Origin: a virus
Virus record (IMG/VR): IMGVR_UViG_3300043568_000184
Coordinates: 1 to 40,126 of that record
Direction: 5' to 3' (one strand)
DNA: 40,126 bases
Part shown: positions 1 to 40,126 of the stretch, piece by piece
Layout of the letters: every line of letters starts with the position of its first letter
How positions within the stretch are numbered: position 1 is the stretch's first letter
Notes under the pieces: generated by a model
What the model was told of the DNA's origin: nothing
Databases searched by the model: none
The model's input: only the letters and a program-made list of their open reading frames with translations
Made by a program: the position numbers and the translations under genes

Positions 1-157
1 AGGGAGAGAGATGTATACGTGGTAGGTGTTAACTACCAGGGGGTTGGACAATTTCTCTTTGGACCTTACGAGTCAGAGGCTATGGCTACCAAAGACTTCG
101 AGGGTCGAGGTAACATACAGGCACTCAAGTCCGGTGATGTAGCAAGGGTATTCAAGG
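1..157. repeat. Terminal overlap, left copy
   Basis: These bases recur at 39970-40126 with six differences (positions 6, 15, 24, 120, 138 and 141), all third-position synonymous transitions. This is the sign of a circular or circularly permuted genome, assembled from two close strains. Confidence 0.9.
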
Positions 158-222
158 TGCTTGCACCTAGTAAAATCTTTGACGACACGCCGATACAAGG
201 TGATTTATTTGACACACGTTAA
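1..222 (+). CDS. Hypothetical protein, 3' part (gene spans the contig junction)
   Basis: The frame is open from base 1 and ends with TAA at 222. It is the C-terminal part of the gene that starts at 39859: the last 157 bases of the contig repeat this stretch and run into it in the same frame. Joined, the protein is about 110 residues, with a charged N-terminus and a region containing NYQGVGQFLFGPYESE. The in-frame GTG at 19 is therefore probably not a real start. No family is recognised. It is the last gene of the rightward operon that begins near 35541 and is followed by the hairpin at 256-276. Confidence 0.8.
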   Translation, partial: RERDVYVVGVNYQGVGQFLFGPYESEAMATKDFEGRGNIQALKSGDVARVFKVLAPSKIFDDTPIQGDLFDTR

Positions 223-237
223 AACAAAACATAGTAT
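209..237 (+). promoter_or_regulatory. Sigma70-type promoter candidate for the replication operon
   Basis: A consensus -35 TTGACA lies at 209-214, followed by a 17-base spacer and TAGTAT (4 of 6 to TATAAT) at 232-237. Transcription would start near 244, about 205 bases before the first replication gene, leaving a long structured leader. The -35 overlaps the end of the preceding gene. This is inferred from sequence only. Confidence 0.55.
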
Positions 238-239
238 CA

Positions 240-255
240 TATATAGTACTATATA
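240..255. promoter_or_regulatory. 16-bp perfect palindrome at the predicted transcription start
   Basis: TATATAGTACTATATA reads the same on both strands and sits over the transcription start predicted from the promoter at 209-237. An operator at this place could block initiation. It shares only the central GTAC with the CTGAC-type palindromes of the right arm, so it would be a different or strongly diverged site. Confidence 0.4.
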
Positions 256-276
256 AGAAGCCCCTTAAGGGCTTCT
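256..276 (+). terminator. Hairpin after the right-arm operon (terminator-like)
   Basis: AGAAGCCC (256-263) pairs perfectly with GGGCTTCT (269-276) around a 5-base loop. No clean T-tract follows, so termination may be partial. It lies between the stop at 222 and the riboswitch-like leader, and would separate the small-gene operon from the replication operon. If the promoter at 209-237 is real, the hairpin is also the first element of that transcript. Confidence 0.45.
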
Positions 277-308
277 AGTTATAGTAGTTCATTACTCTCC
301 TAGTGATG

Positions 309-435
309 GGTGGTGGGTATGTTCCTAGTGCATGCTCACCACCACAAGGCAGCACCAAGTGGTCAACAGATGATAAGGGGAAGTATCATCTGATTGTTCG
401 GGTGCAATCCCTGTTGCTGCCACGCAAGTAACAAC
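309..435 (+). promoter_or_regulatory. Cobalamin-riboswitch-like structured leader
   Basis: The leader carries blocks resembling the cobalamin riboswitch core in the right order: GGGGAA (377-382), GGTGCAATCC (401-410), and GCTGCCACGCAA (416-427), where the family has GCnG-CCCGCnACTGT. Paired elements visible are GGTGGTG/CACCACC (309-315 with 337-343), CAGATGATA/TATCATCTG (367-375 with 384-392), and GGCAGCA with TGCTGCC (348-354 with 415-421). The Shine-Dalgarno GAAAGGA (437-443) of the gene at 450 follows at once, so translational control is conceivable. The 17-base insertion between GGGGAA and GGTG differs from the usual core, so this could be a variant class or a different structured leader. 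Confidence 0.45.
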
Positions 436-449
436 AGAAAGGACACAAG

Positions 450-656
450 ATGTCTGTGAAAATAAATGGGTATGACTTACCAAGTCACATCTCATACTCA
501 CAACTAACCACATGGTTAGATTGTGGTTGGAAGTACTACCTATCTCGTATCGTCCAGTTAAAAGAGGATGGTTCTTGGTGGTTAGTAGGAGGTTCATCAG
601 TTCATGAGGCTACTGAAGCCTTTGACCATGCTATGTACGAGGAGTTGGGCAAATGA
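450..656 (+). CDS. RecB/Cas4-like PD-(D/E)XK nuclease, N-terminal part
   Basis: This 68-residue product holds the N-terminal signature of RecB/Cas4-like nucleases: SYSQLTTWLDCGWKYYLSRI followed by VGGSSVHEATEAF, in which the His is the motif I residue. It stops with TGA at 654-656, overlapping the ATG of the next gene by four bases. The catalytic Asp and Lys motifs are in that next gene, so neither half should be an active nuclease alone. The start is supported by GAAAGGA six bases upstream. It is the first gene of the replication operon. Such nucleases act on DNA ends in phage replication or recombination; that role is inferred. Confidence 0.8.
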   Translation: MSVKINGYDLPSHISYSQLTTWLDCGWKYYLSRIVQLKEDGSWWLVGGSSVHEATEAFDHAMYEELGK

Positions 657-1300
657 TTCAAGCAACAGAGCCAGCATTCCTGGACAAGGTGTGGAAAGAT
701 ACGTGGGATAAGGTTAAGACCGCTCACAGTGCCTCTACGGGGCAGGATTCGGCACTCTGGCGTAAGGCAGGGCGTACCACTAAGGCTAACCCAGACGGGG
801 AAGATGAGAAGTGGTGGTTTGAAGAGGGTCGCAACATGCTGGACTCATGGGTTCAGTTCCGGACTGGTCAACTAGGCTGGAGTGTATGGACTACACCTGA
901 CGGTAAGCCTGCCATTGAAATCTCAATGACCCCTAGCATGGGTGATGTCCCAGTCCAAATGGGTATTGACCGTGTGATGGTGACACCAGATGGTGAGTTG
1001 GTTATTGTAGACTTAAAGACTGGTAAGTACACACCATCATCAGACTTACAGTTAGCACTGTATGCTGTGGGTATGGAGAAGACCTTTGGTATCCGACCAA
1101 AGTATGGTACTTACTGGATGGCACGTAGTGGTACAACATCACCACTGATTGACCTAGACTTCTACACTAAGAACATGATAGAGAAAATAGTTGGTGACTT
1201 TGACAGGGCACGTAAGGGTGCACTGTTCATACCTAACTACAATCACTGCAAGATGTGTGGATTTAAGACAGAATGCGAATGGAACAAGGAAGGAAAGTAA
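653..1300 (+). CDS. RecB/Cas4-like PD-(D/E)XK nuclease, C-terminal catalytic part
   Basis: This 215-residue product contains the rest of the nuclease fold: IDRVMVTPDGELVIVDLKTGKY (motifs II and III, with catalytic Asp and Lys), a following QLALYA helix (motif IV-like), and a C-terminal Cys cluster CKMCGFKTEC that may bind an iron-sulphur cluster, as in Cas4/AddB-type enzymes. The family normally keeps the motif I His, found here in the preceding ORF, in one chain. The ATGA overlap suggests termination and re-initiation giving two subunits; a -1 frameshift or an assembly error are the alternatives. A stop in this frame at 623-625 limits any frameshift to bases 626-656. Confidence 0.8.
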   Translation: MIQATEPAFLDKVWKDTWDKVKTAHSASTGQDSALWRKAGRTTKANPDGEDEKWWFEEGRNMLDSWVQFRTGQLGWSVWTTPDGKPAIEISMTPSMGDVPVQMGIDRVMVTPDGELVIVDLKTGKYTPSSDLQLALYAVGMEKTFGIRPKYGTYWMARSGTTSPLIDLDFYTKNMIEKIVGDFDRARKGALFIPNYNHCKMCGFKTECEWNKEGK

Positions 1301-1755
1301 TGACTGAGAAAAACTATGTAGTCAATGTCAAGACAACCAAGGGTACTATCGTCACAGCACGTGGAGATAGTGCGGAAGAACTAATCAGTAACATCAATGC
1401 ACTTGTAGCAGAGGGTGCAGCAGATGCTATCGCAACACTAGAGCAAGTACTGACGGGCATGCCACCGGTATCTCCCAGTAACAGCGCAATCGATACAGTG
1501 GTTGCTTCGTTAGGTGGAACAGTAGTAAGTGAAGCACCAACCACTGGTTTCGCACCAGTACCACCACCACCTAGTGCTGCAGCACCTACATCGGCAGGTC
1601 AGGTATCATGTTCACATGGTCCAATGATTGGTCGTAAGGGTAACGGTGCTAAGGGTGAATGGAAGGGTTACTTCTGTCCAACACCTAAGGGTACGCCAGA
1701 CCAGTGCCAACCACAGTGGCTCACTAAGAAAGACCCTGCTTGGAATACACTATAA
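1300..1755 (+). CDS. Hypothetical protein with C-terminal Cys/His motif
   Basis: The start chosen is ATG 1300, which overlaps the previous TAA (TAATG) and is preceded by AAGGAAGGAAAG; an in-frame ATG at 1273 would overlap the nuclease more. The 151-residue product has an N-terminal beta-rich segment, a Pro/Ala-rich linker around residues 75-105, and a C-terminal module with CSHGPM, YFCP and DQCQPQW, a possible zinc site. It lies between a nuclease and a RecA-like ATPase, so a DNA-binding accessory role (for example single-strand binding) is possible. The family is not recognised. Confidence 0.7.
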   Translation: MTEKNYVVNVKTTKGTIVTARGDSAEELISNINALVAEGAADAIATLEQVLTGMPPVSPSNSAIDTVVASLGGTVVSEAPTTGFAPVPPPPSAAAPTSAGQVSCSHGPMIGRKGNGAKGEWKGYFCPTPKGTPDQCQPQWLTKKDPAWNTL

Positions 1756-1779
1756 TCTAATCACTACCTAGGAGATAAC

Positions 1780-2562
1780 ATGAAGACACTAATGAGAGCA
1801 GTAGGTCGCCCCGATATAGGGGGCGAGCCTATGCCACCAGTGTTTCGTGCATTTGATGAGAACCAAATCATCTTCCGTAGGGCAGAGGTCAGCATGATTG
1901 CAGGTCAGCCAGGGGCAGGTAAATCCACACTTGCCCTTGCGCTGGCCCTGCGTATGCAGGCACCAACTCTGTACCTATCAGCGGATACCAATGCACACAC
2001 TATGGCAATGAGATTGTACTCAATGATTACTGGTAATTCACAATCAGAATCAGAGAAGATAATCTCTGAGAATCCAGAGCAAGCCAAGCAAGCACTAGCC
2101 CAAGCACGACACATCTACTGGTCATTCGATTCCAACCCTGGACTTGGTGACATTGATGATGAGGTAACAGCAATCGAAGAATTGCTAGGTGAATCACCTG
2201 CACTAATCATTGTTGATAACCTCATGGATGTGGCGATGGATGGTGGCGAGGAGTTTGGTGGTATGCGTTCTGCTATGAAGGAGTTGAAGTACCTTGCAAG
2301 AGATACCAATGCGGCTGTGCTTGTACTGCACCACACTAAAGAATCCTACAGCGCAGACCCATGCCCACCACGAAGCGCAGTACAGGGAATGGTTAATCAG
2401 TTACCAGCACTCATCCTTACAGTCGGACAACACCAAGAAATGATGGCTGTTGCCCCTGTAAAGAATCGTTATGGTAAGGCTGACCCCTCCGGTAACACAC
2501 CAGTGTGGCTGCGATTCAATCCTGAGTACATGTACTTGGCTGACCTAGAGGAAGCACGATGA
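1780..2562 (+). CDS. RecA/DnaB-like AAA ATPase (replicative helicase or recombinase)
   Basis: This 260-residue P-loop ATPase has Walker A GQPGAGKST near residue 43, Walker B ALIIVDN near residue 140, and AVLVLHHTKES, where RecA/DnaB-type proteins keep a sensor His. The size fits the short RecA-fold ATPases (AAA_25/RepA/DnaB-C type) used by actinophages as helicase or recombinase. The start has AGGAG about seven bases upstream. It sits between nuclease and primase genes, consistent with a role at the replication fork. Sequence alone does not separate helicase from recombinase. Confidence 0.8.
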   Translation: MKTLMRAVGRPDIGGEPMPPVFRAFDENQIIFRRAEVSMIAGQPGAGKSTLALALALRMQAPTLYLSADTNAHTMAMRLYSMITGNSQSESEKIISENPEQAKQALAQARHIYWSFDSNPGLGDIDDEVTAIEELLGESPALIIVDNLMDVAMDGGEEFGGMRSAMKELKYLARDTNAAVLVLHHTKESYSADPCPPRSAVQGMVNQLPALILTVGQHQEMMAVAPVKNRYGKADPSGNTPVWLRFNPEYMYLADLEEAR

Positions 2563-2705
2563 GAAAGAAAAGAATCAAGTGTAACCAATGCCATGAGGAA
2601 CAAGAGACAACTACAATCTTTATCCACATAGTTGAGTGCGATAGGAACATCAGACACTACGCAAAGAAACTCATTGCCGAACTGGAACGAGAACTACGTG
2701 AGTAA
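2559..2705 (+). CDS. Small zinc-ribbon-like protein (48 aa)
   Basis: ATG 2559 overlaps the TGA of the ATPase gene (ATGA), and the frame ends with TAA at 2705. The product begins with basic residues and CNQCHEEQ, has one more Cys (VECD), and ends in an amphipathic, Glu/Arg-rich helix. One CxxC pair plus a Cys/His could bind zinc. It is one of several tiny Cys-rich proteins in the rightward operons. No function can be assigned. Confidence 0.65.
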   Translation: MRKKRIKCNQCHEEQETTTIFIHIVECDRNIRHYAKKLIAELERELRE

Positions 2706-3033
2706 GAGTAAACAAAAAGGTACGTCAGCAGAAACTGCCGTAGTTAACTGGCTTAACAGTAAAGGAAGAAAGCATGTGGAACGACGAGCACTATCTGGCC
2801 TTCTTGACAGGGGCGATATTGCTGGTATTCCTGGTGTTGTTATCGAGGTAAAGAACCATCAGCGTATGGAACTTTCAGCATGGCTCAAAGAACTAGAGGT
2901 TGAGATGCATAACGACAAGGCAGATACCGGTGCAGTAGTACACAAGAAGAAAGGTACTACCGATGTAGGCATGTGGTACGCCACAATGCCAGTACATGGA
3001 TGGTATAAACTATTGGAGGAAGCAGGTTACTAA
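2698..3033 (+). CDS. PD-(D/E)XK nuclease, Holliday-junction-resolvase-like
   Basis: The start chosen is GTG 2698 (VSKSKQKGTSAE), overlapping the previous stop; an upstream in-frame start at 2632 would lie wholly inside the preceding gene. The 111-residue product has an N-terminal Glu in GTSAETAVVNWL, then RGDIAGIPGVVIEVKN, which fits the D-x(n)-ExK catalytic core of archaeal Hjc-like and VRR-NUC-like resolvases. It lies directly before the primase, with a TAATG overlap. Branch resolution during replication or packaging is the likely role. A general recombination nuclease is the alternative. Confidence 0.75.
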   Translation: MSKSKQKGTSAETAVVNWLNSKGRKHVERRALSGLLDRGDIAGIPGVVIEVKNHQRMELSAWLKELEVEMHNDKADTGAVVHKKKGTTDVGMWYATMPVHGWYKLLEEAGY

Positions 3034-3410
3034 TGGAAAAGCATAGCATCTTGGCTGTGCTTGAGCATTATGGTGGGTCAATCTATCGTGAGCGTAATGG
3101 GTGGCAGAAACTTAAGTGTCCATTCCACGATGACTCACATGCATCAGCCACAGTTAACATAGAAGAAAATGCATTCAACTGTTTTGGTTGTGGCATTAAA
3201 GGTGATACTTACAAAATCATTATGGAGAAGGAAGGAATAGAATTTCGTGAAGCAGTCAAGGTCGCAGAAGGAATCACTGGGCAAAGCAGTAGTGCACTAC
3301 GCAAAGTACATAGCGGAGGCAGAGGGGTATCTAGCAAGTCGGGGAATCACCTTAGCAGACGCGCATACAGCCCACCTGGGCTTGGTCGTAGAGCCTCTAC
3401 CAGGCCATGA
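3033..3410 (+). CDS. DNA primase, CHC2 zinc-finger part
   Basis: The first 80 or so residues are a DnaG-type zinc-binding domain: CPFHDDSH (Cys29, His32) and NCFGCG (Cys50, Cys53), followed by GIEFREAVKVAEGITG. After about residue 85 the frame reads through Ser/Arg-rich sequence that looks either like a linker or out of frame, and ends at 3410. The TOPRIM part lies in the +1 frame from 3247, so the two ORFs overlap by more than 150 bases. A zinc-domain protein working with a separate TOPRIM subunit and a frameshifted fusion are both possible. The start overlaps the previous stop (TAATG). Confidence 0.8.
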   Translation: MEKHSILAVLEHYGGSIYRERNGWQKLKCPFHDDSHASATVNIEENAFNCFGCGIKGDTYKIIMEKEGIEFREAVKVAEGITGQSSSALRKVHSGGRGVSSKSGNHLSRRAYSPPGLGRRASTRP

Positions 3411-3864
3411 ACAGTTCATTGGTAGGCTAGCCATACCATACATCACACCCACTGGTGTGGTGGACATTAGGTTCCGTTCTATCAATGGAGAAGAACCTAA
3501 GTACATGGGTATGTCAGGCAGTGAGACAAGGTTATACAATGTAGCAGCAATCGGTCAGGCAACTGACTTCATAGCAGTATGTGAAGGAGAGATAGATGCA
3601 ATCACGCTCACGCAAAAGTGTGGTATCCCGGCAATTGGGGTTCCTGGTGCTAACTCGTGGAAAAGACATTACTCGAAACTCTTACAAGACTTCGAGCGTA
3701 TCTATGTCTTTGCGGATGGTGACCAGCCAGGCTCGGACTTTGGTAAGAAACTGGCGAGAGAAGTTCAGGGAGTTATTGTAATCAACATGCCTGATGGTGA
3801 AGATGTAAATAGTATATTCAACAAACAAGGAACAGAGTTCTTTAGAGAGAAGGTAGCAGCATGA
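3247..3864 (+). CDS. DNA primase, TOPRIM catalytic part
   Basis: This product carries YLASRGIT and LGLVVEPLPG, then a TOPRIM domain: VCEGEIDAIT (catalytic Glu) and YVFADGDQPGSDFG (DxD metal site). It synthesises RNA primers together with the zinc domain encoded by the overlapping upstream ORF. An in-frame TAG at 3238-3240 lies two codons before GTG 3247, and AAGGAAGG at 3228-3235 could serve that GTG, so independent translation is plausible. A +1 shift between 3241 and 3410 would fuse the two. Its stop overlaps the next ATG by four bases. Confidence 0.8.
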   Translation: MKQSRSQKESLGKAVVHYAKYIAEAEGYLASRGITLADAHTAHLGLVVEPLPGHEQFIGRLAIPYITPTGVVDIRFRSINGEEPKYMGMSGSETRLYNVAAIGQATDFIAVCEGEIDAITLTQKCGIPAIGVPGANSWKRHYSKLLQDFERIYVFADGDQPGSDFGKKLAREVQGVIVINMPDGEDVNSIFNKQGTEFFREKVAA

Positions 3865-4325
3865 GTAAGATGAAGAGTGAGTGGGAAGATGAGTACTTCG
3901 GCGAGGGATACGTTTACATCGCAGGAGATTGGGGTCATACTGAACCTACTAAGGGACTTCGGGATAAAGATAGAGCACGTGAAGAGGCTAAGCAACGACA
4001 CCCTTCTTCAGGTAACCGTAAGTCTCCCACCCAAGAGGTAGATGAGTTCTGTCTACGCTTTGCGCTGTATGATATTCAAGATGAGTTAGCAGACATCTTG
4101 CTTAGCAAACACGAGGACTATGGTCCTAAGAATATTAGTGATGCACCTGGCGGTGCTCTCAATGGTATTCGTGTTCGTATGCACGACAAGGTAGCACGAC
4201 TTAATAACTTAATAGATAGTGGTAAAGAACCAAAGCATGAATCAATCCGAGACACACTCGTGGACATCGCCAACTATGCAACCATTGCAATCATGGTCAT
4301 AGATGACGTATGGGACACTGAGTAA
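3861..4325 (+). CDS. DUF1599-type (nucleotide modification associated) protein
   Basis: The C-terminal half contains LLSKHEDYGPKNI, GIRVRMHDKVARL and ESIRDTLVDIANYATI, the pattern of the DUF1599 / Nmad1 family, an all-helical fold linked to nucleotide metabolism in phages. The N-terminal 50 residues are charged and appear specific to this protein. ATG 3861 overlaps the primase stop. A role in trimming or modifying nucleotide pools is inferred from family context. The substrate is unknown. Confidence 0.65.
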   Translation: MSKMKSEWEDEYFGEGYVYIAGDWGHTEPTKGLRDKDRAREEAKQRHPSSGNRKSPTQEVDEFCLRFALYDIQDELADILLSKHEDYGPKNISDAPGGALNGIRVRMHDKVARLNNLIDSGKEPKHESIRDTLVDIANYATIAIMVIDDVWDTE

Positions 4326-4343
4326 ACAGATAAGGAAAACAAC

Positions 4344-5102
4344 ATGAAGCGTATCGTAGTACTATCCGACATGCAAATACCGTATAACGATAAACGTGCA
4401 ACTCGTGCAGTTATGAACTTTGTTGCAGACTACGAACCAGATGAGTTGTTCTGTGTAGGTGATGAGGCTGATAGCCCAGAACCTTCACGTTGGAACAAGG
4501 GTTTGGCTGGAGAGTTTGAAGGAACTCTACAGAAAGGTCTAGACGAAACGACCAAGATAATGACTGGCTTCAAGGAAGCCTTAGGCGACAAGCCTTTCCA
4601 TACAATGAGGAGTAATCATGGAGACAGAATTCAGAACTACGTCACACGATTTGCCCCTGCTCTTGCATCGTTACGTGACCTTGAGTATTCCAAGTTACTT
4701 AGGTACCGTGAGAATGAAATTACATATCACGATAAATTTTATCAGTTCACCCCAGGATGGATTCTCGCTCATGGAGATGAGGGTCGTGCCAACAAACAAC
4801 CTGGTGGGACTGCTCTTACCCTTGCTAAACAAATTGGGGCTTCGGTTATCTGCGGTCACACGCACAAGCAGGGTATACAACATGAACACACCGGCTTCGG
4901 TGGTCAGATTAGACACAAGTTATATGGGGTGGAAGTTGGCCATCTCATGGACATATCGCAAGCGCACTATCTCGGACAGACTGGTGCTAACTGGCAACAA
5001 GGATTCACTATACTCTACCAACGTAGAGGCAATGTAACCCCTGTCAATGTTCCAATCAATGGTCGCTCATTCGTAGTTGAGGGTAAGGTTTATGAGTTCT
5101 AA
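4344..5102 (+). CDS. Calcineurin-like metallophosphoesterase
   Basis: The metallophosphoesterase motifs occur in order: VVLSDMQIP (first Asp), ELFCVGDEAD (GD), RSNHGD (GNHD/E-like), WILAHGDE and VICGHTHKQG. The 252 residues match small phage phosphoesterases of this superfamily, which hydrolyse phosphodiesters or nucleotides with two metal ions. It lies in the replication operon, and AAGGA precedes the ATG. The substrate cannot be read from sequence; DNA-end or nucleotide processing would fit the neighbours. Confidence 0.85.
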   Translation: MKRIVVLSDMQIPYNDKRATRAVMNFVADYEPDELFCVGDEADSPEPSRWNKGLAGEFEGTLQKGLDETTKIMTGFKEALGDKPFHTMRSNHGDRIQNYVTRFAPALASLRDLEYSKLLRYRENEITYHDKFYQFTPGWILAHGDEGRANKQPGGTALTLAKQIGASVICGHTHKQGIQHEHTGFGGQIRHKLYGVEVGHLMDISQAHYLGQTGANWQQGFTILYQRRGNVTPVNVPINGRSFVVEGKVYEF

Positions 5103-5751
5103 TGATAATTTTGTCCAAGAGTATGAAGGTATGGTTCGACAGATTGCATCCGAATATCATCGCAAGTATCCAATGGTGGAGAAAGCAGATTTAGAACAAG
5201 AGATTTGGTTGTGGTTTGTGCAGCATCCACGCAAGATGGAGGAGTGGACAACTACACATGAGTCGAAAGACTCTGACAAGTTGATTGCTCGCTCCCTCCG
5301 GAATGCTTCGCATGACTACTGCATCAAGGAGAAGGCACGAGTAGAGGGGTATGCACCTGATGATGTATTCTTCTACAAGAAGGAGTTCATCAAGATGATG
5401 ATTCCTGCTGTGCTATCAGATGACTGGCAGAAGATTGAGAACAGCATGGCTAACATGGGTCGTACCATGAAAGCCCCATCGGAGTCAGGTGACTTCATGG
5501 CTTATGCTGCGGATATCAAGAAGGCATTCGAGGAACTTGATGAGACAGAACAGAACCTAGTGTTCTTGTTCTATGGTGAGGATGTTGATTCAAAGACACT
5601 TCACGACATGGTTAACAATGAACGACCAACTGCTAGGGCTACGGCAATGGCAGCCAATCGTTCACTCAACAAGATGGTTAGAAAACTAGGTGGCTTTGCG
5701 CCACAGAAAGATAATGACTATGTTGAACCAGAGAAAGTTGAAGTGGAATGA
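5092..5751 (+). CDS. Sigma-factor-like transcription protein
   Basis: The start chosen is ATG 5092, which overlaps the previous stop; TTG 5077 is a less likely upstream option. The N-terminal part (FVQEYEGMVRQIASEY, ADLEQEIWLWFVQHP) resembles sigma region 2, which binds core polymerase and the -10 element. The C-terminal part (FEELDETEQNLVFLFYGE followed by a repeat-rich helix) resembles region 4. At 219 residues it is the size of an ECF-type or phage sigma factor. It may direct host RNA polymerase to late promoters. Its distance from known families leaves the function uncertain. Confidence 0.65.
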   Translation: MSSNDNFVQEYEGMVRQIASEYHRKYPMVEKADLEQEIWLWFVQHPRKMEEWTTTHESKDSDKLIARSLRNASHDYCIKEKARVEGYAPDDVFFYKKEFIKMMIPAVLSDDWQKIENSMANMGRTMKAPSESGDFMAYAADIKKAFEELDETEQNLVFLFYGEDVDSKTLHDMVNNERPTARATAMAANRSLNKMVRKLGGFAPQKDNDYVEPEKVEVE

Positions 5752-5915
5752 TTTGTACAGAATGTCAAAGGGCAGGAGATGCATCAAGATTGTCCTCTGA
5801 ATCTACCTTAGCCCATATGTTCCGGAGGGAACTGTGGTACAAGGCTAAGACCTTACATGCCATGTGCAAGGCAGTTGATTGTTACTGTCAGCATTCAGTT
5901 AAGGCTATAACTTAA
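5748..5915 (+). CDS. Small Cys-rich protein (55 aa)
   Basis: ATG 5748 overlaps the preceding TGA (ATGA), and the frame ends at 5915 just before the convergent terminator. The product has MICTECQRAG at the N-terminus and MCKAVDCYCQHS near the C-terminus, so two Cys groups could form one zinc ribbon. A helical middle (LAHMFRRELWYKAKTL) lies between them. It is the last rightward gene of the replication operon. No family is recognised. Confidence 0.65.
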   Translation: MICTECQRAGDASRLSSESTLAHMFRRELWYKAKTLHAMCKAVDCYCQHSVKAIT

Positions 5916-5921
5916 AACAAA

Positions 5922-5957
5922 AATAACCCCCCTTGGATTTCTCCTTGGGGGGTTATT
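5922..5957. terminator. Bidirectional terminator between convergent arms
   Basis: AATAACCCCCC pairs with GGGGGGTTATT over 11 bp, with A-rich sequence before it on the + strand and T-containing sequence after it, so it can act on both strands. It lies between the last early gene (ends 5915) and the last late gene (ends 5961), where opposing transcripts meet. Confidence 0.85.
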
Positions 5958-5960
5958 GCT

Positions 5961-6437
5961 TTATGAGGATGGAACTTCTTCTGGTAGAGGTTCACCAGGT
6001 TGCCACCATTTGAACTGGCGGTTAGATGATGTACATCCACCACCACCCATGATTTTGTATTGGACTGTCATGGGATATTTACTTCTGGTTTCCCAGAGTA
6101 ATGTGCCTTGCCATACCTTGATACCTTTTGGGTAAGGATATGTATTGGTGCCTGTTGTGTCCAACTTACCATTAGGTAGGTTTCTTGCTAGCCTCATCTT
6201 AACGTAGCGAGGCTTCTTCTTGCACTGCATGTGCAACTGTGCAACCCATAGAGTTCGCTCACCGTTTAAGGTGAATGAGTTGCCACTACTAAATGGAATA
6301 TTAGTCCACTTGTTAGTGCGTAACGATACCGTACTCTCATCCTTCTTTAGTTTACTTGCACCTGCATCAGCCTGTGACGAAGACAACATGAGAACGAGAG
6401 CAGTACTTAGAGATACCGCTACTATCTTGCGAAGCAA
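5961..6437 (-). CDS. Secreted protein with signal peptide, hypothetical
   Basis: This 158-residue product begins with a classical signal peptide: basic MLRK, a hydrophobic stretch of about 15 residues, and a likely cleavage site after SQADA. The mature part is beta-rich with several Trp and two Cys (MQCKKKP, GGGCTSS). It is the last gene of the late operon, one base after the lysin gene. A secreted phage protein here could act in lysis, on the host surface or in superinfection exclusion; none of these is shown by sequence. Confidence 0.7.
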   Translation of the reverse strand: MLRKIVAVSLSTALVLMLSSSQADAGASKLKKDESTVSLRTNKWTNIPFSSGNSFTLNGERTLWVAQLHMQCKKKPRYVKMRLARNLPNGKLDTTGTNTYPYPKGIKVWQGTLLWETRSKYPMTVQYKIMGGGGCTSSNRQFKWWQPGEPLPEEVPSS

Positions 6438-6869
6438 TTACGCCTCTGGTGTTGCTGGTTTCTTGGCATCACCAATGATTTTAGCAGGGTCTAAGCCACC
6501 GCCACGCTTCCAGCCTGGACCCTTTTGTAGTTCCATGTGAAGATGGGGACCGGTGACGTTTCCGTCTTTCCCAACCTTACCGATGAAGTCTCCAGTCTTA
6601 AGTGTCTGTCCGACCTTGACCTTGTAAGAGGATAGGTGAGCAAAGAGAAGATGACCGCCTTCAACTTTGAGTAGTACTGAGAACTGTCCGAAGGCAGCAC
6701 CCCATACCTGACCTACCTTTACAACCTTGCCATCGCATGGAGCAACAACGATTGCACCTATTGGTGCAGCGTAGTCTACTCCTTCGTGCTTTCCGGAGGA
6801 CCACATACGTCCCTTGACTCCGAAGGGTGTCGTGACCTTATACTTTGCATCTTGCATTGGTGAAGCCAT
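6438..6869 (-). CDS. M23-family peptidase, endolysin candidate
   Basis: The zinc ligands of LytM/M23 endopeptidases are visible in SGKHEGVDYAAP (HxxxD) and TGPHLHMEL (HxH), and the length (143 aa) covers little more than the catalytic domain. The enzyme should cut peptide cross-links of peptidoglycan. No signal peptide or cell-wall-binding domain is present, so export would need a holin, two candidates for which lie upstream (6869-7051 and 7895-8143). A virion-associated wall hydrolase is the alternative. Confidence 0.85.
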   Translation of the reverse strand: MASPMQDAKYKVTTPFGVKGRMWSSGKHEGVDYAAPIGAIVVAPCDGKVVKVGQVWGAAFGQFSVLLKVEGGHLLFAHLSSYKVKVGQTLKTGDFIGKVGKDGNVTGPHLHMELQKGPGWKRGGGLDPAKIIGDAKKPATPEA

Positions 6870-7051
6870 TAGTCTTCATCCTCATCTCTTAGGGGTATTG
6901 TTACTAACCATACAAGGAAACCAGATACTATAAGTATCCCTGTTACCTTCTTGGCACTGCCGTCTAACGTAAAGTAAGCAATGCTGAGACCGACTAGGGT
7001 GTATGTCTCTGCTGTGATTTCTTTCAAGTATTTCTTTAGCCAATTAAACAA
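6869..7051 (-). CDS. Small membrane protein, holin candidate
   Basis: The 60-residue product has an amphipathic basic N-terminus (FNWLKKYLKE), hydrophobic segments around residues 18-30 and 36-52, and an acidic tail DEDED. Charge pattern and size fit a class II holin. It overlaps the start of the lysin gene by one base. The assignment rests on size, topology and neighbours only; the 82-aa membrane protein at 7895-8143 is the competing holin. Confidence 0.55.
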   Translation of the reverse strand: MFNWLKKYLKEITAETYTLVGLSIAYFTLDGSAKKVTGILIVSGFLVWLVTIPLRDEDED

Positions 7052-7891
7052 CTACTTAAGTCTCCTGACTTGGGCTAACTGACCTACGATAACTGTAGCA
7101 ACCACGATGCCCTGAGATTCTTCTCTCTGTTCAGGTGTCATGTCACTACCAATAGCCATAATTGCCTCAGCAGCCATTGCAATCTGTACGGCTCCAGGTA
7201 CGTTTTCTAGGTAGGTTGGTAGTTGGATATCAACCTGGGCTAGAAACTCCTCTACGGGGCTTACAGGGGCAGGAACAGCCATTGTAGGCTGTGGTTCTGG
7301 GGTTATTTCTGGGACTATTTCTTCTATCGTAGGACTAGGGGAAGGGGTAGGCTCAACTTGTACAGGTTCTTGTACAACTTCTGGAGTTGGGGTTGGCTCT
7401 ACTGGTACCGGTACGACACTATCCTGGGAAGGGGATGGTGTAGGCTCAGCGATAGGGGTAACGGTTGGCGTTACCTCTGGTTCTGGAGTAGGTGATTCTG
7501 TTTGAGTAGGTTCAGGTATTGGCGTTGGCTCTGGGTCCAGAGTTGGTTCAACGCTTACGACTGGCTCAGGGCTAGGACTTGGCACAGGTTCTAATACAGG
7601 AACTATGCCATTGTACCAACGCAGTGGAGAATCTAAAGGTAGGTTATCTCTTACATAAAGAGTGTAAGATTGTGCGTAGCCACCTTCACAGAACAAGCGA
7701 GGTATCTCGCCTTTACCATCAAAGAATTGGTTGCTATTATCCCAGCCAATAGAAAATGTTTGTTCTGTTCCATCGTCTCTACCACAAGTAACTTCAGCAA
7801 TAGCCTGTTCGGCAAATGCATTGGTTGGTGTGAACACCATGAACGAACCTACAATAAAAGAAACAATCCCTAAGCGGAGTTTCCTTTTCAA
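7052..7891 (-). CDS. Secreted Pro/Thr/Glu-repeat protein
   Basis: A signal peptide (MKRKLR, hydrophobic core, likely cleavage after NAFA) is followed by a small Cys-containing domain (two Cys, residues about 30-95). A long Pro-rich stretch of PTPEP/PSPSP-type repeats (about residues 98-205) leads to a C-terminal helical region (about 215-275). The repeat stretch should be an extended, wall-spanning or surface stalk. It lies between two putative membrane proteins in the lysis region, so a spanin-like or envelope function is possible. No family is recognised. Confidence 0.65.
   Translation of the reverse strand: MKRKLRLGIVSFIVGSFMVFTPTNAFAEQAIAEVTCGRDDGTEQTFSIGWDNSNQFFDGKGEIPRLFCEGGYAQSYTLYVRDNLPLDSPLRWYNGIVPVLEPVPSPSPEPVVSVEPTLDPEPTPIPEPTQTESPTPEPEVTPTVTPIAEPTPSPSQDSVVPVPVEPTPTPEVVQEPVQVEPTPSPSPTIEEIVPEITPEPQPTMAVPAPVSPVEEFLAQVDIQLPTYLENVPGAVQIAMAAEAIMAIGSDMTPEQREESQGIVVATVIVGQLAQVRRLK
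7270..7600 (-). repeat. Pro-rich coding repeat tract
   Basis: Degenerate short repeats encode PTPEP, PTPSPS and PEPT units in the secreted protein at 7052-7891. The DNA copies vary, so this is an old or selected protein-level repeat, not a fresh tandem duplication. Confidence 0.7.
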
Positions 7892-7894
7892 TTA

Positions 7895-8143
7895 CTACTT
7901 AGACTTCTTCTCGTTTGCTTTGGCAAAGGAGTCGTTGATTTCTTTGTCATCTAGTTTGCCATCGCCAAGGTAGCCACGGGCTAGAGATTCAGACACAACT
8001 GCAACACCCATGATTGCTGCTAGTGCAGCAGACTTCCATGTGTCAATACCTAGTAGTGCACCAGCACCAAGGGTACCCATTACAGATGCAATAACTACAG
8101 CCACCATGCGACCAGAGATATCTTTAACTTGCTTTTTACTCAT
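7895..8143 (-). CDS. Holin-like membrane protein
   Basis: This 82-residue product has two hydrophobic segments (about 12-30 and 37-52) and a hydrophilic tail YLGDGKLDDKEINDSF. The layout, with a WKSA motif between the segments and an acidic EF-hand-like tail, resembles small phage holins found near lysins in actinophages. Its ATG overlaps the stop of the large tail protein (8143), so it is co-translated with virion genes. The alternative holin is the 60-aa protein nearer the lysin. Confidence 0.6.
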   Translation of the reverse strand: MSKKQVKDISGRMVAVVIASVMGTLGAGALLGIDTWKSAALAAIMGVAVVSESLARGYLGDGKLDDKEINDSFAKANEKKSK

Positions 8144-10170
8144 TATATTTTCCTTATTAGAAGGGTTACGATTCCACCAAAACCATTATCGTTCTTGTCT
8201 GGGGAAGACTCGTTGGCGAATTTAACTTCTTCAATCAAGCCTTTGAATGTTTCATTGGTACGGTAATCCGTTACACGAACAAAGTCTGCTTGTTCTTCTA
8301 GTTGTTCTAGAGTAGTAAGCAACTCAAAGCCACGACCTGTGTATCCAAACTGGGTATTGAAGTGGTCAAACTCTGAGTCAAAGCACTGCAAGTTGTATTG
8401 GATTAGTCGCTGCCTACGAGCAGCAGGTAATGCTTTTAACTGGTAAGACTTAAGTACTGGATAACTGGTAACTGGACTACCGTTAACTAAAGTAAACTTA
8501 AGACCCATCTGTTCAACAGCAACAGCAGGCTGAGCAATGTCTACCTCAGAACCAATACTTACTGTGTCCAGGGTTAGCAGGTCAAACTCATTACCGTTAG
8601 CATCAATAGTTGTAACAGTAATACCATCGCCCTCAGCGATAGAACCGTTAATAGTTATGAACTTAAAGAACTTGGGTTCAGTTGTATTGAAACGGATGTT
8701 ACCAGTTGTCACATATCCAGAACTTCGGTAGTCAGTGGTATGTTCTATCTGTAGTTCACCCTTGACGGTATCGCTATCTTCCTGAATAACCATTACCATA
8801 CGGTCATTAATGTTGTAAACTTCAGTACAGTCTGAACTGTCACCATCAGCAGATGATTCATACTCAAGGTCATAAGCATAAGCAAATGTACCATCATCAA
8901 ATTGTTGAGTCAGGTCAATGCGAATTAGTATGGCATTGGTATCAGCACCCTCAAGAACTTTGGTTGCTGCGTACAGGTAGGTACCACGTTCGGTAAATGC
9001 ATTAACTGGGTAAGCAGTTTCAACAAGCAGTGGACCCATGACTGGGTTGCCACTGTTTCCGATTGGACAGATACGTACACCTCTGTTTGTACCAATGGCA
9101 AGGTATCCAAGGTAATAGTGAATTGCATTGACGGTTTCACCATCTGGCAAAGACAATACCATTGTTGCACCTGCTAGGTTAATGGTGTTTGTAACTGGTG
9201 ATTCGTTAGGGTCAATAGTTGCAGACCATATCTCACCATTGTTACCACCATTACCAGCAAAGAACAATGGACCAGGTGAACCAGTAGCATCTACCCAGTT
9301 CCAACTGGTGTTGATGTGGTTCATTGAGTTGGTAAACGTATCAACCGCACCAGTGGTATGTGTGTGAGTTGTTGTAGTAGTGGGAAGTAAACCAAAAGTT
9401 CTACCCGTACCAACAAAAACATTACCCTTTGCATACTTGACTAAAATATTAGCGTTACTGGTTGTGCTATGCTTAAAGAAAACATCGTCAGATGTTAAGG
9501 TTCCGATAGTACCCTTATGAATGCAGCGTGAACAAGCAGCATAGTAAGTTGAACCATCAGTGGTTACTGAGTAAAACGGGAAGTCGGTACCACCGTGACC
9601 ATCAGGATATGTAGCACCAGCAGTATAGTTTGCTGTGGCAACTGCACCATTAAGGGCATCAGGAGTAATCTTCTTCAGGATACCATTGTCATCACCAGAA
9701 ACTAATACTTCATTAGTTCCATCGTAACCAGTGGCAGCATTGATACCTTTAATACCAGTGTAAGCATGATAGACCTTCTTGTGTAGGCGCATTTCACCTA
9801 CGGTCCATACATCTACACCACGAGAGTCCTTAAAGCGGTGACTGACGTGTTGGTAGTCGGTACCTGGTTCATAGAACTCAATACCAGAACCGTTATGCCA
9901 AGAGGTTTGTGAACGTAGCCACCAACCAAGTAATGATTGTTCACCTGGTTCAGGTGAGTTATCAAACTGGTCCTTCTTGTACTGTGCAGTCTCACGTACA
10001 TACTTGTATTGGTTGTCAGACTTAATCACAAACGGTATGTTGTTGATGCTTAAGTCGTATGCAATATCTGATGGAGTGAACTGTGTATTTTCCTGTGACC
10101 GTGTAATGTCATACAGTAGGTCTTCAGTAATGTCCTCAGAGTAGGTGTTACCCAATGAGTTGATTGGCAC
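8143..10170 (-). CDS. Large tail protein (beta-rich), minor tail or nozzle candidate
   Basis: This 675-residue protein has a middle part rich in Gly, Thr and Tyr with repeated beta segments (such as GYDGTNEVLVSGDDNG) suggestive of a beta-propeller-like region. The C-terminal part (about 470-675) has TDYRTNETFKGLIEEVKF and a terminal beta strand. It lies directly after the three-fibre cassette and before the holin candidate. A tail nozzle, hub or receptor-binding role is inferred from position. No definite family is recognised. Confidence 0.6.
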   Translation of the reverse strand: MPINSLGNTYSEDITEDLLYDITRSQENTQFTPSDIAYDLSINNIPFVIKSDNQYKYVRETAQYKKDQFDNSPEPGEQSLLGWWLRSQTSWHNGSGIEFYEPGTDYQHVSHRFKDSRGVDVWTVGEMRLHKKVYHAYTGIKGINAATGYDGTNEVLVSGDDNGILKKITPDALNGAVATANYTAGATYPDGHGGTDFPFYSVTTDGSTYYAACSRCIHKGTIGTLTSDDVFFKHSTTSNANILVKYAKGNVFVGTGRTFGLLPTTTTTHTHTTGAVDTFTNSMNHINTSWNWVDATGSPGPLFFAGNGGNNGEIWSATIDPNESPVTNTINLAGATMVLSLPDGETVNAIHYYLGYLAIGTNRGVRICPIGNSGNPVMGPLLVETAYPVNAFTERGTYLYAATKVLEGADTNAILIRIDLTQQFDDGTFAYAYDLEYESSADGDSSDCTEVYNINDRMVMVIQEDSDTVKGELQIEHTTDYRSSGYVTTGNIRFNTTEPKFFKFITINGSIAEGDGITVTTIDANGNEFDLLTLDTVSIGSEVDIAQPAVAVEQMGLKFTLVNGSPVTSYPVLKSYQLKALPAARRQRLIQYNLQCFDSEFDHFNTQFGYTGRGFELLTTLEQLEEQADFVRVTDYRTNETFKGLIEEVKFANESSPDKNDNGFGGIVTLLIRKI

Positions 10171-10178
10171 TTATACTC

Positions 10179-10289
10179 CTATTCAGAAACAAGTTGTGGT
10201 GCATCTGCAATCTGTGCTTGATATGTTTCGTATTCTTCATCCGTCATTTCACGGACTAAATCATCAATTTGAATTAAAGGTTTACTCAT
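10179..10289 (-). CDS. Small acidic fibre-partner protein (36 aa)
   Basis: The frame runs from ATG 10289 to TAG 10179-10181. The product SKPLIQIDDLVREMTDEE is nearly identical over its first 20 residues to the 37-aa protein at 11889-12002. Each follows a fibre gene, which suggests a fibre-specific chaperone or capping peptide comparable to Tfa proteins; that role is inferred. It begins 3 bases after the stop of the fibre gene at 10293. Confidence 0.65.
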   Translation of the reverse strand: MSKPLIQIDDLVREMTDEEYETYQAQIADAPQLVSE

Positions 10290-10292
10290 TTG

Positions 10293-10862
10293 TTATCCCT
10301 TGTTGTATCCGTAAACGTAAATTGTTCCGCCTGTCACTGTTCCGCCAGGTGATGAAAGCGTGAAATCTGTGTAACTGGTGTTTTGGTTATGTACTCCAGC
10401 GACATAACCAGCCGAATTGACGGCAATGTATGGTCCGTCGTAAGTGGTATATTTTGCTAAAAATGGATTTAGGACATCGATTGTCACGCGATGACCATTT
10501 GTGTCAAAATAACCGACATATGGCCACGTTGTTAAGTTGTTTGCTGCAAAATTACTACCTGCGCCTGTTGCAAAAGTCGTAATACTAAGACCTGCGTAAT
10601 ATTGGGTAGCTGATGCGCCCAGTACCATGTGACAGTTTAGCCCAGCTGATGCCGTTCCACCCGAAACGACGATTTTGTAGTTTTCATAAGTCGCACTAAA
10701 TGCATCTGTTACAGTTACACTTGACACTGCCGTACCAATGGTCTGCTTCTTAATAAAAGTCAAACCACTTTCAGACTTTAACTGATAGTTACTTAAATCA
10801 GGTACACTTGTGGCAAGGTCAACCCAAGCAGTACCATCCCAAATCTTTGCGACCTTTGCCAT
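10293..10862 (-). CDS. Tail fibre protein 3 (short)
   Basis: This 189-residue protein has an N-terminal VAKIWDGTAWVDL motif, shared with the neighbouring fibre genes, and a C-terminal domain from IKKQTIGTAVSSV to YVYGYNKG that is clearly paralogous to the C-terminus of the 406-aa fibre at 12002-13222. It is probably a receptor-binding fibre or tip. ATG 10862 overlaps the stop of the 71-aa gene. It belongs to a cassette of three fibre genes alternating with small acidic genes. Confidence 0.7.
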   Translation of the reverse strand: MAKVAKIWDGTAWVDLATSVPDLSNYQLKSESGLTFIKKQTIGTAVSSVTVTDAFSATYENYKIVVSGGTASAGLNCHMVLGASATQYYAGLSITTFATGAGSNFAANNLTTWPYVGYFDTNGHRVTIDVLNPFLAKYTTYDGPYIAVNSAGYVAGVHNQNTSYTDFTLSSPGGTVTGGTIYVYGYNKG

Positions 10863-11077
10863 TACAGTGCCTCAATCTCTTCCTGGGATAGACCCAATTC
10901 TTTTAACTTTGCTAGTGCAGACACACGAGCAGCAGCCTTAGCATCTTGCTCTGCTTGACGTGCTTGTGCTTCTGCTTGCATTGCTTCACGTTCAGCAATT
11001 TCATCTGCTGTTAGTGGGCGTTCTATTGTTTCACCTGTTGCAGCATCAAAGATTACTGCCATTAATGTTTCGCTCAT
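10862..11077 (-). CDS. Tail fibre assembly-like small protein (71 aa)
   Basis: The product has a short beta start (LMAVIFDAATGE) and a long Ala/Glu/Gln-rich helix, ending KLKELGLSQEEIEAL. This matches the helical C-terminal style of phage fibre chaperones. It lies between fibre genes 2 and 3, overlapping both by one base. A chaperone role is inferred from position and composition; it is not homologous by eye to the 36/37-aa partners. Confidence 0.6.
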   Translation of the reverse strand: MSETLMAVIFDAATGETIERPLTADEIAEREAMQAEAQARQAEQDAKAAARVSALAKLKELGLSQEEIEAL

Positions 11078-11889
11078 TATGAATTCCTGTATCCGTAGAT
11101 TGTCACTCTGCCAGTTGTTAAGGTGCTTGTGGAAAATGCAAACTTTATACCATCAAATGAAGTTGTACCAAGAAATAACCCACCACCGTACATACTTTCA
11201 ACATCACCAGTTCCCGTACCTGTAAATCTTGTATTTTCTGCAACTACTGGTGAACCAACAGTAACTTCGCAACCACCATGTGAAGCCGTGGTTGCGGGAA
11301 AATATGCAAATGTACCTGTAGAGGTTGCAAAATAACTGGTAGCACCAGTATTCCAGTTTCTATAATCAACCGAAGAATAATAAGCACCTGTTGCGTTCGG
11401 AGTACCACCAGAACATAATTGCATCTGTACACCTTGAGAAGTACTATTAGTAGAACTGATTTGCAAAATAACTAAGTAATCTTTGTAAGCAGTTGTAAAC
11501 ACATTGTTTATTTGATGGGTGTTTGCACCTGTAAAAGTTGTTGAAGCGACTAAACTTAAACCATATGGCTCTTGCCAAGCGGTACCATTGTATGCTTGAA
11601 CCTGTGGAATAGTAGATGGGTCAGTACCAGTATCACCAACATAGGTAACCATACCAGTGGTAGGGGTAGGGATAGCAGCACTACGAGTAGACTCGTTAGT
11701 GTACACACCACCTGTTAATAACTTGGAAGGGTCAACACTAGCCACATCGTAGTCAGACTCTACCCATACATCACCTGTTGCAGGTGAGGTAGGTGCAGTT
11801 GCCTGATACTTAACTGGTGGTGCTGCTACAACGGGACCTGTGTATTCCCACGCTGTACCATTCCATACTTTAATTGGGTTGACTGCCAT
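11077..11889 (-). CDS. Tail fibre protein 2
   Basis: This 270-residue protein starts NPIKVWNGTAWEY, the same KxW(N/D)GTAW unit as fibre 3, and repeats AYNGTAW near residue 100. Its C-terminal domain ends GRVTIYGYRNS, similar in pattern to the (V/I)YGY termini of fibres 1 and 3 but more diverged. It is probably a receptor-binding fibre. ATG 11889 overlaps the TAA of the 37-aa gene. Confidence 0.7.
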   Translation of the reverse strand: MAVNPIKVWNGTAWEYTGPVVAAPPVKYQATAPTSPATGDVWVESDYDVASVDPSKLLTGGVYTNESTRSAAIPTPTTGMVTYVGDTGTDPSTIPQVQAYNGTAWQEPYGLSLVASTTFTGANTHQINNVFTTAYKDYLVILQISSTNSTSQGVQMQLCSGGTPNATGAYYSSVDYRNWNTGATSYFATSTGTFAYFPATTASHGGCEVTVGSPVVAENTRFTGTGTGDVESMYGGGLFLGTTSFDGIKFAFSTSTLTTGRVTIYGYRNS

Positions 11890-12002
11890 TATTCAGATGC
11901 TCCTAATGTTGGCGTGTTTGCTATTTGTTCTTCGTATGCTGCAAATTCCTCGTCAGTCATTTCACGAACAAGGTCATCAATTTGTATAAGTGGTTTAGTC
12001 AT
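11889..12002 (-). CDS. Small acidic fibre-partner protein (37 aa)
   Basis: The frame runs from ATG 12002 (overlapping the fibre 1 stop as TAATG) to TAA 11889-11891 (overlapping the fibre 2 start). It shares KPLIQIDDLVREMTDEE with the 36-aa protein at 10179-10289, so the two are duplicates placed after two different fibre genes. The paired placement and tight overlaps support a real gene despite its size. Confidence 0.65.
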   Translation of the reverse strand: MTKPLIQIDDLVREMTDEEFAAYEEQIANTPTLGASE

Positions 12003-13222
12003 TAGTTCTTTCCATATCCATAAACGTAGACTGTTCCACCAGTCCAGGTTCCAGCCGCTGGGGTAAGTGTGAAGGAAGTAAAACTTGTATTGCTTAGTTG
12101 AAAACCTTGCCAGGTTCCGATGCTTCCACCACCAGTTAAGTCCATATATGCTGAAGTTGCTTTTGTTGCACGACTTGCAAATGGGTCAGATAGTTCAACA
12201 GATAGATAAGTTCCGCCAGTACTTCCGCCTCCAACATAACGCCAAGTGGTTCCAGCATTATTTGAAATTGTAATGACACCACTTGCACCCAATGAATTGT
12301 AAACTAAGCAATCATAATAAAGATTGGTAGTGCTTCCAAGCACAAGTCCAGTTGTATGAGTTGCTGATGCAGTTATTCCATTTATTACAATTTTGTAGTT
12401 ATCGTAATTTGCATTGAATGCATCGCTGACAACAACACTTGATACTCCAGAACCAACAGTTTGTTTTTTAACTAATGTCAATCCGCTACCAACAATGTTA
12501 CCAGTTGGGCTAACACTAGCAACTACAGCACCAGTTGAGTCCTGCCACTCTTGTAGGTTAGCAGTCTGACTTGATGCACCCTTAAGAACTAATGGCTTAA
12601 CTGCAGCACCAGAAGCAATGACAGTATCTCCACCAACTTTGGATACATAACCACTAGCAGCACTAGCATCAGACTTCAACAAGAAGTCATTAGTGTTTAA
12701 CTGTGAAGCAGTCTCATCACTGTCAACCCAGAGTGAACCTACTGAAGGGTTAGAAGGTGCACCTGCCTGGTATGCAGCAGCACCAGAGACAGGGTTCCAT
12801 GCAGTACCATCCCATGATAAAGTCTTATCTGTGTTGGTCTCGTAGATGTGTTGTCCATCTACAGGAGAACCTGGGCGAGTAGAAGATGTACACACGATGA
12901 TGTGGTAGCCACCATTGTTGATGTGGTCCTGTGGTTCCTGTAAGTCACGAGCAGTAATCATGTGACGTACAGCAGCACCAAGGTTATGTGCCTGTGCTGT
13001 AGTACCATCTTGACCACGAGTTACGTTAAGAGTGTTACCACCACCAGATGAGGTGACGGTTACAATCTCTTCAGTTAACGTATCAGGGTTAAGAACAAGG
13101 GTGTATGGGTATGTGGTTGGAAGCGTGGTAACACTATTCAAAACAATAGCAGTTGAACTATTAGTTATTGTTTGGTTTAGTGTCTTCGCTTCAACCGTAG
13201 AGCGATATTGACGTGCTGGCAT
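12002..13222 (-). CDS. Tail fibre protein 1
   Basis: This 406-residue protein has an N-terminal domain (about 1-115) with TLTEEIVTVTSSGGGNTLNV and RGQDGTTAQAH, of the type seen in virion-attached fibre bases. A middle section with LSWDGTAWNPV and GSLWVDSDE follows, then a C-terminal domain (LVKKQTVGSGVSSV to YVYGYGKN) paralogous to fibre 3. Only this copy has the long N-terminal domain, so it may anchor the fibre to the tail. It starts 9 bases after the connector gene ends. Confidence 0.75.
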   Translation of the reverse strand: MPARQYRSTVEAKTLNQTITNSSTAIVLNSVTTLPTTYPYTLVLNPDTLTEEIVTVTSSGGGNTLNVTRGQDGTTAQAHNLGAAVRHMITARDLQEPQDHINNGGYHIIVCTSSTRPGSPVDGQHIYETNTDKTLSWDGTAWNPVSGAAAYQAGAPSNPSVGSLWVDSDETASQLNTNDFLLKSDASAASGYVSKVGGDTVIASGAAVKPLVLKGASSQTANLQEWQDSTGAVVASVSPTGNIVGSGLTLVKKQTVGSGVSSVVVSDAFNANYDNYKIVINGITASATHTTGLVLGSTTNLYYDCLVYNSLGASGVITISNNAGTTWRYVGGGSTGGTYLSVELSDPFASRATKATSAYMDLTGGGSIGTWQGFQLSNTSFTSFTLTPAAGTWTGGTVYVYGYGKN

Positions 13223-13231
13223 TGTATCCTT

Positions 13232-14131
13232 CTATCGTGTGAAGTGGATGCGGATTGGTGTACGGTCTTGAAGTTTGCGAGTTTCCTCGGCAAGTCGCTT
13301 GTCATAAAGAGCAAGTAAATACTTGGATGCATTTGTACCAGCACCATACGAACGACCTGCAATTTGTGATTGCTGGTCTGCCTCAGCAGAACCAAAGGTC
13401 AAACGACCTGGGTCAATGTAGGATGCTAAACGTGCAGATGCACCAAGAACAATAACATCCTTACAGGATGCAGGTAAGCCAGTTGTGATTTCAAAATCAT
13501 CATTGGCAGTCTCTAAGATTTCTGGAGCAGTTGAATAGAATACCTGTACGGTTCTTCCAGGTTCTACACCAGTATAAAGACTAATACTATTACGAGAACC
13601 AAAAGCAGTAGTGTTAGCCATAGGGTCAACACGCCAACCACGAACAGGAAGCCATTCCTTAGAAGGACCAGTAGTTTCATAAGCAACGGCCAGTACTGTT
13701 TCAACTTCTTCCGGTAATGGGTAAGTTGACTTGGCTGGTGAGAATGAGAAGGTGTAAGAGTTCGTTGCATACAGGTCAGGAAATACAGCAAGGATTGTTT
13801 CATTGATTGCATTCTTTACATCTAGACGTGGGAAGGTAGGAGAGATAACTACTCGTTCACCTGCTACGTGTTCACTTGCTTGAGTACCATCGTATCCACG
13901 ACCATATGGTGGGATGAACAATGTACCGTTTGTACGGTCAAAGGATTCAACGAACATAAGTTCGTCACCAACTTGAATCAAACCAGAACTAATGTTCTGC
14001 GCAGAGTTAACTGGAATACTTGAATCTGTTGATGTAATTTCTGCCGTCAAGTATGTCTGACGGTCTTGACGCAAAGTAAAGCCAGAAAGTTTTCTGGATA
14101 CCTCGTCAATCATTTGGCTGAATGTTGCCAT
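13232..14131 (-). CDS. Head-tail connector / tail adaptor candidate
   Basis: The 299-residue product starts with a helix (TFSQMIDEVSRKLSGF) and continues with beta-rich sequence including VGDELMFVESFD and PPYGRGYDGT, then a helical C-terminus (QSQIAGRSYGAGTNASKYLLALYDKRLAEE). This layout recurs in phage adaptor proteins that close the portal and receive the tail, and the gene lies directly before the fibre genes. The assignment is by pattern and context, not by a diagnostic motif. Confidence 0.55.
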   Translation of the reverse strand: MATFSQMIDEVSRKLSGFTLRQDRQTYLTAEITSTDSSIPVNSAQNISSGLIQVGDELMFVESFDRTNGTLFIPPYGRGYDGTQASEHVAGERVVISPTFPRLDVKNAINETILAVFPDLYATNSYTFSFSPAKSTYPLPEEVETVLAVAYETTGPSKEWLPVRGWRVDPMANTTAFGSRNSISLYTGVEPGRTVQVFYSTAPEILETANDDFEITTGLPASCKDVIVLGASARLASYIDPGRLTFGSAEADQQSQIAGRSYGAGTNASKYLLALYDKRLAEETRKLQDRTPIRIHFTR

Positions 14132-14526
14132 TATCTATACCTTGCCGTTTTCTTTGCAATAGTTTTTGGTTGCTTAACAAACTGTTTACCAGCCTTAGTG
14201 CCTTTACGCTTAGCCTCAGAGGTCTTCTTGTACTCTTCAGAGGTAAGTGCTGCTCTGGCTTTCTTAGGTAGGTAGCGTTCACCTGTAGCCTTGCTACCTT
14301 GAGTGCTAGGCTTACCTGACTTGGTACCCCAGTCTTCTTTAGTCCACTTGGATAGGGACTTCTGTTTAGAAGTCTTAGGACCGGAGTATCCACCACCAGA
14401 CTTCTTGTACTCTTGTGCAAGTAGTTGTGCTTTACGAGCAGACCATTGACCAGGCTTACCACCTTTGGAACTAGCCATAATCTTTTTCTTAAGTGCTTCT
14501 CGCTTAGCAGGGTTGGTGTAAGCCAT
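14131..14526 (-). CDS. DUF5872-like basic protein
   Basis: The start chosen is ATG 14526, overlapping the previous TAA; ATG 14532 is the alternative. The protein (about 131 aa) contains KPGQWSARKAQLLAQEYKKS, SLSKWTKEDWGTKSGKPS and TGERYLPKKARAALT, the pattern I associate with the DUF5872 family of small basic viral proteins. It is strongly Lys-rich and opens, on its 5' side, onto four more basic proteins. A packaged DNA-binding role is inferred only. Confidence 0.65.
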   Translation of the reverse strand: MAYTNPAKREALKKKIMASSKGGKPGQWSARKAQLLAQEYKKSGGGYSGPKTSKQKSLSKWTKEDWGTKSGKPSTQGSKATGERYLPKKARAALTSEEYKKTSEAKRKGTKAGKQFVKQPKTIAKKTARYR

Positions 14527-14813
14527 TACCATTTAGCCTTATCTGCCCAGTATGCTGCGGACATTTTACCTTTAGAAATGTTCTTAGCGTGACGTGCTTT
14601 GAATGACTTTCTACGTGCAGCATAGGATGCTGACTCCCCAGATTTCTTTGGGGAGCCAGACACACCCTGCTGACCAAAGCGGATAGTCTTAACCTGTGAG
14701 CCTTCTTTAGCCACAACAACGTGTGACTTCTTAGGGTGATTAGGTGTACGCTTTGGCTTGTTGTAGCCAGAAACACCTGCACGTGCTAGACGAGGGTCCT
14801 TCTTTGCTACCAT
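14526..14813 (-). CDS. Lys/Arg-rich basic protein (95 aa)
   Basis: The product is highly basic, with short motifs such as GYNKPKRTPNHPKKSH and RRKSFKARHAKNISKGKMS. No domain is recognised. It sits in the block of basic proteins at 14131-16629 and overlaps the DUF5872-like gene by one base, so the two are translationally coupled. It may be an internal virion or DNA-binding protein. Confidence 0.6.
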   Translation of the reverse strand: MVAKKDPRLARAGVSGYNKPKRTPNHPKKSHVVVAKEGSQVKTIRFGQQGVSGSPKKSGESASYAARRKSFKARHAKNISKGKMSAAYWADKAKW

Positions 14814-14815
14814 GA

Positions 14816-15268
14816 TTACTTACTTCTTTGTGACTTTTTTATTGTATTTTTTACTGCTTTTGCACTTGGAATATACTTAGGCATAGAACCACCTGTGCCT
14901 GCAGGTCGCTTTTTAGGATTAGACTTACCTGCACTTGTAACTCCTACTTTGCCACCAGCGCGTTGTTCGTTGCGCTTTTTACGTGCAGCCAAAACTTCTT
15001 TGTGCATAGAGTAACGAGGTGTTTCACCTTTTACTTTTACACCAGTACTTGATTTGCTAACTTTATCTGCACTGGTATTAACTTTAAGTGGAGCGTACTT
15101 TGCAACTACTTTATTGTTTGCATCACGCTTAGCGTTATATGATTCACGTTGATTCATATCACCCATTTGTTTATCAGTCTTGCTACCACGTGGAGCCTTT
15201 GGCTTTTCTACTGGCTTACGTGGCTTTGGCTTGGCCATTACCTTTGGCTTTACTGGTTTCATTGCCAT
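14816..15268 (-). CDS. Lys/Pro-rich basic protein (150 aa)
   Basis: The sequence is low in complexity, with repeated KPKPRKP-like units at the N-terminus and a C-terminus KYIPSAKAVKNTIKKSQRSK. It resembles H1-type histone tails in composition, but I see no folded domain. It is in the run of basic proteins in the late operon and begins just after the 50-aa Cys-containing gene. The function is unknown. Confidence 0.6.
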   Translation of the reverse strand: MAMKPVKPKVMAKPKPRKPVEKPKAPRGSKTDKQMGDMNQRESYNAKRDANNKVVAKYAPLKVNTSADKVSKSSTGVKVKGETPRYSMHKEVLAARKKRNEQRAGGKVGVTSAGKSNPKKRPAGTGGSMPKYIPSAKAVKNTIKKSQRSK

Positions 15269-15269
15269 G

Positions 15270-15422
15270 TTACTTACCCTTCTTGGTTGACTTAGGCATA
15301 GCAGGAACTGCTGGTACCTTAGGCATGTTGTAGTTTACTTTGTCAATACCTTTGTAAGAGCCTGGCATCTTAGGCATTTCGTGCTGGTAGTTCTTGTGAT
15401 TGCATCCACATGTTGCACACAT
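15270..15422 (-). CDS. Small CxxCxC protein (50 aa)
   Basis: The frame runs from ATG 15422 to TAA 15270-15272, fitting exactly between its neighbours with only one or two bases on each side. The product starts MCATCGCNHKNYQH, a compact possible metal site, and continues with MPK-type repeats (MPKMPG, MPKVPA, MPKSTKK). A basic C-terminus matches the surrounding Lys-rich proteins. No family is recognised. Confidence 0.6.
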   Translation of the reverse strand: MCATCGCNHKNYQHEMPKMPGSYKGIDKVNYNMPKVPAVPAMPKSTKKGK

Positions 15423-15424
15423 AA

Positions 15425-15865
15425 TTATTTACCGTACTTCTTTATATATTCATTAAGGGTCATGCCTGATTTTTTAGCAGCAGACTTTTCCCACTGATTC
15501 TTAATGGTAATCATTTTTTGCTGACGTGCTTTATCGTTAGCACGTAACTTTGCATAACCAGCACCAACAGCAACAGCACCACCAGCAGCCTTAGTCTTAG
15601 GGGACTTGGCTACTTTCTTTGCATCTGATGCTAGAGTACGCTTTACTGGGGCAGATGGCTTAACCTCTTGACCAGTTCTAAAATCATATACCTTTGCTTT
15701 GGCACCTTGATTAGGTAAACCCTTACCTGCTGGATGCTTCTTCATGGCCTCTTGTTTAGACATGGATGGCTTCTTTGGCTTACCGCCTCTACTGCCTCCG
15801 CCACCACCGGAACCACCGCTTCCGCGACCGAAGCCGCCACCGCCACCTGGAGTTTTACTAGGCAT
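15425..15865 (-). CDS. Gly- and Lys-rich basic protein (146 aa)
   Basis: The N-terminus is a flexible Gly/Ser/Arg stretch (residues about 5-30), followed by basic, partly helical sequence (KQEAMKKHPAGKG, DAKKVAKSPKTKAAGG) and a C-terminal helix ending LNEYIKKYGK. The composition suggests nucleic-acid binding or disordered packing within the virion. ATG 15865 overlaps the stop of the next gene upstream. Confidence 0.6.
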   Translation of the reverse strand: MPSKTPGGGGGFGRGSGGSGGGGGSRGGKPKKPSMSKQEAMKKHPAGKGLPNQGAKAKVYDFRTGQEVKPSAPVKRTLASDAKKVAKSPKTKAAGGAVAVGAGYAKLRANDKARQQKMITIKNQWEKSAAKKSGMTLNEYIKKYGK

Positions 15866-16629
15866 TATTTACCTGCCTTGGTTGCCTTTTTAGCAGCAGC
15901 CTTCTTATTAGCAGCACGAGTAGCAGCAGCCTTAGCGTTACGCTCTAGTCTTGCCTTCTCTGCAGCCTTAGCATTCTTTGCACGAGTAGCAGCACCTTGT
16001 AATCCACTAGCCTTTTTCTTGCTAGCAGCAGCAACTGCTTGCTGTGTGCTACGCATCTCTCCTGCTTTTTGAGCACGAGTGGACATGTTCTTTGCAGCAT
16101 CACCGTAGTACTTTGCGGTACCCTTTACCTTAGAAACACCACTTGCCACCTTTGCACCAGTAGCAACTGCACGACCAGCACGAACCGCTGGAATAAGAGA
16201 TGCAACTGTCAAAGCACGATTTGTGCGCTTTTCAAATTCTGCCTTGCGCTTTTCGTTAGCGGCTTTATTAACAGTAATTTTTCCACCAGTACGAGAACCC
16301 ATAGTTACGGTTTCATTTGATGTTGGCTTAGTTGACTTGGTTGCAGTGCCGGAACGTGGGGCCATACCAGCACCAGTACGAGAAGGCTTTGACTGTGCAA
16401 CAGTCTTCATTGGAATGCTCTTTTTCGGTAGAGTTCTAGCAACAGTACGACTAGAATCTTTCATGGGTGCAGGTGCACTAGCACCGTAAAAACGACGCAA
16501 TGCTTCACGCATCTTAGGGTCACTTGAACTACCGTACTTTTCTAGGGCAGCCTTTTTGGAACCTGCATCACGAAGTTTCTGGATGTATGATTCAGAAACC
16601 TTAATATCTTTTCTTGGTTTGTATGCCAT
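15865..16629 (-). CDS. Ala/Lys-rich histone-H1-like protein (254 aa)
   Basis: The N-terminal 50 residues look folded (SESYIQKLRDAGSKKAALEKYG, then KMREALRRFYG). The rest is low-complexity Ala/Lys/Arg, with a possible hydrophobic patch TVASLIPAVRAGRAV and an AAKKATKAGK end, as in H1-like bacterial proteins. It heads the basic block in transcription order. DNA condensation in the capsid or host chromatin interference are possibilities; neither is shown. Confidence 0.6.
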   Translation of the reverse strand: MAYKPRKDIKVSESYIQKLRDAGSKKAALEKYGSSSDPKMREALRRFYGASAPAPMKDSSRTVARTLPKKSIPMKTVAQSKPSRTGAGMAPRSGTATKSTKPTSNETVTMGSRTGGKITVNKAANEKRKAEFEKRTNRALTVASLIPAVRAGRAVATGAKVASGVSKVKGTAKYYGDAAKNMSTRAQKAGEMRSTQQAVAAASKKKASGLQGAATRAKNAKAAEKARLERNAKAAATRAANKKAAAKKATKAGK

Positions 16630-16641
16630 TATTTTTCCTTG

Positions 16642-16908
16642 TTAAAGCGCACTGCCGTACGCATGTCCTGTCTTATCGCTTACATCCATAGCCTTGCGAA
16701 TCTTATCTGTAGATGTTCCTTCAGGCTGTATACCTTGAGCACGAGCATCACGGTATAACTTTAGTTCGTTGTTCCACTTCTTGTTAGTCCAACCATTGTT
16801 AACCAGTTCGCCATTAGCGTCACCAGTTGACATCTGTATGTTTGATGCCCTTAGGCAATCACCCCAGGAGTCGTGGTCTTGGGTGGGACATCCGCTTCTA
16901 CAAGCCAT
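16642..16908 (-). CDS. Small Cys-motif protein (88 aa), MACRxGCPTQD type
   Basis: The product starts MACRSGCPTQDHDSWGDCL and ends in a soluble helical part with KLYRDARAQGIQPEGTS and AMDVSDKTGHAYG. Proteins with this N-terminus are familiar from actinophage genomes and have no firm function. It overlaps the end of the glycosyltransferase gene by 11 bases, and AAGGA precedes the ATG at a good distance. A 31-aa relative lies at 17988-18083, on the other side of the glycosyltransferase. Confidence 0.75.
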   Translation of the reverse strand: MACRSGCPTQDHDSWGDCLRASNIQMSTGDANGELVNNGWTNKKWNNELKLYRDARAQGIQPEGTSTDKIRKAMDVSDKTGHAYGSAL

Positions 16909-17965
16909 TCTTATAGTCCTTCGCAGTTTGAGTCATAATGAACTCATAGTTTTTAACTAGACGTTCATTGTTAGGATTAAGTTCAACTGCTTTACGTGCG
17001 TATCTTTTAGCAGAACCTTTCTTGCCAAGGTTCCAACACGCAAGAGAGAGCAAGTCGTACATTCTCCATGGCATTGATTGGTCAGCCACATAATGTTTAT
17101 ATGACTCAAGGGAAAGTTCTTCTACTTTAATTGCTGCTTGATAGCAGTGGTTCCACATCTTACGTTCGTAATAGTAGAAAGCCAAAGGCATCCAAGCCTC
17201 TAGGTCTAGTGGTGCTTCTTCAACATTACGTTGATACCAGTAAAGACCTTCACGTTCATTACCAAGTTTACAGTATGCCTCACCCACGGCTCGCCATGAC
17301 TGGGCAAGTTCAACATTCCAACCACCAGTTTGAAGTTCTAACTTCTTACCATGGTTAATAATTTCTTGCCACATACCCTTAAAGTAATACTCACGGATAA
17401 GATAAACCAACATGCGATGGTTGTCCGGTTCCTCAGCATGACCTAGTTCTAGTAGGTGCAAGTACTGACCACGAGACTTATCATCATCTGGTTTGTGTGT
17501 AGCAGAAGTCTCAATGACTATTAGTTTCTCTGGTCCATCTGTGTGGATAACCTCATGGCAGGGATAACGCCACCTGTATCCATGTCTAGCATGGACACGA
17601 TTGTTGTTGGCCCAAATGTTTCCTGTATCCCACATTACCCAAGCACGAGTTGTATCAGGCTGCCAAGCCTGTCGTATCTTGTCAAAGAAGTCTGGGTCCG
17701 GAACCTCATCCATGTCAATGGAGACACACACATCCACGTCAGATGGTACTAAATCTAGTGCCATGTTCCGAGCCACATCGAACCTAAAGTCGCTTAGCGT
17801 GGCTCTGTGGGCTTCTACGGAGTACTTCTGGAGTAGGTCGTAGGTGTTATCTTCTGACCCAGTATCTAGGACAACTCGGACATCTGCACCTTTGGTGGCT
17901 TCCACCCATTGTTTAACGTGCTTAGCCTCGTTCTTTGCTATAGCATAGACTGCAATCTTAACCAT
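16898..17965 (-). CDS. Family 2 glycosyltransferase with C-terminal helical repeats
   Basis: The N-terminal GT-A domain shows AIAKNEAKHVKQWVEA, VLDTGSEDNTYDLL and VSIDMDEVPD, the last carrying the DxD metal/nucleotide-sugar motif. The C-terminal half (about 180-340) consists of helix pairs such as SWRAVGEAYCKLGNEREGLY and GSAKRYARKAVELNPNN, typical of TPR repeats. It should transfer a sugar from a nucleotide donor. Its place among virion genes suggests glycosylation of capsid or fibre proteins, but modification of host surface glycans is equally possible. Confidence 0.8.
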   Translation of the reverse strand: MVKIAVYAIAKNEAKHVKQWVEATKGADVRVVLDTGSEDNTYDLLQKYSVEAHRATLSDFRFDVARNMALDLVPSDVDVCVSIDMDEVPDPDFFDKIRQAWQPDTTRAWVMWDTGNIWANNNRVHARHGYRWRYPCHEVIHTDGPEKLIVIETSATHKPDDDKSRGQYLHLLELGHAEEPDNHRMLVYLIREYYFKGMWQEIINHGKKLELQTGGWNVELAQSWRAVGEAYCKLGNEREGLYWYQRNVEEAPLDLEAWMPLAFYYYERKMWNHCYQAAIKVEELSLESYKHYVADQSMPWRMYDLLSLACWNLGKKGSAKRYARKAVELNPNNERLVKNYEFIMTQTAKDYKNGL

Positions 17966-17987
17966 GCTATAATCCTATCATACTACC

Positions 17988-18083
17988 CTATGGTCGTAGT
18001 GACGACCGATTGATTGCTACACCCTTGCAGCAGTCAGCATATGATTCACAGTCCTGAGTTGGACATCCTGTACGACAAGCCAT
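17988..18083 (-). CDS. 31-aa MACRxGCPTQD miniprotein (short paralogue)
   Basis: The frame runs from ATG 18083 to TAG 17988-17990. The product begins MACRTGCPTQDCESYADCC, matching the start of the 88-aa protein at 16642-16908 (MACRSGCPTQD), but ends after 31 residues. AAGG lies seven bases before the ATG, and the gene begins two bases after the collagen-like fibre gene stops. It is either a genuine Cys-rich microprotein or the remnant of a duplicated 88-aa gene interrupted by the glycosyltransferase. Confidence 0.6.
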   Translation of the reverse strand: MACRTGCPTQDCESYADCCKGVAINRSSLRP

Positions 18084-18085
18084 AA

Positions 18086-19325
<1,240 letters not shown>

Positions 19326-19329
<4 letters not shown>

Positions 19330-19556
19330 AGTTCATCCTTAAGATGTAATGTAATATGCTCATCTAAACGCTTTTCAATCCTGTCCACCGTACGGGCAAT
19401 GTCCGGAAGACTTCTACCACCATTAGCCGTAGGCTGGATAGGATATGTCTGTTCTTTAATGTAAGCCTTTAATGGGTTAACAACTAACCACTTGCCTAGT
19501 AAGGCAATAATACCTAGGGCTAATGATACAACGGTCAACGATTCTAACATGCTCAT
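19326..19556 (-). CDS. Small membrane-anchored protein (76 aa)
   Basis: An N-terminal hydrophobic helix (about residues 7-28) is followed by a soluble helical part (IARTVDRIEKRLDEHITLHL) that could form a coiled coil. It lies between capsid and fibre genes. A virion membrane-penetrating or accessory role is possible. The family is not identified. Confidence 0.6.
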
Positions 19557-19804
19557 GTTGTAATCACATCATAGCCAGCAGCCTCAAGGTCATCCTTCTC
19601 GGCTTCAGTTACTGGGTACTCATGTCCACCTAGATAGAAAACATCTGAAGCATCCAAGTCATCTTGCGAAACAAATCTGTCTTCATACCATTGACCGTCA
19701 ATGCGGAAAACAGTTACACCTTGCTTGCGTGTGTACCTAGCAAACAGCCAGTTACCACCCATTGGTCCTTCGTCGACCACTGGTGGTACAAATAGATATC
19801 CCAT
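19553..19804 (-). CDS. Small virion protein downstream of capsid (83 aa)
   Basis: The sequence YTRKQGVTVFRIDGQWYEDRF followed by DLDASDVFYLGGHEYPV matches small proteins seen repeatedly in actinophage structural operons. The sequence is acidic at the C-terminus. It starts after AAGGAAAATA and follows the hairpin at 19835-19866, so it may be expressed less than the capsid. The function is unknown; it may be a head-tail or decoration protein. Confidence 0.65.
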   Translation of the reverse strand: MGYLFVPPVVDEGPMGGNWLFARYTRKQGVTVFRIDGQWYEDRFVSQDDLDASDVFYLGGHEYPVTEAEKDDLEAAGYDVITT

Positions 19805-19834
19805 TATTTTCCTTATATGTTAGAAACATAACCC

Positions 19835-19866
19835 CATCCCTAAACCCGTTATATGATTTAGGGATG
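19835..19866 (-). terminator. Hairpin downstream of capsid gene
   Basis: CATCCCTAAA (19835-19844) pairs perfectly with TTTAGGGATG (19857-19866) around a 12-base loop. On the minus strand it lies just after the capsid stop (19883). No long T-run follows, so it may be an attenuator or an mRNA-stabilising stem that sets capsid levels above those of later genes. Confidence 0.6.
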
Positions 19867-19882
19867 AGATTAGTGTCGCTAA

Positions 19883-20893
19883 TTAAGCAATGCTTGAAGC
19901 AGACTCAATACGGAACAACGCATCCTGACGGTAGATAGCGTGTCCTAGAACACCGTACCAACCGATTGGGCGTTGACGCATCAAGCGGTCAACGACTGGG
20001 CCGATAACCACGTGTGGTTCTTCAGCAACAGCCTCAGCAAGTGCTTGCTGTCCGGCTAGGAATGTGCGGTAAACAGGAATGCTGCTTGCGCCATCGTTAG
20101 CCTTCTTTAGACGAGGAGATTCAATGAAGTATGCACCTTCAAACTGGCCAATTTCGCCAGCCCAGATTGCATCATTGCTCTGGTACTCGTGTGGGTTGCG
20201 CCATGAAGCAGCACCGGTCTCGGCACGAAGGTCATGGGATACTTCTGGGTGAATACCACACCAGTATAGTGAACCCTTGCGACCGTTAGCCTTGTTGGTA
20301 CGCAACTTAGCAACGGCACGACGGATGTCAGCAGCAGATAGTGTGTCATCTGAAGTGATACCTGAAGTTGTTGTTGCGGTTGTTGTACCACCAGTTGCGT
20401 AAAGTACGTTAGTACCTGTTAGCAATGCATCCTGTGCTAGTTCGTCAATGCTATCTGCCATGTTGTAGGCAATGATGTTAGCAACTGCTGGGTCTACGTC
20501 TGCTAGAGACATAAGACCAAGTTTCTTGCTAACAAGAGTAGCATTACCGTATTCGTTAAGAGTAACGGTTACGATATCTGGAGTTGACAGAGCAATTGCC
20601 TCTGGGTCAACTTCTTCAGACAGAACGCTCTTAGCAACTGCCATGTCGTTGTAAATCTGTAGTGCTACAGATGAACCTGGCATTGCCTGACGTGCTGGCT
20701 TCTTGTCTGCTACTGAACGTAGCAATGGGGTGGAGCGAAGTTCAAATTCAATAAGGCGGTCGTATGCCTTCTGAACTAGACCTGCACCGTTGGATGGGGT
20801 GAATGTTCCGACGTTGTTGGCGGACGAATACTGTCCACCACCAAGACCACCATTGGTATTGGCGGAACCACCCGATAAGCCTGTTACAGCCAT
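19883..20893 (-). CDS. Major capsid protein, N4-gp56-like
   Basis: The 336-residue product has a Gly/Ser-rich N-terminus, then YDRLIEFELRSTPLLRSVADKK and TLNEYGNATLVSKKLGLMSL, and ADIRRAVAKLRTNKANG, features of the N4-gp56 family of major capsid proteins with an HK97 fold. The gene follows a scaffold-like gene, as is usual, and has AAGGA six bases before the ATG. Hairpins both before the scaffold gene and after this gene suggest separate control of this pair. Confidence 0.85.
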   Translation of the reverse strand: MAVTGLSGGSANTNGGLGGGQYSSANNVGTFTPSNGAGLVQKAYDRLIEFELRSTPLLRSVADKKPARQAMPGSSVALQIYNDMAVAKSVLSEEVDPEAIALSTPDIVTVTLNEYGNATLVSKKLGLMSLADVDPAVANIIAYNMADSIDELAQDALLTGTNVLYATGGTTTATTTSGITSDDTLSAADIRRAVAKLRTNKANGRKGSLYWCGIHPEVSHDLRAETGAASWRNPHEYQSNDAIWAGEIGQFEGAYFIESPRLKKANDGASSIPVYRTFLAGQQALAEAVAEEPHVVIGPVVDRLMRQRPIGWYGVLGHAIYRQDALFRIESASSIA

Positions 20894-20926
20894 GATTATT
20901 CCTTAGGGGTTAGATTGATTTGCGAA

Positions 20927-21418
20927 TTATTCTGCACCGTTAGCATAAAGAATATTTAACAATTCTTCCTGCGACTGTGCGTTGTTGAGGATGCTAAACA
21001 TATCGTTAACATCATCTGGAGTGTAAGCATTAGATGCTACAGATTCCATTTGTCGTAGTGCAGCAATGTCTTCTGACGCTAAAGCAGTACGAGGTTCTTC
21101 CACTGTAAACCCAAAGACTTCGCCATTATCCTTTAACCATTCACTGATGGATTCAGGTGATTGAACATCACCTGGAATAAATTTGGCAATCTTTGGATTA
21201 ATGCCTTTCTCCGATAGGACTTGGCTAACTGTAGTTTCGCGTTGGAACTTGCGCAAACTTTCCAATTCCGCTTGTAACTCTTTGAGTTGCTTATCCTTCG
21301 CACGTTCTGCACGTCGGACTTTCTTTAACACATCATCAGAACCACGTTGTGGTTCATCTGAGTAGTCATCGAAATCTAACTCATCGTCGTCTAGCCATTC
21401 CTGATTTGTGTTGCTCAT
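20927..21418 (-). CDS. Capsid scaffolding protein candidate
   Basis: The start chosen is the second ATG at 21418 (MSNTNQEW), which has GGGAG nine bases upstream; ATG 21427 is the alternative. The 163-residue product is acidic at the N-terminus (DDDELDFDDYSDE), has a central coiled-coil-like part (KKVRRAERAKDKQLKELQAE), and a C-terminal helical part. This is the usual composition of scaffolds, and it lies directly before the capsid gene. Confidence 0.75.
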   Translation of the reverse strand: MSNTNQEWLDDDELDFDDYSDEPQRGSDDVLKKVRRAERAKDKQLKELQAELESLRKFQRETTVSQVLSEKGINPKIAKFIPGDVQSPESISEWLKDNGEVFGFTVEEPRTALASEDIAALRQMESVASNAYTPDDVNDMFSILNNAQSQEELLNILYANGAE

Positions 21419-21427
21419 CGCAACCAT

Positions 21428-21540
21428 CTCCCTTACATTGTTGTTTGAACGTACACTCTCACTCCTACACAGGGGTATGTAGGTTGGTGTGCACTACCGC
21501 TCTAATACTCGTTGGGGGCGGTCAATCCAACGAGAGTTTA
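21428..21540 (-). promoter_or_regulatory. Leader region with two hairpins before scaffold/capsid genes
   Basis: This is one of the few gaps in the late operon. On the minus strand CTCGTTGG/CCAACGAG (21534-21527 with 21515-21508) forms an 8-bp stem just after the 371-aa gene, and CCTACA/TGTAGG forms a smaller stem nearer the scaffold start. It may hold a terminator for the internal proteins plus a promoter or mRNA-stabilising stem for scaffold and capsid. No clear -10/-35 pair was identified. Confidence 0.45.
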
Positions 21541-22656
21541 TTATATTTGTTTCTTGCGACCTAGCGAACCAGAGGTGATACCAGACTGTCCACCAAACTG
21601 TGCACGAGCCTGCGACTCAAGACGCTTGCGTGTCTTGGATGTCTGACCAAGTAGTGCTTCGCTTTCAAGTTCTGTTTGCAAGTCAGTAGCAGATGTAGTA
21701 TCACCAAACATACGCTGTGTTTCTGCAATACCAGTACCTGCGTTACGTTGGTATTCAGCAAGTGCTTGGAATCCCTGACGTGCAGTAGCACGTGTGACAC
21801 CCTTCTCTTGCAATGCTTGAGCACCAAGAACCGATACAACTCCTGCTTGTCTAGCCTCAACACCAATCTCAGAACGTATGATACGGTTCTCAAGTTGTCC
21901 AGGTGTTTCTTTGGTTAGCACTGCTTGAATTAAATCTTCTTGCTTTAGGCTAGGGAACTGCTCTTTAAGACCAGCAAGTACTTGGTCATCTAGAGCACTA
22001 ACTCTGCTGTATGCACTAGCAATTCGGTCAGTAACTTCATCAAGAGATACATCATTACCAACAAGGGTTCCATAGTTCTCTACTGTTCCAAGACTAGACA
22101 TACCCATGCGACTCATTAGGCGAGAGTATGCTTCTCTTCCTGTTTCGTATTCTGCAATCTTTGGAACGTAAACTGCTTCACCAGCATCACGTCGTCTGTC
22201 AAGTTCAAAGATGCCCTTGAATCTTTCGTTAAACTGTGGTGGTGTTTCGCCATTTTGAATCATTAAGTCAAGGATGTCATTGGTATCAAAGCCAACAGTT
22301 AAACGTGGCTTTGCTGCTTCAAATAACTGGTTAATCCATCCATCATTTTCTGCACCAGGAAACACGGTCTTTAGTGTGCTTCTGAATACTGCACTAGCAT
22401 CAGCAAGAAAGTCTGCTTGCTCTGCTGCTTTTTCTTCGGCAGCAATGCGTCGTGCAATTTGCTCTGGAGTTTGAGTTGGGTCTTCAGTAAGTGCTTCATC
22501 AACTGCTAGACCAGTATTAACACCTGGAGGTGGTGTTGTAGGGGGCTTTTTTTTCTTTTTCTTTTTGTCATCCGTTGTCAGTGGATTACGAGGAGCAATA
22601 GGTTTTGGTGCATCTTTACTTTGGGTCTTTGCACCAGGACCGCCACGAGGAGCCAT
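21541..22656 (-). CDS. Internal virion protein candidate (371 aa)
   Basis: The N-terminus is disordered and basic, with a run of seven Lys followed by Pro-rich sequence, encoded by an A-rich tract (22547-22566). The remainder is helical (IARRIAAEEKAAEQADFLAD, LENRIIRSEIGVEARQAGVV, TARQGFQALAEYQRNAG), with an Arg/Lys C-terminus. It follows two other proteins of similar style in the morphogenesis block. An ejected or internal head protein is the best guess. No family is recognised. Confidence 0.55.
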   Translation of the reverse strand: MAPRGGPGAKTQSKDAPKPIAPRNPLTTDDKKKKKKKPPTTPPPGVNTGLAVDEALTEDPTQTPEQIARRIAAEEKAAEQADFLADASAVFRSTLKTVFPGAENDGWINQLFEAAKPRLTVGFDTNDILDLMIQNGETPPQFNERFKGIFELDRRRDAGEAVYVPKIAEYETGREAYSRLMSRMGMSSLGTVENYGTLVGNDVSLDEVTDRIASAYSRVSALDDQVLAGLKEQFPSLKQEDLIQAVLTKETPGQLENRIIRSEIGVEARQAGVVSVLGAQALQEKGVTRATARQGFQALAEYQRNAGTGIAETQRMFGDTTSATDLQTELESEALLGQTSKTRKRLESQARAQFGGQSGITSGSLGRKKQI

Positions 22657-22659
22657 AAC

Positions 22660-23529
22660 TTAAAATCCCATCGAACGAATCATAGAGGTACCTAGTTCGG
22701 CTGCTTCTCTTTTTGCAGCAGATGTCTTACCGTAACGTGAATCGTTACGTAACATCTTTCTGAATTCACCTAGGTTCATGATTCCCTTTGAGTCATTGAT
22801 TGCTTTTTGAATAGTGTCATCAGTTAACTTAATGTTATCTGAGACATCCTCAAATGTATCAGCCATCATTTGGATATATGGATTAGCCAAGTCACGTACA
22901 GTAAGACTAGCATCTTCTGCTAGACGTGGAGCAAAGTTAGCGTACAATGCCTGAGCATCCTTGCGGTACTTTGTTAGTAGGTCTTCTTGACGAGCCTTAC
23001 CAGCAAGAACATCAATTGAGTTTCTTGCAATTTCTGAAGGAGTCTTAAAGATACCCATGTCAGCAGAGTACTTGTTTAAGACTGCTACAGTATCCCCAAC
23101 TTTGCCACCAAACTTAACATTTGGATTAGCCTTAAGAGAATCCTTAACTACCTCTGCAACAAACTGCTTGACGTAGGTATCTACATCTGCACCCTGAACA
23201 CTGGAACTTGTAGTACCAGCAGCAGTAGTTCTACTTGAAGAACTACCACCGTAAGCCTTTAGGAATGCATTGATTCCTTTCAAGAACTCACTCTTAATCT
23301 TTGCATTAGGCATAAAGCCTAGAGCATCAAGTAGTTCTTTTTCGATAAGAGCATCTGCTGCTGCCTTGTTGTAGGTTGCAGGAAGAGTTCTAGATACAGT
23401 TGTTTTGCGACCAGTACCGGTTGTTGCAGTAGGAACCACACCAATTGGCATATCACCAAATGGATTTATTTCTCCAGATGAAGTGGTTGTTGTGCCACGG
23501 TCTTCTCTTTGGTTTGGTGTTTCAACCAT
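22660..23529 (-). CDS. Internal virion protein candidate (289 aa)
   Basis: The N-terminal 60 residues are Thr/Gly-rich and probably flexible. The rest is helical with motifs such as AADALIEKELLDALGFMPNA and AEVVKDSLKANPN. ATG 23529 overlaps the stop of the 1877-aa gene, so the two are coupled. Placement between the giant protein and the capsid genes suggests a partner in the internal or ejection complex. The family is unknown. Confidence 0.55.
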   Translation of the reverse strand: MVETPNQREDRGTTTTSSGEINPFGDMPIGVVPTATTGTGRKTTVSRTLPATYNKAAADALIEKELLDALGFMPNAKIKSEFLKGINAFLKAYGGSSSSRTTAAGTTSSSVQGADVDTYVKQFVAEVVKDSLKANPNVKFGGKVGDTVAVLNKYSADMGIFKTPSEIARNSIDVLAGKARQEDLLTKYRKDAQALYANFAPRLAEDASLTVRDLANPYIQMMADTFEDVSDNIKLTDDTIQKAINDSKGIMNLGEFRKMLRNDSRYGKTSAAKREAAELGTSMIRSMGF

Positions 23530-26500
23530 TACTCAGTTCCTCCAAAGCCATAACCAGTTTGATACTTCTGTATGTCTAATAGTTTATCATTGTTAAAGTA
23601 GATTTCATGAACTCTTTGGAATCCAGGATACTTCTTATCTAGTGCAGCAACATAGTTATCACGCAAGTCTGCAACGTAAGAGTTGCTTTGTGCGTCAATT
23701 GTGGTGTTACCACTTATTGCTATTGCGCGTGCAAGTTCTTCCTGCAACTTAGCGCGACCACGTAGATACTCTGCGGTAGCAAGAGCCATAGGATTCTTTT
23801 CGCCAACCGTAGACATGTACTGTGGGTCAGATAGAACAAACTGTGCAGCAAACAAGTTCTTTTCTACACGGTCTTGTCGGATGTTTCTATCTCTAACGGC
23901 CCACATAGGATACTTTTCTTCTGTGGTTGCAGTCCAGTTCTTCTTCCACTGACCATAGAATTCGTTGTAAGCCTTAGTACCCTTCTTGAATCCATTGTCC
24001 TTAGCATGCTGTTCAATGATTTCAATACCAGCATAGAAGTCCTTGTTGCCAGCACGTACTTGTTCATCTTCTGCATATCTGCCAGGGTTATCTAACTTAA
24101 ACTTAATAGGTTCGCCATTAATTCTAATGTTAAACAATACATCTGAAGCGATGTCAGAGCGGTCTTCAACAAAGTCACCTTGGTTAAACAAGGCACCGAT
24201 AAGACTCGTATCTGCAACTATTGAGTCAGCACGACTTAGCAACTGTTCGTTTGCGTAGATACCTTCAAGCGTAGCCTCAGATGAATTGAATCCAAAGCGG
24301 TTGTCAGTAGTAGTATTAGTAATTAGATTTGCTATATACTGAGCCTGCTGTGAATCAATCTCTTCTGTGTACTTTGCTGTACCTAGGTCATAACCAAACT
24401 CTGCACGAAGTGCACGTAGTTTAGGTTCACCAGTTACTTCGTAGTATGTCTTATATCTTGTGGTTGACACAAGCGGCAAGCCATTGGTAAATGCTTCAGC
24501 ATAGAATGACTTCGTTGTAAGTGCAAGTGACTCTTCACGAATCTGTTCAAGTATCGCACCGGTTACACCAATATTCTGTTCAGAAAGTTTTGCAAGTTTA
24601 TCTGCTTCAATTGCCAGCAATCTGTTGTGGAACTTCTGTCCACCAGCAGTGTTTGCAAACATACCAGCCTGGCCACCAACTGCAACTATCAAAGATTCTA
24701 GTGCAGCAGAACCGGAACCAAATGCACCTACTGTTTGCTGTACTACACTCTCGCCTGCTGTTGCTTCGTAGTAAGGTTGAATGTACTTTATGACAGTATC
24801 TAGGTCTGCAATACCATGCTTCTCTAGGAACTTGGCAGGGTCATACGGCTTACCAACCATGCCACGCATGATAGGTCCAAGGAATGCGTTACCTACTGGG
24901 CTACCAATTTGCGGTACACCAATAGGTTGTCCTTGGAATACTACGTCAAAACCAGATAGTGAAACCTGTGCAAGAGCATCAGAGTTTCCATCAAAGAACT
25001 TATCCTGCATCCATTGTGGATACTCGAACATCATTACTTTACCCTTGGCATTCCAGGGATGACCAATCTGATTAACTACCTTGTAGTTATCTTCGCGGTC
25101 ATAAACTGTTCCCAGTTTGTATGGAAGTGTAAATGCCTGGACAAAGCGAACTGCAATCTCAGGGTTACGAACAACTGTTGGCACCCAGAACTTGGTAGTA
25201 TTCTGCTTAGCCATGTAGAATGGTTCAATGAATCGGCTTAGTTGACCTACGTTAGTAAAGCGTTCTACCGTGTATAGACGGTCATTGACTGCCTTTAGTG
25301 CAGCAGCGTGAGCAGCGTTCTGAATCTCTTTTGTACGTGTACTGACATCAACACCCTGCTTTGCAAATTGCTTTGCTAAGCGTTCGCCCTCGGCCTTGTA
25401 AACACCATTGTAGAAGGGATGACGGACCAAGAAATCTTCAGGCATTGTAGCAAGCATGTGGAATAAGTTTCCAACTGCATTCTTGTACAGGTTCTTTAGG
25501 CTTCTATCCCTTGTAATTTCTGCATTTACATAAACTGGGTCTCTGTATCCCATAGGAATACGTGCAGAAAAAGTATCATCAAACTTATCATCAACAAGTG
25601 CCTGACGAAGGAAGGATAAATCCTCACCCGAAGGTCCACTTGTTGGAAGGTAGCGGTTGACTTCTTCAAAGATACCATCAGTTATGTCTGACCACTGCGC
25701 ATCATCAAGTCCCTTTTTACGGTACTCTATTAAGTCAAGATACTTTTCGCTTCTCCAGGTGCCTGAATCTGCACCCTTAATCCAGTCTAAAAGACTTGCT
25801 TTGATTTCACCATCAGAATAAGTTGATGCTAAGTAATCATCTATTTCTTTTTTGGACTTGCGAGACTTTTTCATTCTAGCAACTTCTGCTGCTACATGAC
25901 GATTGTTTATGTCTCTAGTCTGAACAGACATATCAATAATAAACTTACCAGCATCATCACCGTAGATAATGTTATTCATGTAGTCTGCATGTGCAGATGT
26001 CCAGAAATCATCAGTTGGTTGTGCGGTTGTCTGCTTCTTTCCAACGGAGGTTAGGCTAGTTAAAGCGTTTCTACGTGAGTTTAGAACAGCCTTTGACGTA
26101 CTGTTTGCAGCACTAACAGTTTCGTAGCGCATAGTCTTTGCCATAGATGCATCGATAGTAGCATTCTTGGAAATCTTTACGCGGTTCTGTGAGAAGGCAC
26201 GAACCTTTTCTGGCTTAGCAGAAGATACTTCAAGTGCATCATTGTAGTCTTTCATGATACGTATTCTGTTATCGCTATCAAATGCCATCTTGGTGACATC
26301 TGAGTTCTGCTTAATAAGTTCTAATGTTTCCTGAACTGCTTCTATTTGCATCTTAAGTCTAGGACTGCGATTGAATGCAGTTGTTGCAGCAAGTTTCTCA
26401 ATTTGTGCCATTGCAGAATCTGCACGTCTTGTTATCTGTTCTAGGGTATTAAAGATTATTTCTGGGTCACTATCAATAGCAATGGCGTACGCCTTGCCAT

Positions 26501-29162
26501 AATCTCCATCACGCATAGCAACAAGAAATGGATTAGATACATTCTTTGAGGCAGGAACATTGAATATGTTCTGACCTAGTTTAGAAATCTTACGTGCGTT
26601 TGCTGTGGCTTCAGGATTACCCTTGTATCTTCCAATAGCAACAAACTGTTGGCGAGACATCTCAATAGATGAAGACAAAACATCCTGAGCAGTGTTTAAG
26701 AAGTACTCTGCCTCTTCTTTGTACCTGTTGTTTATCTTTTCTACAACAGTTCTTGGGCTATCTTCTGGAAGTGCGCCAAAGTTTCGACCAATCTCTACTT
26801 CGTTTTCTAGTCTTTCTGCACGTGCATCAGATAATTGCTTCTTAGCACCACCAGTTCCAGCCAAACCTTTATATGCTCTACGTTGCTCTACGGTATTGTA
26901 GACATTCTGAAGTTTAGAGTCAATCATTTCTGGAATATCAAATCCAGATACCAAAGTTCTCAAGGAATAACCTTGATGGGTAGCCATATCTGCAAAACTT
27001 GCTAGCATACGTGCCCAGCCTTCAAGCACGTTACGTGAAGTGTAGCGTAAAGAAAGTAGAACGGCTGGTTTCCAAACATAGTTTTGTAGATTTTCGTATC
27101 CACTCTTAATGTTTTCGTGCCAGAACTCTCCACCGGTTTCTCTGATGGACCTGACTAGTCCGCTGTCCTCGGCAATTCCAGGAATCTTTGACCTTTCAAT
27201 AATTTCCTTTATGTTAGCGGAAGTTAAAGTTGCGTCATCCTTGATTTGCGTAGCAATGGTAGAGATTAAAGTCTTTTCATCTCCAAGTATCTCTGCTATT
27301 CTTTTGAAGTCTACACCATAATGTACGTTAGGAACCTGAGTTCTTGTTAATGGAGTTCCAGAAAGAATATTCTTGGCTGCAGTTATGTCTGAATCTTTAA
27401 CTTCTCTACCAGCAACCTGAGCAATTCTCTCAGCAATGCGACTAACCGAATCTCTAACGTCTTTTACAATGTATGCTTCTCCACTTCGTGGGTCAAGATT
27501 AACATAATTCTGGTCGTTAGCAATTTCTTTTAGTTTTGCTTTTTTACTCTTACCAATATCTCTAGCAATGTAAAGAAATGTTTCGTTTAATACTTTAAGT
27601 TGTTGTTTTGACATGCCAGTTGTATCAACAGCACGAACAAGAATAGCGGTTAACGCTTCTTCTTCAAACTTTTCAAGTTCCTGAAAGCGAGCAGTATCTG
27701 TTTTTAACGCAGAAAAAGCATTGTAGTAATCCTGTTGTTGCTTTGCACTAAAGCCTGCATCTTGCGCTGCAGAAATAATACGAGCACGAAACTCTTTGTT
27801 AGCAAAGTCACCAACTTCACCAGCAATAGTTACAGAACCTGCTGGAACTTCACGTGCTTTGTAGTTACGACCAAAGTAACCTACGGTACGAAGTACACGG
27901 TAGGAGGTTCCGGACATAGCCTCAGGGTCAAACTTATGTAAAGCAGCAGCACCTAGTGAATCAACGCTAGCATCGTAGTCAGTAAACCATCCACGACTAT
28001 TAATTTCAACTGCTTTAGCGCGTTGGTATTCAATAAACTTACTGCGACTCCATGCAAGTTCTCCACCAAGTTTACCTACAATGCCACCTTCGTCTTCTTT
28101 TGAGACAATAGTGCGACCTGCATCAAGTTGTTTTTGTGCTGCTTCTCTTTCAGCAATTAACTTTGCTTTGCTTTCTTCAAGATTCTTTAATTGTTTTGGA
28201 GTAAGTTTAGGTACGTTACCAATTGGACTCTTTGAAGGAACACCCTTAATCTGATTATTAACGGCAGTAATTTCACCTTTAATTGTAGTAAGAGTTTCAC
28301 TTAGGATTGAATCCTGAGCCTGGATTCTAGAAATTGCTTTCTCGTCACCAAGTCCTGCTTTTAATACTTCAAAGATTTCATCTCTACCGCCAACAGCATA
28401 AGCCTCGTTCATAGCACGAGCAACTGCAGTTGGGTTCTGTGAGTTAGCAATAATTGGAACTGACTCTAGGGCGAGATAGTTTCCAATGCTCTTCTCGATT
28501 GAATCAGCAACAATAGAAACAGAGTTTTCTTTTCCTGCTTTAGCAGCGTCCGCTTCATCAACAAGTGTAGCAAGATTATCTCGACCAAACTTTAGTGGAC
28601 CTTTTATCTGTGTGCCACGTACACCCATAGCAGCAAGACGTGTAAGTTTTGCAACCTTACCACCAAGCACAAGTGGGTCAAAGAAAAAGTTCATGGTGCC
28701 ATCAACGGCACCAGAGATACGCTCAGCAGCAGTGTTGTCTTTTTGGAAGTAGTCAGTTACACTTTTCTTATCAGACCAGTTAACTTTGTCTGCACCCTGC
28801 TTACCAGGAATGTACCGTGAAACTAAACCAACCGAAGCCTGTCCAATTGTAACGCCATTCTTAGAGCGTTCCCATGCTCGGTTCCATGTCTCACGTGGAT
28901 TAAGACCATCTTGACCAATATCTTTAACGGTCTGAAGAAAAGTGGACATTGGGCGAGCAACGCCAACTCGGTAAGGCTTATCAAGTTTTTCAATAGCACT
29001 TACGTTTTCCTCATCAGAAAGAAAGTTTACAATACTTCTAGAAACATCTCCAGTTTTGCCTTCTTCATCACGAGCAGTATTTGCTACGCCTTGAAGGGCG
29101 CGATTGGCTAGGCTACCAGGTGCCTGTAAAACACTATCAAGGATATTCTTATTGGTAGCCAT
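23529..29162 (-). CDS. Very large virion protein (1877 aa), ejection protein candidate
   Basis: This is the largest gene of the window. The protein is mostly soluble and helical, with coiled-coil-prone stretches (about residues 285-345, KLIAEREAAQKQLDAGRT), a central part with LSLRYTSRNVLEGWARMLAS, and a C-terminal region (about 1330-1560) containing EPFYMAKQNTTKFW and VMMFEYPQWMQDKFF. No lysozyme, transglycosylase or polymerase motif was found by eye. The gene lies between portal/protease and scaffold/capsid genes, where podoviruses keep internal proteins that form the DNA-ejection channel. A tape measure is less likely, because tail-tube genes are absent. Confidence 0.6.
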   Translation of the reverse strand: MATNKNILDSVLQAPGSLANRALQGVANTARDEEGKTGDVSRSIVNFLSDEENVSAIEKLDKPYRVGVARPMSTFLQTVKDIGQDGLNPRETWNRAWERSKNGVTIGQASVGLVSRYIPGKQGADKVNWSDKKSVTDYFQKDNTAAERISGAVDGTMNFFFDPLVLGGKVAKLTRLAAMGVRGTQIKGPLKFGRDNLATLVDEADAAKAGKENSVSIVADSIEKSIGNYLALESVPIIANSQNPTAVARAMNEAYAVGGRDEIFEVLKAGLGDEKAISRIQAQDSILSETLTTIKGEITAVNNQIKGVPSKSPIGNVPKLTPKQLKNLEESKAKLIAEREAAQKQLDAGRTIVSKEDEGGIVGKLGGELAWSRSKFIEYQRAKAVEINSRGWFTDYDASVDSLGAAALHKFDPEAMSGTSYRVLRTVGYFGRNYKAREVPAGSVTIAGEVGDFANKEFRARIISAAQDAGFSAKQQQDYYNAFSALKTDTARFQELEKFEEEALTAILVRAVDTTGMSKQQLKVLNETFLYIARDIGKSKKAKLKEIANDQNYVNLDPRSGEAYIVKDVRDSVSRIAERIAQVAGREVKDSDITAAKNILSGTPLTRTQVPNVHYGVDFKRIAEILGDEKTLISTIATQIKDDATLTSANIKEIIERSKIPGIAEDSGLVRSIRETGGEFWHENIKSGYENLQNYVWKPAVLLSLRYTSRNVLEGWARMLASFADMATHQGYSLRTLVSGFDIPEMIDSKLQNVYNTVEQRRAYKGLAGTGGAKKQLSDARAERLENEVEIGRNFGALPEDSPRTVVEKINNRYKEEAEYFLNTAQDVLSSSIEMSRQQFVAIGRYKGNPEATANARKISKLGQNIFNVPASKNVSNPFLVAMRDGDYGKAYAIAIDSDPEIIFNTLEQITRRADSAMAQIEKLAATTAFNRSPRLKMQIEAVQETLELIKQNSDVTKMAFDSDNRIRIMKDYNDALEVSSAKPEKVRAFSQNRVKISKNATIDASMAKTMRYETVSAANSTSKAVLNSRRNALTSLTSVGKKQTTAQPTDDFWTSAHADYMNNIIYGDDAGKFIIDMSVQTRDINNRHVAAEVARMKKSRKSKKEIDDYLASTYSDGEIKASLLDWIKGADSGTWRSEKYLDLIEYRKKGLDDAQWSDITDGIFEEVNRYLPTSGPSGEDLSFLRQALVDDKFDDTFSARIPMGYRDPVYVNAEITRDRSLKNLYKNAVGNLFHMLATMPEDFLVRHPFYNGVYKAEGERLAKQFAKQGVDVSTRTKEIQNAAHAAALKAVNDRLYTVERFTNVGQLSRFIEPFYMAKQNTTKFWVPTVVRNPEIAVRFVQAFTLPYKLGTVYDREDNYKVVNQIGHPWNAKGKVMMFEYPQWMQDKFFDGNSDALAQVSLSGFDVVFQGQPIGVPQIGSPVGNAFLGPIMRGMVGKPYDPAKFLEKHGIADLDTVIKYIQPYYEATAGESVVQQTVGAFGSGSAALESLIVAVGGQAGMFANTAGGQKFHNRLLAIEADKLAKLSEQNIGVTGAILEQIREESLALTTKSFYAEAFTNGLPLVSTTRYKTYYEVTGEPKLRALRAEFGYDLGTAKYTEEIDSQQAQYIANLITNTTTDNRFGFNSSEATLEGIYANEQLLSRADSIVADTSLIGALFNQGDFVEDRSDIASDVLFNIRINGEPIKFKLDNPGRYAEDEQVRAGNKDFYAGIEIIEQHAKDNGFKKGTKAYNEFYGQWKKNWTATTEEKYPMWAVRDRNIRQDRVEKNLFAAQFVLSDPQYMSTVGEKNPMALATAEYLRGRAKLQEELARAIAISGNTTIDAQSNSYVADLRDNYVAALDKKYPGFQRVHEIYFNNDKLLDIQKYQTGYGFGGTE

Positions 29163-29329
29163 TATAGGTCACCAATTCTTTCTCCATTGTTAAGTTCTAA
29201 TATTTGGGTAATGAATTTGTTGCGGTCATCTGAAGACTCCCAATCAACTAATCCAAATGGGAATGCTACTTCAGAATTCTCTACACCAAAAACATTAACG
29301 AATGCCGCTACGTTTTCTTGTAAATTCAT
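29162..29329 (-). CDS. Small acidic protein (55 aa)
   Basis: The frame runs from ATG 29329 (ATGA overlap with the preceding gene) to TAA 29162-29164 (TAATG overlap with the giant gene). The product MNLQENVAAFVNVFGVENSE continues acidic, with an NKFITQILELNNGE helix. Exact overlaps on both sides support a real gene. No function is recognised. It lies in the head-assembly block. Confidence 0.65.
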   Translation of the reverse strand: MNLQENVAAFVNVFGVENSEVAFPFGLVDWESSDDRNKFITQILELNNGERIGDL

Positions 29330-29796
29330 GCTTGTTCTGCCGTAACCTTTACGTAGTTTACTAATGCTCTAAATGATTCTGGTGCATCTTCTTGAGATGA
29401 CATAAGTTCTAGTGCTGGCATGTATTTCATAATCATGTCATAGTTGCCAGCCATTTGGGCTGCAGGAGTTCTTCCTGGACCTACAGGTAAACCAGATGTA
29501 ACTGGTTCATTAGGTCGTTCGCTTGGGTCAAACAAGCCAGTTACTGGTCCACCGACAGGTGCTGAGGTAGGCATAGCAGGGGCTACACCCATCACTGGAT
29601 TACCAGCCATAGGTGCACCTGACTGTGCTTCTTCTAGTGCCTTACGTTCGCCGTACTTGCCACCACCGGACATCTCACGGACACCCTGAACTGCTGACTT
29701 ACTAGATGGTCCACCATCTGTACGACGTGATAATTTACCAGGTCCTGAAACTGGAGCAGGATTGGCTGGTCTACGGTACCCACCTTGTTTAGCCAT
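29326..29796 (-). CDS. Hypothetical morphogenesis protein (156 aa)
   Basis: The N-terminal two thirds are Pro/Gly/Ala-rich and likely disordered (GGYRRPANPAPVSGPGK). The C-terminal 45 residues form a compact helical part (YDMIMKYMPALELMSSQED). It overlaps the protease gene by 8 bases and is coupled to the 55-aa gene. It could be a head-assembly adaptor or protease substrate; nothing diagnostic is visible. Confidence 0.6.
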   Translation of the reverse strand: MAKQGGYRRPANPAPVSGPGKLSRRTDGGPSSKSAVQGVREMSGGGKYGERKALEEAQSGAPMAGNPVMGVAPAMPTSAPVGGPVTGLFDPSERPNEPVTSGLPVGPGRTPAAQMAGNYDMIMKYMPALELMSSQEDAPESFRALVNYVKVTAEQA

Positions 29797-30310
29797 TTTG
29801 CTTTCCTCGTTTCACAATCTGTATTTTACCACCGCTATTAACATCAAACTTAATAGCAGTTCGCATTGCTTGTCTAATTGTAACACCAGCGTGATATGCA
29901 CCTAGTGCAAGTTCTCCACCAGTACCCATTGCATAAATTCCTGTATCGGTACGTAGTACCGAGTAATCTTCAGCAATGTAGTAAATCTTATTATCTAAAC
30001 CGATGAGAAATGAAAACCCATCTTCTTTTTCTAGAGTAGTCCCAGTAGAATCATGGGCTCTCTTTATCTCTGGCACAACCTTGCTAACCATGAAACGGTA
30101 TCCGTCAGTTCCATCGTATCTAGGTAGTTTCCATCCATATTGGACAACATCACAAAGTCTCGCATTTCCTGCACCAGCAATTACATAATCACCGTCTTCG
30201 GTAATTTTTCTAACATCACTGTGCATGTAGGGGCGTTCATTTGCAGTGACTTGACTATCTGCTGCAAACACGAAACCATTATCGTATTGTACGGCAAGAA
30301 TCGTTGTCAT
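29789..30310 (-). CDS. Proteasome beta / HslV-like Ntn-hydrolase, prohead protease candidate
   Basis: After Met the protein begins TTILAVQYDNGFVFAADS, matching the N-terminal Thr nucleophile and the AAD (Asp17) of proteasome beta and HslV subunits; a basic VRK follows at the Lys33 position. Further on, IYAMGTGGELALGAYHAG matches the conserved GSGG segment. The 173-residue length equals an HslV subunit. There is no propeptide or HslU partner. It lies between portal and virion genes, where phages encode the capsid maturation protease, so it probably processes scaffold or internal proteins. A stand-alone regulatory protease is the alternative. Confidence 0.85.
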   Translation of the reverse strand: MTTILAVQYDNGFVFAADSQVTANERPYMHSDVRKITEDGDYVIAGAGNARLCDVVQYGWKLPRYDGTDGYRFMVSKVVPEIKRAHDSTGTTLEKEDGFSFLIGLDNKIYYIAEDYSVLRTDTGIYAMGTGGELALGAYHAGVTIRQAMRTAIKFDVNSGGKIQIVKRGKQNG

Positions 30311-30312
30311 GG

Positions 30313-32094
30313 TTATCCACCAAGTTGTGACAAGATTCCAGCCAAGTCCATAGGCGGTTGCCCCCCAGCAGGACCTGCAGGCGGAACTTGTTCCTCGGTC
30401 GGAGGTACTGGTTCTTCTGCTGGGGCAGCACCCTGACCCATAGACTGAGCAACCAGTTCTTCTGGTGACATCTGCGCAGGTACTTCTGGTTGTGCAGGCT
30501 GTGCTTCTGGTTTTGGTTTTTCAAATACCTTAACAACTGCCTCTTCAATTGCATTACCTTTACGGCGAAGGTCAATAACCTTTGCAATTTGTTCCACAAT
30601 ACCTGATGGGTCTTGTCCTTGCATAGCCATCTGTGGGATTGCTTGTGCTAAAGACGCTAGCGATGCTGATAATGAATCACGCATTCGCTCTATATCAATG
30701 CGCTCTTGTTCACCTGAAACATTCATGCTCCATGGTAACTCTCGCATGATAAAATCACGGGATACTAAATTGGCTTGCAAAGCCTGTAGTGAGAAGATAA
30801 GTGCACGTGATGGGTCAAGTCCAGCCATAAGACCGTAACGAACCTGAATGGTGTAGTCACCAGCAATGTCTTTTGCTGGGTCATACTTAAATTCATAAGG
30901 TGCACCATTAAAAGTTCCGCGTTGCTTCTTTTCACCTGGGAATAACTTTTCATCCATCTCAAAGCAAAGAGCAATTACTTCTTCAAGTGCTTCACCGATA
31001 ATCATCTGCATAGCCTTGATTTGGGAATCAAAGCCACCCATAAGTGCCTGAACACCAGAGCCAGTAATAACACTAGCATCAATGTTTCCGGAGCGACCTT
31101 CAGGGTAACGTGAACCCATACGCATTTCTGTTTCCAGAATCTGCTGTTCGGTAAATGCACCGGTAGGTAGTTCTAGTCCTACACGGCGTACACCTGCAGG
31201 GTTATTGGTACGAAGGATTGCATCAGGACCAAATGCAAACTCTTGTAAATCTTGGGGAACGACAATAGGAGCCTGAACTGATTTTTCGGCTGCTTCCATT
31301 GCCAGAAGGGAAAAGCGTGCTCGTGCAATCTGCACCCATAGCACATCATCAAACTGTCCACGTGGGTCGTCAACATCAATACCTGGGCGACGAGGCACGA
31401 CAACAGCAAGTTTGCCTAAAGGATTCTTTGCTTTACGCAACACCAATGAATCACGCTGTGGCAGGAACATGACGATTTGGTCTTTATCCTGGTAGTGCAT
31501 GACATCTAGTTCGGTGTTTAGGTCTTGGTCTTTGAAGCCAAGTTTACCTAGGATACGTGATTCGTACTCTGGGAAATCAACAATGAGTTCGCGAATAGTC
31601 TTCAAGTAACGCTTAGTGTATGAAACACATTTTCCATAGCGGTCATACTCTGGGTAAGCACCCATAGGGTTTTCTATGCGAATGCGTGGCATACGAGCCT
31701 CAAAGTCAGGCTCTACAACAATGGGCATGTAGGCATAGGTAAATGCCCAGTCTGCTCCAGTGTACATCTGGGTCTGTAACCCAGAATTCTGAACGTAGTT
31801 ATTAGCAATCATGCTTCGCTTATCTGAAGCCTTGCGAGCGGAATCGCTCGTGCTATTAACAGTTGAGCAGTTAAATGATGGCAGTGGTGCCAACACTTCT
31901 GCTAGGTCTCGTGCCACAACGTCACAGAAGTTAGCAATCATAGGCTTAGAGATGCCTTCAGGGAACATGTCTGGGTAGACTGCTTCCATGTTACCACGGC
32001 GAACCATAGTAATATCTCGCATGCGCTGGTCACGTGCAGAGTACCGGTCCTGAAGGGACAGTACCTTACCTGTGATTTGTTCAATACTTAGCAT
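30313..32094 (-). CDS. Portal protein
   Basis: The start chosen is ATG 32094 (MLSIEQITGK), eight bases after the end of the terminase-frame overlap and preceded by AAGG; a further upstream start would overlap terminase more. The 593-residue product contains the helical core and the long C-terminal helices with a Pro/Gln/Glu-rich tail typical of podovirus-type portals. The gene order terminase-portal-protease supports it. It forms the dodecameric channel through which DNA is packaged. Confidence 0.8.
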   Translation of the reverse strand: MLSIEQITGKVLSLQDRYSARDQRMRDITMVRRGNMEAVYPDMFPEGISKPMIANFCDVVARDLAEVLAPLPSFNCSTVNSTSDSARKASDKRSMIANNYVQNSGLQTQMYTGADWAFTYAYMPIVVEPDFEARMPRIRIENPMGAYPEYDRYGKCVSYTKRYLKTIRELIVDFPEYESRILGKLGFKDQDLNTELDVMHYQDKDQIVMFLPQRDSLVLRKAKNPLGKLAVVVPRRPGIDVDDPRGQFDDVLWVQIARARFSLLAMEAAEKSVQAPIVVPQDLQEFAFGPDAILRTNNPAGVRRVGLELPTGAFTEQQILETEMRMGSRYPEGRSGNIDASVITGSGVQALMGGFDSQIKAMQMIIGEALEEVIALCFEMDEKLFPGEKKQRGTFNGAPYEFKYDPAKDIAGDYTIQVRYGLMAGLDPSRALIFSLQALQANLVSRDFIMRELPWSMNVSGEQERIDIERMRDSLSASLASLAQAIPQMAMQGQDPSGIVEQIAKVIDLRRKGNAIEEAVVKVFEKPKPEAQPAQPEVPAQMSPEELVAQSMGQGAAPAEEPVPPTEEQVPPAGPAGGQPPMDLAGILSQLGG

Positions 32095-32101
32095 GATAGC
32101 C

Positions 32102-33988
32102 TTAAATGTAGAGTAATGATTGTTCTGCAGCAAGTTCGTCTAAGTCAAAGACTACTCGCTGTGCATCATTACGGCGTGTTGCGTACCTGTTGTATGTATG
32201 GTAAATCTTGTTACCTGATTGCTGTACAAGTTCTTTGGCGCGAAGTTCGCAGAACCAAAGAGCCATAACACAGTCGGTCTTGTTCTTGGTATCTGGCTTC
32301 CAAGTAATTAACTGGTTAACCAGAGCCTTGATGTGTTCATTCGTATTATCTGGTAATTCAATCAGGTTATCGTTTTGGTGCTTACCCTCACGGATAGAAC
32401 CAAATAGTCCTGACATACCAGCAACACCAAAGTTTGTGTCCCACTTGTTCTTACCAGTGAATTGCTCACTGAATCGGACACCCCGATTGGCAAGCCACAT
32501 ACGAAGGTCTTCATCCAACGCGAAGGCTTTTTGGAATGCGTTAATTTCAATACGCAGTTCCATCGGGTTATACTTGGTAACCCATTCTTCAATGAGGTTA
32601 CGAATCTTTGCTGGGGTTGGTTCTGTCATGTTAAACACATCTAGAACCATACGCTGGCCTGTTTGCCGTTCTACGGCATAGGCTACCATAGCAGAGTTAC
32701 CTACCATGGCTGGGTCAAATCCTAGGATGGTTACCCATTGTCCATCTCGTGGATGTCCTGGAGTACCGGGCTTGATAGTACCAGGCTTGCGCATGCGGTT
32801 GATACACGCATTAACGGAGATAAGTGGGAAGATTGCATCTTCTTCCACATCTTGCTGCTGGTATACAAGAGCCCAAGTAGAAGGGTTAACTTCACTGCGG
32901 CGGTGGAATAGTCTCTTGCCATCCCACTTCGGGAAGTATCCATTTTCATCCTGTACTAAAAGTTCTGCGTCGTACTCTGGGTCTGCCCCATCCCATACAC
33001 GGTCCGAGTGGGGCCATAGGGTTACCCAGTTCTCTGGCTTGTCCGCATACTCCAGAACCGCTGGCATAGCCAGGTAGGTGAATGGGGACTTGTCGCCAGA
33101 CCAGTTATCTGGGTTTCTAATCTCTTTGTAGAGGTCTACAGAGGATACACGGGTACCTGCAATAACTAGGGTACCGGTAGCACCCACACGGGTGATAACC
33201 ATCTTCTGTAGCCAGTTAAGTTGCTTTTCCCATTCATGGGCGTTGGTAGTAGTGATAACGTCATCTAGGATGATGAGGTCCGCGCGAGTACCGTAAATCT
33301 GTTGACCCATACCAATAGCCTGTACGGTAGGGTCTTTCTCGCCAGAGTCGCGCTCTAGGTAGATTCTATCCTGAGTCCACTGGTCTGCGGTGGCTTGGTA
33401 GCCTCCAGCAGGTCCATAGACGGATTGCATCTTAGCCCAAGCAGGCTCGGTGAGCCGTTGCTTGATTGAGAAGAGAAATTCCTTGGCGCGAGCCTGAGTC
33501 TGGGAAACTACCACAATACGGATATTTGGGTCCATAGCGATACGGTAGGCAGCATAGCCTACAGTTAGGACCGTGGACTTGGCATGCTCAGGGGGTACGT
33601 TAATTAGCAGGCGACGACGGTTGCCTGGCTCATAGGTCATGGACTCATGCAGGTAGGTAGGCTCGTTACCCTCTAGAACGTCAATCCAAGACTGATGGTG
33701 TGGGAACACCTCAGAGTTTAGGAACTCCTTGGAGAACGTGGCGTAGTCGATATTCTTGCCAGAGGCTAGAGTCTCACCGAATAGTTTATTGGATTCTGTC
33801 CGCGCGGCTTCTAGACGCGAGGCAAACCTCCCATCTCGGAGCCATGTCTTTAGGGCAGGCAGTTTACGGCCTGTTAGTCCTAGGGCGGTATGTTCGTCAA
33901 TACCGGAGGCTACAGAGGCTAGGAACGCAGCCTGGTCCTGTTCGCGCCTTACTGTGAAGTGATGGTTCTCTCCGCTTTTAGCAGACAC
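32102..33988 (-). CDS. Terminase large subunit
   Basis: The start chosen is GTG 33988, with GAGG six bases upstream; a TTG at 34012 would extend it without such a site. The ATPase domain shows LLINVPPEHAKST (Walker A-like), RIVVVSQTQARAKE and ADLIILDDVIT (Walker B). The nuclease domain shows ILGFDPAMVGNSAMV and LRIEINAFQKA, with acidic metal ligands. It packages DNA through the portal. No small-subunit gene is recognisable; the N-terminal 80 residues, with a possible helix-turn-helix (HTALGLTGRKLPALKTWLRD), may substitute for DNA recognition. Confidence 0.9.
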   Translation of the reverse strand: MSAKSGENHHFTVRREQDQAAFLASVASGIDEHTALGLTGRKLPALKTWLRDGRFASRLEAARTESNKLFGETLASGKNIDYATFSKEFLNSEVFPHHQSWIDVLEGNEPTYLHESMTYEPGNRRRLLINVPPEHAKSTVLTVGYAAYRIAMDPNIRIVVVSQTQARAKEFLFSIKQRLTEPAWAKMQSVYGPAGGYQATADQWTQDRIYLERDSGEKDPTVQAIGMGQQIYGTRADLIILDDVITTTNAHEWEKQLNWLQKMVITRVGATGTLVIAGTRVSSVDLYKEIRNPDNWSGDKSPFTYLAMPAVLEYADKPENWVTLWPHSDRVWDGADPEYDAELLVQDENGYFPKWDGKRLFHRRSEVNPSTWALVYQQQDVEEDAIFPLISVNACINRMRKPGTIKPGTPGHPRDGQWVTILGFDPAMVGNSAMVAYAVERQTGQRMVLDVFNMTEPTPAKIRNLIEEWVTKYNPMELRIEINAFQKAFALDEDLRMWLANRGVRFSEQFTGKNKWDTNFGVAGMSGLFGSIREGKHQNDNLIELPDNTNEHIKALVNQLITWKPDTKNKTDCVMALWFCELRAKELVQQSGNKIYHTYNRYATRRNDAQRVVFDLDELAAEQSLLYI

Positions 33989-34160
33989 AATTAACCTCGT
34001 AAAACTAGACAATAAAAACTACATATAAAGCACCGCGCCAGGCGGTGCGTATTTGGTTATGTTCTGTGTCCCGTCAGGGGACACTAATAATATAAAACCA
34101 TACACTTATACTAACCCCATTATGGTATACCCCGTAACGCATTAGTATCTAATTATTTTT

Positions 34161-34178
34161 ATGTGACTTGTGTCACAT
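34161..34178. promoter_or_regulatory. CRP/GlxR-like palindrome (TGTGA-N6-TCACA)
   Basis: ATGTGAC-TTGT-GTCACAT is an 18-bp perfect inverted repeat containing the exact TGTGA-N6-TCACA core bound by CRP-family regulators, including actinobacterial Crp and GlxR. It lies about 175 bases upstream of the terminase start and 520 upstream of the helix-turn-helix gene. Binding by a host cAMP receptor is inferred. Confidence 0.5.
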
Positions 34179-34293
34179 GAGAAAAACCCTTACAACATAA
34201 GCACATCCCATCAATAACAGCACAAAAAAATAAGGGTGAGTCATGGTGGGGTGTGTGGGGCATGGTTCAAGCACTGGGGGTCAAGTTGTTATT

Positions 34294-34313
34294 GACAATG
34301 ATAATCATTCTCA
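34294..34313. promoter_or_regulatory. Fur/Zur-like box
   Basis: GACAATGATAATCATTCTC (34294-34312) matches 17 of 19 positions of the classical Fur box GATAATGATAATCATTATC. The inner TGATAATCATTCTCA (34299-34313) has the TGAnAATnATTnTCA symmetry seen in actinobacterial Zur sites. It overlaps a TTGACA hexamer at 34292-34297. Control by a host metal regulator is inferred, not shown. Confidence 0.4.
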
Positions 34314-34445
34314 TTATGTCACCTTTCGGTGACGTGTACCCACCCCTAGTTAGGTGGGGTAGGTGGGTATTCATTAAGTGCCTTGAATTGTTAAGGGTGA
34401 CTATCTGCATGGGTGAATCGGTGGCAGGTGGCAGGGGTTGAGATT

Positions 34446-34461
34446 GGTTTCACGTGAAACA
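34446..34461. other. parS-like centromere site
   Basis: GGTTTCACGTGAAACA matches 15 of 16 bases of the chromosomal ParB site TGTTTCACGTGAAACA and contains the full 14-bp palindrome GTTTCACGTGAAAC used in actinobacteria. No ParA or ParB gene was found in the window, so host ParB would be the ligand. It lies 225 bases upstream of the helix-turn-helix gene. Confidence 0.75.
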
Positions 34462-34468
34462 TTGAACC

Positions 34469-34484
34469 CTGACAGTACCGTCAG
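34469..34484. promoter_or_regulatory. Dispersed 16-bp palindrome, copy 1
   Basis: CTGACAGTACCGTCAG, one asymmetric pair from a perfect palindrome. It lies 8 bases after the parS site and 32 bases upstream of the -35 of the promoter at 34517. It is the first of seven copies in the right arm. Confidence 0.7.
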
Positions 34485-34516
34485 AATCCCCAATGAATTG
34501 GGGTTATTGGTTCAAG

Positions 34517-34546
34517 TTGACATTGAAAGAAAAGTATGCGCATAAT
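34517..34546 (+). promoter_or_regulatory. Promoter of the helix-turn-helix gene
   Basis: A consensus -35 TTGACA (34517-34522) is followed by 18 bases and CATAAT (5 of 6 to TATAAT) at 34541-34546. Transcription would start near 34553, giving a leader of about 130 bases that includes the stem structure at 34625-34677. Confidence 0.65.
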
Positions 34547-34624
34547 TAGACATGCTCTGAATCCTCGAATGAGGTACATGGTTCAGGCGCATTGGTAATT
34601 TGAAAATTGAAAAGTGTGTATCTG

Positions 34625-34680
34625 CCTAGTGGTTATACCTTGCCCGAAAGATTTTCGGGTCGGGTGTTTCCACTAGGAGG
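34625..34680 (+). promoter_or_regulatory. Structured leader overlapping the Shine-Dalgarno
   Basis: CCTAGTGG (34625-34632) pairs perfectly with CCACTAGG (34670-34677), enclosing a perfect CCCGAAA-GAT-TTTCGGG hairpin (34643-34659). The Shine-Dalgarno AGGAGG (34675-34680) shares three bases with the outer stem, so opening and closing of the stem could control translation of the gene at 34686. The ligand or trigger is unknown. Confidence 0.6.
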
Positions 34681-34685
34681 AAATT

Positions 34686-35288
34686 ATGTCGAATCAACTA
34701 TTCGAAAACGCCGTTAAGGCTTGCAAGTCCGCCATGTCACTAAGCAACGAAACCGAGGCATTAAGTAAGCACCTCGAAACCCTGCAAGGTGAAACCGTGA
34801 GTGCCGTTGAAATCGCGTGTGCCGAGTCGTACGCGTGGTTTATCAGCGTCAATCGCAAGCATGGGGCTAAGCAGGATTTGGCAACCGCGTCAGGCGTATC
34901 AGGTAAGACTATCGGGCGTTGGATAGCGTCAGGTCATGTCGCACTTGTAACCGAAGGCAAGGCAACCGCATCACAAGTTAATTCTGCAATCGGCAACTAC
35001 TCAATGAAAATTGCTGAAGTTGAAAGAGTGCAGACATTAACCGAATGGCGCAACCTGCTTAAGGCTTACAAGGCCGTAAACAAGTCAGGCGCGGGCAAGG
35101 TAGTAGGCAAGGCCGAAACCACCGAGGCAACCGCTAAGGCAACTAAGGGTTGGAAGTCACACGCTGAAAACCTTGTTAAGTCAATCGAATCAGGTGAAGT
35201 CGGACTAATGGAAGTAATGGATTACATGACAGAATTAGTCAGCAATCTAGGGCTATCCATTGACGACATGGAAGAAATCGCAATCTAG
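34686..35288 (+). CDS. Helix-turn-helix DNA-binding protein, regulator candidate
   Basis: This 200-residue product has a helix-turn-helix around residues 61-85 (AKQDLATASGVSGKTIGRWI), followed by a helical, Lys/Ala-rich part and an acidic C-terminus (SIDDMEEIAI). AGGAGG lies directly upstream at the correct distance. It is the first rightward gene, with its own promoter, structured leader and terminator, so it is a single-gene transcript. It may bind the 16-bp palindromes, the 11-bp repeats downstream, or both. A replication initiator or repressor are the main alternatives; no family is firmly recognised. Confidence 0.7.
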   Translation: MSNQLFENAVKACKSAMSLSNETEALSKHLETLQGETVSAVEIACAESYAWFISVNRKHGAKQDLATASGVSGKTIGRWIASGHVALVTEGKATASQVNSAIGNYSMKIAEVERVQTLTEWRNLLKAYKAVNKSGAGKVVGKAETTEATAKATKGWKSHAENLVKSIESGEVGLMEVMDYMTELVSNLGLSIDDMEEIAI

Positions 35289-35303
35289 GCAGATACAGAA
35301 AAG

Positions 35304-35335
35304 TACCCCTCGAGAAATCGGGGGGTATTTTTTTT
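35304..35335 (+). terminator. Intrinsic terminator after the helix-turn-helix gene
   Basis: A 10-bp stem TACCCCTCGA / TCGGGGGGTA (one T-G pair) with a GAAA loop at 35304-35327 is followed by eight T (35328-35335). This is a textbook factor-independent terminator 15 bases after the stop codon. Confidence 0.9.
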
Positions 35336-35344
35336 GTCTTGAAA

Positions 35345-35360
35345 CTGACAGTACTGTCAG
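35345..35360. promoter_or_regulatory. Dispersed 16-bp palindrome, copy 2
   Basis: CTGACAGTACTGTCAG is a perfect palindrome lying 10 bases after the terminator T-run and 12 bases before the tandem repeats. Confidence 0.7.
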
Positions 35361-35372
35361 ACCTATCTCTTT

Positions 35373-35438
35373 GCTGGTGTATGACTGGTGTGTGGCTGGT
35401 GTATTGCTGTTGTTTTGCTGGTGTATTACTGATGTGCG
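35373..35438. repeat. Six 11-bp tandem repeats (iteron-like)
   Basis: Units are GCTGGTGTATG, ACTGGTGTGTG, GCTGGTGTATT, GCTGTTGTTTT, GCTGGTGTATT and ACTGATGTGCG, giving consensus RCTGGTGTATT. The 11-bp period keeps sites on one face of the helix, as in plasmid iterons and cooperative operator arrays. The array lies between the helix-turn-helix gene and the next operon and holds no credible gene. Confidence 0.8.
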
Positions 35439-35472
35439 ACTTGACTTGAGAATAGAATGGATAGGTGGTAGA

Positions 35473-35498
35473 CTTGACGTAGTCAAGGTGATAATCAC
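35473..35498. promoter_or_regulatory. Two adjacent palindromes (CTTGAC-GTA-GTCAAG and GTGATAATCAC)
   Basis: CTTGAC (35473-35478) and GTCAAG (35482-35487) form a perfect inverted repeat, and GTGATAATCAC (35488-35498) is itself symmetric. Both sit just before the third CTGAC palindrome and the start of the 35541 operon. They are operator candidates, possibly covering a promoter with GATAAT as its -10. Confidence 0.45.
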
Positions 35499-35505
35499 AC
35501 TGACC

Positions 35506-35521
35506 CTGACAGTACCGTCAG
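35506..35521. promoter_or_regulatory. Dispersed 16-bp palindrome, copy 3
   Basis: CTGACAGTACCGTCAG, followed after 5 bases by the Shine-Dalgarno AAAGGA of the gene at 35541. The placement would allow a bound protein to block transcription into, or translation of, the operon. Confidence 0.7.
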
Positions 35522-35540
35522 GATTACGAAAGGATAGCCG

Positions 35541-35765
35541 ATGGCTAAAGGTAACGGGATACGGGGTATTCGTGGGCATAACGTGCCTACCTATCGAGTG
35601 CTACGAAGTGCCTCCTATGTATCGGTCAGGGGTAAGCCACGCCATGCACCACGCAAGGCTAGTGCTACTGCTGTACGGGTGGCATACACACAGGACACTA
35701 TCAACCAAGCGATAGCCAAACTGACAGTACTGTCACAACTTGATAATAGAACTGCTAGGAGTTAA
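35541..35765 (+). CDS. Small basic hypothetical protein (74 aa)
   Basis: AAAGGA precedes the ATG at a suitable distance. The product is Arg/Lys-rich (GNGIRGIRGHNVPTYRVLR, VRGKPRHAPRKAS), suggesting nucleic-acid binding. Its C-terminal codons overlap palindrome copy 4 (KLTVLSQ). It is the first gene of the small-protein operon. The family is unknown. Confidence 0.6.
   Translation: MAKGNGIRGIRGHNVPTYRVLRSASYVSVRGKPRHAPRKASATAVRVAYTQDTINQAIAKLTVLSQLDNRTARS
35721..35736. promoter_or_regulatory. Dispersed 16-bp palindrome, copy 4
   Basis: CTGACAGTACTGTCAC, one base from a perfect palindrome, lies inside the 3' end of the 74-aa gene and 30 bases before the next start codon. Confidence 0.6.
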
Positions 35766-35766
35766 G

Positions 35767-35958
35767 ATGATTACTAATGACATTGAAGTGCTGGCTTACT
35801 ACGAAACTATTGACGGGTCAGGTGCCATGCTAAGTCAGATGTTTACCTACGACTGTCATAGATGTGACTACTCTCACGCTAGAGGTAGCCGTCTACTATC
35901 GGAGATTGCTAGGCAGATTGCCGAGCATGTACTGACGCAAGAACATCAGGAGAAATGA
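35767..35958 (+). CDS. Small protein with Cys/His motif (63 aa)
   Basis: The start chosen is ATG 35767 (MITNDIEVLAYY), with AGGAG seven bases upstream. The product has YDCHRCDYSHARG, a CxxC-x3-H group that could bind zinc, and a C-terminal helix (LLSEIARQIAEHVLTQEHQ). No family is recognised. The stop overlaps the next start region. Confidence 0.6.
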   Translation: MITNDIEVLAYYETIDGSGAMLSQMFTYDCHRCDYSHARGSRLLSEIARQIAEHVLTQEHQEK

Positions 35959-36152
35959 TGCGTACTACATGGAAAGAAATGATTGCCTTCCTTATGGATT
36001 GGCGTGACTATCTGAACGGACTCACACCTGCAAGCCATGCAGAGTTGGGCTGGTCAGGTACTGACAGTGATACCCCTATCTATGATGAGTTGCTAGAGAT
36101 GGCTAAGCATTATGGCTGGGCATACCCAGGCAAGGTGTATGACAATGAGTGA
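35958..36152 (+). CDS. Hypothetical protein (64 aa)
   Basis: ATG 35958 is preferred, because AGGAG is five bases upstream; ATG 35955 is only two away. The product is rich in aromatic residues (MRTTWKEMIAFLMDWRDYL), with an acidic middle and AKHYGWAYPGKVY near the end. Nothing in it is diagnostic. It is coupled to its neighbours by overlaps. Confidence 0.55.
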   Translation: MRTTWKEMIAFLMDWRDYLNGLTPASHAELGWSGTDSDTPIYDELLEMAKHYGWAYPGKVYDNE

Positions 36153-36300
36153 AGAACCAAAATGGCAAGATGAAGAAATTTCTTGGCATGCTATTGACCT
36201 TTATGAATTGGGTTACATAAATACTGCTGAAGAATGGGGTAAGTTTCAGGGAATGTTATGCGATACCGTTCAAAGATACTTGGAGGACAGTAATGGCTAA
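36145..36300 (+). CDS. Hypothetical acidic protein (51 aa)
   Basis: The start chosen is ATG 36145 (MSEEPKWQDEEI), with AAGG nine bases upstream. The product continues DLYELGYINTAEEWGKFQ and TVQRYLEDSNG, small and acidic with a likely helical fold. It overlaps the previous gene by 8 bases and the next one by 8. The function is unknown. Confidence 0.55.
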   Translation: MSEEPKWQDEEISWHAIDLYELGYINTAEEWGKFQGMLCDTVQRYLEDSNG

Positions 36301-36478
36301 GGCACACATGACCGCGCTGTACTGGTACAACACTGAACTTGATAAACTAATCAAGGTCGGCTATGCTAGTGGTGAAGCACACAAGATACTCATGGACAGG
36401 CTTGCCACCATGAATAGTATCGAGTGGATGGAACCAACCAACAACCTGACGGTACCGTCAGAACAGGAGGCACTCTGA
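36293..36478 (+). CDS. Hypothetical protein (61 aa)
   Basis: GGAGG lies six bases before ATG 36293. The product (AKAHMTALYWYNTELDKLIK and HKILMDRLATMNSIEWME) is helical. Its last codons, NLTVPSEQE, are written by palindrome copy 5, and the stop overlaps the next ATG by one base. No family is recognised. Confidence 0.6.
   Translation: MAKAHMTALYWYNTELDKLIKVGYASGEAHKILMDRLATMNSIEWMEPTNNLTVPSEQEAL
36446..36461. promoter_or_regulatory. Dispersed 16-bp palindrome, copy 5
   Basis: CTGACGGTACCGTCAG is a perfect palindrome inside the end of the 61-aa gene, just before the AGGAGG of the amidoligase gene. Binding here could specifically limit the amidoligase/amidotransferase pair. Confidence 0.7.
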
Positions 36479-37677
36479 TGAGTGAGATAGATACAACATC
36501 TCTCGATGTTGAGGTAGATGAACGACAGGTGGTGTGTTGTTATGGTACATGCACTAATACCATAGACATGGACAATGACACATACGCACTTGATAGCGCA
36601 GAAGATGCGTACTGTGAGGCTCACATCTTCCTATGCAACTGGTGTGACTGCACATTCCCAGACACTGAGGTGCATGATAACTTCGCTGGTTACTGCCACC
36701 CATGTGGTAACAGAATGTCATCATGTGACAGGTGTGGTCAGGTTCAACATGAGAACGACATGTACAGTGTAAGCAATGACGACTGGTGCAATAACTGTTA
36801 CGAGCATCACTCTCGACACTGCCCTCGTTGTGATTATAGTTACGACCCTAGAAATGGTAGGTGTTGTGGTGGTACTCATGATGTTGAGGACTATAGTTAC
36901 AAGCCGTATCCTCAGTTTCATTGGGTAGAGAATGACCCTGATGCTGACCGACGTGTATTCATGGGCTTCGAGTTAGAGGTAGAGTCTGACGGCGAAACCT
37001 ATGACGGTCCGGAACTGGTGCGCTTACATCTAGGTGACCTTGTTTACTTCAAGGAAGACGGCTCACTAGATGACGGCTTCGAGATAGTCACACACCCAAT
37101 GACCCTTGCCTATGCACACAGCATAGACTGGGCATGGACTAAAGGACTACTCGACAAGGGCTATCGCTCATGGGACAGGAGTTCGTGTGGCTTACATGTG
37201 CACGTTGATAGACGTGGCTTCAATGGTAGGTTGCATCAGTACTCATTCACGCTGTTGCTCATGCGTAACAAGGCTTTGTCTTACCTAATTGCAGGCAGGC
37301 AGGGCAACTCGTATGCATCCTTTGACAAGGGTATGCGTACAGAAATACCTAAACATCTAAAGGGTCAAGACAACTGTGTCCAGCGATACTCAGCGGTCAA
37401 TGTCCTACCAACAGCCACCCTTGAAGTGCGTATGTTCAAGGGTTCACTAAAGAAAGAACGCATACTTGCTGCACTTGAGTATGTGCATAGTGCCGTTGAG
37501 TATTCACGCGGTGCTAGGTCAGGTGTTGGTGCTGAGGAATACTTAACAGCACCTGCATTTATCCAATGGTTACGAGGTCGCAAGGACTTGTATCCAAATC
37601 TATTAAGTTACATAAATCAATCAGTCGAGTTCGGCTTTAGTGAGAAGTCCTATACTTCTCAGAATAATGGAGAGTAA
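36478..37677 (+). CDS. Amidoligase-like enzyme with N-terminal Cys-rich zinc region
   Basis: The start chosen is ATG 36478, which has AGGAGG upstream; an upstream in-frame start at 36424 lies within the previous gene. Residues about 15-130 hold many CxxC and CxC pairs (CNWCDC, CHPCGNRMSSCDRCG, CNNCYEHHSRHCPRC), probably several zinc ribbons. Residues about 160-390 match the amidoligase (glutamine-synthetase-like COOH-NH2 ligase) pattern: FMGFELEVES, GFEIVTHPMT, CGLHVHVDR and TATLEVRMFKG, with likely Glu/His metal ligands. It should join a carboxyl to an amine using ATP. It is followed directly by a glutamine amidotransferase, which can supply ammonia. The substrate is unknown. Confidence 0.75.
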   Translation: MSEIDTTSLDVEVDERQVVCCYGTCTNTIDMDNDTYALDSAEDAYCEAHIFLCNWCDCTFPDTEVHDNFAGYCHPCGNRMSSCDRCGQVQHENDMYSVSNDDWCNNCYEHHSRHCPRCDYSYDPRNGRCCGGTHDVEDYSYKPYPQFHWVENDPDADRRVFMGFELEVESDGETYDGPELVRLHLGDLVYFKEDGSLDDGFEIVTHPMTLAYAHSIDWAWTKGLLDKGYRSWDRSSCGLHVHVDRRGFNGRLHQYSFTLLLMRNKALSYLIAGRQGNSYASFDKGMRTEIPKHLKGQDNCVQRYSAVNVLPTATLEVRMFKGSLKKERILAALEYVHSAVEYSRGARSGVGAEEYLTAPAFIQWLRGRKDLYPNLLSYINQSVEFGFSEKSYTSQNNGE

Positions 37678-37679
37678 TT

Positions 37680-38576
37680 ATGTGTATGTTATGTGTATCC
37701 CTGCCAGGGTCACGACCAACACGCGAGCAGTTAGAGATTGCTTGCTACAACAACAGCGATGGCTTCGGCTATGCAGTACATCACGGCGACCACATTGTGG
37801 CTGGTCGTGGTATGCGAGTAGACGTAACCATTGACAGGTTCTTTGCTGAGTTAGATAAGAATCCTGATGCTATCGGTATGTTCCACGCACGTCTTACCAC
37901 ACACGGTACGACACACGTTGAGAACAATCACCCATTCAGGGTTGACGGTCGCAAAGACATTGTGTTAGGTCACAATGGTATGCTTCCGGTCACGCTCAAA
38001 CCTGGTGACAAACGCTCGGATACCCGTGTGTTTGCTGAAGATTTGCTACCTAACATGGGTGTTGATGTACTCGATGACCCCGTATACTTCAAGCAACTAG
38101 AGGAGTGGGCTAAGGGTAGCAAGATTGCTATCTTGAGTACATCACCTGACTTACAGCAAGAGGTATACATTCTCAATGAGAAGGACGGTCACTGGGCTGA
38201 CGGTGTGTGGTGGTCTAACACCTCATACAAGTCACGCAGTTACTGGGCTACCAGTTACACTGGTGGGTATTACAATGGCTATGCATCTAAGGAGGACTAT
38301 GACTTCTTCGAGAGAGACAAGCATCTACTGCTATCATCTGATGAATTGTTAGATGCTGACGGTACCGTCAGAACTATCTATGATGTGTGCTACCATTGCT
38401 ACTCACACCTACGAGAGGACGACTACAACGAGGGTGCTTGCACTGCATGCAATACATGTATAGACTGCAACGAACACATGGCACACTGCATGTGCTACAA
38501 TCCTAACAGTACTGTTAGAAGTAACGACTACTGGTGGAAGCAAGAACAACAACAACTAGAGAAATTGGATTGGTAA
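37680..38576 (+). CDS. Class II glutamine amidotransferase with Cys-rich C-terminus
   Basis: The protein begins MCMLCVSLPG, so Met removal would expose Cys2 as the Ntn glutaminase nucleophile. NSDGFGYAV, FHARLTTHGT and LGHNGMLPV match the glutamine-binding parts of the class II family. The C-terminal region (about residues 235-280) adds CYHCYSHLRED, CTACNTCIDCNEHMAHCMC, a zinc-ribbon-like cluster as in its partner gene. It starts three bases after the amidoligase stop. It probably releases ammonia from glutamine for the ligase. Palindrome copies 6 and 7 lie inside it and encode DGTVR and NSTVR. Confidence 0.8.
   Translation: MCMLCVSLPGSRPTREQLEIACYNNSDGFGYAVHHGDHIVAGRGMRVDVTIDRFFAELDKNPDAIGMFHARLTTHGTTHVENNHPFRVDGRKDIVLGHNGMLPVTLKPGDKRSDTRVFAEDLLPNMGVDVLDDPVYFKQLEEWAKGSKIAILSTSPDLQQEVYILNEKDGHWADGVWWSNTSYKSRSYWATSYTGGYYNGYASKEDYDFFERDKHLLLSSDELLDADGTVRTIYDVCYHCYSHLREDDYNEGACTACNTCIDCNEHMAHCMCYNPNSTVRSNDYWWKQEQQQLEKLDW
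38356..38371. promoter_or_regulatory. Dispersed 16-bp palindrome, copy 6
   Basis: CTGACGGTACCGTCAG, perfect and identical to copy 5, lies within the amidotransferase gene, where it encodes ADGTVR. Confidence 0.65.
38503..38518. promoter_or_regulatory. Dispersed 16-bp palindrome, copy 7 (variant)
   Basis: CTAACAGTACTGTTAG is a perfect palindrome in which both half-sites carry the same change (CTAAC for CTGAC). Symmetric change on both arms suggests that symmetry itself is selected. It lies within the amidotransferase gene. Confidence 0.55.
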
Positions 38577-38577
38577 C

Positions 38578-38880
38578 ATGACCGAGACTATTAAGATTAC
38601 ATATGAAGTTGAGTACTTCTACCATGAGATACTCAAGGACATGCTGGACAGTGGTGAGTATGGGTTGGGACAGCATCCTGTAACTGACGAGGCTATTATA
38701 TACAATGCACTAGACAAGTTCATTACCATGAGCGGTGGTATCCCTATGATTCCATCAGCCCTTGACCAAGCAGGTGTACTCACAGTAGAAGATGATAGGG
38801 GAGAACTTCTCTATCAATTCCCAGGGTACAACACACTAGCGCAAAGAGAGGATGACCATGATTCGCGAGTATTTCAATGA
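38578..38880 (+). CDS. Hypothetical protein (100 aa)
   Basis: The product TETIKITYEVEYFYHEILKD continues with EAIIYNALDKFITMSGG and GVLTVEDDRGELLYQFPG. A mixed alpha/beta small acidic protein is suggested. It starts one base after the amidotransferase stop and overlaps the WhiB-like gene by 23 bases. The family is unknown. Confidence 0.6.
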   Translation: MTETIKITYEVEYFYHEILKDMLDSGEYGLGQHPVTDEAIIYNALDKFITMSGGIPMIPSALDQAGVLTVEDDRGELLYQFPGYNTLAQREDDHDSRVFQ

Positions 38881-39358
38881 GGTTATGCTTGACGTAAGGT
38901 CAATCGCTGCCGAATCAAAGATAGATTTGTTTGAGTTCCGGTCGCGAGACGGTGGTAACCCTGCCTCCATGCCGGTCAGAAATCGCCAGAAGATGAGTGA
39001 CTTGGTGCTTGAACTACCTGACTTTGAGAATGCATCATGCAAGGGCATTGGACATCAGGCTTTCTATGATGATGGACTAGAGGTTGAAGCACCGATAGAC
39101 CAAGACGATACAATCTGGTCCTCAAACAAGCCAGTGCAACATGCATACCTCAGGCGTATGTGTCTGTCATGTCCAGTAGTACAAGAGTGCAGGGAGTGGG
39201 GCATAACACGTGAGAGGTATGGGTTCTGGGGTGGCATGACTGCTACTGAACGTGAGTCAGAGCGCATCATGCGTGGCATCAGAGTCAATGAGATAGACTA
39301 TCAAGTACACATAGGAAAGGTAGAAGTTAATATGGGAGGTGATGAAGATGAGCAATAG
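38858..39358 (+). CDS. WhiB-like transcriptional regulator
   Basis: The start chosen is ATG 38858, six bases after AGAGAGG; ATG 38852 is the alternative. Cys61, Cys102, Cys105 and Cys111 (SCKG, then MCLSCPVVQEC) give the four iron-sulphur ligands, followed by GFWGGMTATERE, the WhiB signature turn that contacts sigma factor. WhiB proteins are restricted to actinobacteria and their phages, where they bind the primary sigma factor and alter transcription. It is near the end of the small-gene operon. The N-terminal 55 residues are longer than in minimal WhiB proteins. Confidence 0.85.
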   Translation: MIREYFNEVMLDVRSIAAESKIDLFEFRSRDGGNPASMPVRNRQKMSDLVLELPDFENASCKGIGHQAFYDDGLEVEAPIDQDDTIWSSNKPVQHAYLRRMCLSCPVVQECREWGITRERYGFWGGMTATERESERIMRGIRVNEIDYQVHIGKVEVNMGGDEDEQ

Positions 39359-39572
39359 TTTACATGGGTCAGGCTGGTTTACCAGTGAGAGAAGTGACGA
39401 CTGGGATTGCCCTGAGTGTGGCATTGAGGTCATTGACATAGACGTACCGGCAGATGATGACGGCACTACCGTTAGTTACTGTCCTGAATGTAATTACGAA
39501 AAGATAATTACAGATGAGCAACGTCTTGAGTGGACCACTGATTATGATAGCGAGCAAGACTATGGAAGATAA
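39348..39572 (+). CDS. Small zinc-ribbon protein (74 aa)
   Basis: The start chosen is ATG 39348 (MSNSLHGSGW), eight bases after GGGAGG; ATG 39342 is too close to that site. Two CPEC knuckles (DCPECGIEV and YCPECNYEK) form a classic zinc ribbon, followed by an acidic C-terminus. It could be an RNA-polymerase- or DNA-associated accessory protein. It overlaps the WhiB-like gene by 11 bases. Confidence 0.65.
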   Translation: MSNSLHGSGWFTSERSDDWDCPECGIEVIDIDVPADDDGTTVSYCPECNYEKIITDEQRLEWTTDYDSEQDYGR

Positions 39573-39756
39573 CAGTCCACTGTTCTTGCTCAACATGACT
39601 GACGAGTTCAGAGAGGAGGCAGGTATATGGTGGAATGAACGTGCCCACCCTGCACTGAAGATGTTGGTTGTATCTGCTGCATACTATGAGCACATAGCAC
39701 ATGACGTAGAGCACGCTGACGACTACCTTAAGGAGATATCTGGTGAGATGGATTAA
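39562..39756 (+). CDS. Hypothetical protein (64 aa)
   Basis: The frame is open from 39514; I chose ATG 39562 (MEDNSPLFLLN), since the earlier starts lie deep in the previous gene, but the ribosome binding site is weak and the start is uncertain. The product is helical (TDEFREEAGIWWNERAHP and EHIAHDVEHADDYLKEIS) with a hydrophobic middle. No family is recognised. Confidence 0.5.
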   Translation: MEDNSPLFLLNMTDEFREEAGIWWNERAHPALKMLVVSAAYYEHIAHDVEHADDYLKEISGEMD

Positions 39757-39862
39757 CTTAGTGTCATACACACTCAACTTCATACTGTTGATTGCTGTAT
39801 CAAATGCTAAGACAACCATAAATCGTTACGAAAAAGTTATGAGAATGTTAGGAGTCAAATGA
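39743..39862 (+). CDS. Small membrane-associated protein (39 aa)
   Basis: GTG 39743 has AAGGAG seven bases upstream, and the frame ends with TGA 39860-39862. The product RWINLVSYTLNFILLIAVSN contains a short hydrophobic helix, followed by a basic tail (TTINRYEKVMRMLGVK). It overlaps both neighbours (14 and 4 bases), which supports translation. The function is unknown. Confidence 0.55.
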   Translation: MRWINLVSYTLNFILLIAVSNAKTTINRYEKVMRMLGVK

Positions 39863-40126
39863 GAACAAGGAAGAAGGAACTTGATGCTATCTCTGATGCA
39901 TTGTCACGACCCGCCGAATCGGTGGATGAATTAGCCAAAGACGTATGGGACCTGATAGATTCATACCGTAGGGAAAGAGATGTGTACGTGGTGGGTGTTA
40001 ACTACCAGGGGGTTGGACAATTTCTCTTTGGACCTTACGAGTCAGAGGCTATGGCTACCAAAGACTTCGAGGGTCGAGGTAACATACAAGCACTCAAGTC
40101 CGGTGACGTGGCAAGGGTATTCAAGG
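39859..40126 (+). CDS. Hypothetical protein, 5' part (continues at base 1)
   Basis: ATG 39859 overlaps the previous TGA, with AGGAG four bases upstream. The frame is open to the end of the contig and continues in frame from base 158 at the other end, giving about 110 residues in total. The N-terminus RTRKKELDAISDALSRPAES is charged and helical. The last 157 bases repeat 1-157. Confidence 0.8.
   Translation, partial: MRTRKKELDAISDALSRPAESVDELAKDVWDLIDSYRRERDVYVVGVNYQGVGQFLFGPYESEAMATKDFEGRGNIQALKSGDVARVFK
39970..40126. repeat. Terminal overlap, right copy
   Basis: Partner of 1-157, about 96 percent identical. Trimming one copy gives a unit genome of about 39,969 bp. Confidence 0.9.

Follow-up and report, generated by a model that had tools for sequence, protein, structure and literature searches.

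The ParB–parS system is among the most conserved in bacteria: in a CTP-gated reaction ParB loads at parS, slides along the DNA, and engages ParA and SMC. The Bacillus phage phi29 carries parS-like DNA. PMC9437464 (citing Meijer et al. 2005) reports that phi29 uses the host ParB protein Spo0J, an example of a virulent-type phage that lacks Par genes of its own and leaves the handling of its genome to host ParB. Among actinophages, the cluster A mycobacteriophages RedRock and Miko carry parS and lack an integrase, and phages of the RedRock type encode both ParA and ParB and have parS sites formed by arrays of 8-bp direct repeats (PMC7157519). Host regulation is also drawn on by alphaproteobacterial phages with lytic deferment, which have an intergenic region with sites for the host cell-cycle regulator CtrA (PMC9437464), though CtrA is a transcription factor whereas ParB is a segregation clamp.

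Here we describe a candidate host-ParB loading site, probably a genuine chromosomal-type parS whose most likely benefit would be genome positioning, in the window, which is the whole 40,126-bp viral record analysed. Like phi29, this phage has neither an integrase nor parAB. Phi29 differs in having a protein-primed linear genome, a spore-forming Firmicute host, and a coupling to Spo0A and sporulation, whereas the present phage is tailed and apparently circularly permuted, probably infects a non-sporulating oligotroph, and is only predicted to be bound by ParB. The mycobacteriophage parABS, which the sequence-only reading had offered for comparison, turned out not to be the nearest system: RedRock-type repeats are read by a phage ParB, whereas the window has a single host-type palindrome with no parA or parB and no tandem 8-bp direct repeats, so we rejected a phage-encoded parABS of this type and regard phi29 as nearer.

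The parS site and the phage that carries it

Re-reading positions 34446–34461 bore out the claimed match and intact palindrome: GGTTTCACGTGAAACA agrees with the consensus TGTTTCACGTGAAACA at 15 of 16 bases, and its 14-bp core is the perfect palindrome GTTTCACGTGAAAC (Table 1). The one mismatch is irrelevant and marks no defect, because the outermost bases vary among host sites. Judged by its letters, the site fits the definition of a chromosomal-type parS, with the palindrome corresponding to the ParB core of the likely hosts. The core occurs once in the window, where a search allowing up to one mismatch revealed no additional copies and a second-order Markov model predicts only 0.00018 occurrences. 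At three mismatches, for which shuffled sequence gives an expectation of 0.27, the sole further match was a non-palindromic one at 30706 with three mismatches. No ORF of at least 60 aa spans the site, which is intergenic, with the leftward terminase operon on one side and a rightward regulator on the other; the surrounding control region likewise separates the leftward terminase/virion operon from the rightward early genes.

Table 1. Features of the parS region and of the phage, with positions in the window
Feature	Position	Strand	Details
Host-type parS, GGTTTCACGTGAAACA	34446..34461	.	Perfect 14-bp palindrome at 34447-34460
Divergent intergenic control region, includes parS	34013..34685	.	Aligned in relatives
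Terminase large subunit, first gene of leftward operon	32102..34012	-	PHROG 38, E=1.8e-63
P0001, 200-aa helix-turn-helix regulator, downstream of parS	34686..35288	+	Without ParB_N domain
Palindromic operator, CTGACAGTACCGTCAG	34469..34484	.	Separated from parS by 7 bp; seven copies in all, this being the first
Sigma-70-like promoter before P0001, TTGACA-18-CATAAT	34517..34546	+	11/12 match; 55 bp downstream of parS
Fur/Zur-box-like site, GACAATGATAATCATTCTC	34294..34312	.	17/19 to Fur box, 0 expected
Strong leader hairpin before P0001	34621..34681	+	-37.8 kcal/mol, z -7.0
WhiB-like protein, actinophage marker	38852..39358	+	PF02467, E=3.3e-11

The record is close to complete, as an imperfect ~97-bp repeat (positions 62 and 40031) joins its ends. 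The terminase and portal head a leftward set of virion genes, and the early genes point rightward and continue across the record ends, encoding WhiB, a Cas4-type exonuclease, a DnaB-like helicase, a RusA-like resolvase, a split primase, a metallophosphoesterase, and a sigma-like factor. Annotations of ZooBear and Manuel (Streptomyces Beephvirinae) show the same gene plan. The best terL matches were the Planktophila phages LanE43AprE7 and AprF5 (52% identical), which lyse 'Ca. Planktophila' LanE-43 (PMC10202952), so phage relatedness makes a Nanopelagicales-type host likely; the WhiB gene and a GC content of 45% add to this host link. From its genes we identify the phage as an actinophage related to the lytic 'Ca. 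Planktophila' phages and the Streptomyces Beephvirinae, and it is probably a small virus of freshwater actinobacteria. A terminase profile run against bacterial genomes, in search of prophages or a host, gave no match, and neither did a nucleotide comparison of the 25–40 kb stretch with cultured phages. The GC skew minimum (31.5 kb) and T-A maximum (33,979) both track gene orientation, so no origin can be placed from skew.

Profile searches, all run with working positive controls, detected no ParB_N (PF02195), HTH_ParB (PF17762), ParA/AAA_31 (PF13614), or tyrosine integrase (PF00589) domain, either here or in the two parS-carrying relatives of full length that were searched, upholding the earlier claim that the phage encodes no ParA or ParB, and PHROG scans of ~40 ORFs found no lysogeny genes. 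The regulator beside the site, P0001, was considered as a ParB and set aside: profile searches detected neither the ParB_N CTPase domain nor a match to HTH_ParB. Its top Foldseek matches were to ParB-type HTH domains (SopB, Noc, VirB, KorB, and P1 ParB), all below significance (E > 0.3). Its sequence profile weakly favours a LacI-type HTH (E=0.007).

Occurrence in hosts, relatives, and other viral contigs

Genomes of LanE-43 and its relatives were gathered with a 16S pattern, which recovered LanE-43 itself. The exact parS core was present in 113 of 151 Nanopelagicales genomes, nearly always in one or two copies, and a reversed-core control was found in none of the 151. Within the gidB-parA-parB locus of LanE-43, the beginning of gidB holds the exact core (position 3951), and the beginning of parA, the neighbour of parB, holds a copy with one mismatch (position 4538). 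The phage thus shares an identical 14-bp core with the LanE-43 chromosomal ParABS, but its site stands alone in an intergenic control region whereas LanE-43 has its sites within gidB and parA, next to parAB. Among 36 host sites the bases immediately flanking the core differ from site to site, and the G..A pair that flanks the phage core is the commonest (5/36).

The expectation that related phages would conserve the site at this place held in part. Among 13 close relatives with sequence at the parS spot, the window included, an identical parS occupies the same place in four (the window, L222, L219, and L215), representing about three lineages; L222 is nearly the same phage as the window. The site is absent from the other nine (L009, L022, L212, L213, L214, L217, L218, L223, and L309), from the more distant relatives searched (terminase 66–80% identical), and from the cultured phages E7/F5, ZooBear, and Manuel. 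It is therefore an optional, dispensable element in this phage clade. Where retained, parS looks to be under selection, because the window and L215 agree at every base of a 20-bp stretch while its flanks are only 68% and 57% identical and the regulator and operators belong to different classes. That parS was kept while this class changed also shows that the palindrome is not the operator of P0001, which we rejected as the parS-binding protein.

At the parS position, L022 instead has TTTACCAGG-11-CCTGGTAAA repeats and L223 a repeated ACCAGGTGAATCCC, as if the position turns over protein-binding sites among relatives.

The same sequence is widespread in viral contigs. Scanning IMG/VR for the 14-bp core gave at least 148 copies, and among the matches listed 94/148 had T..A at the outer positions, as in the general consensus, far above the chance level of 1/16, so most of these matches are true parS sites. 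The G..A/T..C flanks, the class to which the window belongs, accounted for 14 of the matches listed against ~3 expected from background cells. An exhaustive scan for TGGTTTCACGTGAAACAT, the 18-mer of the window, found 99 copies on 96 stretches in ~49 distinct contexts, and a composition-matched control palindrome had 1 copy, an over-representation of ~50–100-fold. The Markov expectation, the relatives, and the IMG/VR counts all indicate that parS is over-represented and maintained relative to random sequence. ParB_N was absent from 48 of the 50 18-mer records tested and 41 of the 46 core records tested, such that ~90% of the viral records tested have no ParB domain, a provisional figure as many records are fragments and some could include host flanks.

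Some viral sites recur in similar settings. In one recurrent group (20 copies), TTGGTT and TATAAT, spaced 17 bp apart, enclose parS, and in another it lies just upstream of TTGACA before a scaffold-like/capsid gene pair. Nucleotide and protein searches with two recurrent parS families returned no or only remote matches. A recurrent viral group (L323, L333, L346, L366, L382, and similar) has contigs of up to 115 kb with GC ~0.36 and holds parS within a promoter spacer (TATAGGCCTACTTGGTTTCACGTGAAACATGGAGTATAATAC). Five viral contigs (L102, L114, L159, L172, and L187) have three to five parS cores each, and ParB_N was not detected in the records of the first three.

Possible roles of the site

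Recruitment of host ParB is the most economical reading of the locus, because the core of the likely hosts is exact, parAB is absent, and the site is in place in some relatives. These points sustain the recruitment proposed from the letters alone, which is weakened by the absence of the site from most relatives. Its single copy also counts against recruitment, as many replicons carry several parS copies. In an infected cell, the CTP-dependent clamp ParB of the host would load onto phage DNA at 34446–34461 and slide across the adjoining control region, and the known biochemistry of ParB predicts that this region would become coated. With neither ParA nor ParB made by the phage, every trans-acting part would be the host's. 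Most likely, the coated genome would then engage the host ParA/SMC segregation apparatus, which would keep or place it with the nucleoid ahead of or between lytic rounds, as reported for phi29 and Spo0J (PMC9437464, citing Meijer et al. 2005), and ParB spreading would probably influence the neighbouring divergent promoters too. The single copy of the site, its optional presence, and its independence of regulator class lead us to rank positioning slightly higher than promoter modulation.

More tentatively, host parS without Par proteins may be a widespread and repeatedly evolved strategy of unrelated ParB-less phages, a generalization that we consider possible rather than probable. ParB clamps would in such phages sense the host chromosome or CTP state or position the genome, some of them inside promoters, and this actinophage would be one case, with parS beside a host-type Fur/Zur site in one control hub. 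In the open-access literature the only precedent that we found for a host-type parS on a ParB-less phage was phi29 (PMC9437464), an absence that is weak evidence. If Par-less phages routinely carry the host site, ParB would be a common phage–host interface, and one could test directly whether host segregation proteins position phage genomes or time phage development. Both strain LanE-43 and its phages have been cultured (PMC10202952), and the ~49 distinct 18-mer contexts are a ready comparative set.

It is also conceivable, though on balance unlikely, that host ParB acts here purely on transcription and has no partition role. Bound or spreading ParB would then repress or time the divergent promoters, P0001 rightward and the terminase operon leftward, tying phage development to the state of the host chromosome or nucleotide pool. 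The placement of parS is in keeping with this, the 11/12 promoter lying 55 bp downstream of it and a regulator operator 7 bp away, as is an unrelated viral group (L323, L346, L382, and relatives) in which parS sits in the -35/-10 spacer with a perfect TATAAT end. The Fur/Zur box is a second host-type site in the same region and suggests a hub that reads host factors; because boxes of this type are common to host ZIP-transporter/Fur-family promoters, the region seems to gather host factors, and this keeps a regulatory reading alive. Phi29 with Spo0A and alphaproteobacterial phages with CtrA offer precedents (PMC9437464). Compact phage genomes, however, put sites near promoters anyway, and promoter proximity across distinct intergenic viral parS sites was marginal (20/83 versus 16% at random intergenic positions) and biased, since the parS motif itself yields -35-like hexamers, so we dropped promoter enrichment as an argument. 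Within the control region itself, the number of sigma-70-like matches was not above that in shuffles.

The palindrome might instead be an operator for some other phage or host DNA-binding protein that merely resembles parS, as palindromes that bind proteins abound in the region and some relatives without parS, such as L022, hold other repeats there. We find this improbable given the 14-bp identity to the parS core of the host order and the persistence of the palindrome with both P0001/operator classes; besides P0001, the phage has no clear candidate binder with one site. Still less convincing is a decoy, in which replicating phage copies would titrate host ParB and disturb host segregation or the loading of SMC at oriC: the host has one or two parS sites, fewer than the tens of copies that a phage would bring, but each phage has one site with no sign of amplification, and the benefit expected for a lytic phage is unclear. 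A functionless chance occurrence, which would fit the lack of parS in most relatives, is the least credible explanation, being expected 0.0002 times per genome and at odds with identity in about three lineages despite diverged flanks and with the 18-mer excess in viral contigs.

Other elements of the control region

The operator beside parS is repeated beyond the control region, with further CTGACAGTACCGTCAG-type 16-bp palindromes at 35345, 35506, 35721, 36446, 38356, and 38503. The HTH class of P0001 agrees with the operator class in 10/10 relatives, KTIGR[WY] pairing with CTGAC..GTCAG and MTVSRY/MAVSRY with CTAAC..GTTAG, and nearly all operator copies of one genome switch class together. This covariation likely determines specificity within a so far undescribed family of phage regulators. 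Behind the P0001 gene, at 35370–35441, about six 11-bp repeats (CTGGTGTRTKR) form an iteron-like array, possibly a replication or protein-binding element, that most relatives do not share.

The Fur/Zur-box-like sequence ATTGACAATGATAATCATTCTCATT (34291–34315) is present also in L217, L221, L222, and L309, and its 13-bp core precedes a ZIP metal transporter/Fur-family operon in seven of nine Nanopelagicales loci. An Rfam scan of the control region gave nothing near gathering thresholds. The 3' arm of the leader hairpin extends into the Shine-Dalgarno of P0001, and its stem changes on both arms in relatives, for example from CCCGAAA/TTTCGGG to CCCAAAA/TTTTGGG. Two adjoining hairpins were detected at 34316–34370 (z -4.3), and the first stem covaries among relatives as GTCACC/GGTGAC, GTCGGC/GCCGAC, and GTTGCC/GGCAAC.

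Follow-up and report, generated by a model that had tools for sequence, protein, structure and literature searches.

Two genes that stand side by side in the early arm of a viral genome, one resembling an ATP-dependent ligase and the other a glutamine amidotransferase, raise the question of whether they encode one enzyme and what such an enzyme may act upon. The window, by which we mean the whole stretch of DNA analysed here, comprises the 40126 bp of a virus record, the ends of which share a 157-bp repeat with 96% identity (151/157). Joined at this repeat, the ends would probably give a circle of about 40.0 kb; given the end repeat, the window is close to a complete genome, and its early arm spans from 34.7 kb past the join to about 5.8 kb. 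Genes of this arm encode an HTH-like protein, small ORFs, the ligase/amidotransferase pair, a WhiB-like protein, an exonuclease, a helicase, a primase, a metallophosphoesterase and a sigma-like factor, while the structural genes lie on the opposite strand. Among the latter, an HslV/proteasome-like protease gene (29789-30310, minus strand; Pfam Proteasome 2.6e-6, PHROG 1040) directly follows the portal gene, the place expected for a prohead protease. No DNA-level similarity to known phages was found. The terminase is nearest, among named relatives, to the terminases of Streptomyces phages, which together with the WhiB-like gene suggests an actinobacterial host. The following features are referred to below:

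1-157 and 39970-40126: end repeat, near-identical copies
34469..35736: span of four palindrome copies (at 34469, 35345, 35506 and 35721) around the putative regulator gene and small early ORFs
34686..35288, + strand: putative HTH regulator, 200 aa; its HTH covaries with the palindrome in relatives
36446..36461: palindromic operator CTGACGGTACCGTCAG, 3 bp before the ligase ribosome-binding site (RBS)
36478..37677, + strand: predicted amidoligase (GS/GCS-fold carboxylate-amine ligase), 399 aa; Pfam, PHROGs, conservation, AlphaFold2, Foldseek
36535..36870, + strand: N-terminal Cys module of the ligase; conservation, LIM match, AlphaFold2
37680..38576, + strand: predicted class II glutamine amidotransferase (Ntn hydrolase, Cys2), 298 aa; Pfam, PHROGs, conservation, AlphaFold2, Foldseek
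38356..38371: second perfect copy of the palindrome, within the amidotransferase ORF
38388..38495, + strand: C-terminal Cys module of the amidotransferase, C237xxC-x13-CxxCxxCxxC-x6-CxC272
38503..38518: palindrome variant CTAACAGTACTGTTAG, within the amidotransferase ORF, after its Cys module
38852..39358, + strand: WhiB-like regulator, downstream of the pair; Pfam and PHROGs

The earlier note had placed the pair at 36478-38576, which is correct, and had read it as an ATP-dependent carboxylate-amine ligase fold adjoining a class II amidotransferase, an assignment borne out by profiles, models and conserved active sites alike. The ligase starts with an ATG at 36478, the position at which the upstream ORF ends, behind an RBS (AGGAGG, 36465-36470), and stops at 37675-37677. 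Counting the ATG as residue 1, residues from about 20 to 131 make up a LIM-like Cys module and residues from about 160 to 345 the ligase core. The protein scores 21.0 bits (E=3e-4) against Pfam Amidoligase_2 (PF12224), whose gathering cut-off is 22, and relatives of the same architecture pass with 29.7-48 bits; the proteins of the pair match PHROGs 16683, 22302 and 25883 at E=1e-25 to 1e-36. An AlphaFold2 model built from 75 sequences (mean pLDDT 88) matched YbdK (E=1.3e-5), GS (7.7e-5), PafA (4.6e-4) and also GmaS in Foldseek, with TM-scores of about 0.3 when taken over the whole query including its extensions. The core motifs GxExE, DGSL..G.EIV.HP, CGLHVHV and R..VN...EVR.F are present. Residues G163, E165, E167, D194, S196, E202, P207, H240, H242 and R274, as well as R303, N308, E316 and R318, are 100% conserved in 126 viral relatives; the key residues are also invariant in the 75-sequence set that includes bacteria, and 17 columns, C83 among them, remained so after Ruminococcus and other bacterial sequences (27-31% identity) had been added. 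On sequence and modelled fold, the window ligase is an intact member of the amidoligase / COOH-NH2 ligase superfamily with the GS/GCS fold.

The amidotransferase reaches 22.8 bits (E=1e-4) against Pfam GATase_6, with a cut-off of 27, and its AlphaFold2 model (mean pLDDT 82) matches human GFAT-1, the glutaminase domain of E. coli GlmS and EgtC with E-values of 4e-7 to 1e-4. Its glutaminase set is complete (C2, H69, R71, T74-H75-G76, N82-H84-P85, H98-N99-G100 and D114; 99-100% in 130 relatives), and alignment and model identify it as an intact class II (Cys2) glutamine amidotransferase. The earlier note had named the loss of Cys2 or of the acidic and His residues of the ligase in relatives as evidence that would speak against the pair; neither was found, C2 being 100% conserved in 130 sequences and the E/E/E/H/H/R/R/N/E/R set 100% in 126. 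Between the window and close relatives, dN/dS is 0.13-0.29 for the ligase and 0.10-0.19 for the amidotransferase, and both genes are under purifying selection. In locus L007 (3585-4488), on a contig that shares about 98% identity with the window, the amidotransferase is split over two overlapping frames by a frameshift or a sequencing error.

How tightly the two genes belong together was assessed by scanning IMG/VR with either protein as query, with the same result in both directions. Among the matches listed, 134 of 136 distinct viral ligase loci have the two genes side by side, whichever partner served as query. An amidotransferase within -200 to +300 nt after the ligase accompanies 133/136 viral ligase ORFs, and locus L016 counts as paired once annotated starts are used. 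One of the two unpaired loci lies at a contig end; the other, Clostridioides phage AR1086-1, is a true exception, for which tblastn with two different amidotransferases found no partner. Since viral and bacterial loci were drawn with the pair genes as queries (best 80 matches), the adjacency fraction is valid for this subfamily and not for all amidoligases. In bacteria, mostly Ruminococcus/Clostridia, 73 of the 80 loci among the matches listed have a clustered amidotransferase, which is the next gene in 69, and DUF960 precedes the ligase in 51/80. Serine recombinase, relaxase-like and integrase genes (assigned by eye) lie nearby, and in these gut bacteria the pairs apparently sit on mobilizable elements. 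A mycobacterial plasmid carries the pair with both Cys modules, its amidotransferase being annotated from an internal start. Purifying selection together with near-constant adjacency argues that the pair is more than a chance arrangement; it is a real, intact and conserved enzyme pair, and its biochemistry can be predicted with fair confidence.

Evolutionary distances of ligase and amidotransferase correlate with r=0.93 in 24 common loci. The excess over WhiB or terminase controls is modest and could reflect linkage; as these controls reach 0.82-0.88, the mirror-tree test was set aside as proof of partnership. The neighbourhood was likewise dropped as a guide to the substrate, because the conserved neighbours (WhiB, terminase, sigma factor, metallophosphoesterase) are general phage genes. 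A WhiB-like gene is near the pair in 52 of the 76 representative viral loci (<80% identity). Beside WhiB in the window, at 39339-39572, a small zinc-ribbon-like protein with two CxxC knuckles matches many Pfam zinc-ribbon families weakly. Other amidoligases occur in different settings: those of L017 (3698-4810) and L260 (4683-5804), from a Clostridioides phage and a Clostridioides plasmid, have neither a Cys module nor an adjacent amidotransferase. In two Ruminococcus flavefaciens loci (L263, L264) a second amidoligase, canonical (192 bits to PF12224) and devoid of a Cys module, lies near a GGCT-like gene; the same genomes hold several LIM-type ligase copies.

The Cys-rich modules that the earlier note had seen in both proteins are present, and they are conserved to the same degree as the active sites. 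In the ligase, 13 cysteines within the N-terminal 130 residues (C20, C25, C53, C56, C73, C76, C83, C86, C104, C107, C115, C118 and C130) are each 89-99% conserved in 126 relatives, and pLDDT is mostly 90-95 across the module, which probably has three to four predicted zinc sites. The eight C-terminal cysteines of the amidotransferase are 95-99% conserved in 130 relatives. By their cysteine patterns, both modules would be of the zinc-binding type. A PDB profile search with the ligase module placed LIM proteins on top (E=7e-4), the Pfam LIM profile passed its cut-off in a Ruminococcus relative (E=3e-6), the score given for relative L206 being 27.8 bits against a cut-off of 22.9, while the Pfam scan of the window ligase itself reported no LIM match; UniProt names one viral protein of the ligase fold 'LIM domain containing protein'. 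The knuckles are tandem CxxC-x16/17-CxxC with a finger-pair spacing of 6, compared with 2 in classical LIM. LIM is mostly a protein-binding domain, and this closest likeness favours contacts of the module with protein over nucleic acid. The earlier note's further proposals, that the modules bind nucleic acid or each other and that a host protein, wall peptide or nucleotide is modified, are conjectural.

The modules might be thought merely to dock the two subunits, an idea that AR1086-1, whose ligase has neither module nor partner, would fit. It was rejected in view of pairs that do without: Arthrobacter phage Ottawa keeps the pair with a Cys module in neither partner, and LUZ24 gp18 has its partner and no LIM-like module. 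The modules are therefore dispensable for pairing, and Ottawa and AR1086-1 together indicate that neither modules nor partner are essential to the fold. The Clostridial amidotransferases inspected also have no C-terminal Cys module.

The early location and the palindromic operator, both pointed out in the earlier note, were likewise found. A 16-bp palindrome, CTGAC(A/G)GTAC(C/T)GTCAG, occurs seven times, exactly or as a close variant, from 34.4 to 38.6 kb; elsewhere in the window a search with up to 4 mismatches gave a single match, at 18122, which is not palindromic. Close relatives (L002-L013) keep the palindrome at the same place before the ligase. Palindrome positions in general are conserved in relatives, and the sequence shifts in step with the HTH: KTIGR(W/Y) goes with CTGAC half-sites (window, L002, L004, L008, L010, L012 and L013, and L009 with CTGACT), and MTVSRY (L003, L006, L007) with CTAAC half-sites upstream of the pair. 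L004 is an exception in that its -29 site reads CTAAC; the same reading occurs in L005, where the HTH gene lies outside the covered sequence. This covariation supports the protein encoded at 34686-35288 as the predicted binder of the palindrome. The role of the two copies inside the amidotransferase ORF is less sure, since they do not always switch with the others, and codon conservation beneath them gave no clear excess, with too few codons. Taken together, a predicted phage regulator/operator system of dispersed operators and an HTH protein, with specificity variants and two sites within a coding gene, is well supported. In the same region, a perfect parS-like site, GTTTCACGTGAAAC, lies at 34447-34460, a short way upstream of both an operator and the HTH gene; it is also perfect in L003 and L008, and the other loci have none within 2 mismatches. 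Five tandem 11-nt repeats, GCTGGTGTATT-like, occupy 35370-35441 between operators.

Fold, conservation and pairing make it rather probable, in our judgement, that the pair specifies a single glutamine-dependent amidating enzyme of two subunits. The Cys2 Ntn-hydrolase subunit would hydrolyse glutamine and free ammonia, which we infer to pass to the GS/GCS-fold subunit; the latter would phosphorylate a carboxylate with ATP-Mg, and ammonia would displace the phosphate to yield a primary amide. The Cys-rich modules of the two subunits (LIM-like in the ligase), with their presumed zinc, may keep the complex assembled, contact the target, or both; the target would more likely be a protein or peptide than a nucleic acid. 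Expression would be early and under the palindrome-binding HTH regulator. The more specific proposal of a zinc-module-targeted protein- or peptide-amidating enzyme of phages, plasmids and mobilizable elements, which converts specific carboxylates to amides for host takeover or protection, is tentative and rather doubtful, target and benefit to the phage both being inferred.

The modelled fold of the amidotransferase also fits a gamma-glutamyl amidohydrolase such as EgtC, and the significant Foldseek matches include EgtC, which has the top target-normalised TM-scores (0.49-0.51). The pair could then run an EgtA-EgtC-type cycle without ammonia channelling, in which the ligase, whose fold is that of the gamma-glutamyl ligase relative YbdK, couples an amine to glutamate or another amino acid and the gamma-glutamyl bond is later cut by the Ntn hydrolase. 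The conserved R71 and D114 bind the gamma-glutamyl moiety under either reading. However, GlmS-type proteins have the best E-values in sequence as well as fold comparisons, and no other small-molecule pathway gene is conserved beside the pair, EgtB/EgtD ergothioneine genes included, so that we consider such a cycle unlikely. The pair could instead amidate a carboxylated base of phage DNA, a role proposed for glutaminase-bearing CmoY relatives; this would agree with a possible DNA binding by the zinc modules and with the known amide ligation to 5-carboxymethylcytosine in phage DNA, where a ligase cluster has a glutaminase domain (PMC12783734). Yet CmoA, CmoX and other base-carboxylating or methyltransferase genes were not recognised among the window genes scanned with Pfam and PHROGs (several ORFs are matchless), the ligase module resembles a mostly protein-binding domain, and the pair is also found on Clostridial mobile elements, all of which makes this hypermodification very improbable.

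A further possibility concerns the target and is compatible with the amidating enzyme that we prefer: the pair may be a minimal LUZ24/phiEco32 'peptidoglycan modification' module that amidates or ligates a wall peptide precursor, altering the wall or blocking superinfection. It gains from LUZ24, in which the amidoligase gp18 directly precedes the GlmS-like class II amidotransferase gp19 in the early region, and from the wall prediction of Iyer 2009, which is repeated in PMC10580990, PMC5498523, PMC11318856 and PMC11945000, although the wall function is itself a prediction, of which these papers report no test in their accessible text. As far as that text goes, published statements on function trace to one comparative-genomics paper, and the citing papers suggest that the wall is modified or superinfection excluded. 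Against it, the LUZ24-type GGCT, ATP-grasp/RimK and second COOH-NH2 ligase had no match among all ORFs of the loci in a single-sequence phmmer search with LUZ24 gp16, gp21 and gp22, which divergent copies could escape, and gp18 does not share the LIM-like module of the window ligase. The amidoligase cassette was not located in the first 40 kb of phiEco32. We regard a wall target as possible, if still the minority expectation.

What sets this variant of a known enzyme kind apart is its reduction to a two-gene core, nearly inseparable across unrelated mobile elements, with cysteine modules in both partners conserved as strongly as the active sites; the operator system is gained as a by-product. 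Within the literature that could be searched, neither the two conserved Cys modules nor the occurrence of the two-gene core on mobilizable elements was found to be described. The system is small and expressible, and mass spectrometry could detect its product directly. If true, zinc-module-targeted amidation would be a previously undescribed mechanism of post-translational takeover.

Phage annotations have included amidoligase/amidotransferase pairs for more than ten years, and the family, which the earlier note also described as known from comparative genomics, is on record in Marvin, OM43 phages and the LUZ24-type cassette and its relatives. Beyond this family, MurT has a Mur-ligase fold and GatD is a class I GATase, unlike the window pair. 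MurT-GatD, which amidates D-Glu of peptidoglycan, is nevertheless a precedent of another fold for a two-gene, glutamine-fed amidating enzyme and resembles the proposed pair in principle, as an ATP-dependent ligase with a glutamine amidotransferase subunit, with no homology claimed (PMC3267633). The LUZ24 cassette comprises five enzymes (two ligases, GAT, ATP-grasp and GGCT) instead of the two genes of the window. In the Methylophilales phages MEP401/402 (OM43), the adjacent pair lies in the early region ahead of primase and helicase, as in the window, and it has been annotated as amidoligase (PF12224) and GATase (PF13522) (PMC10580990), but the N-terminus of the ligase is long, unrelated and carries a single CxxC..CxxC knuckle, and the GATase has no C-terminal Cys module. 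The Ruminococcus/Clostridia ligases share the tandem CxxC-x(n)-CxxC N-terminal module and the adjacent class II GAT, whereas the latter is closer to GlmS and without the C-terminal module; here the setting consists of DUF960, serine recombinase, relaxase-like and integrase neighbours, with several copies per genome. Mycobacteriophage Marvin (cluster S) has adjacent ligase and amidotransferase genes (gp105/gp106) in the same order, at the far right genome end, unlike the window. At about 30% identity, similarity covers 73% of the ligase sequence and 97% of that of the amidotransferase, and although gp105 differs from the window ligase in its shorter N-terminal Cys module and longer C-terminal extension, gp106 keeps the C-terminal Cys module (CxxC..CxxCxxCxxC..CxCY) as in the window.
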